NCBI GenBank assembly: GCA_027364845.1
Contig: DAHXOO010000013.1
Location: 1-47,086, forward strand
Direction of reading: 5' to 3'
DNA length: 47,086 bases
From: Pseudomonadota bacterium
GTDB lineage: Bacteria > Pseudomonadota > Gammaproteobacteria > Acidiferrobacterales > UBA6901
Below the pieces are notes generated by a model that was not told where the DNA came from, did no database searches, and was given only the letters and a program-made list of their open reading frames with translations. Both the position numbers and the translations under genes were made by a program. Shown piece after piece: positions 1 through 47,086 of this stretch. The stretch's first letter is position 1, and each line of letters starts with the position of its first letter.

Positions 1-2
1 AC

Positions 3-839
3 AAAGACCTGCTTGTGCTGCCGACGGTGCGACTGATTGAAGGCGATGTATATAATCCGGCGCTGCTGCGGCGGGAATTCCACGGCCAGGATGCAGTGAT
101 CAACCTAGTGGGTATTCTGAACGAACGCGGCCGCAATGGCCGCGGGTTCGAGCGCGTCCATGTCGAACTGCCGCATAGGATTCTCGAGGCCTGCCGCGAC
201 AGTGGGGTGCTGCGATTGCTGCACATGAGCGCTCTGGCGGCATCGTCCGATGCGCCGAGCCACTATCTGCGCAGCAAGGCCAAGGGTGAGGCGCTGGTCA
301 TGGAATCCAAGAGTACCAGTCTGCGCGTCACGGTGTTCCGACCGTCGGTGATTTTTGGCCATGACGACAGCTTTACCAATCGCTTTGTACGCTTGCTGCA
401 TGCGGTACCGTTTGTGTTCCCGCTTGCCTGTCCCGATGCACGCTTGCAGCCGGTATATGTGGAGGATGTGGTCGGCGCCTTTGAGACCACGTTGGATGAT
501 CACCGTGCCTATGGGCAGAGCTACAATCTTTGTGGACCCGGTGTCTATTCATTGCGTCAGATCGTTGAATATCTCGCGCAGCTTGTGGGCGCGCGGTGCC
601 GGATCATCGCGCTCGGTGACAGTCTGTCGCGGATACAGGCAGAAATCCTGGAGTTTGCACCGGGCAAGCCGTTCTCTCTCGACAACTACCGGTCCCTGCA
701 GACGGCTAGCGTATGCGACGGTGATTTCCCTCATATTTTCGGCATTACTCCTTCGCGCCTCGAGGACATAGCGCCGCTTTACCTCGGAGCTTCCCGCAGT
801 CTGCGCTACTCGAGATACCGGTCGCGCGGCTGGGTCTGA
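3..839 (+). CDS. NAD(P)-binding epimerase, complex I NDUFA9-like (5' partial)
   Basis: The reading frame is already open at the window edge, so the true start lies upstream and the N-terminal Rossmann glycine motif (GxxGxxG), normally in the first 15 residues, is missing. What remains is an atypical extended short-chain dehydrogenase: a segment 'DAVINLVGIL' near the start, a YLRSKAKGE stretch that fits the active-site Tyr-x-x-x-Lys helix, then 'FRPSVIFG' and 'QPVYVEDV', which are typical of the NDUFA9 / NAD-dependent epimerase group. In bacteria these proteins are usually annotated as complex I NDUFA9 subunit family proteins, but their substrate is not established. The gene ends with TGA. A MidA/NDUFAF7-type methyltransferase, also linked to complex I in mitochondria, lies 4 kb downstream; this may be coincidence. 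Family call is good, function is uncertain. Confidence 0.8.
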   Translation, partial: KDLLVLPTVRLIEGDVYNPALLRREFHGQDAVINLVGILNERGRNGRGFERVHVELPHRILEACRDSGVLRLLHMSALAASSDAPSHYLRSKAKGEALVMESKSTSLRVTVFRPSVIFGHDDSFTNRFVRLLHAVPFVFPLACPDARLQPVYVEDVVGAFETTLDDHRAYGQSYNLCGPGVYSLRQIVEYLAQLVGARCRIIALGDSLSRIQAEILEFAPGKPFSLDNYRSLQTASVCDGDFPHIFGITPSRLEDIAPLYLGASRSLRYSRYRSRGWV

Positions 840-1091
840 AGCGCCACCGCCACCACCACAATCGCAGCCGTACAATCTCCGGAAATTCCGAACACGCTGT
901 ATTAAGTACGAGCTTGTGGCGACGGCCGGTCGATCGGCGCGGACGGAAGGCGTTCTGCGTTGCTATACAGCCCCGTGAGGCTGACCGATACTCAAACGGT
1001 GACCCACCGCCGGCATGGAATACCCGGCTGCGCCGCACTTGGTCGCAGCGTGTGTCGACACAGCGGTAACGCTCGATGCAAGGAGATCAGA

Positions 1092-1370
1092 ATGAACCTA
1101 TATGTCAGCAATATCTCGCCAGGTGTCGTGCCGGCGGACTTGCAGCACGTGTTCAGCGGGCTCGGAGAAGTGCTTTTTGCGAGCTTGAAGCCAGCGGGCG
1201 ACAGTCGGACCGAAAAGGGATACGCCTATGTTTACGTTCCGGACGATGAGCGTGCCCGAACTGCGATTGCCAAGCTGAACGGAAAGATTCTGAAGGGGGA
1301 CAAGTTGACGGTTAGCCCCATGGCTGAACGCCCGGGTGTTATCGGAAACATTGGAAGAACCAAGAGCTAG
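1092..1370 (+). CDS. RRM-domain RNA-binding protein
   Basis: A 92-residue protein that is almost entirely one RNA recognition motif. RNP2 is visible as LYVSNI at residues 3-8 and RNP1 as KGYAYVYV near residue 47, with the usual beta-alpha-beta-beta-alpha-beta spacing between them. It should bind single-stranded RNA in the cytoplasm; targets of bacterial RRM proteins are mostly unknown. The start chosen is the ATG at 1092 because an AGGAG ribosome binding site lies 8-12 bases upstream and RNP2 then falls at the very N-terminus, as in the family. An in-frame extension to 960 lacks family similarity. The C-terminal tail is short and lacks the glycine-rich segment found in many cyanobacterial RRM proteins. 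It stands alone, with no gene close on the same strand. Confidence 0.85.
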   Translation: MNLYVSNISPGVVPADLQHVFSGLGEVLFASLKPAGDSRTEKGYAYVYVPDDERARTAIAKLNGKILKGDKLTVSPMAERPGVIGNIGRTKS

Positions 1371-1767
1371 GGCTAGTAAACCCTTATCCGATCGCCGCAA
1401 TCTCGGGAGGCAGGATTAAAGTCATCAGCTAAGCATGACCAGCCCCTCGTGCCAGGGCAAACGCGCCGAAGACTGCAGTGTCAGAGAATGGCGGGCTTTT
1501 GTTGGGGCAACAGATCGATCGACAACGAAGGCGCCGTGCCTAAGCGCTGCATCTGCTTTTCGGTCACCGGCCTTCGACCGCCAAGGCTAGAGCATTGTTA
1601 CCGCCGCCCTGCCGGTAGCCGCAACCTCATGTTTCCTTTCTTCGTCGCGTCCGGGCCGCCCACTGCCGCGATCATGCACGCCAATAGAAAACGCGACCCC
1701 TTTCTGACTCTAACTGTTGCTGCCGGTTTTGCAGCAATTGGGAACAGGACATGTTGGATGGATGCCA
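1371..1767. other. Intergenic region, no gene seen
   Basis: About 400 bases between the RRM gene and the convergent aminopeptidase gene. Short open frames here have no recognisable domain and no good ribosome binding site. A 7-bp inverted repeat (TTGCTGC at 1717-1723 and GCAGCAA at 1731-1737) could form a small hairpin beyond the 3' end of the aminopeptidase gene, but it is not followed by a T-run on either strand, so I do not call it a terminator. Confidence 0.5.
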
Positions 1768-2853
1768 TCAATCGCGATGTTCGGCGCAATCCAGGCGGGT
1801 GTGAGGTGTCAAAGCCGCCAGAGCGAGATGTCGCTGTTTGGCAGGCAGCTGTCCGATTCGCCGTGCCGCAGCGTAAAACGCGGGCAGCTTGCCGTCGACG
1901 GACCTGAGCAATGTCTCGAAGGCGCCTACATAGCAGTCGTATAAGCCTATCGGCACGAAGTAGGCATTGTTGATGTTTCTGAATAGACCCGAATCATGTC
2001 TGCTGTTTGTGCTCCATTTCCCTTCGAGCTTGGCATAGGCCGCACGCAGGTCGGAAAATATGCGCTGTTTGTCCTGCAATTTTCGGGGCCGTGACTCGGC
2101 AGACGCGTACAGCATTTCCAAGCGTGCGCGATATCTGAGCAACAGTGCTACTACCTGTGCGCGCCGGCGGCGCTGTTCCAGATAGCGTCGCATCTGCGTG
2201 CCATTGCCGTTGGCGAGCAACCATCTTCGCATCCCTTCACGCGCAACGGTGACGGCAAAGGATTCATCGAATGCCGTATCGCCGGAAACGTAGAGCTTCT
2301 GATGTGCAAGCTCGTGAAATATGAGATGGGCAATGCCGGTTTCCGAACCGCGCAGAATGGTGTTCAAAATTGGATCACGAAACCATCCGAGCGTGGAGTA
2401 CGCAGTGACACCGGCGACATAGACGTCATAGCCTCGGCCATCGAGCCGCCTGGCGTATTGCGCCGCCGCCGCCCGCGCGAAGTAGCCGCGGTATGCTACG
2501 CATCCGGCGACTGGAAAGCACCACTTGTGCGGGCGCAGTGACAGCGGCGGTGTGGCAAAGACGTTCCACACAACATACGGCCGCTTCAGATCCACATAGT
2601 CCCGGTAGCTCCCATTGTCAGGGAGATCAAGCTCGTGGACTGCAAAGTCGCGGATACGTACGACATCTTCCAACTGCGTCTTTAGCAGCGCCGGCGTCGC
2701 CGGATCCTTAAGGACCGTTTTTATGGGCTGCTGTCTTTCGAGCAGCCCATATTGGCCATTGATGGCCTGGGCGTAGTAAGCAATGGTGGAACAGCCGGAT
2801 GCCGCCAGAGATGCGGCGACAGCCAGCGATGCATAAAGTCTGCGTGGGTTCAT
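1768..2853 (-). CDS. Predicted lipoprotein aminopeptidase (COG4324 type)
   Basis: A 361-residue protein with a hydrophobic signal segment ending in the lipobox LAASGC, so Cys21 should be lipidated and the protein anchored in the envelope. The centre has a zinc-metalloprotease signature HELAHQ, giving two histidine metal ligands and the catalytic glutamate, preceded by a segment on tyrosine- and glycine-rich background (GRGYDVYVAGVTAYSTLGW) that is characteristic of the COG4324 'predicted aminopeptidase' family. Substrate is unknown; peptide trimming at the envelope is the family inference. The ATG at 2853 gives a complete signal peptide. It is divergent from cca with only 37 bases between the two starts, so their promoters must overlap. 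Confidence 0.85.
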   Translation of the reverse strand: MNPRRLYASLAVAASLAASGCSTIAYYAQAINGQYGLLERQQPIKTVLKDPATPALLKTQLEDVVRIRDFAVHELDLPDNGSYRDYVDLKRPYVVWNVFATPPLSLRPHKWCFPVAGCVAYRGYFARAAAAQYARRLDGRGYDVYVAGVTAYSTLGWFRDPILNTILRGSETGIAHLIFHELAHQKLYVSGDTAFDESFAVTVAREGMRRWLLANGNGTQMRRYLEQRRRRAQVVALLLRYRARLEMLYASAESRPRKLQDKQRIFSDLRAAYAKLEGKWSTNSRHDSGLFRNINNAYFVPIGLYDCYVGAFETLLRSVDGKLPAFYAAARRIGQLPAKQRHLALAALTPHTRLDCAEHRD

Positions 2854-2890
2854 GTTTGTTGGAAATATCTGTCCAAAGTACTATAAGTCC

Positions 2891-4108
2891 ATGCGTGTAT
2901 ATCTGGTAGGAGGTGCCGTTCGCGACCGGCTCCTGGGTATCGAAGCGACGGACCGGGATTATGTGGTAGTTGGCGCCACCCCGGAGGAAATGATCGCGCG
3001 TGGCTTCAAGCCGGTCGGGGCGGATTTCCCGGTGTTCCTCCACCCTGAAACGAAAGAGCAATATGCGTTGGCACGTACTGAACGTAAGACCGGGATCGGG
3101 TACCGGGGGTTCACCGTTCATGCTGCGCCGGACGTGACTCTCGAGGATGACCTCCGGCGCCGCGACCTTACCATCAACGCCATGGCGCAGACCGAAGATG
3201 GCGCCCTGATTGATCCATTCGGCGGTGCCGAAGACCTGCGCAAAGGGTTGTTGCGCCACGTATCGCCGGCGTTTGCCGAAGATCCGGTACGGATATTGCG
3301 TGTAGCCCGATTCGCAGCCCGCTATGCCAAGTGGGGGTTTCATGTTGCCCACTCGACCAATACGCTCATGCGGCGCATGGTCGAAAATGGTGAAGTGGAT
3401 GCGCTTGTTGCTGAGCGGGTGTGGACGGAGCTGGAGCGTGCACTGGCGGAGCCGCGACCTTCGGTGTTCTTCCAGGTGCTGCTCGGTTGTGGCGCCCTTG
3501 CCCGGCTTTTCCCGGAGATTGCGGCGCTTTTCGGTGTTCCACAACCGGAACAGCATCATCCCGAGGTGGATACGGGAATACACACGCTGAAGGTACTGGA
3601 TCAGGCCGCATTGCTGTCGGCGGATACGCGAGTGCGTTTTGCCGCCGTGATGCACGATGCCGGAAAAAGCTGCACGCCGCCGCAACAATGGCCCAACCAT
3701 ATCGGTCACGAGCAGGCAGGTGTGGAAATCATTCGGCGGTTCTGCCGACGTCTGCGCGTACCCAATGACTATCGGGATCTTGCCATACTGGTTGCCCAAT
3801 ACCACGGACGATGCCACCATGCCGCGGAACTTACGCCTGCCACGCTGCTGGATATGCTGGAGGCGATCGATGCATTCCGCCGGCCGGAACGTGTCGACCA
3901 ATTTTTGCTTGCATGCGAGGCTGATGCACGCGGCCGGTGCGGATTCGAGGACAAGGCCTACCCGCAAGCAGGCCGGGTGCGGCGTGCGTTTGCTGCGGCG
4001 CGTGCGATAGACGGCTCCGGCGTGGTTAGGGCTGGCGTGACGGGGTCGGCTGCGTGGGAGTGGATTCGCCGGGAGCGCCTCGCGGTGATAGAGCGGATTT
4101 CGCAATGA
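2891..4108 (+). CDS. cca: Multifunctional CCA-adding tRNA nucleotidyltransferase
   Basis: CCA-adding enzyme, which builds or repairs the 3' CCA of tRNAs using CTP and ATP without a template. The N-terminus has the class II nucleotidyltransferase signature: LVGGAVRD near residue 5 and 'DRDYVVVG' with the metal-binding Asp pair, followed by 'RRRDLTINAMA' and 'EDPVRILRVARFAARY'. The C-terminal half contains an HD phosphohydrolase domain (HTLKVLD ... MHDAGK), as in the gammaproteobacterial long-form enzyme with added phosphatase activity. Length is 405 residues, normal for that form. ATG 2891 is used because the family motif begins at residue 4; an in-frame extension upstream overlaps the divergent gene start. 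Confidence 0.95.
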   Translation: MRVYLVGGAVRDRLLGIEATDRDYVVVGATPEEMIARGFKPVGADFPVFLHPETKEQYALARTERKTGIGYRGFTVHAAPDVTLEDDLRRRDLTINAMAQTEDGALIDPFGGAEDLRKGLLRHVSPAFAEDPVRILRVARFAARYAKWGFHVAHSTNTLMRRMVENGEVDALVAERVWTELERALAEPRPSVFFQVLLGCGALARLFPEIAALFGVPQPEQHHPEVDTGIHTLKVLDQAALLSADTRVRFAAVMHDAGKSCTPPQQWPNHIGHEQAGVEIIRRFCRRLRVPNDYRDLAILVAQYHGRCHHAAELTPATLLDMLEAIDAFRRPERVDQFLLACEADARGRCGFEDKAYPQAGRVRRAFAAARAIDGSGVVRAGVTGSAAWEWIRRERLAVIERISQ

Positions 4109-4339
4109 CCAGCCTCTGCGGTCTTCATTTGTTTGTACCCGGCTGGTTCGAAAGGGCTCTGAAGACGGTGTTGCTCAACTGCTCGTCTGACTTTCAACGC
4201 CGTGGCGGTTTTGCGGCTGAAAATCCCTGTCCAGGGCGGCTACGAAGGCCGCCTCGCCGCAGGCGCACGCGGTCGCTGTCAATTCCCGAAGCCGGAAACG
4301 GTGTGCCCCTGGTTTGCGGCTGTGGGCGCGAGCAACAGT

Positions 4340-4726
4340 ATGGATATTAGAGGTTATCTGCTGATCACGGCCGGCGCTGCATTTCTGTGCCTCCAGGTGT
4401 TGCCATTCATTCGCGCACGCCATATGCGCGGCAAGCCGGTACCGCGGGTTGCCGACCTTACACTGCCAGCCAGCGGTCGTGTGTTGATTTATTTTTTCAG
4501 CAAATCATGTGGCATGTGTCGGTCCATGACGCCGCAGATCCAGCAACTTGCGAATGACCATCCCAGCGTGTTCCAAGTCGATGTGGCCGAAGCGCCCGAA
4601 TTGGCGCGAGGCTTTGCAGTGATGGGCACGCCCACGACGGTGCTGGTGCGAGACGGACGAGTCGAAAGAATCTGGGTAGGGACCACATCGCAGGCGCAAC
4701 TGCGTCGCGCAATCGCGGAATCTTGA
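4340..4726 (+). CDS. Membrane-anchored thioredoxin-fold protein
   Basis: A 128-residue protein with one N-terminal membrane segment (about residues 6-22) followed by a thioredoxin fold. The redox motif is CGMC within SKSCGMCRSM, and the cis-proline region is MGTPTTV. It probably acts as a small thiol-disulfide protein tethered to the inner membrane. The side facing the redox domain is not certain: the RARHMRGK basic stretch just after the membrane segment favours the redox domain being in the cytoplasm by the positive-inside rule. ATG 4340 places the membrane segment at the N-terminus; a longer frame starting at 4202 adds 46 residues that look like translated intergenic sequence. It converges on the MidA gene, ending 24 bases from that gene's stop. 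Confidence 0.75.
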   Translation: MDIRGYLLITAGAAFLCLQVLPFIRARHMRGKPVPRVADLTLPASGRVLIYFFSKSCGMCRSMTPQIQQLANDHPSVFQVDVAEAPELARGFAVMGTPTTVLVRDGRVERIWVGTTSQAQLRRAIAES

Positions 4727-4750
4727 TCCGGAGGGCAGCCGCCGCTCGAT

Positions 4751-5926
4751 CTAGAGCCGCGCGCGTCTGTCTTGCAACGCAAAACCCAGCAACGGATCCG
4801 GCAGGCCTCGACCCAGTGCCATGACCTTGAACAGTTCTCCCATTTCGTGCGGAAGGGTAAGTTTCTTGATTTCCTGCGCAAGCCGAAAATGTGTCTTCAC
4901 TTCCAGCGGTGGTGATTCCTGTACAGCCTCGGCAATTCCGGTGGCGAGCAAAAACGCGGCTTGTGAGGTATAGCCCAGCACCGCCAGGCCGGAATCGTGC
5001 CCGGCCTCGGCAATGGCCGTGAATTCGACGTGTGCCGTAATGTCCTGCAGTCCGACCAGAATGAATGGGTCCTCATGTACATGGTGACGATAATGGCACA
5101 TCAAGGTACCCGCGCTTCGGTCCACGTGGTAGAACTCGGTGCGCGGAAAACCATAGTCAATGATCAGAATGACGCCGGCTGCCAGGGACTGTGCGATGCT
5201 GCGCACCCACGCTTCGGCCTGCAGGTTGATCTCAGAAGTGTAGGCTGCAGGCAGGGATGATGGATCCATGCGCGCGCGCAACAGCTCAACGAAGGCCGTA
5301 GGTGCGGGCACCTCACGCCAGACGAAGTTGCCGCTCTCCCACGCGACATGCAACAACCTCGCCCCGTCCGGGAGCCAGCGGAATCGCAGCGTCGGAATTG
5401 CGTCGAGGACCTCGTTTGCGATCACGATGCCGCGCAGGCCCTCCTCCGGCAACCGATCCAGCCACGTTACGCGCCGCGCAAGCTCCGGAATCTTTCTTGC
5501 CAGATGTTCCGCTTGGCGGGCGCGCAGTTCGGCGCTCAGCTCCAGGATGAAATAGCGTTCCGGAAGCTGCCCATCGTCCGCCAGCGACGCCAGAAGATCG
5601 GCCGCCAGCGCGCCAGTGCCGGCGCCAACCTCCAAAATGACGCTCTTACCCAGTTGCCGGAACACCTGTCGACACTGATGCGCAAGGCAGCGCGCGAACA
5701 GTGATCCAAGCTCCGGCGCGGTCACAAAGTCGCCTTCGGCCCCGAATTTGCGTCCGCCGGAACTGTAATAGCCCAGCCCTGGAGCATAGAGCGCCAGTTC
5801 CATAAAGCGCATGAAATCGATGCTTCCCCCGGCGGCATGCATTTCCTCGCGAATGCGCTGCACCAGTGCCTCACTGTGATGGAGTTCGGCCGTTCCCGGA
5901 GATGGAAGACGTGTTGCCGGTATCAC
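4751..5926 (-). CDS. MidA-type SAM-dependent protein methyltransferase (NDUFAF7 family)
   Basis: A 391-residue protein of the MidA/NDUFAF7 family (DUF185). The N-terminal part has the family segment 'MELALYAPGLGYYSSG', and the SAM-binding motif is seen as VILEVGAGTGALAADLL around residue 95, followed by the acidic 'FILELSAELR' that should contact the ribose. In mitochondria NDUFAF7 dimethylates an arginine of a complex I subunit; the bacterial target is unproven. The gene is divergent from the pteridine reductase gene, with about 170 bases between starts. MidA next to folM/folK/folB genes is a common gammaproteobacterial arrangement as far as I know. Confidence 0.88.
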   Translation of the reverse strand: MIPATRLPSPGTAELHHSEALVQRIREEMHAAGGSIDFMRFMELALYAPGLGYYSSGGRKFGAEGDFVTAPELGSLFARCLAHQCRQVFRQLGKSVILEVGAGTGALAADLLASLADDGQLPERYFILELSAELRARQAEHLARKIPELARRVTWLDRLPEEGLRGIVIANEVLDAIPTLRFRWLPDGARLLHVAWESGNFVWREVPAPTAFVELLRARMDPSSLPAAYTSEINLQAEAWVRSIAQSLAAGVILIIDYGFPRTEFYHVDRSAGTLMCHYRHHVHEDPFILVGLQDITAHVEFTAIAEAGHDSGLAVLGYTSQAAFLLATGIAEAVQESPPLEVKTHFRLAQEIKKLTLPHEMGELFKVMALGRGLPDPLLGFALQDRRARL

Positions 5927-6096
5927 GTCGTCGCCCGGTGATCTCGCGGGGCCGGCATGTGGCTGTTGTGTTGGCGGCAGGCGTTATAGGCGTTATTGTT
6001 GCAAGGCTCGTTCATCAGACTGGCGTCCGTAAAGGCGGCTTGAGCCGATGGCGCTTTTGACCAGAATACTGATTTCCTAACTACACAGAGAATATC

Positions 6097-6846
6097 ATGG
6101 AACCTCAACCCCTGGCCGGAAAAGTGGCCCTGGTTACCGGCGGCACGCGGCGCATTGGCGCGGAAATCTGCCGTACGCTGCATGCCCAGGGCATGAATCT
6201 GGTGGTGCACTATCGCTCGTCCAAGCTCGATGCCCATGCGTTGCAGGTGGAGCTGCTCGCCCGCCGACCCGATTCCGTCATGCTTGTTCAGGGAGATCTG
6301 CTGAACGGGGCAAATTTGCGAAACCTGGTGTCCAAGACGGTCGAAGATTATAAGCGGCTTGACGTGTTGGTAAATAACGCATCGAGTTTTTATCCTACCC
6401 CGGTCGGAGATGCGACCGACAAGCACTGGGACGACCTGATTGGTTCGAATCTGCGGGCTCCTTTTTTCCTGTCGCAGGCGGCCGTTCCGCATCTGAAGAA
6501 AAGCGGTGGCTGCATCGTGAACATCGCGGATATCCACGGCGATCGACCGCTGAAGAACTATCCCATTTACAGCATCGCCAAAGCCGGACTGATCATGCTT
6601 ACGAAGTCGCTCGCTCGCGAACTTGGGCCGGAGGTCCGTGTCAATGCGGTAGCTCCGGGCACGATCCTGTGGCCGGAAAATGAACTCGACGAAATCACCA
6701 AGCAGCGCATCCTGTCACGGGTGCCGCAGAGACGTTCCGGCGATCCCGCCGATATTGCGCGCGCGGTGCTGTTTCTCGTACGAGATGCCGGCTACGTATC
6801 GGGTCAGGTAATCGCCGTGGATGGTGGCCGTTCTGTCGTTGCCTGA
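6097..6846 (+). CDS. Pteridine reductase-type short-chain dehydrogenase
   Basis: A 249-residue classical SDR. The cofactor motif is TGGTRRIG at about residues 14-21; the arginine pair in place of a glycine is the signature of the pteridine reductase (PTR1/FolM) branch and favours NADPH. The NNAS motif, the active-site YSIAK (Tyr-x-x-x-Lys) and the final 'YVSGQVIAVDGG' are all intact. Expected reaction is NADPH-dependent reduction of dihydrobiopterin/dihydrofolate or dihydromonapterin. The context, next to folB and folK on the opposite strand, supports a role in pterin metabolism. The ATG at 6097 has a weak purine-rich site (GAGAA) upstream. FolM versus other PTR1-like enzymes cannot be separated by eye. 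Confidence 0.85.
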   Translation: MEPQPLAGKVALVTGGTRRIGAEICRTLHAQGMNLVVHYRSSKLDAHALQVELLARRPDSVMLVQGDLLNGANLRNLVSKTVEDYKRLDVLVNNASSFYPTPVGDATDKHWDDLIGSNLRAPFFLSQAAVPHLKKSGGCIVNIADIHGDRPLKNYPIYSIAKAGLIMLTKSLARELGPEVRVNAVAPGTILWPENELDEITKQRILSRVPQRRSGDPADIARAVLFLVRDAGYVSGQVIAVDGGRSVVA

Positions 6847-6925
6847 GTCGGGCAGGCGCTGTTCGCCGTTGTCTGAATCTGCGGTCTATGCGCCGGCAAA
6901 CACGCCCGCAGGGGTGTCGGGCACA

Positions 6926-7418
6926 CTAGGCAAGATCGATCGCCGCCGGCCAGATGCCCTGATCCTTGGCGGCAAAGCGCGACCACATATCGCCAAAGCT
7001 GATGCCTGTCACGGGATGGTGCAACTCAGGGGCGATTTCCGACAGCGGTTTTAGTGTGAACGCATATTTCGTGATCTCGGGGCGCGGGATCTGCACATGG
7101 TTGTCTTGCCGCACCAGTTTGCCATACAGCAGCAGATCTAGGTCCAGTGTACGGGGGGGCAAAGCGGTCAGTGCCGCGCAACCGACCATGGCGCCGCTCA
7201 AGCTCGGACAGCAGGTCGTAAAGCGTGAGAACGGGAGCATCCGTTTCGAACCCCGCGACCAGATTGTAGAAGTTGTCTCCACGGAAGCCTATGGCCGCTG
7301 ATTCGTACACGGTTGACAGTATGAGCCGGCCAAAGCGCTCGCGCAGCTCGCTGACCGCCGCGCGGATGTGGTGTGCGCGGTCAATGTTGCTGCCAATGCT
7401 GATGAAGACTTGCGGCAT
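6926..7418 (-). pseudogene. folK: HPPK, 6-hydroxymethyl-dihydropterin pyrophosphokinase, frameshifted
   Basis: HPPK transfers pyrophosphate from ATP to 6-hydroxymethyl-7,8-dihydropterin in folate synthesis. The N-terminal half is in one frame (MPQVFISIGSNID ... GDNFYNLVAGF ... LERRHGR) and the C-terminal half, with the HPPK signature RTLDLDLLLYG and the later IPRPEI, is in another. The switch falls at a run of seven G on the + strand, 7153-7159 (seven C in the coding sense). Removing one base makes the text read FAPRTLDLDL, exactly as the family requires, and gives a 163-residue protein of normal length; the annotated span of 493 bases is one more than a multiple of three. So this is a one-base insertion in a homopolymer: a real pseudogene, a slippage site, or a sequencing error. 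It follows folB by 37 bases. Confidence 0.85.
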
Positions 7419-7455
7419 TTGATGGCACCGTGCACTGCGCAGTAACGGGCCGTGA

Positions 7456-7812
7456 CTAATCTTTGCGTCCACGCTCCACGATCACGCCGACATCAGTGGC
7501 GCCCCTGATCGCGCCTCGCTTGTTGACTGCCACACGCACCCACGGTACCAGGAACTCGCCTAGGACAAGTTCGGCAATCTTCTCCGTCAGAGTCTCCACC
7601 AGCTGAAATTGCGAGTCGCCGACGAACGCAATCACGCGTTTGGCTACGGCTTTGTAGTTGAGCGTGTCCTCTATACGGTCGGTCGCCGCCGCTCGCCGTA
7701 CGTCTACCGCCATGTCGAGATCAATCGTTATGATCTGGGTTGTGCGACGCTCCCATTCCCAAATGCCTATAACGCAGTCAACCTTGAGGTCGTGTAGATA
7801 AATGTGATCCAT
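7456..7812 (-). CDS. folB: Dihydroneopterin aldolase
   Basis: A 118-residue FolB. It cleaves 7,8-dihydroneopterin to 6-hydroxymethyl-dihydropterin and glycolaldehyde (and may epimerise it). Family landmarks: the N-terminal 'LHDLKVDCVIGIWEWER' containing the substrate-binding Glu region, then 'TLNYKAVAKRVIAFV' and 'QLVETLTEKIAELVL', ending in 'VAVNKRGAIRGATDVGVIVER'. The ATG at 7812 is chosen because family similarity begins there; a 15-codon upstream extension is not conserved in character. Upstream of folK on the same strand and probably co-transcribed with it; divergent from plsY across 88 bases. Confidence 0.92.
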   Translation of the reverse strand: MDHIYLHDLKVDCVIGIWEWERRTTQIITIDLDMAVDVRRAAATDRIEDTLNYKAVAKRVIAFVGDSQFQLVETLTEKIAELVLGEFLVPWVRVAVNKRGAIRGATDVGVIVERGRKD

Positions 7813-7900
7813 GGGCGCTTCCGTTGGCATGAGCGGAATATAGCGAAATCTGGGCATGATGTCTTGACGGCAGCCGCTTTAGGCCGTCCAATAGCGCGCC

Positions 7901-8485
7901 ATGATCGGCTACCTCCTGCCCGTCGCAGCCTACCTCATCGGGTCGATATCGTCCGCTATCGTTGTGGCAAGACTTATGGGTTTGCAGGATCCCCGCAACG
8001 TGGGATCGCGAAATCCCGGTGCGACTAATGTCCTGCGTTACGGCGGCAAAACGGCTGCGGTGATCACGCTCCTCGGGGATGTGTTCAAGGGCATCCTCCC
8101 GGTCGTTATGGCGCGCGTGCTTGGTGCCGGCCAGACAACCCTTGCGCTTGTTATGCTGACGGCCTTTCTGGGACACCTGTATCCGGTTTATCACGGTTTT
8201 CGCGGTGGCAAAGGGGTGGCGACCGCACTCGGTGTGATTTCGGCGATCAATATCTGGGTCGGCCTCCTGCTGATCGCCAGCTGGATTGGTGTCTCCTTGC
8301 TTTTTCGCTATTCCTCCCTGTCCGCGATCACAGCGGCGGTATTGGCGCCGGTGTACGTGTGGTGGTGGGTGCCCGCGCGATCGATTCTTATCGCGACCTG
8401 TATCATCGTGGCGTTGCTGCTTTGGCGCCACCGTTCCAACATCCGCAAGCTTATTGACGGTACAGAGAGCAGGATTCACTTTTGA
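7901..8485 (+). CDS. plsY: Acyl-phosphate:glycerol-3-phosphate acyltransferase
   Basis: PlsY transfers the acyl group from acyl-phosphate to glycerol-3-phosphate, the first step of phospholipid synthesis, in the inner membrane. This 194-residue protein has the expected hydrophobic helices and the three conserved cytoplasmic motifs: GSISSA(I), 'DPRNVGSRNPGATNVLR' and 'GFRGGKGVAT'. The start ATG at 7901 places the first membrane helix at the N-terminus. The gene lies between folB and tsaD, the usual gammaproteobacterial position, and converges on tsaD. Confidence 0.95.
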   Translation: MIGYLLPVAAYLIGSISSAIVVARLMGLQDPRNVGSRNPGATNVLRYGGKTAAVITLLGDVFKGILPVVMARVLGAGQTTLALVMLTAFLGHLYPVYHGFRGGKGVATALGVISAINIWVGLLLIASWIGVSLLFRYSSLSAITAAVLAPVYVWWWVPARSILIATCIIVALLLWRHRSNIRKLIDGTESRIHF

Positions 8486-8642
8486 CAGCCATCGTCCGGC
8501 GCGACCCGCAGCCTCGGTAGCGTCGCGGCCTTGAACGGCCCCGTTTCCAGCACAGCATGCGTGCCTGCTGTAACTAACGCTTTCCGCGCGACCAGGATCG
8601 CGCAACGGAATTGGAGCGGAGCCTGCCGTTCGGTGCAGACGT

Positions 8643-9659
8643 TCAGACTGCCGGTGGCAGGTCGTCCATGGACCAGCGCGGATGTACGCTGAAGTCAGGC
8701 CCATCGCACAGACCTGCAGCCAGACGCATGTAACCGGCAAGGGCGATCATCGCCCCATTGTCAGTGCAGAAGTCGGGGCGCGGAAAATAAACCTGTACTC
8801 GCAGGGATGTAGCCAAGTCCGCCAGCCGCTCACGAAGCAGCTGGTTGGCGCCGACTCCCCCGGCGACGATGAGCCGTCTGTGGCCTGTCGCAGCCAGGGC
8901 ACGTCCACACTTGATGACCAGCGTATCCACGGCGGCGTCCTGGAACGCCAGAGCGATGTCCGCGATCACCTGCGAATCGAGGGCCTGTTCGCGTACTGCA
9001 AGTACCGCCGCTGTCTTGAGTCCACTGAAGCTGAAGTTCAGGCCGGGTCGGTCGGTCATCGGGCGGGGAAAGCGGAAACGACCCGGCGCGCCATGTGCCG
9101 CTGCGCGTGCAATCGCGGGTCCTCCGGGATAACCAAGCCCGAGCAGCTTCGCGGTCTTGTCGAATGCCTCGCCTACAGCGTCGTCGGCCGAATCCCCGAG
9201 GACCCGGTAGCGGCCATGTGCCTGAATATCGGCAATCAGTGTGTGGCCGCCGGAAACCAGTAATGCCAGGAAAGGAAAGGCAGGTGGGTCGGGTTCAAGC
9301 ATGGGCGCGAGCAGGTGGCCCTCCATGTGATGTATCCCTATGGCCGGCACCTGCCAGGCCCACGCCAGACTCTGGCCGATGACAGCGCCGACCAGCAGGG
9401 CACCCGCCAGGCCTGGACCGGCGGTATAGGCTATTCCATGTATTTCTTGTGGATTTATGGCACAAGTGGCCAGGACTTCACGCATCAGCGGGAGGACTTT
9501 GCGTATGTGGTCACGGGAGGCCAGCTCCGGCACAACCCCGCCATATTCAGCATGGAGGCTACTTTGGGAGAATAGCCGGTGACCCAGCAGCCCCAGTTCC
9601 GAGTCGTAAACAGCGACCCCGGTATCGTCACAAGAGGTTTCGATGCCAAGTACACGCAT
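8643..9659 (-). CDS. tsaD: tRNA N6-threonylcarbamoyladenosine transferase
   Basis: TsaD carries out the last step of t6A37 formation on ANN-decoding tRNAs, with TsaB and TsaE. The protein (338 residues) starts [13 protein letters not shown], has the Fe/Zn-binding HHMEGH, the ASKH-fold nucleotide motifs LVSGGHT and '[10 protein letters not shown]', and '[15 protein letters not shown]', ending '[12 protein letters not shown]'. The ATG at 9659 is preferred over the TTG nine bases upstream because the family begins at MRVLGIE. It is divergent from rpsU, the standard tsaD-rpsU arrangement. The tRNA-Ile2 gene downstream of rpoD would itself be a substrate, since A37 follows its CAU anticodon. Confidence 0.96.
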
Positions 9660-9670
9660 GGGAGCCAAGT

Positions 9671-9764
9671 CAGGCGGATGACAACAACTAGTTTATTATA
9701 TATCATTCGCGGTTCGCCGTTTAGCCAAGTTTCGGCTTCAACCGATTGCTGAGGAAAGACATTA
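9671..9764 (+). promoter_or_regulatory. AT-rich leader and probable promoter region of rpsU
   Basis: The gap between the divergent tsaD and rpsU genes contains a very AT-rich stretch (TTATTATATATC, about 9693-9704) suited to a -10 element, with ATGACA at 9678-9683 as a possible -35 but at a short 15-base spacing. A strong ribosome binding site GAGGAAAG precedes the rpsU ATG. The exact hexamers are uncertain; the region is the only candidate for the main promoter of the rpsU-yqeY-dnaG-rpoD run. Confidence 0.4.
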
Positions 9765-9980
9765 ATGCCAACAGTCCGGGTAAAAGAACACGAACCCTTT
9801 GAGGTTGCCCTGCGCCGTTTCCGGCGCTCTTGCGAAAAGGCCGGTGTTTTCGCCGAAATTCGCCGTCGCGAGTTCTATGAGAAGCCGACGACGGTTCGTA
9901 AGCGCAAAGCCGCAGCGGCGCGCAAGCGAGAACTGAAGAAACTGTCCCGGATCACGGCGCGCACGACGCGTCTGTACTGA
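9765..9980 (+). CDS. rpsU: 30S ribosomal protein S21
   Basis: A 71-residue, very basic protein matching S21: [18 protein letters not shown] at the start, then RSCEKAGV, and the lysine/arginine-rich helical tail. S21 sits on the 30S platform and helps initiation. First gene of the macromolecular-synthesis operon, with a clear GAGGAAAG ribosome binding site. The next gene follows after 44 bases. Confidence 0.97.
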
Positions 9981-10024
9981 AACGCTCCGGGCTCGGGGCA
10001 GCGGCCGGATATCGGAAATGCAGA

Positions 10025-10477
10025 GTGAATCTTAAAGAGAAGATCAAAGAAGACATGAAAGGCGCCATGCGCAGCAAGGAGCAGGCGCGCCTCGAAACCA
10101 TCCGCATGTTGCTGGCTGCGGTCCAGCGGCGTGAAATCGATGAGCGCATTACTTTGGATGACGCCCAGGTAATGACTGTGATTGAAAAACTTATCCGCCA
10201 GGGGCAAGATTCTGTGGAGCAGTTCCGGCTGGGTGGCCGCCAGGATCTGGTTGACAAGGAAAGCCGGGACATCGCCATCCTGCAGTCCTACCTGCCGGAG
10301 CCGCTGAGCGAGGCGCAGATCGACGAGTTGATCGCGAACGCCATCAGCAAGATGGGCGCCGCCGGTGTGAAGGACATGGGAAAGGTTGTGGCGAGCCTAA
10401 GGCCGAGTTTGCAAGGGCGCGCCGACATGGGCAAAGTGAGCAACAAGATCAAGCTGATACTTGCTGCCAAGGGCTAG
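10025..10477 (+). CDS. GatB/YqeY-domain protein
   Basis: A 150-residue YqeY-family protein, made of the helical domain that in GatB forms the tRNA-binding tail. Landmarks: 'LKEKIKEDMKGAMRSKEQARLETIRMLL' as the first helices, 'SYLPEPLSEAQID' in the middle and GKVVASLRP near the C-terminus. The start codon is GTG. Its role is unproven; a tRNA-related function is inferred from similarity to GatB/GatE tails. It sits between rpsU and dnaG, a common arrangement, and ends 61 bases before the dnaG ATG with no terminator visible, so the four genes are likely one operon. GatB itself is encoded at 33.6 kb. Confidence 0.93.
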   Translation: MNLKEKIKEDMKGAMRSKEQARLETIRMLLAAVQRREIDERITLDDAQVMTVIEKLIRQGQDSVEQFRLGGRQDLVDKESRDIAILQSYLPEPLSEAQIDELIANAISKMGAAGVKDMGKVVASLRPSLQGRADMGKVSNKIKLILAAKG

Positions 10478-10538
10478 CTAACCCGTATCTCCGGCAAAAC
10501 GGGCAGGGTCCGCATCCTTGGCCCGACAGAGTAAAGAC

Positions 10539-12332
10539 ATGACGGGCAGGATCCCGGAGAAATTCGTCGACGAGTTGCTGACGCGGATCGATATCGTGGA
10601 CGTCATCGATTCGCGTGTCCCCCTACGCCGGGCGGGCAAGGATTACAAAGCCTGCTGCCCGTTTCATGAAGAGAAAACCCCCTCGTTTACCGTCAGTCAG
10701 GACAAGCAGTTTTACCATTGCTTCGGCTGCGGTGTACACGGCAGTGTTATCGGCTTTCTGATGGAATATGAACATATGAGCTTCCCGGAGGCGGTGGAAG
10801 AGCTGGCCGGGCGCGCGGGTCTGCTTGTGCCGCGGGAGTCGAGAGGGGCGTTGGCGGCTCCAGCGCGGGTCGATGATCTTGCCACGACGACCGATCTGTT
10901 GGTGCGTGCGGATCGCTACTACCGCCGGCAGCTGCGTGAGCATCCGCAAGCGCAGGAGGCGGTAGCATATCTCAAGGGGCGGGGTTTGAGCGGCGAAATC
11001 GCCGCAGAATTTGGGCTGGGTTTTGCACCAGAGGGCTGGGACAATCTTGCGCGTACACTGGGCAGTGATCCTGTAAGCCAGCAGGCTCTGGTGGACGCAG
11101 GCCTGGTCGTCAAGAAGGATAACGGCGGATACTATGATCGCTTCCGCGGTCGGATCATGTTCCCGATCCATGATTACCGCGGGCGCCTCATTGGTTTCGG
11201 TGGTCGGGTGCTTGGCCAGGGTGAACCGAAATACCTGAACTCGCCTGAAACCGCCTTGTTTCACAAGGGGCGCGAGCTTTATGGGTTATTTCGTGCGCGT
11301 GAAGCGCTGCGACGCGAAAACCGCGCGCTCGTCGTCGAAGGATACATGGATGTCGTCGCATTGGCCCAATTTGGCCTGGATTATGCCGTTGCCACTCTGG
11401 GCACCGCCACCACGCGGGATCATCTTGAGCGACTGTTTCGTTACACCCCAGAGGTGGTTTTCTGCTTCGACGGCGACCGTGCCGGACGCGACGCCGCATG
11501 GCGTGCCCTGGGAAACACCCTGCCGACGCTGCATGAGGGCCGTCAGGTCAGTTTTTTATTTCTCCCCGAAAGCGAAGACCCCGATACCCTGATCCGTAAG
11601 GAGGGACTCGAGGCATTTGCTGCGCGCTTACAGACAGCGGTTTCCTTACCGGATTATCTATTCCAGACGCTGGCCGCGGACATCGACCTGGGACGTCTGG
11701 ACGGGCGTGCACGGCTTGTGGAACTTGCGCGCCCACTTCTGTCTAATGTTCCCCAGGGCGCATTGCGGGAGCTGATGGCGGCCAGGCTTGCGGAAATCAG
11801 CCTTTTGGCACCGCAGAAGCTGTCTAGCCTGTTGGAAAAGCCCCTACCCCCCACGCGGAAGGTCGCAGCGGCGCGGCGGGCATCGCAGGATGCCGGAGTT
11901 CCGTCTCTCGTGCAGACTGCGCTGGCGCTGCTGTTGCAGCACCCTCGACTGGGGCAGCTGGTCGGGGATCCTCAGCCTTTCCTGGCTTTGGATGGGAAGG
12001 GAATTCCCCTGCTGGTTGAGCTGATGCGGTTGCTGAATGGGCAAGCCGATCTGAATACAGGTAGTATTATCGAACATTTTCGTGATAGTAAGTACATACT
12101 TCATATCGGTCGGCTGGCAGCTCGGGAACATCCGATGCATCAGCAGGACGTTGAGGCGGAATTTTTGGACCTGTTGCGCCAATTACGCCGCGAGGCTAAT
12201 CGCCAGCAGATCGAGCGACTCTCCGGCAAGGAACGTGCCGCAGGTCTCAATACCGCCGAAAAGGCAGAATTGGTACGTCTTTTGCGCGAAAAACAGGATC
12301 TTGAGCGCGAAAAGTTGACCCCGAGGTCTTGA
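10539..12332 (+). CDS. dnaG: DNA primase
   Basis: DnaG makes the RNA primers for replication. The 597-residue protein contains the N-terminal CHC2 zinc domain (CCPFHEEKTPSF followed by HCFGCG), the catalytic TOPRIM core (LVVEGYMDVVAL with the catalytic Glu, and CFDGDRAGRDA with the metal-binding Asp pair) and a C-terminal helical region for DnaB helicase. Length is normal. ATG 10539 (MTGRIPEKFVDELL) matches the usual family start; a TTG at 10518 would add seven residues and is less likely. Placed between yqeY and rpoD as in the classical operon. Confidence 0.96.
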   Translation: MTGRIPEKFVDELLTRIDIVDVIDSRVPLRRAGKDYKACCPFHEEKTPSFTVSQDKQFYHCFGCGVHGSVIGFLMEYEHMSFPEAVEELAGRAGLLVPRESRGALAAPARVDDLATTTDLLVRADRYYRRQLREHPQAQEAVAYLKGRGLSGEIAAEFGLGFAPEGWDNLARTLGSDPVSQQALVDAGLVVKKDNGGYYDRFRGRIMFPIHDYRGRLIGFGGRVLGQGEPKYLNSPETALFHKGRELYGLFRAREALRRENRALVVEGYMDVVALAQFGLDYAVATLGTATTRDHLERLFRYTPEVVFCFDGDRAGRDAAWRALGNTLPTLHEGRQVSFLFLPESEDPDTLIRKEGLEAFAARLQTAVSLPDYLFQTLAADIDLGRLDGRARLVELARPLLSNVPQGALRELMAARLAEISLLAPQKLSSLLEKPLPPTRKVAAARRASQDAGVPSLVQTALALLLQHPRLGQLVGDPQPFLALDGKGIPLLVELMRLLNGQADLNTGSIIEHFRDSKYILHIGRLAAREHPMHQQDVEAEFLDLLRQLRREANRQQIERLSGKERAAGLNTAEKAELVRLLREKQDLEREKLTPRS

Positions 12333-12351
12333 AATACTTGGGGATAAGTAT

Positions 12352-12368
12352 CATTTTAGTTTAAAATG
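12352..12368 (+). repeat. Small AT-rich inverted repeat between dnaG and rpoD
   Basis: CATTTTA (12352-12358) and TAAAATG (12362-12368) form a perfect 7-bp inverted repeat with a 3-base loop in the 78-base dnaG-rpoD gap. In E. coli this gap region is a site of RNA processing and of rpoD control, so a hairpin here could be a processing site or part of a promoter. It has no T-run and low stability; function is a guess. Confidence 0.3.
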
Positions 12369-12410
12369 AAACGTTATTTGTCAATATCTTCTGAACCGGA
12401 TTCCACCAGA

Positions 12411-14258
12411 ATGGATCAAGAAACTCAACGCCTGCAGCTCAGGAAACTCATCATTCAAGGGAAAGAGCAGGGGTTCCTGACGTATCGCGACATCAACGAC
12501 CATCTGCCCGAGGGTGTGCATGACACAGACCAGATCGAGGCAGTGATCAACATGATCAATGACATGGGGATCGAGGTCTACGATCAGGCGCCGGACCCTG
12601 ACACACTGCTGCTCAAGACGGAAGCTGTTGCTCCCGAGGACGAAGAGGTCACCGAAGAGGCCGAGCAAGTGCTGGTTTCTGCGGTGGAGAATGAGTTTGG
12701 TCGTACCACTGACCCCGTGCGCATGTACATGCGCGAGATGGGGACGGTGGAGTTGCTCACGCGTGAAGGCGAGATCGAGCTTGCCAAACGCATCGAAGAC
12801 GGCATACGCCAGAGCACCGAAGCCATTGCCACTTGTCCCGCCACAATTACCGATGTCCTGCGCATGATGGATATGGTCGAGGCCGAGCAGATGCGCCTCA
12901 CCGATTTGGTAGTGGATTTTGTGGACCCCAATGCGGTCGACGAACCGCCGCCGGAGCTTTTGAGTGACGAGAGCCGTGCAGCCGCGACTGACGACGCCGA
13001 CGAAGAGAACGATGAGGAAGGTGGCGGAGCAGCTGCCGATGAGGAAGGTGGTCCGGACCGTGAGGAGGCGCTCGCTCGGTTTACGCGCATTCGCAAGTTG
13101 CACGCCAACCTGTCCAAGGTTCTCGAGAAGAAGGGATTTAGTAGCCCGGAAGCGTCCAAAACCCAGCGGAAGCTCGCGGATGAGTTTCTGCAGATCAAGT
13201 TTGTCTCCAAGCAGATCAATCGTCTGGTGGAGCAGGTGCGCTCGCTAGTGGATCAGGCGCGGGAGCAGGAAAAGATCATCATGGACATCTGTGTCAGCAA
13301 GGCCCGCCTGCCACGCAAGACGTTCTTAAAAACTTTTCCTGGCCACGAGGCAAACCCGCGCTGGATCAAGAAGATCATAAAGTCGGGTGAATGTAACGTC
13401 GATGCGATAGAACGCAATTTGGCGACGATTACCGTAGCCCAGAACCGTCTTGCACAGCTGCAGGATCGCGTTGGCATGCCGATCGGCGAACTCAAGGAAG
13501 TGAACCGCCGCATGTCGATCGGCGAGGCCAAGGCGCGACGCGCCAAGAAGGAAATGGTCGAAGCCAACTTGCGTCTCGTAATATCGATTGCCAAGAAATA
13601 CACGAACCGCGGTCTGCAATTCCTGGATTTGATCCAGGAGGGCAATATCGGCTTGATGAAGGCCGTCGATAAGTTCGAGTACCGTCGAGGCTACAAATTC
13701 TCAACCTACGCGACGTGGTGGATTCGGCAGGCCATCACCCGCTCGATCGCCGACCAGGCGCGTACGATCCGCATACCTGTGCACATGATCGAGACGATTA
13801 ACAAGCTTAATCGCATCTAGCGCCAGATGTTGCAGGAGATGGGCCGAGAGCCGACCCCTGAGGAACTGGCGGTACGCATGGAAATGCCGGAGGACAAGAT
13901 CCGCAAGGTACTCAAGATCGCGAAAGAGCCTATTTCCATGGAAACCCCGATCGGCGACGATGAGGATTCCCACCTTGGAGATTTTGTCGAAGACACCAGT
14001 ATCACGGCGCCGACCGATGCGGCAACGTTGGCGGGCCTGAAGCAGGCGACGAGCGAAATTCTGAATACATTGACTCCGCGCGAAGCCAAGGTGTTGCGCA
14101 TGCGCTTCGGTATTGACATGAATACCGATCACACGCTGGAGGAAGTTGGCAAGCAGTTCGATGTGACACGCGAACGCATACGCCAGATCGAGGCCAAGGC
14201 GCTACGTAAGCTGCGCCATCCGAGCCGCTCGGACCACCTGCGCAGCTTCCTCGACTGA
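12411..14258 (+). CDS. rpoD: Primary sigma factor RpoD, interrupted by an in-frame TAG
   Basis: RNA polymerase sigma-70, a 615-residue frame if codon 470 is read through. Order: region 1.1 ([12 protein letters not shown]), region 1.2 ([21 protein letters not shown]), an acidic non-conserved region (about residues 165-235), region 2 ([17 protein letters not shown], then [10 protein letters not shown]), region 3 (GREPTPEEL) and region 4 ([20 protein letters not shown]). The frame is broken once: codon TAG at 13818-13820 stands where the family has Ser in NKLNRISRQMLQE. A single C-to-A change from TCG explains it; the reading frame before and after is the same. Without readthrough the product is 469 residues and loses regions 3-4. 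ATG 12411 is used because similarity begins there; an in-frame ATG at 12366 adds 15 unconserved residues. Neither start has a strong ribosome binding site. Confidence 0.93.
13818..13820 (+). other. In-frame amber codon inside rpoD
   Basis: TAG at the junction of sigma regions 2.4 and 3.0, replacing an expected serine codon. Other genes in the window end in TAG (for example the RRM gene, yqeY, gatB and the second HD-GYP gene), so TAG is an ordinary stop here and is not globally reassigned. No suppressor tRNA is encoded in the window. Confidence 0.9.
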
Positions 14259-14263
14259 AGGCG

Positions 14264-14294
14264 CCCTTGCCCGCCAGACGCGGGCAAGGGAAAA
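14264..14294 (+). terminator. Rho-independent-type hairpin after rpoD
   Basis: A perfect 11-bp inverted repeat, CCCTTGCCCGC at 14264-14274 and GCGGGCAAGGG at 14280-14290, with a 5-base loop, begins six bases after the rpoD stop codon. The downstream tract is short (AAAATCTC), so it is T-poor for a classical terminator on the + strand, but the stem is strong and the position is right for ending the rpsU-rpoD transcript. Confidence 0.65.
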
Positions 14295-14765
14295 TCTCGC
14301 GGCGATCTCCAGACATGCGGACTTAAAAGTCGCAGTCTCCTGCGACTGGTGTCTGCGCCTCAGATATTACCGGGGCGGTGAGTGTTCGGTAATGCAAACA
14401 CGCGCTTGTCGGCAGCTTTCAGCTGCAGCATTCCAACGGCATCGTAGGCCTAATCAGGAATTCCGTCCGGAAGGCACTCAGACCGGTCCAAATGTGGGCA
14501 GGCTTCTGGCCGCGCAAGGGAGTTGAATCAATAAACGCCCAATGAACCCAGATTTCGGCTTGGAGTCGTTCGCAAGCCGGGTCGTTGTGTATTGCCGATC
14601 CGCATCAATCGTCTCGGGTTGATACCAAAAATTCATCCCGGGACCCAAAGTCAGCGTCGAGTGCCTTTGCAGCATAGGTTGAAACCGACTTTCGCCTGTG
14701 CCCATCCGAGTACGCTCCACAAAGCCGTACAACCATTTTGCGCAAGCTGTTAGAATCATGACCCT
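14295..14765. other. Intergenic region between rpoD and tRNA-Ile2
   Basis: About 470 bases with no supported gene. A 93-codon minus-strand open frame (14478-14759) has no recognisable domain and lacks a ribosome binding site; I regard it as chance. Just before the tRNA a TAGAAT hexamer (14751-14756) is correctly placed to be the tRNA -10 element, with start of transcription near 14763, but no good -35 is seen. Confidence 0.4.
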
Positions 14766-15090
14766 GGGCCTGTAGCTCAGTTGGTTAGAGCAGGGGACTC
14801 ATCACAATGGTGCGCTCACATCGAGAAGGTGTGAGATGAACGGGATGAATTCAGGGAAACCGTAGCAATTCGGTTGCCGGCAATCCTGAGCCAAGCCGGG
14901 GGTACACCTCCGGAAGGTGCAGAGACTACCTGAGGACTTGAGTGTCCTTAATGACAGGCTCGAGCGTCCCGCACCCTGACGGCACGTGGTGGTATTGTTG
15001 TCACGGGTGATGAGATAGTCCGCTCCAGCTGGAAACGGCTGGGAAAAGTGAATCCCTTGGTCGCAGGTTCGAGTCCTGCCGGGCCCACCA
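14766..15090 (+). tRNA. tRNA-Ile2(CAU) with group I intron in the anticodon loop
   Basis: Exons 14766-14802 and 15051-15090 join to a 77-base tRNA with encoded CCA. The acceptor stem GGGCCTG pairs with CGGGCCC (one G-U pair), the D stem is GCTC/GAGC, the anticodon stem GGGGA/TCCCT with loop CTCATAA, and the T arm GCAGG TTCGAGT CCTGC is intact. Anticodon CAT can mean initiator Met, elongator Met or Ile2 (lysidine-modified). The anticodon arm and following bases (AGGGGACTCAT then AATCCCTTGGTCG) resemble tRNA-Ile2, and E. coli ileX also lies next to rpoD, so Ile2 is preferred over elongator Met. The 248-base insertion falls exactly after the third anticodon base. Confidence 0.9.
14803..15050 (+). 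ncRNA. Group I self-splicing intron (IC3-like) in tRNA-Ile2
   Basis: All core elements can be read. P1: exon CAU plus intron CA pairs with UGGUG across a CAA loop, giving the required U-G pair at the 5' splice site. P2: CTCACATC (14815-14822) with GGTGTGAG (14828-14835). P3: CGGGAT (14841-14846) with GTCCCG (14966-14971). P4: TTCAGG (14850-14855) with CCTGAG (14885-14890). Conserved R is GTGCAGAGACTA (14917-14928) and S is GAGATAGTCC (15012-15021), forming P7. P9 is CCAGCT/GGCTGG near 15024-15041, and the last intron base is G. There is no homing endonuclease frame. Insertion after anticodon position 36 of tRNA-Ile(CAU) matches the well-known Azoarcus ribozyme; the sequence core is of the cyanobacterial/proteobacterial tRNA-intron type. 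Confidence 0.93.
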
Positions 15091-15318
15091 TATTAGTTTC
15101 TAAACACACCCACGATAGTTGTGGGAGACAGCCTTTCACGACCAATCGGGCACGAGAGGGTGTCTTCCACGCGGACAATCGCCTCTGATATGCCTCATCC
15201 GTGATTCCTCCCCGGGGGGCGTTAAAGTCCGCTTTTTCGATCCAGGTTCTGCGCAGACATGAACCTGGTGCTGTCCGGGCAAGATGTTCGGCGGCGGTCC
15301 AAGCGATGGAGGAAGTCG

Positions 15319-17268
15319 ATGATTGGCGCACGATCCGAGGCCCTCACCACGCCCAGCGGTGTCCGCAAGTTCAGCCTGCTTTCTGATTACGATATCTTCC
15401 TGTTCAAACAGGGAAGTCACTTCCGGTTGTACGAAAAGCTTGGGTCGCACCACTTGGTTGCGGACGGTGTAGAAGGCACCTATTTTGGTGTTTGGGCGCC
15501 AAATGCGGTATCGGTGTCGGTGGTAGGCGATTTCAACGCCTGGCGCAGGTCGGAGCACCCGTTGCTCGCAAGGCAGGACGAATCGGGAATCTGGGAAGGA
15601 TTCATCGCCGGCGTTCCGGCGGGCGCCGTCTACAAATATCACATCAAGTCCCGATATCACGACTATGCGGTCGACAAGGCGGATCCTTTCGCCTTTCGTT
15701 TTGAGCTTCCACCGCGCACGGCGTCCATCGTGTGGGATCTCGATTACCAGTGGGGCGATGCGCAGTGGCTGGCGAGCAGGCACAAGTCCAACGCCCTCGA
15801 TGCTCCCATGGCAATTTACGAAGTTCATCTCGGCTCTTGGCGCCGGGTGCCTGAAGACGGCAACCGTTCATTGAGTTTCCGCGAACTTGCCATTCACCTT
15901 GTCGAGTACGTTCGTGCCATGGGCTTCACTCACGTCGAGCTTCTGCCGGTTTGTGAGCATCCGTTCTACGGTTCATGGGGTTACCAGACGACTGGGTACT
16001 TTGCACCGACAGCGCGCTATGGGGACCCGCAGGATTTCATGCACCTTGTCGATGCGCTGCACCAGGCCGGAATAGGCGTGCTGCTGGACTGGGTGCCATC
16101 ACACTTTCCCAGCGACGAGTTCGCGCTGGCGTATTTTGATGGAACCAACTTGTTCGAGCATGCTGACCCACGCCAGGGATTTCATCCCGAGTGGAAAAGC
16201 TACATATTTAACTACGGGCGCAACGAGGTGCGATCATTCCTCGCAAGCAGTGCTCTGTTCTGGCTCGACCGCTATCACGTAGACGGCCTGCGGGTCGATG
16301 CAGTCGCATCAATGCTATATCTCGACTACGCGCGTCAACCTGGAGAATGGGTACCGAACTTTTATGGTGGCAACGAGAATTTCGATGCGATGCATTTCCT
16401 GCGTGCCCTGAATCATACCGCCTACCGTGAATACCCGGACATCCAGATGACTGCCGAGGAGTCGACGGCTTGGCCCATGGTGTCCCGGCCAACCGACCTG
16501 GGCGGCCTGGGTTTCGGGCTGAAATGGAATATGGGCTGGATGCACGATACGCTGGAGTACTTTTCCAGGGATACGGTTTACCGTAAGTATCACCACAACC
16601 AGCTTACATTCAGCTTGTGGTATGCGTTTTTCGAAAATTTCATTCTTCCCCTGTCACACGACGAAGTCGTACATGGCAAAGGATCGCTCCTGGGAAAAAT
16701 GCCCGGCGATAATTGGCAGAAATACGCGAATCTGCGGCTGTTGTTCGGGTACCTTTACGCGCATCCTGGCAAGAAACTGATGTTCATGGGCGGGGAAATC
16801 GGTCAATGGAAGGAATGGAATCACGAGCAAAGCCTGGACTGGCATTTGCTGGGCGAGCAGGCGCACCGCGGGATCCAGCTTTGGGTCCAAGACCTCAATC
16901 GTGTCTATCGTGCCGAACCGGCATTGTACCAGCTGGACTTTCAGGCGGAAGGGTTTGAGTGGATGGACTTCCACGACTGGGAAAAAAGCGTCGTGAGTTT
17001 CGTACGCCGCGGCCGCAACCAGTCTGATACCGTACTTGTCGTATGCAATTTCACCCCAATGGTGCGATCAGATTACCGCATCGGTGTGCCTGATCCTGGC
17101 TTCTGGCGGGAATTGCTGAACAGCGATGCCGAGTGTTATGGCGGAAGCGGGGCTGGAAACCGCGGGGGCGTACAGTCTGCTCCGGTTGAAGCGCATGGAC
17201 GGCACCACTCCGTGTCGCTGACACTGCCGCCTCTGGCAGTATTGTTTTTCAAGTCCCCGGGTGGCTGA
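15319..17268 (+). CDS. glgB: 1,4-alpha-glucan branching enzyme
   Basis: GlgB introduces alpha-1,6 branches into glycogen. This 649-residue GH13 protein has a CBM48 N-domain (FGVWAPNAVSVSVVGDFN, about residues 55-75), then the TIM barrel with GLRVDAVASM (nucleophile Asp), MTAEEST (acid/base Glu) and LPLSHDEVVHGKGSL (transition-state Asp), and a C-terminal beta domain. It lacks the extra N1 domain of the E. coli enzyme, which is why it is about 80 residues shorter; both forms are common. ATG 15319 is preferred over ATG 15259 because GGAGGAAG lies directly upstream at the right distance. No other glycogen gene is nearby, so it is a lone glgB. Confidence 0.96.
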   Translation: MIGARSEALTTPSGVRKFSLLSDYDIFLFKQGSHFRLYEKLGSHHLVADGVEGTYFGVWAPNAVSVSVVGDFNAWRRSEHPLLARQDESGIWEGFIAGVPAGAVYKYHIKSRYHDYAVDKADPFAFRFELPPRTASIVWDLDYQWGDAQWLASRHKSNALDAPMAIYEVHLGSWRRVPEDGNRSLSFRELAIHLVEYVRAMGFTHVELLPVCEHPFYGSWGYQTTGYFAPTARYGDPQDFMHLVDALHQAGIGVLLDWVPSHFPSDEFALAYFDGTNLFEHADPRQGFHPEWKSYIFNYGRNEVRSFLASSALFWLDRYHVDGLRVDAVASMLYLDYARQPGEWVPNFYGGNENFDAMHFLRALNHTAYREYPDIQMTAEESTAWPMVSRPTDLGGLGFGLKWNMGWMHDTLEYFSRDTVYRKYHHNQLTFSLWYAFFENFILPLSHDEVVHGKGSLLGKMPGDNWQKYANLRLLFGYLYAHPGKKLMFMGGEIGQWKEWNHEQSLDWHLLGEQAHRGIQLWVQDLNRVYRAEPALYQLDFQAEGFEWMDFHDWEKSVVSFVRRGRNQSDTVLVVCNFTPMVRSDYRIGVPDPGFWRELLNSDAECYGGSGAGNRGGVQSAPVEAHGRHHSVSLTLPPLAVLFFKSPGG

Positions 17269-17928
17269 TTGCGCATCGTGTCAATGTGGTTGAACCAGGC
17301 CCGCTGTGAGCGGTGACAGCGCGGAAGCCATGGAAATGTCGGTCATGTCACTTGCCGGATTCAACACAATATTCTGCGTGGGCTGCGCAATCCCCCCGGT
17401 CAGTACGTCGTCCGGTTCTCCGAAGTAGGGTAAGGGCAGACGGGAAGTGGTTCATCCCCGAGCAAGACTATTCCGTGCCTCAATGGACGTGTTTGCAAGA
17501 TCGCGCACCGGGGCTGCACGTTTGGCATCACCTGCCGCAGGAAGCAGCCTTGGTTGCTGCCAAGCTTACGTTGTTTCCCGGTCCCCGCCGAAAGCCGCTG
17601 CGACCCGAAACTGAGGACCTCGGATTTTATGGCCGCCTGAAGACTGGGAAGAGCCCGGAATCCACACCTGATAAATCATTTGCAGTCACCTCGTGTCGGC
17701 CGCACCACTTTCCGCGGATTCTGCCTCGACGCTGCCCGGAAGCGGAGTCGCCAATGGTGGTAGAACACCACCACCCCGGTCGAAGCCGCTTCGCCGCATT
17801 CGACAAAAGACGCAATTTTCGTCACCTGAGTGATGCCTGTCCGTGGCTGCAGATTGCAGGCGCGTTTCGGTTGTCATGTTTTCGAAAACGGCCATGAATG
17901 ATGCAGACCACTATTTTATAGGAAAAAC
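17269..17928. other. Intergenic region, no gene seen
   Basis: About 660 bases between glgB and the HD-GYP gene. A 194-codon open frame (17313-17897, + strand) is compositionally unlike its neighbours (rich in Arg, Pro and Ser, with no hydrophobic core) and has no domain I recognise, so I do not call it. The last 15 bases carry the ribosome binding site of the next gene. Confidence 0.4.
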
Positions 17929-19179
17929 ATGATCTTAGAGTCTCATACGATCGGTAGTAAGATCACCGGCGCCGACGATCACCGAATGGCTCGACCAGAG
18001 TTGGCCCAGGATGATCGTGGTGGCACGGATCTTGAAAGAAATCCGGTGATCCTCGAACGGAAAATTGTGATGTCGATGCCGCAGTCAATCCTGTTGCTGG
18101 ACGATGAAGCTGATAACATCGCGCTCATGGAGGAAACACTCCAGCGCAAGCTTCGCGGTGCCTCGATAATCAGTTTTGTCTCGCCGCGCGAGGCGCTGGC
18201 CTGGTGTGCCGAACATGAGCCGGACCTGTGCCTCATCGACTATAAGATGCCGGAAATGAGCGGAATCGAGTTCATGGTTCGGGTGCGGCAGAACCCACGC
18301 TTCAACGGAATTCCCATAGTGATGATCACTGGCATGTCCCCCGAGGACGTGCGGCCAGCAGCGCTCATCAGTGGTGCTACCGAGTTTCTGAGCAAGCCGA
18401 TCAACCCTTCCGAGATGGTGGCGCGTTGCCGCAATCTGCTGGCACTCCGCCACAGCCTTCGTGACCAGCGTCAGCAGGCCCACAAGCTTGGCGGCGAAGT
18501 GACCGAGGCGGTACGCGGAATCGCGCTGCGTGAACAGGAAATCATCATAGACCGGCTGGTGCGCTTCAGTGAGGCGCGCGACGAGGAGACCGGAGGCCAC
18601 ATGCGCCGCATGGCCTTCCTGTCCGAACTGATTGCGCGGGAGATTGGGGAGAGCCGGGAGTTCTGCGACATGCTGCTTCTTGCCGCACCCATGCATGACA
18701 TCGGCAAGGTAGGTATTCCGGATCGCATATTGCTCAAGCCCGGACCGCTCGACACGGCTGAATGGGAAATCATGAAGACCCACGCGACCATCGGTTACGA
18801 TGTCCTGAAGGGTAGCGATTCCGCTCTGCTTAAGATGGGGGCAGATATCGCCTATTCCCATCACGAAAAATACGACGGCTTTGGTTACCCGCAGGGTCTG
18901 CAGGGAGAAGTGATTCCGCTGGTTGGGCGGATTGTTGCAGTCGCTGACGTTTTCGACGCGCTCGTGAACAGGCGTCCGTACAAGAATGCATGGGCGCCTG
19001 GAGACGCATTTGATTTTCTGCGGCGCGAACGATCCAAGCATTTCGATCCAGCATGTGTGGATGCGATGTTGAAGCGCATAAGCGAAGTAATGGACATTGC
19101 GACTGCATTCGGCGAGGCAGACTCTCCCAATGGAGCATCCGCTGTCTCCTCACCGTGGCGTGAAGTGTCTAGTCGCTGA
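17929..19179 (+). CDS. REC-HD-GYP response regulator (RpfG type cyclic-di-GMP phosphodiesterase)
   Basis: Two-component response regulator of 416 residues. The receiver domain shows SILLLDDEADN (acidic pocket), LCLIDYKMPEMSG (phospho-accepting Asp) and FLSKPIN (conserved Lys). The HD-GYP output has H256-D257 in MHDIGKVGIPD, HHEKYDGFGYP with the intact GYP at about 319-321, then VADVFDAL and RPYK. It should hydrolyse cyclic di-GMP when phosphorylated; no partner histidine kinase is adjacent. ATG 17929 has an AGGA ribosome binding site but adds 47 residues of unusual sequence before the receiver domain; ATG 18070 gives the normal RpfG-like start and is an alternative. Confidence 0.92.
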   Translation: MILESHTIGSKITGADDHRMARPELAQDDRGGTDLERNPVILERKIVMSMPQSILLLDDEADNIALMEETLQRKLRGASIISFVSPREALAWCAEHEPDLCLIDYKMPEMSGIEFMVRVRQNPRFNGIPIVMITGMSPEDVRPAALISGATEFLSKPINPSEMVARCRNLLALRHSLRDQRQQAHKLGGEVTEAVRGIALREQEIIIDRLVRFSEARDEETGGHMRRMAFLSELIAREIGESREFCDMLLLAAPMHDIGKVGIPDRILLKPGPLDTAEWEIMKTHATIGYDVLKGSDSALLKMGADIAYSHHEKYDGFGYPQGLQGEVIPLVGRIVAVADVFDALVNRRPYKNAWAPGDAFDFLRRERSKHFDPACVDAMLKRISEVMDIATAFGEADSPNGASAVSSPWREVSSR

Positions 19180-19554
19180 TTGCCGTCTGCGCCGGTGGCC
19201 GGGCCGGATGATTACCCAGATTCGTGTAGCAGGCCGTCTCGGGCCTTGCGTGCAGACCACATGACCGTGGCCGACGGTTTGCTACCATGACCCGGTACTG
19301 CGGGATCAGTTGCCGCGCTAGTGTTCTGGTGAAACCACTGCAGTTGTGAGTTGGGATCAGGCCGCTTATGATCCCAATGGGGTTACAGCACAAGTTTGCG
19401 AATCGCGCCTGGGGCATCATCGCGCAATCGCGTTGCAGCAACGTGAACTATCCTTGATGAGGAGCTACCAGATTTCCGATGCCTTGCTCTGTGTCAAGGC
19501 AAAGCGCAGGCACCACTTTACAACCATTATTGTGGGCACCGGTCAGGACGACGG
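19180..19554. other. Intergenic region, no gene seen
   Basis: About 375 bases between the convergent HD-GYP and ydcF/elyC-like genes. Short frames on both strands have no recognisable features and I see no clear terminator hairpin with a T-run. Confidence 0.4.
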
Positions 19555-20328
19555 CTAACTGTGCGTTATGTTGTACCACAGAAAACCGAGTCGCTCCCGA
19601 AGCGCTGTGGCGCTCAGCTCAAGGCCCATGGCCGATGGTATATAGCCCAGCAAACCGGAGTACTTCGCGCCGAGCGTAGCGAAGCCCGTCGGAGCAGGAG
19701 TGACCTCGATCCCGTTGGTCTCGAATGCCCACGCTGCCCGCCGCATGTGCCAGGCGTTGGTGACAAGATACACATGCCGGATTCCTGCCGCCACGAGTAG
19801 CGTGCGGCTGTAGCGGGCGTTTTCCCAGGTGGTTCGGGATTTTCCCTCAACCCATTTTACGTGTGCGCCGAAATCCTGCACAAGGCTCTTCCTCATGAGG
19901 TCGGCTTCCGGGGCGGCTTCTCCGAACGGCGACCCCCCGCTGACCAGTATCGGCAAGCCTGTCCGGTGCTGTAGCCAGGCCGCGTAGCGCAACCGGACAA
20001 GATCAGTCGATCCGACCGTGTCGCCGCCGTACTCCGGGGCATTGGCATACCGCCCGGAGCCGAGCACAACGATCGCGTGGATGTTCTTGCCCGGCTTTTT
20101 GAGGGAAGGGCTCAACGGCGGTGCATAGACCTCGAGCCCGGTCATGAGCTCATGACCGGTCAGGGGAAGGGACAGCGCAATGAGGGCGGCAATGCCGATG
20201 CCGATAACCGCCGCGCCGGCCCATGGCCGCTTCACATGCAGCAGGAGGCCGAGGACGCCGACCAGGATTATCACTCCCGGAGGAACAAGCAGCAGAGCGA
20301 TCACCGTGGTCCAGAGTGTGTCGATCAT
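19555..20328 (-). CDS. YdcF/ElyC-family DUF218 envelope protein
   Basis: A 257-residue protein with two N-terminal membrane segments (about residues 5-30 and 36-57) followed by a DUF218 domain: AIVVLGSGR, '[13 protein letters not shown]', then '[11 protein letters not shown]' and '[13 protein letters not shown]'. This layout is that of ElyC/YdcF, where ElyC affects lipid-carrier use and peptidoglycan synthesis in E. coli. The reaction is unknown. Its ATG overlaps the lipA stop by four bases (ATGA), so it is translationally coupled and is the last gene of the long minus-strand run. Confidence 0.85.
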
Positions 20329-21299
20329 GACCTGCGTGCCTGTTGTTCGGCATGGTACGAAGAACGCACCAGCGGTCCGCTGGCCACATTGCGGAATCCC
20401 ATTTCTGAGCCTAAGACCGTAAAATGTTCAAATTCTTCAGGCGTTACATAGCGCCGTACCGGCAGATGATGATCGCGGCTTGGTTGCAGGTACTGGCCGA
20501 TGGTAAGCATCTCGCAACCGTGGTCGCGCAGGTCGCGCATCGTGTTCTCGATTTCCTGATTCGTCTCACCCAGACCGACCATTAGTCCGGACTTGGTGGG
20601 AACCGCCGGATGGCGCTCCTTGAACCTGCGCAGCAGTTCAAGCGAATGGCTGTAGTCGGCGCCGGGCCGTGCTGATTTGTAGAGGCGCGGGGCAGTCTCA
20701 AGATTGTGGTTGAACACATCCGGTGGTGCTTCACCCAGCAAATCCAGCGCCTTGTCCATGCGCCCGCGAAAGTCCGGCACCAGGATTTCAACGCCGATTC
20801 CATGATTGTGCGCACGCAGCGCGCGGATGCAGGCAACGAAATGCCCGGCCCCACCGTCGCGCAGATCATCCCGGTCAACTGAGGTGACCACCACGAACCT
20901 CAGGCCCATACGGCCGACCGTAACAGCAAGATTCAGCGGTTCCTGCGGATCAAGGGCCCGGGGGCGGCCGTGCGCGACATCGCAGAACGGGCAGCGGCGG
21001 GTGCAGATATCGCCCATAATCATGAACGTGGCGGTGCCGTGGCCGAAGCATTCACCGATGTTCGGGCACGCAGCCTCTTCACAGACTGTATGCAATCGAT
21101 TGGCACGCAGGATCGACTTAAGACGTGCCACCTCAGGGGTATTTGGCGAACCAGCGCGTAGCCAGCGTGGCTTCGGCAGGCGTTCGGTGGTTGGCGCGAT
21201 CTTTATCGGAATGCGCGCGGTCTTGGATGCGCCTTTGAGGGGGTTTGGCTTAGGTCCGAAACTATCCGTTTCGTCGGCGCTTTGATTATCATGACCCAT
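20325..21299 (-). CDS. lipA: Lipoyl synthase
   Basis: Radical-SAM enzyme that inserts two sulfurs into protein-bound octanoyl groups. The auxiliary cluster motif [12 protein letters not shown] (C-x4-C-x5-C), the radical SAM motif CTRRCPFC and the C-terminal RSSYHAE with the serine that ligates the auxiliary cluster are all present. Length is 324 residues from ATG 21299. That ATG overlaps the lipB stop (TAATG), a common coupling; a longer in-frame start at 21323 is less likely. It works with LipB on the same transcript. Confidence 0.96.
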
Positions 21300-21997
21300 T
21301 ATGAACGCTCCACCGCGCGACACTTGGCTTCATTGTAACCCAGATTGCTGTATAGCGCGTCAAGCAGTACCGCCTCGACCTTGTCGAGGTCCGGGGCAGC
21401 AACGAAGTCGGCCAGCTGTGTGACCCTCAGGCCTGGATAGCCGCAGGGATCGATGCGGCTGAACGGGCCAAGGTCCATGGCGACGTTGACGGATAGACCG
21501 TGATAACTGGCGCCGCGGCGAATACGCAGACCAAGTTGCGCAATCTTGCGCTGGCCAACATAAACGCCGGGTGCACCGGCGCGACGGCATCCTGTGATGC
21601 CATAGCGACCGAGAAGTTCTATTGTAGCCTGTTCAAGGATATGGACGAGTCCCCTGGGGCCGAGGCCGCGGCGCCGCAGGTCCACAAGGACATAGGCCAC
21701 CAGTTGTCCGGGTCCGTGATAGGTGATGTCCCCGCCGCGATCGGTTCGTACCACCGCAATGCCGTGGGCTTCGGCGGGTTCCCTATGCTTTGCATTGAGT
21801 CCCAGGGTGTATACCGGAGGGTGTTGCAAAAGCCAGATTTCGTCAGCGTCAGTGGCCTCGCGCCGGTCGGTGAACGAGCGCATGGCGAGCCAGGTTTCAC
21901 GGTAATCGGCAAGCCCGAGCCTGCGGACCCGCGGGCCACCAGCTCCTGCGTACTCCGAAATGCCCTCCAAGCCTGCGCTGCGCGAATCCTGATGCAT
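21299..21997 (-). CDS. lipB: Octanoyl-[acyl-carrier-protein]:protein octanoyltransferase
   Basis: LipB moves octanoyl groups from acyl carrier protein to the E2/H proteins of 2-oxoacid dehydrogenases and the glycine cleavage system. The 232-residue protein has [33 protein letters not shown] with the catalytic Lys, and DPCGYPGL with the catalytic Cys. The RRGASYHG motif has Ala where E. coli has a non-catalytic Cys, so activity should be unaffected. It lies two bases after ybeD and is coupled to lipA. Confidence 0.95.
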
Positions 21998-21999
21998 CG

Positions 22000-22308
22000 C
22001 TATAGTGCGACCAGGACGTCCTCGCAGGAGGACAGTTCCCGATAGATCGCATCAAGTTGAGCGCGACTATGCGCAGTGATTGTCAGCGTGAGTGCGACGT
22101 ACTTGTTTCCCCTGCTGGGCCGCGTCCTGACAGCGTGCAAATCCTGCGCATCAACATGGCGCGAGACAATACCCTGCACCAGCGCCTCGAACCGAATGTT
22201 CTGGCGACCCATTGCCTTGATGTCTATGCGGCAGGGAAACGCCAGCGGCCCGGCGGATACCTCGTCGGCGCGGTCGCCATGGCCATTGTCGTGGTTCAGC
22301 GTATTCAA
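22000..22308 (-). CDS. ybeD: YbeD family (DUF493) protein
   Basis: A 102-residue protein of the DUF493 family: FPCRIDIKAMG at the start of the conserved domain, then the segment 'RGNKYVALTLTITAHSRAQLDAIYREL' and a short VLVAL end. It has a ferredoxin-like ACT-related fold in the family and was suggested to be regulatory in lipoate or peptidoglycan pathways, without proof. The first 20 residues are less conserved. It overlaps the upstream aminotransferase gene by four bases and is followed directly by lipB; dacA-ybeD-lipB-lipA is the E. coli order too. Confidence 0.9.
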   Translation of the reverse strand: MNTLNHDNGHGDRADEVSAGPLAFPCRIDIKAMGRQNIRFEALVQGIVSRHVDAQDLHAVRTRPSRGNKYVALTLTITAHSRAQLDAIYRELSSCEDVLVAL

Positions 22309-23174
22309 TCGACCTCCTGTTTTCGGAAGGCGCGTTTGTAGTCCTGGTAGAGTGCCTGCAGGTGTGTGTACACCGGCCCTGGCTGGCCGCCACCGACATC
22401 GTGGTTATCAATGCGCACAATAGGCAGGATTTCTTTGGTGGAGCTGGTCATCCATACCTCATCAGCGGCAAACAGCTCAGGTCTGTGGATCTCTTTTTCG
22501 GCGCAGGCGATATTATTGCGGTGTGCCAGTTCGATGACCAAATCACGCGTGATACCCGGCAGAATAAACGGCCCCTTGGGTGGAGTGGAGAGGACGCCTC
22601 CCGATACGATGAAAATGTTGCTGGCTGCGCCTTCTGTCACGCGGTCATCACGAATGAGTATTGCCTCTGCGCACCCGTTCTCGACCGCCGTCTGGCGCAT
22701 CAGAACATTTGCCAGCAGAGCGATCGCCTTGATATCGCAGCGCGACCAGCGTATGTCCGGCACTGTGATCGCGTGTACGCCGGCCTGAATCTGTTCGGGA
22801 GGCGGATACGTCAACGGCTGCGCATAGGCGAAGACCGTAGCAGCGGTACCGGAAGGGAAGGCATGATCGCGCGGCGCAACACCGCGGGTCACTTCAAGAT
22901 AAATCGACTGATCGACAGGACCGTATTCCTCCGCAAGCGCGTGGAAAATCTCCGCCCACTCGTCCGGTGCCATCGGATTCGGGAGCCGGATGGCAGCGAG
23001 GCTTGCTTCCAGGCGCAGCAGATGGTGGGACAGACGAAACGGGCGGCCGCCGTATACCGGGATGACCTCGTAGACGCCATCGCCGAACACGAACCCGCGG
23101 TCGAACACCGAAATCCGTGCGGACTCGGGGGGCAGAAACTCACCGTTCAGGTAGACATGTTTTGGTAGGGCCAT
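22305..23174 (-). CDS. PLP fold-type IV aminotransferase, D-amino acid aminotransferase-like
   Basis: A 289-residue class IV aminotransferase. It starts with VYLNGEFLPPESARISVFDRGFVFGDGVYE, here mentioned only by its landmarks DRGF and GDGVYE, and has the PLP-binding lysine in SRCDIKAIALLANV, with EGAASNIFIV and 'FILPGITRD' further on. This fits D-alanine/D-amino acid aminotransferase (Dat), which interconverts D-Ala and D-Glu through 2-oxo acids. Branched-chain aminotransferase (IlvE) and aminodeoxychorismate lyase (PabC) are relatives, but the gene position between a D,D-carboxypeptidase and ybeD favours Dat, which could recycle released D-Ala. It overlaps ybeD by four bases. Confidence 0.85.
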   Translation of the reverse strand: MALPKHVYLNGEFLPPESARISVFDRGFVFGDGVYEVIPVYGGRPFRLSHHLLRLEASLAAIRLPNPMAPDEWAEIFHALAEEYGPVDQSIYLEVTRGVAPRDHAFPSGTAATVFAYAQPLTYPPPEQIQAGVHAITVPDIRWSRCDIKAIALLANVLMRQTAVENGCAEAILIRDDRVTEGAASNIFIVSGGVLSTPPKGPFILPGITRDLVIELAHRNNIACAEKEIHRPELFAADEVWMTSSTKEILPIVRIDNHDVGGGQPGPVYTHLQALYQDYKRAFRKQEVD

Positions 23175-23288
23175 GTTCGCTTCATCCGGACCGTAGCCAT
23201 TGCCTTTGGTAATCTCGAGTCGGCCGACCTGTCCGGTACGGTACCACGGTATTATACCCCGGTATGCAGCCGGGGCGTTCAGTCAAAA

Positions 23289-24422
23289 TCAATGCAGCCA
23301 CATGCGCAGCCTGTCGCTTGTGCGCTCGAACAGGTTTCCCCGGGAGACAGACTGCAAGGCAATGAGGGGAAATTGGTCCAAGGCCACATGCCCAAAGTCC
23401 AGGGTCATCGTGCCCACTTTCTGACCCACTCGGACCGGCGCAATCTGGGCTGCCGCTTTGATCCGGGTATGGACCTTGTCGAAAGTGCCGCGTGGAATGG
23501 TGAGGTATAGGTTGTGCCGCATTCCGGCCGGAAGTGTGTCGTTTCTACCCATCCAAACACGTACGTTCAGTGCGTGATTGCCGGATTTGTACAGAAGCCG
23601 CGTTTCGAAGTTGCCGAAGCCGAAATCGAGCAGTTTCTTGCCGGCCTCGATGCGGGCGCGGGGGCTGTCGGCACCGAGAACCACGGCTATCAAGCGCATG
23701 CCATCGCGCTCTGCGGACGCCACGAGGCAGTAACCGGCAGCGCGCGTATAGCCGGTCTTCATGCCATCGACCCCCGGTTCTTTCCACAGAAGGGTATTCC
23801 GGTTGTACTGTGTGATTCCGCCGTAGCTGAACTTCTTTCGTGAATCCCAACGGGCGTAATAATTGGGAAAGCTGCGAATGATGGCGCGCGCGATCATGCT
23901 CAGATCACGTGCTGTCGAATAATGGTCCGCATGTGGGAGTCCGGTCGCATCCGAATAATGGGTATTATCCATTCCGAGTGCGGCCGCCTGGGAGTTCATT
24001 AGTGCCACGAATCGCGTCTCACTACCCCCGATGCGCTGGGCGAGCGCGATCGCGGCGTCATTTCCGGAATCGACAAGCAGGCCCTTGATCAACTCATCCA
24101 CGCTTACTTGCGTGTCCGCGCGTATGAACATGCGTGATCCTGGCGTGCGCCATGCCTTGACGCTGACGGGGACCTCATCGTTGGGCGTGAGCAGTCCGGA
24201 GCGCAGATCTTTAAAGGCCAGATAGGCAACCATGAGCTTCGTGAGACTGGCGGGCGGTAGTTCCTCGCTGGAGTTGTGCGCGGCCAATACTTCCCCGCTG
24301 TCATAATCGACCAGATACCAAGCTTTTGCAGCCACGGACGGGGAGTCGATGTTCCAGGGCGTCGCCCAAGCCGTCGAAACGCAGGTCAGCAACGCTGCGA
24401 CCGTAAGGATGATCTGTCTCAT
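23289..24422 (-). CDS. D-alanyl-D-alanine carboxypeptidase (PBP5/6 family)
   Basis: A 377-residue secreted penicillin-binding protein. The N-terminus is a signal peptide ending about STAWA-TPW. Catalytic motifs: SLTK (Ser-x-x-Lys), SGN in DSGNDAAIA, and KTG in MKTGYTRAAGYC. A C-terminal PBP5_C beta domain and a final amphipathic helix (FERTSDRLRMWLH) should anchor it to the inner membrane, as in DacA/DacC. It trims the terminal D-Ala of pentapeptides and so sets the cross-linking. Separated from the dat-like gene by 114 bases. Confidence 0.95.
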   Translation of the reverse strand: MRQIILTVAALLTCVSTAWATPWNIDSPSVAAKAWYLVDYDSGEVLAAHNSSEELPPASLTKLMVAYLAFKDLRSGLLTPNDEVPVSVKAWRTPGSRMFIRADTQVSVDELIKGLLVDSGNDAAIALAQRIGGSETRFVALMNSQAAALGMDNTHYSDATGLPHADHYSTARDLSMIARAIIRSFPNYYARWDSRKKFSYGGITQYNRNTLLWKEPGVDGMKTGYTRAAGYCLVASAERDGMRLIAVVLGADSPRARIEAGKKLLDFGFGNFETRLLYKSGNHALNVRVWMGRNDTLPAGMRHNLYLTIPRGTFDKVHTRIKAAAQIAPVRVGQKVGTMTLDFGHVALDQFPLIALQSVSRGNLFERTSDRLRMWLH

Positions 24423-24495
24423 ATGTCAGCGCCAATGCTTACAGAAGTGGTAGTGGGAGCGTGCGTTGCGCACGCCCAGGACGCGGACATGTAGT

Positions 24496-25503
24496 TCACT
24501 CCACCACGACATAAGCGTTGTGGATTCCGTAGGCGGCGACGCGCTGTGCGAGTCTATCACTATCCGCGACGCTCGGTAGTGGACCGATTCGCACGCGGAA
24601 CCGCGTTGCCGGGGTCGAGTGTGAGCGCTGCACACAGACCTGCGTGAAGTCCGCATGCTCGAGCCGCATGCGCAGCATTTCCGCGTCGCTCCTCTTGGCG
24701 AAGGCCCCGACCTGAAGATAAAGTTGTGGAGATTTGAGGGCGGTGGTCTTCCCGACCGGCACTCGAGCAGATGTGCCGGCCTCTTTCCTGGCGACCCGTG
24801 CCGGAGGAGCCTCCCACGGCGCGAGCCCGTCCACCTCGACAGGGGCAGTCCCGGTGCCGAGCATGCCGAGCTTGGCTGCTGCGGCGTACGACAGGTCGAT
24901 CAGCCTGTTCTCCAGGAACGGCCCGCGATCATTGATGCGCACGATGACTGAGCGCCCGTTGGAAAGGTCCAACACCCGCGCGTAGCTCGGCAAGGGTAGG
25001 GTCTTGTGTGCCGCCGTCATCGCGTACATGTTGTAGCGCTCGCCGTCGGACGTGAATCTCCCGCGGAATTGCCGGCCATACCAGGAGGCGACGCCACGCG
25101 CGTGGTAACCTGCCGCATCTTTCATTGGATAATACGTTTTGTTGAAAACCGTGTAGGGCTGATTGCCAATGGGACTCAGTGGCTCCGCTTTTGGAACGGC
25201 GTTCGGAATGCTCGTGACTTCCGTCAGCGGCATGCGTCCGGGGCCGTCATTTTGATAGTAGCCACCTTTGCGGGGGAGCGTGCTGCAGGCAGCCTCCAGC
25301 AGCAGTAGGAGCAACAGTGGCGCACGCCCAAGGAGCCAACGCTTGATGTTCCGGTGCGCCGCTACTGGTGCGGCAAAGGTCCGCGGGGTTACCCGGCCTG
25401 GCCAGTTTCTGCCGGAATCGGCTGCAAGCGGCGGCCGGAACCTGCCTCCCCGGCTCCTATCGCGGCTGGACAATTCTTGCTCGGCGGTGGCAAGACGTAT
25501 CAC
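24496..25503 (-). CDS. rlpA: RlpA septal-ring lytic transglycosylase (lipoprotein)
   Basis: A 335-residue lipoprotein. The hydrophobic run LLLLLLLEAAC contains the lipobox, then the RlpA double-psi beta-barrel (GVASWYGRQFRGRFTSDGE, 'NDRGPFLENRLIDLSYAAA'), and finally a SPOR domain (LYLQVGAFAKRSDAEMLR to the end) that binds denuded glycan at the septum. In Pseudomonas RlpA cleaves such glycan. The catalytic Asp region NDRGPF is intact. The start GTG at 25503 overlaps the rodA stop by four bases, but leaves an unusually long region (about 60 residues) before the signal helix, so the real start may be internal. Confidence 0.9.
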   Translation of the reverse strand: MIRLATAEQELSSRDRSRGGRFRPPLAADSGRNWPGRVTPRTFAAPVAAHRNIKRWLLGRAPLLLLLLLEAACSTLPRKGGYYQNDGPGRMPLTEVTSIPNAVPKAEPLSPIGNQPYTVFNKTYYPMKDAAGYHARGVASWYGRQFRGRFTSDGERYNMYAMTAAHKTLPLPSYARVLDLSNGRSVIVRINDRGPFLENRLIDLSYAAAAKLGMLGTGTAPVEVDGLAPWEAPPARVARKEAGTSARVPVGKTTALKSPQLYLQVGAFAKRSDAEMLRMRLEHADFTQVCVQRSHSTPATRFRVRIGPLPSVADSDRLAQRVAAYGIHNAYVVVE

Positions 25504-26582
25504 TGTGCGGTGATCTTTCGATGCGTATGGATGCTCATGAGCATCCCGAAAGCAGCCATCAGTGTAACCGTCGCGCTGCCACCGTAACTGACCAGGGGCA
25601 AGGGAACTCCAACAACGGGCAATATGCCACTGACCATGCCGATGTTGACAAAGAAGTACATGAAAAAAGTCAGCGCCAGTCCGCCGGCAAGCAGCCGCGT
25701 GAATGTGTCTTGGGCGTAGAAGGCGATCAGCAGACTGCGTCCGATGATGAACAGATAGAGGCAGAACAGTATGACAATGCCGAGAAAACCGAATTCCTCG
25801 GCGAAGACAGCAAAGATGAAGTCGGTCGAGCTTTCAGGAAGGAAATCTAGATGGGCCTGGCTGCTATTGAGCCATCCCTTGCCGAAAAAACCTCCCGAGC
25901 CGACAGCGATCATCGACTGAATCGTATGGTAACCGGCACCCAGCGGGTCGGAGGCCGGATCCAAAAGGGTGGCGATGCGCTGCCTTTGATAATGATGCAA
26001 GTGTGCCCACAACAGCGGGGTTGCCATGCTTGCCAACACCAGGACTGTCAATATGCTGCGCCAGCTTATACCCGCGAGAAACAGGACTGTGAGGACGGAG
26101 CCCAGTATGAGCGCGGCCGTGCCGAGGTCGGGCTGCTTGGCGATCAGCAGGATGGGTAACAGCGCGACTGCTCCGCCCAACGCCATGAACCGCGTCTTGG
26201 GCGGCAGCGAATCGCGCGCGAAAAACCACGCAAGCATCATGGGCATGCCGAGTTTCATGATTTCGGATGGCTGAAAGCGGAAGATCCCCAGATTGAGCCA
26301 GCGTCGCGCCCCCTGTGTAACAGAGCCGATGGCAAGGACGGCGACGAGCAGCACCAGTCCGAACACGAAAATGTATGGTGACCAGCGCCGCAGCGTTTCC
26401 GGACGAATCTGGGCCACGCCAACCAGCACGGCGAAACCAAGTACCAGGCGCAGCGTGTGGCGCACCATCAGCATGGTGTTTTCAGCGCTGGCGCTGTAGA
26501 GCACAAACATGCCGACTACCGACAACAGCGTAAGCGCGAGAAAAAGGGGTCTGTCAATATGCCAGCGTTGCCAGTTATTCAT
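25500..26582 (-). CDS. rodA: Rod shape-determining peptidoglycan glycosyltransferase RodA
   Basis: SEDS-family polytopic membrane protein of 360 residues that polymerises lipid II in the elongasome together with PBP2. About ten membrane helices are visible. Family segments include 'GARRWLNLGIFRFQPSEIMKLGM' with the conserved Pro-Ser-Glu, 'FLAGISW', 'KQPDLGTA' and the catalytic-loop region 'FLPESSTDFIFAVFAEEFGF' with the conserved Asp. It lies downstream of mrdA and overlaps rlpA, the usual order. Confidence 0.95.
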   Translation of the reverse strand: MNNWQRWHIDRPLFLALTLLSVVGMFVLYSASAENTMLMVRHTLRLVLGFAVLVGVAQIRPETLRRWSPYIFVFGLVLLVAVLAIGSVTQGARRWLNLGIFRFQPSEIMKLGMPMMLAWFFARDSLPPKTRFMALGGAVALLPILLIAKQPDLGTAALILGSVLTVLFLAGISWRSILTVLVLASMATPLLWAHLHHYQRQRIATLLDPASDPLGAGYHTIQSMIAVGSGGFFGKGWLNSSQAHLDFLPESSTDFIFAVFAEEFGFLGIVILFCLYLFIIGRSLLIAFYAQDTFTRLLAGGLALTFFMYFFVNIGMVSGILPVVGVPLPLVSYGGSATVTLMAAFGMLMSIHTHRKITAQ

Positions 26583-26665
26583 GGGTCAAAGATTAGAACA
26601 GAAATGTTATAGCGGGAAGCCCGGCATCCGCGATAGGTGGCCTGGGCCAGGCGCGTTGCCTCACC

Positions 26666-28564
26666 TCAACCCGCATGGTGCGGAGCCTTTGTTGGGGATT
26701 TGCTTGTGTTTGCCGAGGACGGGAGATCGGGCAGCAGATAGGCGTCCAGGACCTTGCGTGCAACCGGACCCGCCACCTCGCCACCAAAGCCGCCGTGCTC
26801 CACGATGACAGCAACGGCGATGCGCGGGTTGCCCACCGGGGCGAACGCGATGAACACCGCATTGTCCCGCAGATTTTTGGCGATCTGCTTGGCGTTGTAG
26901 CTCGCGTTTGCCGACATGTCCTTTACCTGGGCGGTGCCACTTTTGCCAGCGATCTTGTACGGCGCATTCCGGCCCATGAGGTATCCGGTGCCCTTGGGCG
27001 TATTGACCACGTCGGTCAGGTCGTGAATCATCTCTTGTAGATCGCTCGTATTGTGCAGCACCACCGTGCGACCAGGGACCGGTTTGAGGTAGGTCAGAGC
27101 CCTGGTCGTCGGATTCTCGATTGCACGCACCATGCGTGGCCGGAAGCCCGCGCCATTATCGGCCAGTATGGCCGTGGCGTTGGCCAGTTCGAGCGGGGTG
27201 ACCAGGATCGCTCCCTGACCGACGCCCATGATGACCGTTTCGCCCGGATACCACGGTAACCCGTGAGCGGCCTTCCAGGCCGGCGACGGAACCAGCCCTG
27301 TGAATTCCCCCGGAACGTCAATGCCGGTTTTTGCGCCGAATCCGAACTCATTGAGAATGCTGTCTATGCGGCTGATCCCCAGATGCACTGCGAGGTTATA
27401 GAAATACACATCGCAGGAGGCAACGATCGCGTCGTGCAAGTCGACCACACCATGACCACCCTCGCGCCAACGCCAGCAATGGAATCGATGTGTACTCCCC
27501 GGCAGGGTATACCAGCCGGGGCAGTAGTAGGTCTTGTTCGGATTCAGGCCGTCTTCCAGCGCCCCCAGGCCGAGAAATGGTTTGATGGTCGAGCCCGGTG
27601 CATATCGGCCGTCGAGCGCGCGGTTGAGAAGGGGGCTGTCCGGGTTGCCTGTCAACGCCCCGTAAGCGCTCGTGCTGATGCCATCCACGAACTGGTTCGG
27701 GTCATAGCTCGGGGTACTGACGAACGCCAGCACTCCCCCGGTCCTCGGGTCAATTGCGACCACTGCTCCTCGGTGGTCGCCGAGCGCCTGCTCGGCTGCT
27801 GACTGAAGACGCGCATCCAGGTTGAGATCCAGGTTCTCTCCGGCTACCGGTGGTATGCGGTCCAGGGTGCGGATTGCGCGCCCCTCGGCATTGACCTCGA
27901 CCTTCTTGATTCCGCTCTGACCACGCAGCACGTTCTCGTAGCTCGCCTCGATGCCGAGTTTGCCGATGTACTCGATGCCGCGGTAATCGGCATCATTGAT
28001 GATCTTTGTATCGCTTTCGCTGATTCTGCCGACATAGCCCAGGGCCGCAACAGCAAGTCCTCCCTGCGGATAGTAGCGCTCCAGACGCGCATGCAGTTCG
28101 GCGCCAGTGAGCCTATAGCGTTGCACGGCGAAGCGGTCGGCCTCCTCTTCCGTTAAATTGTTACGCAGAACCAGACTGTCGAAACGCGGCTTTTCGCGCA
28201 GCTGCCTGTAGAAGTTTTTCAGATCGCGATCGTTGAGCGTTACGATCTTGCCTAACTCCGACAGCAGGATCTTCATGTTCTTCACCTGGTCCGGCACGAT
28301 CTCCAGGGTCATGACAGGATAGTTCTCGGCGAGTACGACCCCGTTGCGGTCGAAGATGAGCCCCCGCACTGGCGCAATTGGCACCGGATTTATGCTGTTC
28401 TCATTGGATAACGTGGCGTAATGGCGATGGTCGATGATTTGCAGGTAAGCAAGGCGTCCGATCAGTACGAGCGCCACGACGGTGACGATGGCCACCACGG
28501 CCGATATACGCGCATTGAACAGGCGCGACTCGCGCAGGTAGTCCTTGATGGGGGTGCCAGACAT
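26666..28564 (-). CDS. mrdA: Penicillin-binding protein 2
   Basis: Class B PBP2, the elongasome D,D-transpeptidase, 632 residues. It has one N-terminal membrane helix (about 20-42), the pedestal domain (RGLIFDRNG, ENYPV), and the transpeptidase domain with Ser-x-x-Lys in APGSTIKP, the SCD triad in ASCDVYFYN and KSGT in GKSGTAQV. The proline-rich tail after LDAYLLPD is short. PBP2 partners with RodA, whose gene follows after 83 bases, and is preceded by mreD with four bases between. Confidence 0.96.
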   Translation of the reverse strand: MSGTPIKDYLRESRLFNARISAVVAIVTVVALVLIGRLAYLQIIDHRHYATLSNENSINPVPIAPVRGLIFDRNGVVLAENYPVMTLEIVPDQVKNMKILLSELGKIVTLNDRDLKNFYRQLREKPRFDSLVLRNNLTEEEADRFAVQRYRLTGAELHARLERYYPQGGLAVAALGYVGRISESDTKIINDADYRGIEYIGKLGIEASYENVLRGQSGIKKVEVNAEGRAIRTLDRIPPVAGENLDLNLDARLQSAAEQALGDHRGAVVAIDPRTGGVLAFVSTPSYDPNQFVDGISTSAYGALTGNPDSPLLNRALDGRYAPGSTIKPFLGLGALEDGLNPNKTYYCPGWYTLPGSTHRFHCWRWREGGHGVVDLHDAIVASCDVYFYNLAVHLGISRIDSILNEFGFGAKTGIDVPGEFTGLVPSPAWKAAHGLPWYPGETVIMGVGQGAILVTPLELANATAILADNGAGFRPRMVRAIENPTTRALTYLKPVPGRTVVLHNTSDLQEMIHDLTDVVNTPKGTGYLMGRNAPYKIAGKSGTAQVKDMSANASYNAKQIAKNLRDNAVFIAFAPVGNPRIAVAVIVEHGGFGGEVAGPVARKVLDAYLLPDLPSSANTSKSPTKAPHHAG

Positions 28565-28568
28565 AAGT

Positions 28569-29060
28569 TCAGCTTACGCGTGCCCGGCGTCGCACGTCCC
28601 TGAGAATAACAAATAGCCAAGGCCAGATAAGCATGCTGACGACGCTCGATGTCCAGTATGACCACCGTACTGGGGTGTGCGTGACCAGGTCCCTGATCCA
28701 GAGTACGACCAGATGATTAACAGCGACCAGCACAAGCACAGTTACTGCCTGCTGCCAGCGCGGAAACATGCGCATGCGCAAATGCAGCTTGAGGGTGAGG
28801 AATGCAACCAGTGTCTTGGCTAGCGCCTGTTCCCCGAGCAGCGAGCCGTACAGAACATCCAGTATCAGGCCAACCGTCCAACCAATGCCTACCCCAACTC
28901 GCTGTGGGGTTGCCATGCACCAGTATATGAGTACCAGGGAAACCCAGTCGGGACGAAACGGCTGGGCCCATCCTGGCACGGGCAGAATCGCAAGGACCAG
29001 AGCTACCAGAAAAGTGAAGGCAATTACCAGGCGGCTGCGGTTGCTCTGGTCAAGACTCAT
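28569..29060 (-). CDS. mreD: Rod shape-determining protein MreD
   Basis: A 163-residue integral membrane protein with four to five hydrophobic helices, matching MreD in size, in the GWTVGLILDVLYGSLLGEQAL segment (conserved Gly-Leu-x-x-Asp...Gly) and in position between mreC and mrdA. MreD links the MreB filament to the membrane complex. Sequence conservation of MreD is low, so context carries much of the call. Confidence 0.92.
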   Translation of the reverse strand: MSLDQSNRSRLVIAFTFLVALVLAILPVPGWAQPFRPDWVSLVLIYWCMATPQRVGVGIGWTVGLILDVLYGSLLGEQALAKTLVAFLTLKLHLRMRMFPRWQQAVTVLVLVAVNHLVVLWIRDLVTHTPVRWSYWTSSVVSMLIWPWLFVILRDVRRRARVS

Positions 29061-29125
29061 CGGGATCCTCGCAGCCGGTGCAGTGGTCCATGCTGCAACC
29101 TAAGGCAGCTGATAAACAGAAATGT

Positions 29126-30133
29126 TCAATGCGCATGGCCGATATCCGATAAGCCCCCTACGCTGGCCGGGTGTGGCTGTGCGGCCATCGGTGATCCCCG
29201 AGGTGTGCCGCCCGCGGGCGACGGCGCTTTGCGGATTGCGCCGTTCATCGGCGGGGCTCCGATTGGAGACGCCGGATTGGGCGGCAACGTCTTGCCGGGA
29301 GCGGTCTTGACCGGCCAGATCAGCAAGACTTCCTTGTTGTACTCGAGATGCGCGACAGGGCGGGCGTGGATATCCAGGAAGGGTTCGTTCGGGTTGTTGA
29401 CGATGCGGGTAACGCGTGCCACTGGGTAGCCGAAGGGAAACGTCCCGCCGATTCCGGAGCTGACGAGCAAATCCCCTACCTTGATGTCAGTCGGTGCCGT
29501 GAGGTAACGCACCGCGACGCGGTCTTCATCACCAGTGCCAAAGACAATGGTGCGCAAACCATTGCGAACGTCCTCCACGGGAATGGCGTGGCCGGGGTCG
29601 GTGATCAACGTGACGCGGCTCTGCCCCGGGTCTACTTCGGTGACCTGTCCCATGATGCCGTGGTTGTCTATGACTGGCTGCCCTTCATGCACCCCATCGC
29701 TGCTGCCCTTGGCAATAACGATCTTGCGCGTGAACGGTTCCTCACTAACCTGGAGTATTTTCGCAACTACGGCGCGATCTGCGACCAGCGCCGCGGATCC
29801 GAGCAGTTTCCGCAGGTGGGTGTTTTGAGCCTCAAGTGCCTCGTAGCGCTGAAGCTTTGCCTCGAGCAGCGGCTGCTCGGCAGCAAGTTTGCTGTATTTT
29901 TCCTGTAATGCGCTGTCGCCGCCCACGAAGTTCAGAAACGATTCGCCCACCCGCGCCGGAAGCGTTGCAGCAATTTCAATTGGGTAGAACACGACGCTCA
30001 GACCCGCGCGAATTTTTGCCAGGCGCCGACCTTGGTGGTCAAGCACCATAAGTGCCAAAGACAATATGGTGAATATGACGAAACGGGTCAGGACCGAAGG
30101 CGTACGCAAAGACCAGCCGGGTGAGCTCAGCAT
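29126..30133 (-). CDS. mreC: Cell shape-determining protein MreC
   Basis: A 335-residue bitopic protein: short cytoplasmic head, membrane helix at about residues 17-35, a periplasmic coiled coil (about 75-110, KYSKLAAEQPLLEAKLQR) and two beta-barrel domains with the signature 'SDGVHEGQPVIDNHGIMGQV' and 'GDLLVSSGIGGTFPFGYPVA'. The C-terminal tail is proline- and alanine-rich. MreC activates PBP2. The ATG at 30133 follows mreB by 18 bases. Confidence 0.95.
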   Translation of the reverse strand: MLSSPGWSLRTPSVLTRFVIFTILSLALMVLDHQGRRLAKIRAGLSVVFYPIEIAATLPARVGESFLNFVGGDSALQEKYSKLAAEQPLLEAKLQRYEALEAQNTHLRKLLGSAALVADRAVVAKILQVSEEPFTRKIVIAKGSSDGVHEGQPVIDNHGIMGQVTEVDPGQSRVTLITDPGHAIPVEDVRNGLRTIVFGTGDEDRVAVRYLTAPTDIKVGDLLVSSGIGGTFPFGYPVARVTRIVNNPNEPFLDIHARPVAHLEYNKEVLLIWPVKTAPGKTLPPNPASPIGAPPMNGAIRKAPSPAGGTPRGSPMAAQPHPASVGGLSDIGHAH

Positions 30134-30151
30134 CAATACATCCAGGGTTAA

Positions 30152-31348
<1,197 letters not shown>

Positions 31349-31636
31349 ATGTCACTGGATCGAGCAGACGTAGAACGCATTGCCCATCTTGCACGTCTGG
31401 AGGTTGACGAGCAAGAACTGACTGCTTACGCGGAAACCCTATCCCGGATACTCGGCTTGATCGAGCAGATGAACGCAGTCGATACCGAGGGTATCGCTCC
31501 CATGTCTCATCCGCTCGAGGCAGGGTTGGGGTTTCGCGCCGACGAGGTGACAGAATTCGACCAGCGTGAGCTATTTCAGGTTAACGCGCCGTCGGTGCAG
31601 GCCGGCCTATACCTCGTGCCAAAGGTGATTGAATGA
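31349..31636 (+). CDS. gatC: Asp/Glu-tRNA amidotransferase subunit C
   Basis: A 95-residue GatC, which wraps round GatA and stabilises the amidotransferase. The sequence shows the family helix '[12 protein letters not shown]', '[21 protein letters not shown]' and the C-terminal '[17 protein letters not shown]'. GGGGGGA precedes the ATG. Followed by gatA 46 bases downstream. Confidence 0.96.
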
Positions 31637-31682
31637 CCTGCGGCTTCCCCTGTCTCGCTGTTTTCGGTCACTGATCACGGTT

Positions 31683-33140
31683 ATGCCCATGCATGAGAAG
31701 TCTGTCGCAGATCTATCTAATTCACTGAATAATAAGGATATTTCATCCCACGAGCTCACTCTGGCATATCTCGACCGGATCGAATCGCATCGCGAGCTCA
31801 ACGCCTTCATTACCGTCGATAGGATACGGGCCCTGGAGCAGGCGCAAGCGGCCGACGCGCGGCTGAGAACCGGCCAGGGCGGGCCGTTGACTGGAATACC
31901 GATTGCCCAGAAGGACATTTTCTGCACGGAAGGTCTACCCACGACCTGCGGGTCCAGAATGCTGGCAAATTTCGTGGCGCCCTATGATGCGAACGTCATT
32001 CAAAGATTCAACGCTGCCGGCTGTGTACTGTTGGGCAAGACAAATATGGACGAGTTTGCCATGGGGTCGAGCAATGAAACTTCCTTTTTCGGGCCGGTGC
32101 GTAATCCCTGGGACACGCACTGTGTTCCCGGCGGCAGCTCCGGCGGCTCGGCTGCGGCGGTGGCAGCTCGTCTTGCTCCGGCCGCGACCGGCACCGACAC
32201 CGGTGGTTCCATCCGTCAGCCGGCGGCGCTGACCGGAATTACCGGGCTGAAGCCCAGTTATGGGCGGGTATCGCGTTACGGCATGATCGCCTTTGCGTCA
32301 TCCCTCGATCAGGGTGGCCCGATGGCCAGAAGCGCTGAAGATGTGGCGCTATTGCTCAATGTCATGGCCGGATTCGATCCGCGCGATTCCACTTCTGTCG
32401 ATCGCCCGGTTCCTGACTTCACCCGCACCCTTGATGAATCGATTTCAGGTTTGCGCATAGGGCTGCCGCGCGAGTATTTCGGGGAGGGTCTGAGTGCCGA
32501 GGTCGGTCGTGTGATTGAGGCCGCGATCGAGCAGTACTGTAAGCTCGGTGCGCGGGTCGTGGACGTGAGTCTCCCAAACAGCAGACTCGCCATCCCCTGT
32601 TATTATGTACTCGCTCCGGCCGAGGCATCCAGCAACCTGGCGCGCTATGACGGCGTCCGCTATGGCTACCGCGCTCCCGAATACGCCGATCTATGGGAAA
32701 TGTACTCCAAGACCCGCGCCCAGGGTTTCGGTACCGAGGTCAAGCGCCGCATCATGATTGGAACCTACGCCTTGTCCGCTGGTTACTATGACGCCTACTA
32801 CCTCAAGGCGCAGAAACTGCGGCGACTCATCACCGGCGATTTTGACCGGGTCTTCGAGCATTGTGATGTGATCATGGGGCCAACCTCCCCGAGTACCGCG
32901 TTTGAGTTTGGCTCCAAGACGGACGATCCCGTCGCCATGTATCTGAGCGATATTTACACTATCTCGGTGAACCTTGCGGGGCTGCCCGGAATGTCGATCC
33001 CGGCCGGGTTCGACGGCAACGGTCGCCCGATCGGGTTGCAGATCATAGGCAGGTATTTCGATGAAGCCAGGCTGCTCAACGTTGCGCACAAGTATCAGCA
33101 GGCGACGGAGTGGCATCTGCGCGCACCGAGGGGCTTCTGA
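31683..33140 (+). CDS. gatA: Asp/Glu-tRNA amidotransferase subunit A
   Basis: Amidase-signature enzyme of 485 residues that releases ammonia from glutamine and passes it to GatB. The Ser-cisSer-Lys triad is seen as the Lys in PIAQKDIF, the cis-Ser in [11 protein letters not shown] and the nucleophile Ser in [13 protein letters not shown] 31683 gives the normal N-terminus; a further ATG six bases on is possible, while an upstream frame start at 31629 overlaps gatC and is not family-like. Confidence 0.96.
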
Positions 33141-33592
33141 GCGCGTTGGCGGGCACTGCGGACGGGGAGTCACGGGAATCAGAAACGGCAGGGCAGTCGT
33201 GTTCGCCAGCTGCAAGAGGTGACGCGCGCGCTGGATCCAGCCACAGTCCGACGGACGTCTCTGTATTGTCGGCGAGACATCCCTGCTTCGTGCTTACCAC
33301 CGGCGAGGGACGATGGGAAACGGGGTTGCGGGGAAACCGCGCCGGTCAATGAAAATGAGAGGTGTGCTGGCCGGACCCTGCATTTATACTGGCGGAAGAC
33401 AGGGTCGTTTGCCGGAGCTCGGCAGGTTGGCGGCCGAAGCGTTCTCGCCAGTGTCTCCATAGAAAACAAAGGAGCGATCTTCATGCGAAGACGCGGTGGG
33501 CGCCGAACTGTCGCGGCAATCGGTGTGAGCGCAATGGGGAGTTGTCATGGTGGGCACCATGTTGCCTAAAAATTCACGCAAAAGGCTTGTTG
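33141..33592. other. Long gatA-gatB gap with one inverted repeat
   Basis: About 450 bases separate gatA from gatB, which are usually close together. No gene is supported here. A 7-bp inverted repeat, GACCCTG (33374-33380) with CAGGGTC (33400-33406), encloses a TATACT hexamer (33385-33390), so the region may hold a separate gatB promoter or operator; a good -35 is not visible. Confidence 0.35.
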
Positions 33593-35035
33593 ATGGAATG
33601 GGAAACGGTTGTCGGCCTTGAGGTTCATGTACAGCTGCTAACGAAGAGCAAGCTGTTTTCGGGATCAAGTACCCGGTTCGGAGCGGAGCCGAATACGCAG
33701 GCCTGCGGGATTGATATTGCGCTGCCGGGGGTGCTGCCGGTCATGAACCGGGAGGCGGCGCGCATGGCTGTAAAGCTTGGTATCGCAGTAGGCGCCACAA
33801 TTAATCGGCGCTCGGTGTTTGCGCGCAAGAACTATTTCTATCCTGACCTGCCAAAGGGATACCAGATTTCGCAATATGAGCTGCCGATCGTGCAACTCGG
33901 CAAGCTCATGATTGACGTAGACGGGGTGCCGAAGAAGATCGGAATTACGCGTGCCCACCTTGAGGAAGATGCAGGCAAATCGCTGCACGAGGAGTTCCAT
34001 GGGCTCACTGGCATCGATCTCAACCGCGCTGGCACACCGCTGCTCGAAATCGTTTCCGAACCGGATATGCGTTCGGCAAGGGAAGCAGTGGCCTATCTCA
34101 AGAAGCTGCACGTGCTGGTGCGCTATCTTGGGATCTGTGATGGCAACATGCAGGAAGGATCGTTCCGATGCGACGCGAATGTTTCCGTGCGGCCAAGAGG
34201 TCAGCACGCGTTTGGTACACGCGCTGAGCTCAAGAACATCAATTCCTTCCGCTTTGTGGAAAAAGCGATTGAATATGAGGTTGCACGGCAGATCGAACTG
34301 ATCGAGGGCGGCGGCAAGGTGGTGCAGGAGACACGGTTGTACGATTCCGTCAGGAACGAGACACGATCGATGCGCAGCAAGGAAGAGGCCCATGATTACC
34401 GCTATTTCCCGGACCCCGATTTGTTACCGCTTCAGTTGGCGGCCGGATTCATCGAAGAAACGGCGATGAGCATGCCGGAGCTGCCGAACGCCAAACGCGA
34501 GCGTTTTATTCAGGAATATGCACTCACGGCCTACGACGCCGAGGTGCTTACCAGTTCGCGCGAGATGGCGGACTACTATGAGGCAGCTGTGCGTGCCGCT
34601 CCCGACCATGCCAAATTGACTGCAAATTGGATCATCGGGGAATTCAGCGGCTACCTCAACCGTGATAATCTTGAGATCGCGGCGGCGCCGGTGACTGCTG
34701 ATATGCTGGCTGGGCTGGTGCGTAGGATTGCGGACAACACGATATCCGGAAAAATCGCCAAGGAGATCTTCGAGGCGATGTGGGATCGCGAAGGTGATGC
34801 AGACGCCGTTATCGAGAAAAAGGGCCTTAGGCAAATAACCGATGAGTCCGCCATCGAGCGGATCATAGATGATGTTCTGGCGAAAAACCCCAAGCAGTTG
34901 GAGCAATACCGCTGCGGCCAGGAAAAACTTTTCGGCTTCTTTGTCGGCCAGGTCATGAAGGCCACCCAGGGCAAGGCCAATCCGGCACAGGTAAACGATT
35001 CACTAAGGAAAAAGCTCGGGGGCGTGTTGCCCTAG
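33593..35035 (+). CDS. gatB: Asp/Glu-tRNA amidotransferase subunit B
   Basis: A 480-residue GatB, which activates the side chain of mischarged Glu-tRNA(Gln) or Asp-tRNA(Asn) and binds the tRNA. Family landmarks: GLEVHVQL at the N-terminus, '[21 protein letters not shown]', 'EDAGKSLHE', '[16 protein letters not shown]' and '[13 protein letters not shown]', followed by the helical tail ending '[24 protein letters not shown]'. ATG 33593 is used because similarity begins at [11 protein letters not shown]; an open extension back to 33362 is translated intergenic sequence. Confidence 0.97.
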
Positions 35036-35094
35036 CCGGCACATTGCGCGACCCATTATTCACAATAAACTGGCTAATTGCACGGGGATATCGA

Positions 35095-36612
35095 GTGAGC
35101 ACCGCAGCTGACGACCGCGTCACATTCAACCGCAGACTTTTTTATATCACGCTGTTTTCAACCCTGGCGATCAAGATTGTCCTTGCCGCGACGGTCCCGA
35201 TAACGGCAGATGAAGCTTACTACATAGAGTGGGGCCAGCACCTCAGTTATGGCTATTACGATCATCCGCCCCTGATTGGTTGGATTCTGTATGGCCTGCT
35301 GAAGTTCGGGAACTCGGCGCTGCTGATGCGTTCGCCGGCAGTGGCTATGTCGACGATCATCGGCGTCGGAATCTATCTGCTGCTCCGGTGCTATGATCAG
35401 GCGCGCGCCTACCTGGTTGCGGTGCTCTACATGGTATCGCCCATAGCTGTCCTGGGCGTACTCATTACCACTGACGCACCGCTGATCATATTCTCGTTCC
35501 TGTCCGGCGCCCTGCTGTTCAAGGCGCTTAAAGACAACTCCATGAAGTTTTACTTCTGGTCTGGGGTCTGTCTCGGGTTGGCGTTCCTTTCAAAGTACTT
35601 CGCGGTGCTGCTGATAGGCGCTTATCTCGCCTATTACCTGTTTTCTGACCGCAATCGTGACAAGACACGCGGATTCGCGCTGTTGTTCTTGGCCTCGCTT
35701 CCATTCGGGCTGATCAACCTGTACTGGAACTACACGCATTGCTGGGACAACATCTTGTTCAATATTATGACCCGCAATCACGGAATGCAGCTGTCCTTGG
35801 ACAAGTTCCTGATGTGGGTAGGTATCGTGGTATATCTTGTCACTCCACCGCTGCTCTACTACGTTGTACGGCACCGGCGTGAACTGGCAGAGCGTGTGCG
35901 TGACAGCGAACTCAAGATCTTCGTGTATTCCGCAGTAATACCGTTTGCGTTTTTCACGGTGCTATCGACCACCAAGGACATCGGCCTGCATTGGCCGTTG
36001 TCGTTTTACGGCTTTGTATTCCTGTCCATGGCGATCTATCTCACCACCAGGGAGCTAGTGACGGCCACGAAATTCATGGCCTACTTCACGGCACTTCACC
36101 TTGTGCTCGTGACTGTGGGTCTGGTCATGCCACTCAAGGACTGGATGTTCACGAAGCACTACGATTCCATCGTCTTCACCGAGAGAAACAACGTCCTGTG
36201 GAAGGACATAAAGCCGTATGCGGGCAAGTACGTGTTTGCGACCGATCGCTACACCACGTCCTCGATTATGTCCTACCTGCACAGGCAACATATCGTTGTG
36301 TTCGGTGGCGGTTCCTACCATGGACGGCAAGACGACATCCTCACCGACTTCCACAAGTACGCTGGACAGAACATCCTGATCATGACCAAGAGCACACCGT
36401 CGGTTGCTGACTACGCACCGTATTTCAAGTCGATCAGGATCGAGAAGCTGGTGGTCGCTAACACCCCTTTCTACGTGGTGTTCGGCCACGACTTCAACTA
36501 CCAGAGCTATCGCGACATGGTGTTGAAGCAGATCATGACAGCGTACTACAAGATACCGGACTGGCTTCCACATCGGAGCTGCTATATGGACGAGCGCTAC
36601 GGCAGGCGTTGA
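35095..36612 (+). CDS. GT39/ArnT-like membrane glycosyltransferase
   Basis: A 505-residue polytopic inner-membrane protein with about ten helices. Near the N-terminus, after the first helix, it carries the GT-C signature: TADEAYYIEWGQ with the catalytic acidic residue and GYYDHPPLIGW. This is the PMT/ArnT (GT39/GT83) family that transfers sugars from polyprenyl-phosphate donors to lipid or protein acceptors at the outer face of the membrane. Acceptor and sugar are unknown. The GTG start at 35095 has GGGGATA just upstream; an in-frame TTG at 35044 is possible. No neighbouring polysaccharide genes help to define the role. Confidence 0.82.
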   Translation: MSTAADDRVTFNRRLFYITLFSTLAIKIVLAATVPITADEAYYIEWGQHLSYGYYDHPPLIGWILYGLLKFGNSALLMRSPAVAMSTIIGVGIYLLLRCYDQARAYLVAVLYMVSPIAVLGVLITTDAPLIIFSFLSGALLFKALKDNSMKFYFWSGVCLGLAFLSKYFAVLLIGAYLAYYLFSDRNRDKTRGFALLFLASLPFGLINLYWNYTHCWDNILFNIMTRNHGMQLSLDKFLMWVGIVVYLVTPPLLYYVVRHRRELAERVRDSELKIFVYSAVIPFAFFTVLSTTKDIGLHWPLSFYGFVFLSMAIYLTTRELVTATKFMAYFTALHLVLVTVGLVMPLKDWMFTKHYDSIVFTERNNVLWKDIKPYAGKYVFATDRYTTSSIMSYLHRQHIVVFGGGSYHGRQDDILTDFHKYAGQNILIMTKSTPSVADYAPYFKSIRIEKLVVANTPFYVVFGHDFNYQSYRDMVLKQIMTAYYKIPDWLPHRSCYMDERYGRR

Positions 36613-36658
36613 ACAACCCTATCAAGGGTGGCGCCCGCGCGGAGGGGCATGAACAGGG

Positions 36659-36919
36659 TTACTCTTCCTTCATGCAGGTGCGTTCCACGTCCACTTTCGC
36701 GACACCCTCGATTGCGCCCACTGCCTCGCGGATGCTGCGCACGATCTGCTCCGCGTACGGGCAGTGGGGAGTGGTGAGTTGTATGTCTAGATGAACGTAG
36801 TCGCCGATGATTTCGATGTCGTGAACAAAGCCGAGCTCGACGATATCGTGCCGCAGTTCCGGGTCGACAACGCCCCTAAGGGCCTGATAAACCTTCTCCT
36901 CGGTGATTGATACCGGCAT
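36659..36919 (-). CDS. MIP18/DUF59 iron-sulfur-assembly-type protein
   Basis: A small 86-residue DUF59 protein with the family core 'YQALRGVVDPELRHDIVELGFVHDI' and 'TTPHCPYAEQI', which holds the conserved Cys used in PaaD/SufT/MIP18 proteins for Fe-S work. ATG 36919 is chosen because GGAGG lies eight bases upstream and the domain starts right after it; a frame starting at 36991 adds 24 unconserved residues. It may help Fe-S cluster assembly; no suf genes are in the window. Confidence 0.85.
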   Translation of the reverse strand: MPVSITEEKVYQALRGVVDPELRHDIVELGFVHDIEIIGDYVHLDIQLTTPHCPYAEQIVRSIREAVGAIEGVAKVDVERTCMKEE

Positions 36920-37028
36920 GAATTTGTCCTCCACGATTTGCGCCAGTCTAACAGAATTGCCGTTGCGATAGCGTATCGGCTGATCAGCCAACTTCCGAAC
37001 CGGCGGTCCAGGTGCCCGTAGCCCGGGA

Positions 37029-37469
37029 TCACAGTTTGAGGGGTCTTACGGGATTATCCATCCAAGCATCGGATTTTCGCCAATCGATGTCCGGATCATC
37101 TACAAAAAGTTCGACCTCATTTCCGTCCGGATCAAACAGGTACAAACTCTGACTGACCGTATGGTCTGACATGCCTTCGACAGGGTAACCTTTGGCTTTG
37201 ACATGCTCGTAGACCCGGCGCAGGTCGTCGAGATTTTCTCCAACCTTCCAGCCCACGTGGTAAAGACCAATGCGTCGGCCAGGAACAGGCGCCGGGGCAT
37301 CCCCCACTTCGATCAGCAGCAACTCGTGATGGGTTCGGCCCCCAGTCAGCATTGCAGCACGGCCACCGAATAAATTTCCGACCTGGGTAAGGCCGACGAT
37401 CTCAGTATAAAAGGAAAGTGATGGCGAAAGGCGCCGCACGTAAAACACTACATGTGCCAGTTCTGTCAT
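37029..37469 (-). CDS. VOC-family (glyoxalase/dioxygenase fold) protein
   Basis: A 146-residue vicinal-oxygen-chelate protein with two beta-alpha-beta-beta-beta modules. Likely metal ligands are the His in MTELAHVVFYV, the His in RIGLYHVGWKV and the Glu in DGNEVELFVDD. This is the single-metal dioxygenase/lyase pattern (catechol 2,3-dioxygenase-like); the substrate cannot be told. ATG 37469 places the first ligand at residue 6; the longer open frame to 37754 has no family character. Confidence 0.85.
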   Translation of the reverse strand: MTELAHVVFYVRRLSPSLSFYTEIVGLTQVGNLFGGRAAMLTGGRTHHELLLIEVGDAPAPVPGRRIGLYHVGWKVGENLDDLRRVYEHVKAKGYPVEGMSDHTVSQSLYLFDPDGNEVELFVDDPDIDWRKSDAWMDNPVRPLKL

Positions 37470-37866
37470 GGTCCAGGTCACCAGTTCATCATCGTTGATC
37501 GTGCCATATTCCGCAGTGCAGGGAGATGCTATTACCGCGCGAATCATAATGCAGTATACAGTTTCGCAAATTGCTGCAAAACGTGCCCAAATCCCAGGTA
37601 CTGACAGTGCATGCATTGTCCGGAGGTCAGCGGCAGGCCGCGCTGAACCCCAACAAACACGGGCCGACGGCGTCTCGTTCACCGGTATGATGCCGTTCCC
37701 AGGGGAAACCGGCCAACCGGTCAGATTGCAGTCCGCCGGAGCTATCGGCCACACTGCCCGTGGTTCTGAGTCGAGGCAAGTTAGCCCGGTAAAGCGGTGC
37801 CATCCAATGTCCAGCGATGACCGGCACCTCGTTCGGTAAAGGAATGATGGGCGCCAGGCTTAACCT
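37470..37866. other. Intergenic region upstream of the patatin gene
   Basis: About 400 bases between the divergent VOC and patatin genes. Open frames on both strands here are low-quality and not recognised. The promoter-proximal end carries the sigma-54-type site listed separately. Confidence 0.4.
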
Positions 37867-37883
37867 TTGGCACCATATTTGCT
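37867..37883 (+). promoter_or_regulatory. Sigma-54 (-24/-12) promoter before patatin gene
   Basis: TTGGCACCATATTTGCT matches the RpoN consensus YTGGCACG-N4-TTGCW at nearly all positions, and the invariant GG and GC are exactly 12 bases apart. The predicted start of transcription is near 37894, 43 bases before the chosen ATG. It implies that an enhancer-binding activator controls this phospholipase gene; no activator gene is in the window. Confidence 0.75.
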
Positions 37884-37936
37884 AATACTTATTTAATGTG
37901 ACATGTAATTCATGATACTGGCCACGGGAAGTGGTA

Positions 37937-39145
37937 ATGGACGACGCGTCAGGCAGACCTAAGATCGGACTGATCATGTCGGGGGGCGGAGCGCGTGCGG
38001 CCTACCAGGTGGGTGTGCTCAAGGCTATCGCTGAGATGCTGCCACCGGGGACGCCCAACCCCTTCGCGATCATTTGCGGGGCATCTGCTGGCGCGATCAA
38101 TTCCGCCGCGCTCGCGATCCATGCGCGCAATTTTCAGCAGGCGGCGCGTCGCATGGAGAAGGTATGGGGCGGTTTTCGCGTCGATCAGGTGTTCCGGGCC
38201 GATGCACGTGGGTTGTTCGTGAACTGGATACGCTGGATGGCCGCATTGTTTCTCGTCGGGTTGGGCAGGAGCAATCCAGCTGCACTACTGGACCGCAACC
38301 CTTTGCACCGCCTTCTGCGGCGCTATCTCTCCTGCGATCGCATTCAGCAGTCGATCGATGCTGGCTATCTGCACGCGCTCAGCATTGCGGCATCCGGTTA
38401 CACCTCCGGTCAGGCGGTTAGTTTTTTCCAGGCAGCATCAACACAAATGTCGTGGAAACGAGCGACGCGCGTCGGGGTGGCGACCCAAATCACGATCGAC
38501 CACCTGATGGCGTCATCGGCGATTCCGTTTGTTTTCGAGGCAGTAAAGCTCCAGCGCGAATACTTCGGTGATGGCTCGATGCGACAAATCGCGCCCATGA
38601 GCCCGGCGATACATCTTGGCGCCGACCGCATCCTGGTGATCGGTGTTCGCCCGGAGAGTGGCAGCCAGGTGCCCCGGCAAGCCGATCTAATTGAATATCC
38701 ATCGCTGGCGCAGATCGGCGGTCATGTGCTCAGCAGCATCTTTCTCGATACGCTGGAAGCGGATCTCGAACGCCTGCGGCGCATCAATGAAACCCTCCGC
38801 CTTATTCCAGCCGAACATCTGACCAAACAGGATCGCACCGCGCACCTGCGAACCATAGATGCGCTGCTGATTTCGCCGAGCCGTGACCCGCGCGAAATCG
38901 CCGAACGTCACAAGCATAATTTCCCCAAGTCGGTGCGATTTATGCTGCGTGGGCTGGGTGCATTCGACCGGGGCGGAGGGGAACTTATCAGTTACCTGCT
39001 GTTTGAGAAGCCCTATTGCCGCGAGCTCATTGATCTCGGTTACGCCGACACACTGCGGCGGCGCGAAGAGATCCTCGCATTTCTCGGGCAGCAACCGGCA
39101 CAGGACCGGTCGAGCCCGGATCTCAGGCTGGGTACGGTTTCCTGA
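37937..39145 (+). CDS. Patatin-like phospholipase
   Basis: A 402-residue patatin-family serine hydrolase. The oxyanion loop GGGARAAYQVG lies near the N-terminus, the nucleophile motif GxSxG is GASAG, and the catalytic-dyad Asp is in DGSMRQ. It should hydrolyse acyl chains of phospholipids or related esters, in the cytoplasm or on the membrane, as there is no signal peptide. About 180 C-terminal residues form an extra helical part not needed for catalysis. ATG 37937 has GGGAAG six bases upstream; the GTG at 37931 is an alternative. A DUF2905 gene follows directly. Confidence 0.88.
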   Translation: MDDASGRPKIGLIMSGGGARAAYQVGVLKAIAEMLPPGTPNPFAIICGASAGAINSAALAIHARNFQQAARRMEKVWGGFRVDQVFRADARGLFVNWIRWMAALFLVGLGRSNPAALLDRNPLHRLLRRYLSCDRIQQSIDAGYLHALSIAASGYTSGQAVSFFQAASTQMSWKRATRVGVATQITIDHLMASSAIPFVFEAVKLQREYFGDGSMRQIAPMSPAIHLGADRILVIGVRPESGSQVPRQADLIEYPSLAQIGGHVLSSIFLDTLEADLERLRRINETLRLIPAEHLTKQDRTAHLRTIDALLISPSRDPREIAERHKHNFPKSVRFMLRGLGAFDRGGGELISYLLFEKPYCRELIDLGYADTLRRREEILAFLGQQPAQDRSSPDLRLGTVS

Positions 39146-39147
39146 CA

Positions 39148-39354
39148 GTGACGGTCTCGCGGGTGTTCATTATCATCGGTATCCTCCTGGTGGTCGTCGG
39201 CCTGGTATGGCCATGGCTGTCGCGTATCGGATTTGGTCATCTGCCTGGCGACATTATTATCAGACGTCGCAACTTCAGCGTCTATTTCCCGATCACGACG
39301 TCGATCATCGTGAGCTTGGTGCTAAGCATTCTTTTCTGGCTGTTCCGAAAGTAG
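39148..39354 (+). CDS. DUF2905 small membrane protein
   Basis: A 68-residue protein with two membrane helices (about residues 5-25 and 48-66) flanking the family's loop GHLPGDIIIRRRNFSVYFPIT. Its function is unknown. The GTG start lies two bases after the patatin stop codon, so the two are surely co-transcribed and probably translationally coupled. Confidence 0.88.
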   Translation: MTVSRVFIIIGILLVVVGLVWPWLSRIGFGHLPGDIIIRRRNFSVYFPITTSIIVSLVLSILFWLFRK

Positions 39355-40592
39355 CCGCCGGCATTACCCAAGACTGGCTTGGTCGTGAGGGTGGCGATCC
39401 ACTGGCTGTTGCTCGGTACGCCAATGTGTCGACGGGCGCATGGGCCAGATTGATTGACCGAAGTCCCGAAGGCACTGTGCACCGCCCGGACGCGGGGCCA
39501 TGCGGGCGTCTGGCCGGCACGCAACGTGCCAACAATTGCAGGCGCGAACTTTCATGCCGTAGATCTCGTGTCAGGTTATATTCGTTTTAAGCGACGGTGC
39601 TTACGCCCTCGGATGCACGTGTGTTAAACTCTGCTACCTAGAAAACCGGTACAAGTACACTGATTTTCCCGGTTCGCGAATATGTCCCATAACCGGCAGA
39701 CACATGGGCTGGTTTGGTGGCTGAGGTCCTGGATGTCAGTCAGGTCTTGCGGTGCATCGCAGGGTGTGGCTGCCGGCAGGCTGCATCGTTAACGGTTTGT
39801 ACTCGCGCCCATGGCGCGGATTGTTCTACGGTGGCTTCCACTCGCAATAATATATTATCGGTGTCATTGAACCCTTGGGGAATTTTCGGCATTCCTTTTC
39901 GAGGGGGATTTCGGCTAGGGGTTTATTTCACCCAATTCTGGGGTTGGTCCCGTGCTGGGTGACCGCTTTCAAGATTCAGGTTGCAGCAACCAGGCGCTCG
40001 AGCCGAAATACAAATTCAATCCGAATTGCGGAATCGTGGCGCCTGAGCGCAACGTTCTGTGTTCCACCGGCTGCGGAGGCTGCAGCAGGATTGCCGGCCA
40101 ATGCAGTCCCGAACAGACGCGTTGGAGTTCAGACAGTATCCGGACGAAAATTGATGACCGGCCTGCAGGATCAATCTTTCCAGCCCCACTGATGTACTGC
40201 CATTGCAATCAACAGCATGTCCACCGAGCCATCGTCAGCGTGTGCAATTGTCGAACGCTGCTGGCTGGCAGTGGATGCCGCAGTTCCGGGAACGTTTCGC
40301 GAATTCCAACAAGAGCCGGGCAAACGGCACCCCGCATTGCCGGTCCAGTGATCGTGGTGCATGCGATACAGGTAGTCGCCACAAACGCTTCGTCCGGTCG
40401 CCGTACGGCTGGAAGCCCACGACGCATGAATCGAAGTACAATAAGATGTTTATGTGTAAACCGTTACGGGTTCTGTCGGCGTCCTGTTGTGCTCCAGGGT
40501 CGATCGCCTTCCGTACCGGCAAGCGTGTGTACAGGGCATAAGGGTGGCTATACCTGTATGTCCTGTCGGACTCAAGCTCACCAAGGAGATCA
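39355..40592. other. Long region without a supported gene
   Basis: About 1.24 kb between DUF2905 and the ClC gene. Several short open frames exist, including a 217-codon cysteine- and arginine-rich one at 39952-40605, but none shows a hydrophobic core, domain motif or ribosome binding site, and the cysteine content is what out-of-frame reading of GC-rich DNA gives. No tRNA or known RNA could be read. The last bases hold the ribosome binding site AAGGAG of the ClC gene. Confidence 0.5.
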
Positions 40593-42095
40593 GTGCACGT
40601 GTTAACAGCAGTGCAAATCCGCCTGCAGGCATTCTGGCGAAACCTGGATCCCATGGTGCCGATGATATTGGTTGCGGCACTGGTGGGAGTGATGGGCTCG
40701 ATCGCGGTCGAGGGCTTCCGCAAGGCGATGTACGCCATCATCCATCTGTACAGCACTCACGAACATCTGGTAGCCGCGGCTCAGGACCTGCCGCTGTGGT
40801 TGCGAGTGTCGGTCCCGTTCGCGTGCGCCACTGTCGGCGGATTGATCATGTGGGGCGGGCATCGCTGGATCAAGCAACCGCGCGGACCGGAATACATGGA
40901 GGCAGTGCGGGTCGGCGACGGTGTTCTGCCGTTTGCACCGAACATTACGCGCACGCTGTCATCGCTTGCCGGCGTGAGCGGCGGTATCACCATAGGGCGC
41001 GAAGGTACAATGATCCAGTTCGCGGCGCTGGTATCATCGATATTCGGACGTTTCACCCGCAGCGATGCGGATCATCGCCGACTGATCGTCGCTTGCGGTG
41101 CCGCCGCCGGTTTCGCTGGGGCATACCACGCGCCTATCGCGGGGACGATGTTCGTATCGGAAATCATTCTAGGCGGACTGGCGCTGCGCGAAATCACCGC
41201 GATACTGGTTGCCGCGGTGATGGGTGAGCTCACTACCCAGGCGCTGTTTGCGACTGGCCCATTGTATCTTTCACATCCCATTTCTGCTGTCGGATTTCCC
41301 GACCTTATCGATGCCACGTTGCTGGGGCTTTTTTGCGGCCTCCTGGGCCCGGCATTTCTCTGGCTGCTTGACAACGCACGCCGCCGCTATCAGAAAGCAA
41401 TCAACTTTGTGCCGCTGCGCATGGGATTGGCCGGTTTGATCATTGGCCTGCTCTCGATATTGCGCCCGGAAGTGTGGGGCAACGGCTACAGCGTGGTTCA
41501 GTCCTTCCTGGTTCACCACTGGGCGCTTTCGACGGTAGCGGCAGTGTTTGTGCTGCGCCTCATTGCTGTCACGGTGGCGAGCGCTGCCGGCATTCCGGGT
41601 GGTGTGCTTACACCCACCCTGTCGCTGGGCGGTGCCCTGGGTCTGCTTGTTTATCATACGATGCTGATCTCTTCGGCCACCCATTCGCAGGCACTGTGGG
41701 TGCTGGTGGGAATGGGCGGTCTGCTCGCGGCCACCACCCATGCGCCGGCAATGTCGGCCATCATGGTGTTCGAGACCACGCGCAACTACAACGTGGTGCT
41801 CGCGGCCATGCCTGCCTGCGTGGTCGCATCAGTCATCGGAAGTCTGTTGCGTGGCCGTTCGGTGTATACCGAGGCGCTCGGATTGGAGGAAGGTGCACCT
41901 AAACCATCGTTGCTCGATGCGATTACGGGACGACATCCGCAACCACACCTCAAAAATGGCCCGGAGGTGGCCGCCGGGCCGCCAGTCGCCGAGCTGATTC
42001 CGTCGGTTGCCCCGAGCATGGAGCAAGTCACCTCTGCTATTGGGGTGGCCGGAGAAACGGCGCGCCGCGCGCCGGGGGAATCCAGCGATTCCTGA
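40593..42095 (+). CDS. ClC-type chloride channel/transporter
   Basis: A 500-residue ClC protein with a dozen or so membrane helices. Signatures: 'GGITIGREGTMIQFAAL', in which GREGT is the variant of GREGP carrying the gating glutamate, and 'ASAAGIPGGVLTPTLSLGGALG' for the second ion-binding loop. The cytoplasmic tail of about 80 residues has no CBS domain. It may be a Cl-/H+ antiporter (ClcA/ClcB) involved in acid response. GTG start with AAGGAG seven to eight bases upstream. Confidence 0.92.
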   Translation: MHVLTAVQIRLQAFWRNLDPMVPMILVAALVGVMGSIAVEGFRKAMYAIIHLYSTHEHLVAAAQDLPLWLRVSVPFACATVGGLIMWGGHRWIKQPRGPEYMEAVRVGDGVLPFAPNITRTLSSLAGVSGGITIGREGTMIQFAALVSSIFGRFTRSDADHRRLIVACGAAAGFAGAYHAPIAGTMFVSEIILGGLALREITAILVAAVMGELTTQALFATGPLYLSHPISAVGFPDLIDATLLGLFCGLLGPAFLWLLDNARRRYQKAINFVPLRMGLAGLIIGLLSILRPEVWGNGYSVVQSFLVHHWALSTVAAVFVLRLIAVTVASAAGIPGGVLTPTLSLGGALGLLVYHTMLISSATHSQALWVLVGMGGLLAATTHAPAMSAIMVFETTRNYNVVLAAMPACVVASVIGSLLRGRSVYTEALGLEEGAPKPSLLDAITGRHPQPHLKNGPEVAAGPPVAELIPSVAPSMEQVTSAIGVAGETARRAPGESSDS

Positions 42096-42246
42096 GATTC
42101 GCCGGGTCATGAGACGGTAGCGGAATTTCACCGCGCGGTTACGTGTCGATGGTTCCTTGGGGCTTGTTTTGCACGGTCCTTGCGATGGAGTGGCTCACGC
42201 CAGCTGCGCAAACCAACGGCATGCTGATTATCGAGGTACGGCGGGC

Positions 42247-42942
42247 TCAGGACGGTACTGCCTTGCTGCGTTTGCTTCGCAGCCACTTGAGCAGGGGGTC
42301 CCACTGCTCAAGGTCGGTTGCTACGGAAGCCGGCCTCATTTCGAAAATCCCCACGCCGCGTTCTGCCGCCGAGATGTAATTCTGGCTGTCCCGCAGACTT
42401 GTGAGGAACGGCAGGTCGAGTCCTTCCAGGAACTCCCCGAGCGTCTCGAAGGCACGGGTATTCTCCCGTACGCGGTTTGCCACAACCGCGATCTTGGGTG
42501 CCAGCCGGGATTTCGAGTGGATGCTGAGCAGTTCGCCGATGAAATCCGTGGCAGCGCGTATATCCAAGGCCGACGGCAGGACCGGGATGATGATGGTTTG
42601 TGCCCGCCGCAACAGCCGTGCCAGACGACGGTCACGCACGCCAGCCGCAACGTCCATCACGACGGTGTCGATTTCCTGGGGTACCCAGAGCATGTCCCGC
42701 CAAGCGGCTAGTCCGCGAATCGGCGGGTTCTCTTCGGGACGTGCCGCGAGCCATGCCAGGCTCGAACTCTGTGGGTCAAAATCGGCCAGCAATACAAGTT
42801 TCGCCCGGGAGGCGTAGTAGCTGGCAAGGTTTGTGGCAAGCGTAGTCTTGCCGCTGCCACCCTTGCTGTTCATCACCATAATCGTGCGTGTCTTATGCGT
42901 GAGCGGCTTGTATGCCCCCGACATCAACTCTATGAAATTCAT
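42247..42942 (-). CDS. Orphan ParA/MinD-type ATPase
   Basis: A 231-residue P-loop ATPase of the ParA family. It shows the deviant Walker A motif KGGSGKTTLA with the signature lysine, LLADFDPQSSSLAW (Walker A') and DTVVMDVAAG (Walker B). The N-terminus is short, with no DNA-binding HTH as in type Ia ParA. There is no ParB, MinC or flagellar partner beside it, so its cargo is unknown. ATG 42942 is supported by GGAGG about ten bases upstream; the longer open frame to 43029 is not family-like. Confidence 0.85.
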   Translation of the reverse strand: MNFIELMSGAYKPLTHKTRTIMVMNSKGGSGKTTLATNLASYYASRAKLVLLADFDPQSSSLAWLAARPEENPPIRGLAAWRDMLWVPQEIDTVVMDVAAGVRDRRLARLLRRAQTIIIPVLPSALDIRAATDFIGELLSIHSKSRLAPKIAVVANRVRENTRAFETLGEFLEGLDLPFLTSLRDSQNYISAAERGVGIFEMRPASVATDLEQWDPLLKWLRSKRSKAVPS

Positions 42943-44116
42943 TCTCAAATTCCTCCGCGAGTTCGAGTTCCTATCATGAAGACCGGGCCGGTGGCGATTG
43001 GAAGCCGTTGTGGCGGTAACTCGCGCCAAGTGTGTTCATAGGATGCGCCGACGTCAACCTGCGTTCGCGGTGCCGGTTTAGGTCGGAGTTACGGACCGTT
43101 GCGCCGTTGACCGGGATGCGCGGCGCCGATCTGGCTGGGGTCTGTACCGAATGCTTCGATGGCTAAACGAAGCGTAGCCCGGACGGTTTTCCCGCAGACT
43201 TCATGCTCCAGCCCACAGAGGAGGATTGGCGGGTGCTGAAGCTGCAATTTGCGACTTCAAACAGCGACTGGTGCGGCTGGCAGCCCCGCAGCTCTTAAAT
43301 GAGCATGGGCGACACGGTACTCGCAGTCGAACCCTATATTGTCCGGTAGCCGACACAGGAATAGCCGTGTTCATAGGCCTGTTCCCGCTTCCAATGCCGC
43401 TTGCACACTGGACCAGTCTTTGCCAAGATCCGCCTGCTGACGGGCCTGGGACGATAAAATGATCGTTTGTCGTTAAATCTCCGGCCAGTCCGGCCGGCAT
43501 CGATGGTTGCACAGATAGCTTGTTCTGTTGCGGGTGCGCCGGATCAGCGGCCTGTAAAATCGATGATGATCAGCTCCGACGATGGGCTGTACGTGATGGA
43601 TATCAAGTGATTTCCCATAGCGTTGGCGCCGCTGATTGAGCAGCAGCAGCGAATTGTAATTATTGCCGAAGCGCAGGGTTGGGGTGGATTAAAGTGTACC
43701 CCGTGCTGCGAAAGTCACCGCGTGAAAAAAGTACTTTGTAATGCCTCGGGCACCGAAGGTGCGGGCCTGATTGGCCAGCGTCTGCAGGTCTGGATCGCCT
43801 ACTAGGAAAAACCTCGTCAATCGTTGATGCTGGTTCGAGCTGTCTATCCTTCGTGCATGCTGATCAGCCCTGGGTAAATATGATCGAAAATCCCAGCGCA
43901 ATGAACCTGATATTGGCCGGCGATGGCGTGACCTGAGGAAAGTGTGCCGAGCAACGATTCGGCCTTCCTTGTGACGTGTTCGGTCAGGGTTACATGCCCA
44001 CAAATCCGATGAATCCCGCACCGCGGCCAGTTAAATGAGACAAATTTCCTAGGTAAGCACATGATTTTATTAGATTCATGTGTAACCGGCCCGCCACATG
44101 CGGAAACTTCCTAATA
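42943..44116. other. Long region without a supported gene
   Basis: About 1.17 kb between the divergent parA-like and DUF3391-HD-GYP genes. Short frames on both strands (for example minus 43689-44021 and plus 43226-43462) have no recognised domain. A 6-bp GC hairpin (CCGGCC/GGCCGG) near 43480-43498 lacks a T-run. The final part carries the sigma-54-type site listed next. Confidence 0.45.
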
Positions 44117-44133
44117 TTGGCGCAGATTTTGCA
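44117..44133 (+). promoter_or_regulatory. Sigma-54 (-24/-12) promoter before DUF3391-HD-GYP gene
   Basis: TTGGCGCAGATTTTGCA fits the RpoN consensus (TGGC, then TTGCW) with GG and GC 12 bases apart. Predicted transcription start is near 44144, 28 bases before the ATG. The match is a little weaker than the patatin one because A is replaced by G in TGGCAC. No strong ribosome binding site precedes the gene. Confidence 0.65.
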
Positions 44134-44171
44134 AGAATAATCATGAACTTAGTGCTGTTTGGCAACTTCTT

Positions 44172-45449
44172 ATGAAGAAAAAGATCAGCGTCCATGACCT
44201 CGAGCTCGGGATGTATGTCTCCGAACTGGATCGTCCGTGGCTGGAAACGCCGTTTCTGTTCCAGGGGTTTGAAATCCGTTCGCTGGAGGAAATCGCACAG
44301 TTAAAACGCTACTGCCAGTTTGTTCAGATCGATATCGCCGAGTACAAGGCTGAACGCCGCGGCCGCGCGGCGATGGAGACCGCAGCAATTGCCGGCGTTG
44401 CGGCATCCAGCGAACTGCAGAAAAAGATCGAGTTCGAAATACTTCGCAAGGCGGCCGCACCGACGCCTTCCGGACCGTACTATCAGGACCTGACCACCGT
44501 CGAGGAAGAGGTCCAGGCCGTATATGCGGCGTATGAAGAAGCGAAATCCCTCATTCGTAGCGTCATGAACGATGTGCGCCTCGGGCGCATTATCCATGCC
44601 GGGCCTACCAAGAAGGTGGTCGCGCAGCTTGCTGCGAGCGTGATCCGCAACCCCGATGCCCTGATCTGTTTCAGCCAACTGCGCCACAAGGACGAATATA
44701 CCGCCCTCCACAGTCTCCGCGTATCGATTCTGGCGCTGGTTTTCGGCCGGCAAATCGGCCTTGACGTCGACGCGCTCAATGTACTTGGCGTTGGCGCGCT
44801 GCTGCACGATATCGGAAAGATGAAGGTGCCTAACGACATCTTGAACAAGCCGGAGCCTCTCACGGAGGAAGAGTACCGGATCGTGCAAACCCATGTGCCC
44901 TTGGGAGTGTCGATCTTGGAAAGTACTCCCCAAATTCCGCACGCCGCAATCGAAGTGGCGCGCTGTCATCACGAACGCCATGACGGCTCGGGGTACATGA
45001 GCGGAATGCGCCGCGACGAGATCGGACTGTTCGGCCAGATTGGTGCCATCGTCGACTACTATGATGCCATCACCAGCGATCGCGCCTACCACACCGGCCT
45101 TTCGGCGCATGTTGCGCTCAGACAGATGTATACGGGGCGGGGCCGCATGTTTCACCCGGAACGCGTCGAACAATTCATCCAGTGCATGGGCATATACCCG
45201 ATCGGCAGCATCGTCGAACTCAATACTGGCGAAGTAGGTGTGGTCGTCACCATGAACCGGGAGCGCCGGCTCAAGCCACGCGTTACCATGGTGCTTAAGC
45301 CCAACGCCATGCCGTACGATGTCCCTCAGACCGTTGACCTGATGGAGCAGACCTCAGGCAGCCGATCGCTGGAAATCGAGCGCGTTGTTGAGCCGGGGCT
45401 CTACGCGATTAATCCGGTGGACTATCTGCCGGTCGCCGTGAATCTCTAG
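44172..45449 (+). CDS. DUF3391-HD-GYP cyclic-di-GMP phosphodiesterase-like protein
   Basis: A 425-residue soluble protein. Residues 1 to about 140 are the DUF3391 domain, starting KKISVHDLELGMYVSELDRPW, common in front of HD-GYP domains. The HD-GYP domain has H212-D213 in HDIGKMKVP and CHHERHDGSGYM, where GYP is GYM (G274-Y275-M276). 'AIVDYYDAITSDRAYH' follows. Metal-ligand His/Asp residues are intact, so it may be active on cyclic di-GMP. A C-terminal part (about 340-425) may be a small beta domain. The ATG at 44172 lacks a clear ribosome binding site. Confidence 0.9.
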   Translation: MKKKISVHDLELGMYVSELDRPWLETPFLFQGFEIRSLEEIAQLKRYCQFVQIDIAEYKAERRGRAAMETAAIAGVAASSELQKKIEFEILRKAAAPTPSGPYYQDLTTVEEEVQAVYAAYEEAKSLIRSVMNDVRLGRIIHAGPTKKVVAQLAASVIRNPDALICFSQLRHKDEYTALHSLRVSILALVFGRQIGLDVDALNVLGVGALLHDIGKMKVPNDILNKPEPLTEEEYRIVQTHVPLGVSILESTPQIPHAAIEVARCHHERHDGSGYMSGMRRDEIGLFGQIGAIVDYYDAITSDRAYHTGLSAHVALRQMYTGRGRMFHPERVEQFIQCMGIYPIGSIVELNTGEVGVVVTMNRERRLKPRVTMVLKPNAMPYDVPQTVDLMEQTSGSRSLEIERVVEPGLYAINPVDYLPVAVNL

Positions 45450-45809
45450 CCTCGTCCCTTCCGAGATACTGGATTATGTGCAGGACCGCTGGTTAGCACG
45501 CTCGCAGCAAGTCCGGAATGGCCGCATCCGTAATGGTTTGAACGATTCTGACTTGCTCGGGACACGGATGGTACGCAGGAAAGTTACGAAGCTTAGGGTA
45601 GCGGGGGAAAGTGGCTTGGAGTCTGGGTCCCTGGGGCTTGTGCCTTCCGAATTTGGCGGTTCCCGATGGGCACGGCCTACATTCTAGCGAAAATAATTGG
45701 TCTTAGGGTGCAATGACCGGATTGGGACTTCCGTCCACGGTTTGAAGCAGGAAAGGCATACAGCAGAAGGTGAGTGCCGAATCCTCTCAAAATCCCGATG
45801 CGAACTCGA
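45450..45809. other. Intergenic region, no gene seen
   Basis: About 360 bases between convergent genes. The short frames are not recognised, and no clear terminator hairpin is visible. Confidence 0.4.
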
Positions 45810-47086
45810 TCACACACGCTGCAGCTTATGCTTGGTAAGCAGATGCTCCAGCCACAAGCCAGTCAGATGTTCCTGCACCCGGTTTTGCGACAGGCGCTCA
45901 TCCAGGTTGTCCAGGTCGACGATGTCCACAGGCTGGTCCTGCCACGAGCAGGCAAACACTGCCTTGGTGCGTCGCCCGGTATGCGGGTCGATCTGCCACT
46001 GAAGGCATTGGGAGCAGACCCCTTTCAGCATGCATTGCATCGGTGTGCCGATGGAGGCAATGGTCTGAGGCCTCTTCACCAGGAAATTTTCGAGCTCATG
46101 ACGGCGTGCATCGCGCAGGCGCCGTACCAGGCAGCTTGACCCGATGATCATGAGTCGATCGACGTCCTCAAGCCGTACGGGCGGTGCAGCATCCGTTGGA
46201 TCGAGCGCGCCCGCCGCGTAACGAACAAGAACGTCTACCAGGTCACCGCTCGCCGCCCGGTCCTGCGGGCGGCGCGGAACGGGCGGGTTACCCTGTTCAG
46301 TGATCCATAGGACGCAATCGGCCGCGTTCTCCAGTTCGTCGCGGCAGATGACCGCGTCCGCAGTCGGGAAGATGGCAACATAAAGCACGCGGTTACCGGC
46401 ACTGCGCAGCGCCATTCCCACGGAGCGCAGGTACGCGGCGCCAAGCACACCGCCTATGACCATAATGGTCTCTTTTCCATCGGGGATCGTCGTGCGCACG
46501 CCAGTCGGGCCCATCAATGTCACCGGATCTCCGGGTTTCAGCGTAGCGACAAGGCGCGAGCTGGCTCCCTGCTCGATGACGATGACAGACACCAGCCCAC
46601 GGTCCTTGTCGACCTTTGCGCCGTATAGAGCAAGTGCTTCCGACTGCAGCCGCGTTCCGTCCACGAATGGTGCCAGCGTCTCGAAGTTCTGCAGACGGAA
46701 GAACTGGCCAGGGCGGAAGCGTCGCGCCGCCATCGGCGCGCGTACGGTCAGCTCAACGACCGCCTGTGTAAGACGTTCAACCTTCTCCACCTTTACTGTC
46801 AGAAGCCCATCGATCTGTGCGCGGAACCGCTCATACTCTTGCGCATCGCCGTGCTGTCTCACGCGCTCACCAAGGGTGGCGAGAATTTTCGGATAGGTGC
46901 GTTTCCCGGAAGCGACCGCCTTGACGACGCTGCCATGAAACACCGGATGGGTGTCCCCGAGAAAGCTCACGCGCCGCCCGTCCACGCCGTAGGAAGTGAA
47001 TGGCCCGAAATCATCGATCTTGCAATGCGCTGCCACCGCCACCGGCATCAAGTCGCCACCAGCGTCGTGAAAGGTCTGATAATGAC
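45810..47086 (-). CDS. C-terminal part of FAD/NAD and Fe-S oxidoreductase fusion (5' end beyond window)
   Basis: The frame is open to the window edge on the minus strand, so at least 425 residues of a longer protein are seen. The first part (FLGDTHPVFHGSVVKAVASG) resembles the end of a pyridine-nucleotide-disulfide/GltD-type FAD oxidoreductase. The second part is a ferredoxin-reductase module: FRPGQFFRLQNF for FAD, 'LMGPTGVRT' and 'VIGGVLGAAYLRSVGMAL' for NAD(P). The end carries four cysteines, C-x5-C-x2-C in QCMLKGVCSQC and one in FACSW, as in PyrK-type electron-transfer subunits that bind [2Fe-2S]. It probably moves electrons between NAD(P)H and an Fe-S carrier; substrate unknown. Confidence 0.75.
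   Translation of the reverse strand, partial: HYQTFHDAGGDLMPVAVAAHCKIDDFGPFTSYGVDGRRVSFLGDTHPVFHGSVVKAVASGKRTYPKILATLGERVRQHGDAQEYERFRAQIDGLLTVKVEKVERLTQAVVELTVRAPMAARRFRPGQFFRLQNFETLAPFVDGTRLQSEALALYGAKVDKDRGLVSVIVIEQGASSRLVATLKPGDPVTLMGPTGVRTTIPDGKETIMVIGGVLGAAYLRSVGMALRSAGNRVLYVAIFPTADAVICRDELENAADCVLWITEQGNPPVPRRPQDRAASGDLVDVLVRYAAGALDPTDAAPPVRLEDVDRLMIIGSSCLVRRLRDARRHELENFLVKRPQTIASIGTPMQCMLKGVCSQCLQWQIDPHTGRRTKAVFACSWQDQPVDIVDLDNLDERLSQNRVQEHLTGLWLEHLLTKHKLQRV

Follow-up and report, generated by a model that had tools for sequence, protein, structure and literature searches.

Introns of the group I family are known to splice themselves out in two transesterifications started by guanosine (PMC3984707). 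Reviews place bacterial tRNA introns in cyanobacteria and in some alpha- and betaproteobacteria (PMC4033280, PMC11408192). The Azoarcus representative is a group IC3 intron that resides in an isoleucine tRNA, where the anticodon CAU forms the 5′ splice triplet (PMC6274277, PMC3984707), and the tRNAscan-SE 2.0 paper describes tRNA-Ile2 group I introns in Acidovorax and Burkholderia (PMC8450103). Among group I ribozymes, a P7.1/7.2 extension between P7 and P3 belongs to the definition of the IA2 subgroup (PMC4498298, PMC1995217) and tells the Td ribozyme (IA2) apart from the ribozymes of Azoarcus and Synechococcus (IC3) (PMC4498298). Phage introns have been reviewed as lying in protein genes in all cases, despite the many tRNA genes of phages (PMC3984707).

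The window, which is the whole 47,086-nucleotide stretch of gammaproteobacterial DNA analyzed here, contains a tRNA-Ile2(CAU) gene that, read directly from the sequence, occupies positions 14766–15090 of the forward strand and is interrupted between U36 and A37 (Table 1). The inserted element is real and of a known kind, and what makes it worth following is its probable kinship with phage introns and its wide occurrence in gammaproteobacteria. As in Azoarcus, the interrupted gene is that of the same tRNA, with a CAU splice triplet and a guide of the GUG type. As in Acidovorax and Burkholderia, a tRNA-Ile2 gene is split by a group I intron and overlooked by tRNA finders, although the hosts in that case are betaproteobacteria (PMC8450103). 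The cyanobacterial and plastid tRNA-Leu(UAA) intron, also of group I, likewise interrupts an anticodon loop, but it lies in another tRNA and belongs to another lineage. The original prediction had placed the insertion exactly after base 36 and had expected its removal to restore a 77-nucleotide tRNA; joining the exons at 14802/15051 indeed yields an intact 77-nucleotide tRNA(cat) cloverleaf with the anticodon loop CTCATAA, distinct from the Met tRNAs.

Table 1. Parts of the split tRNA-Ile2(CAU) gene and its upstream neighbor (window coordinates).
Feature	Position	Strand	Remarks
rpoD	12366–14258	+	Conserved upstream neighbor; in-frame TAG at 13818–13820 in the assembly
5′ exon of tRNA-Ile2(CAU)	14766–14802	+	37 nt; anticodon CAU at its end, U36 last base
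Group I intron	14803–15050	+	248 nt; C first, G last; RF00028 70.5 bits; splice sites from tRNA restoration
Internal guide GUG	14810–14812	+	Pairs with exon CAU (14800–14802) as P1 with U-G pair; GUG in 55/55 relatives
P2 hairpin	14815–14835	+	8 pairs, all covarying
P3 5′ strand	14841–14847	+	Partner 14965–14971; 97.8% of cells paired
P4 5′ strand, P5, P4 3′ strand, start of P6	14850–14892	+	Placed helices and 51-sequence alignment
P6a hairpin	14896–14913	+	100% of cells paired; covariation in 5/6 pairs
P7 5′ strand (R element)	14924–14928	+	Partner 15016–15020 (S element); guanosine-binding helix; invariant in 51 sequences
P7.1 hairpin	14929–14958	+	Two stacked helices between P7 and P3; 99.6–100% paired, double changes
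P3 3′ strand	14965–14971	+	Placed helices and 51-sequence alignment
P8 hairpin with variable extension	14972–15009	+	Core of 5 pairs mostly conserved
P7 3′ strand (S element)	15016–15020	+	51-sequence alignment
P9 hairpin, GAAA tetraloop	15025–15042	+	89.8% of cells paired; covariation in 5/6 pairs
3′ exon of tRNA-Ile2(CAU)	15051–15090	+	40 nt; A37 to encoded CCA

The assignment to group I is carried by a covariance match and by covariation. The Rfam search that had been proposed as a check returned a significant match to RF00028 (14790–15042; model positions 1–253 of 253; 70.5 bits against a gathering score of 50 bits; E = 5.4e-16); Rfam matches nothing else in the window, and RF00028 matches nothing else in the genome. 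For covariation, the window intron was aligned with 50 introns from other genomes, and helices P2–P9 were placed on the window sequence. Across these 51 introns, 94.8% of the helix cells pair, compared with 33–45% when the partners are slid; double-sided changes occur in 34 of the 61 pairs, and the covariation score was reached by 0 of 500 shuffles. Covariation backs the P3–P9 core, including the P7/P3 pseudoknot, while P7 and P6 are invariant, as is expected of the catalytic center. All 55 of the extracted tRNA-Ile2 introns end in G, and all 55 carry a GUG close to the 5′ end that can pair with the exon CAU, which bears out the predicted terminal G and U-G splice pair. The pre-tRNA folds with a z-score of −3.5 relative to shuffles. 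The predicted absence of a homing endonuclease gene is borne out as well, as the window's list of open reading frames holds no frame of note within the intron (14803–15050); a 127-residue antisense frame (14948–15331) runs through the tRNA and looks spurious. On this sequence evidence, the insert is very probably a self-splicing group I intron in tRNA-Ile2(CAU), and its RNA almost certainly cuts itself out. ARAGORN run without introns overlooks the split gene, and because tRNA finders overlook such genes, their genomes seem to be without an AUA-reading tRNA. In the opposite direction, the ARAGORN call of a tRNA-Arg(ccg) at 32141–32227 is a false positive: the coding sequence that contains it reads as an amidase motif.

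In the proposed pathway, the transcribed intron would fold into the P3–P9 core, the guide GUG would pair with the anticodon CAU as P1, and bound guanosine would cut the RNA after U36; U36 would then be joined to A37, freeing a 248-nucleotide RNA and restoring the anticodon loop. Lysidine (C34) and t6A (A37) would be introduced afterwards, on the spliced tRNA. That these modifications follow splicing, as had been proposed, is reasonable to infer because they need an intact anticodon loop. A second tRNA-Ile2, intronless or otherwise, did not turn up in the genome; the other CAU tRNA detected there (L199) has a different anticodon stem and is of the elongator-Met type. AUA makes up 10 of the 80 Ile codons in three genes of the genome, and tilS is present. 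With a single tRNA-Ile2, AUA in use, and tilS at hand, the intron must be removed for AUA to be decoded, and since no other copy was found, splicing is probably essential.

It is highly improbable that the intron has decayed within a dying gene, AUA being read by another tRNA. The adjacent rpoD does carry an in-frame stop in the assembly, but the core helices are all intact and retain their invariant positions, the intron is kept in the four other genomes of the genus, and neither an intronless tRNA-Ile2 nor a CAU tRNA other than that of the elongator-Met type was found to take over. The other members of the genus encode Ser (TCG) at the position of this TAG (13818–13820), and the genome yielded no second close rpoD. 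The TAG is probably an assembly or sequencing error, as TAG also ends other long frames here.

The relationship to the Azoarcus intron, which had been suggested by the shared tRNA and site, is less straightforward. The site is indeed the same, but the window intron carries a P7.1 hairpin between the P7 5′ strand and the P3 3′ strand, both helices of which covary among the 51 introns, and the core of the window intron clusters with those of phage introns, so that the window and Azoarcus introns probably belong to separate lineages. The Azoarcus intron is described as being without P7.1/7.2 (PMC4498298), and two betaproteobacterial introns at the same tRNA site, from Polynucleobacter (L031) and a Burkholderiaceae genome (L096), were compared in its stead; both are without P7.1, and P7 leads almost directly to P3. 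Identity to these two is 50–55%, compared with mostly 72–94% among the gammaproteobacterial tRNA-Ile2 introns themselves. IC3 introns have no P7.1 extension and a core that groups with IC3-type tRNA introns; the window intron differs in both respects and instead has the IA2-like extension between P7 and P3 (14929–14958). A tree of the core (101 columns, with P1, P2, and P7.1 removed; proteobacterial tRNA-Ile, -Leu, and -Arg introns as IC3-type references) separates the IC3-type introns (betaproteobacterial tRNA-Ile, tRNA-Leu, and tRNA-Arg) from the P7.1-type introns (gammaproteobacterial tRNA-Ile2 and phages) with a support of 97/96, and places the window intron on the phage side. The AU test rejects a clade of gamma- and betaproteobacterial tRNA-Ile2 introns only marginally (p = 0.036; p = 0.018, likewise marginal, with phage and Verrucomicrobiota tRNA-Ile2 introns added).

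A single origin of the gamma- and betaproteobacterial introns, in which the window intron would be of the Azoarcus type (IC3) with a gained hairpin, would explain the shared tRNA, position, and GUG guide, and the AU p-values of just 0.018–0.036 leave room for it. It would also accommodate a Verrucomicrobiota tRNA-Ile2 intron (L073) that has P7.1 yet falls with the betaproteobacterial introns in the core tree, and because of which P7.1 is not a clean lineage marker. We nevertheless consider a single origin unlikely, since the 97/96 split is obtained without the P7.1 columns, the identities divide in the same way, and introns in phage protein genes carry the same P7.1 sequence at the same position. 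The window intron is thus probably a member of a lineage that bears P7.1 and includes phage introns, rather than of the IC3 lineage of Azoarcus.

The phage members of this P7.1-bearing group include split tRNA genes. A search with the pre-tRNA finds jumbo Klebsiella phages, with 71–73% identity over the 5′ part, and in Klebsiella phage Muenster (L216) and phage OU509535 (L217), at about positions 700–1000, a CAU tRNA is interrupted at the same site by an intron with P7.1 that scores 104 and 90 bits, respectively, against RF00028. The split tRNA, near which there is an HNH endonuclease gene, is missing from the annotation of the Muenster record. Another CAU tRNA with an intron of this type at this site is found on a viral contig (L219). 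Given the joined exons, ARAGORN calls tRNA(cat) for OU509535 and L219 and refuses that of Muenster, which has an unusual D-loop. The introns of cyanophage psbA and of a Vibrio phage terminase gene (terL) also bear the P7.1 insertion. Taken together, these IA2-like phage introns (psbA, terL, and Klebsiella tRNA) match the window intron in their core and in the position of P7.1; they differ in that most lie in protein genes, and their identity of about 71–79% covers part of the intron only. Phages may be the route by which the intron entered. Two further viral contigs carry group I matches of other kinds: five lie within about 2 kb of an IMG/VR contig (L211, 9185–11250), and one lies inside a tmRNA match (L213, 5907–6534).

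Among gammaproteobacteria, the intron is more widespread than the original prediction, which called such introns sporadic, had suggested. Of 145 sampled genomes, counting the window's own, 25 carry the intron in their tRNA-Ile2 and 91 have an intronless gene (called by an exact pattern); none has both, and 29 were assigned to neither class. Since the relatives with an intron never hold an intronless copy, the intron must be removed in those cells as well. It is present at the same site in all five genomes of the window's genus and in 18 of 57 genomes of its order, where it occurs in four of seven families. A pattern search of the contigs gave at least 120 loci, which were mostly chance matches, and only clean tRNA-Ile2 frames were kept; a class-wide pattern search was set aside as too loose.

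The neighboring rpoD had also been pointed out. It does adjoin the tRNA gene, but is uninformative about the intron: most intron-bearing loci have rpoD immediately upstream, and so do 29 of 30 intronless ones, which rules out a linkage special to the intron. As this linkage is common to intron-bearing and intronless genomes, the rpoD-linked locus is the ancestral arrangement, in which the intron has come and gone. A promoter scan from rpoD to the next gene found nothing.

Within this ancestral locus, the comparison with related genomes that had been proposed points to descent that is mostly vertical, with repeated loss, as distances between introns rise with those between rpoD genes (Mantel r = 0.58, n = 44, 0 of 5000 permutations; within the order r = 0.69, 16 loci, 0 of 5000 permutations). 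Several host groups come out on the intron tree, among them the window's genus, Woeseiaceae together with their allies, and pairs from two families of the sample (f2 and f6). A predominantly lateral spread would fit the patchy presence, which takes no fewer than 10 changes when placed on a tree of rpoD from 75 loci, and phages with CAU-tRNA genes bearing the same intron type would supply the means. The window's genus also nests within another family, f7, on the intron tree; monophyly of f7 is not rejected (p = 0.56), however, and acquisition of the intron from f7 is not supported. Lateral transfer is an improbable explanation for most of the present distribution, given also the correlated distances and the occurrence of the same rpoD-linked locus with or without the intron. 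A further point against it comes from a metagenome-assembled genome (L116, 313–700) in which rpoD and an intronless tRNA-Ile2 are followed by the 3′ half of a group I intron and of the tRNA; this locus, which matched the tRNA pattern and was excluded from the trees as a relic, is likely a trace of loss by replacement, or else an assembly artifact. The plasmid matches listed cover tRNA parts only and leave the intron uncovered.

The guide sequence appears able to change its target. A related P7.1 intron lies within a tRNA-Lys(CUU) gene (L012; genome G067, C134, 1454–1767), where its guide is GAG and would form U-G, A-U, and C-G pairs with the exon CUU; the same genome also has an intronless tRNA-Ile2. 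The intron seems to have moved into a new tRNA and to have had its guide retargeted, and the joint change of guide and exon (CAU/GUG and CUU/GAG) provides an independent check on the P1 pairing. In the broadest reading of these comparisons, on which we are evenly divided, two unrelated lineages would have settled independently at position 36/37 of tRNA-Ile2, namely IC3 introns of the Azoarcus type in betaproteobacteria and P7.1-bearing, phage-related introns in gammaproteobacteria; phages with split CAU tRNAs may be the vehicle of the latter, whose guide can be retargeted to Lys CUU. The loci described here form a broad gammaproteobacterial collection, at a fixed locus that is probably essential, together with phage split tRNA genes. 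With them one can test how an intron that lacks its own endonuclease arrives at one tRNA site and persists there, and whether phages are its carriers.

Other split genes were observed along the way. In genomes of the window's order, tRNA-Leu(UAA) genes interrupted by group I introns occur at L187, L188, L189, and L193, of which L187, L188, and L193 have them within Gly-Cys-Leu tRNA clusters; the tRNA-Leu(UAA) introns of relatives of the window's genome fall on the IC3 side of the core tree. Further possible split tRNAs of Met, Arg UCU, Arg CCU, and one unclear type occur in relatives (L185, L190, L191, L194, and L030), and in four loci of the same class (L015, L023, L029, and L192), the introns apparently reside in 23S rRNA.
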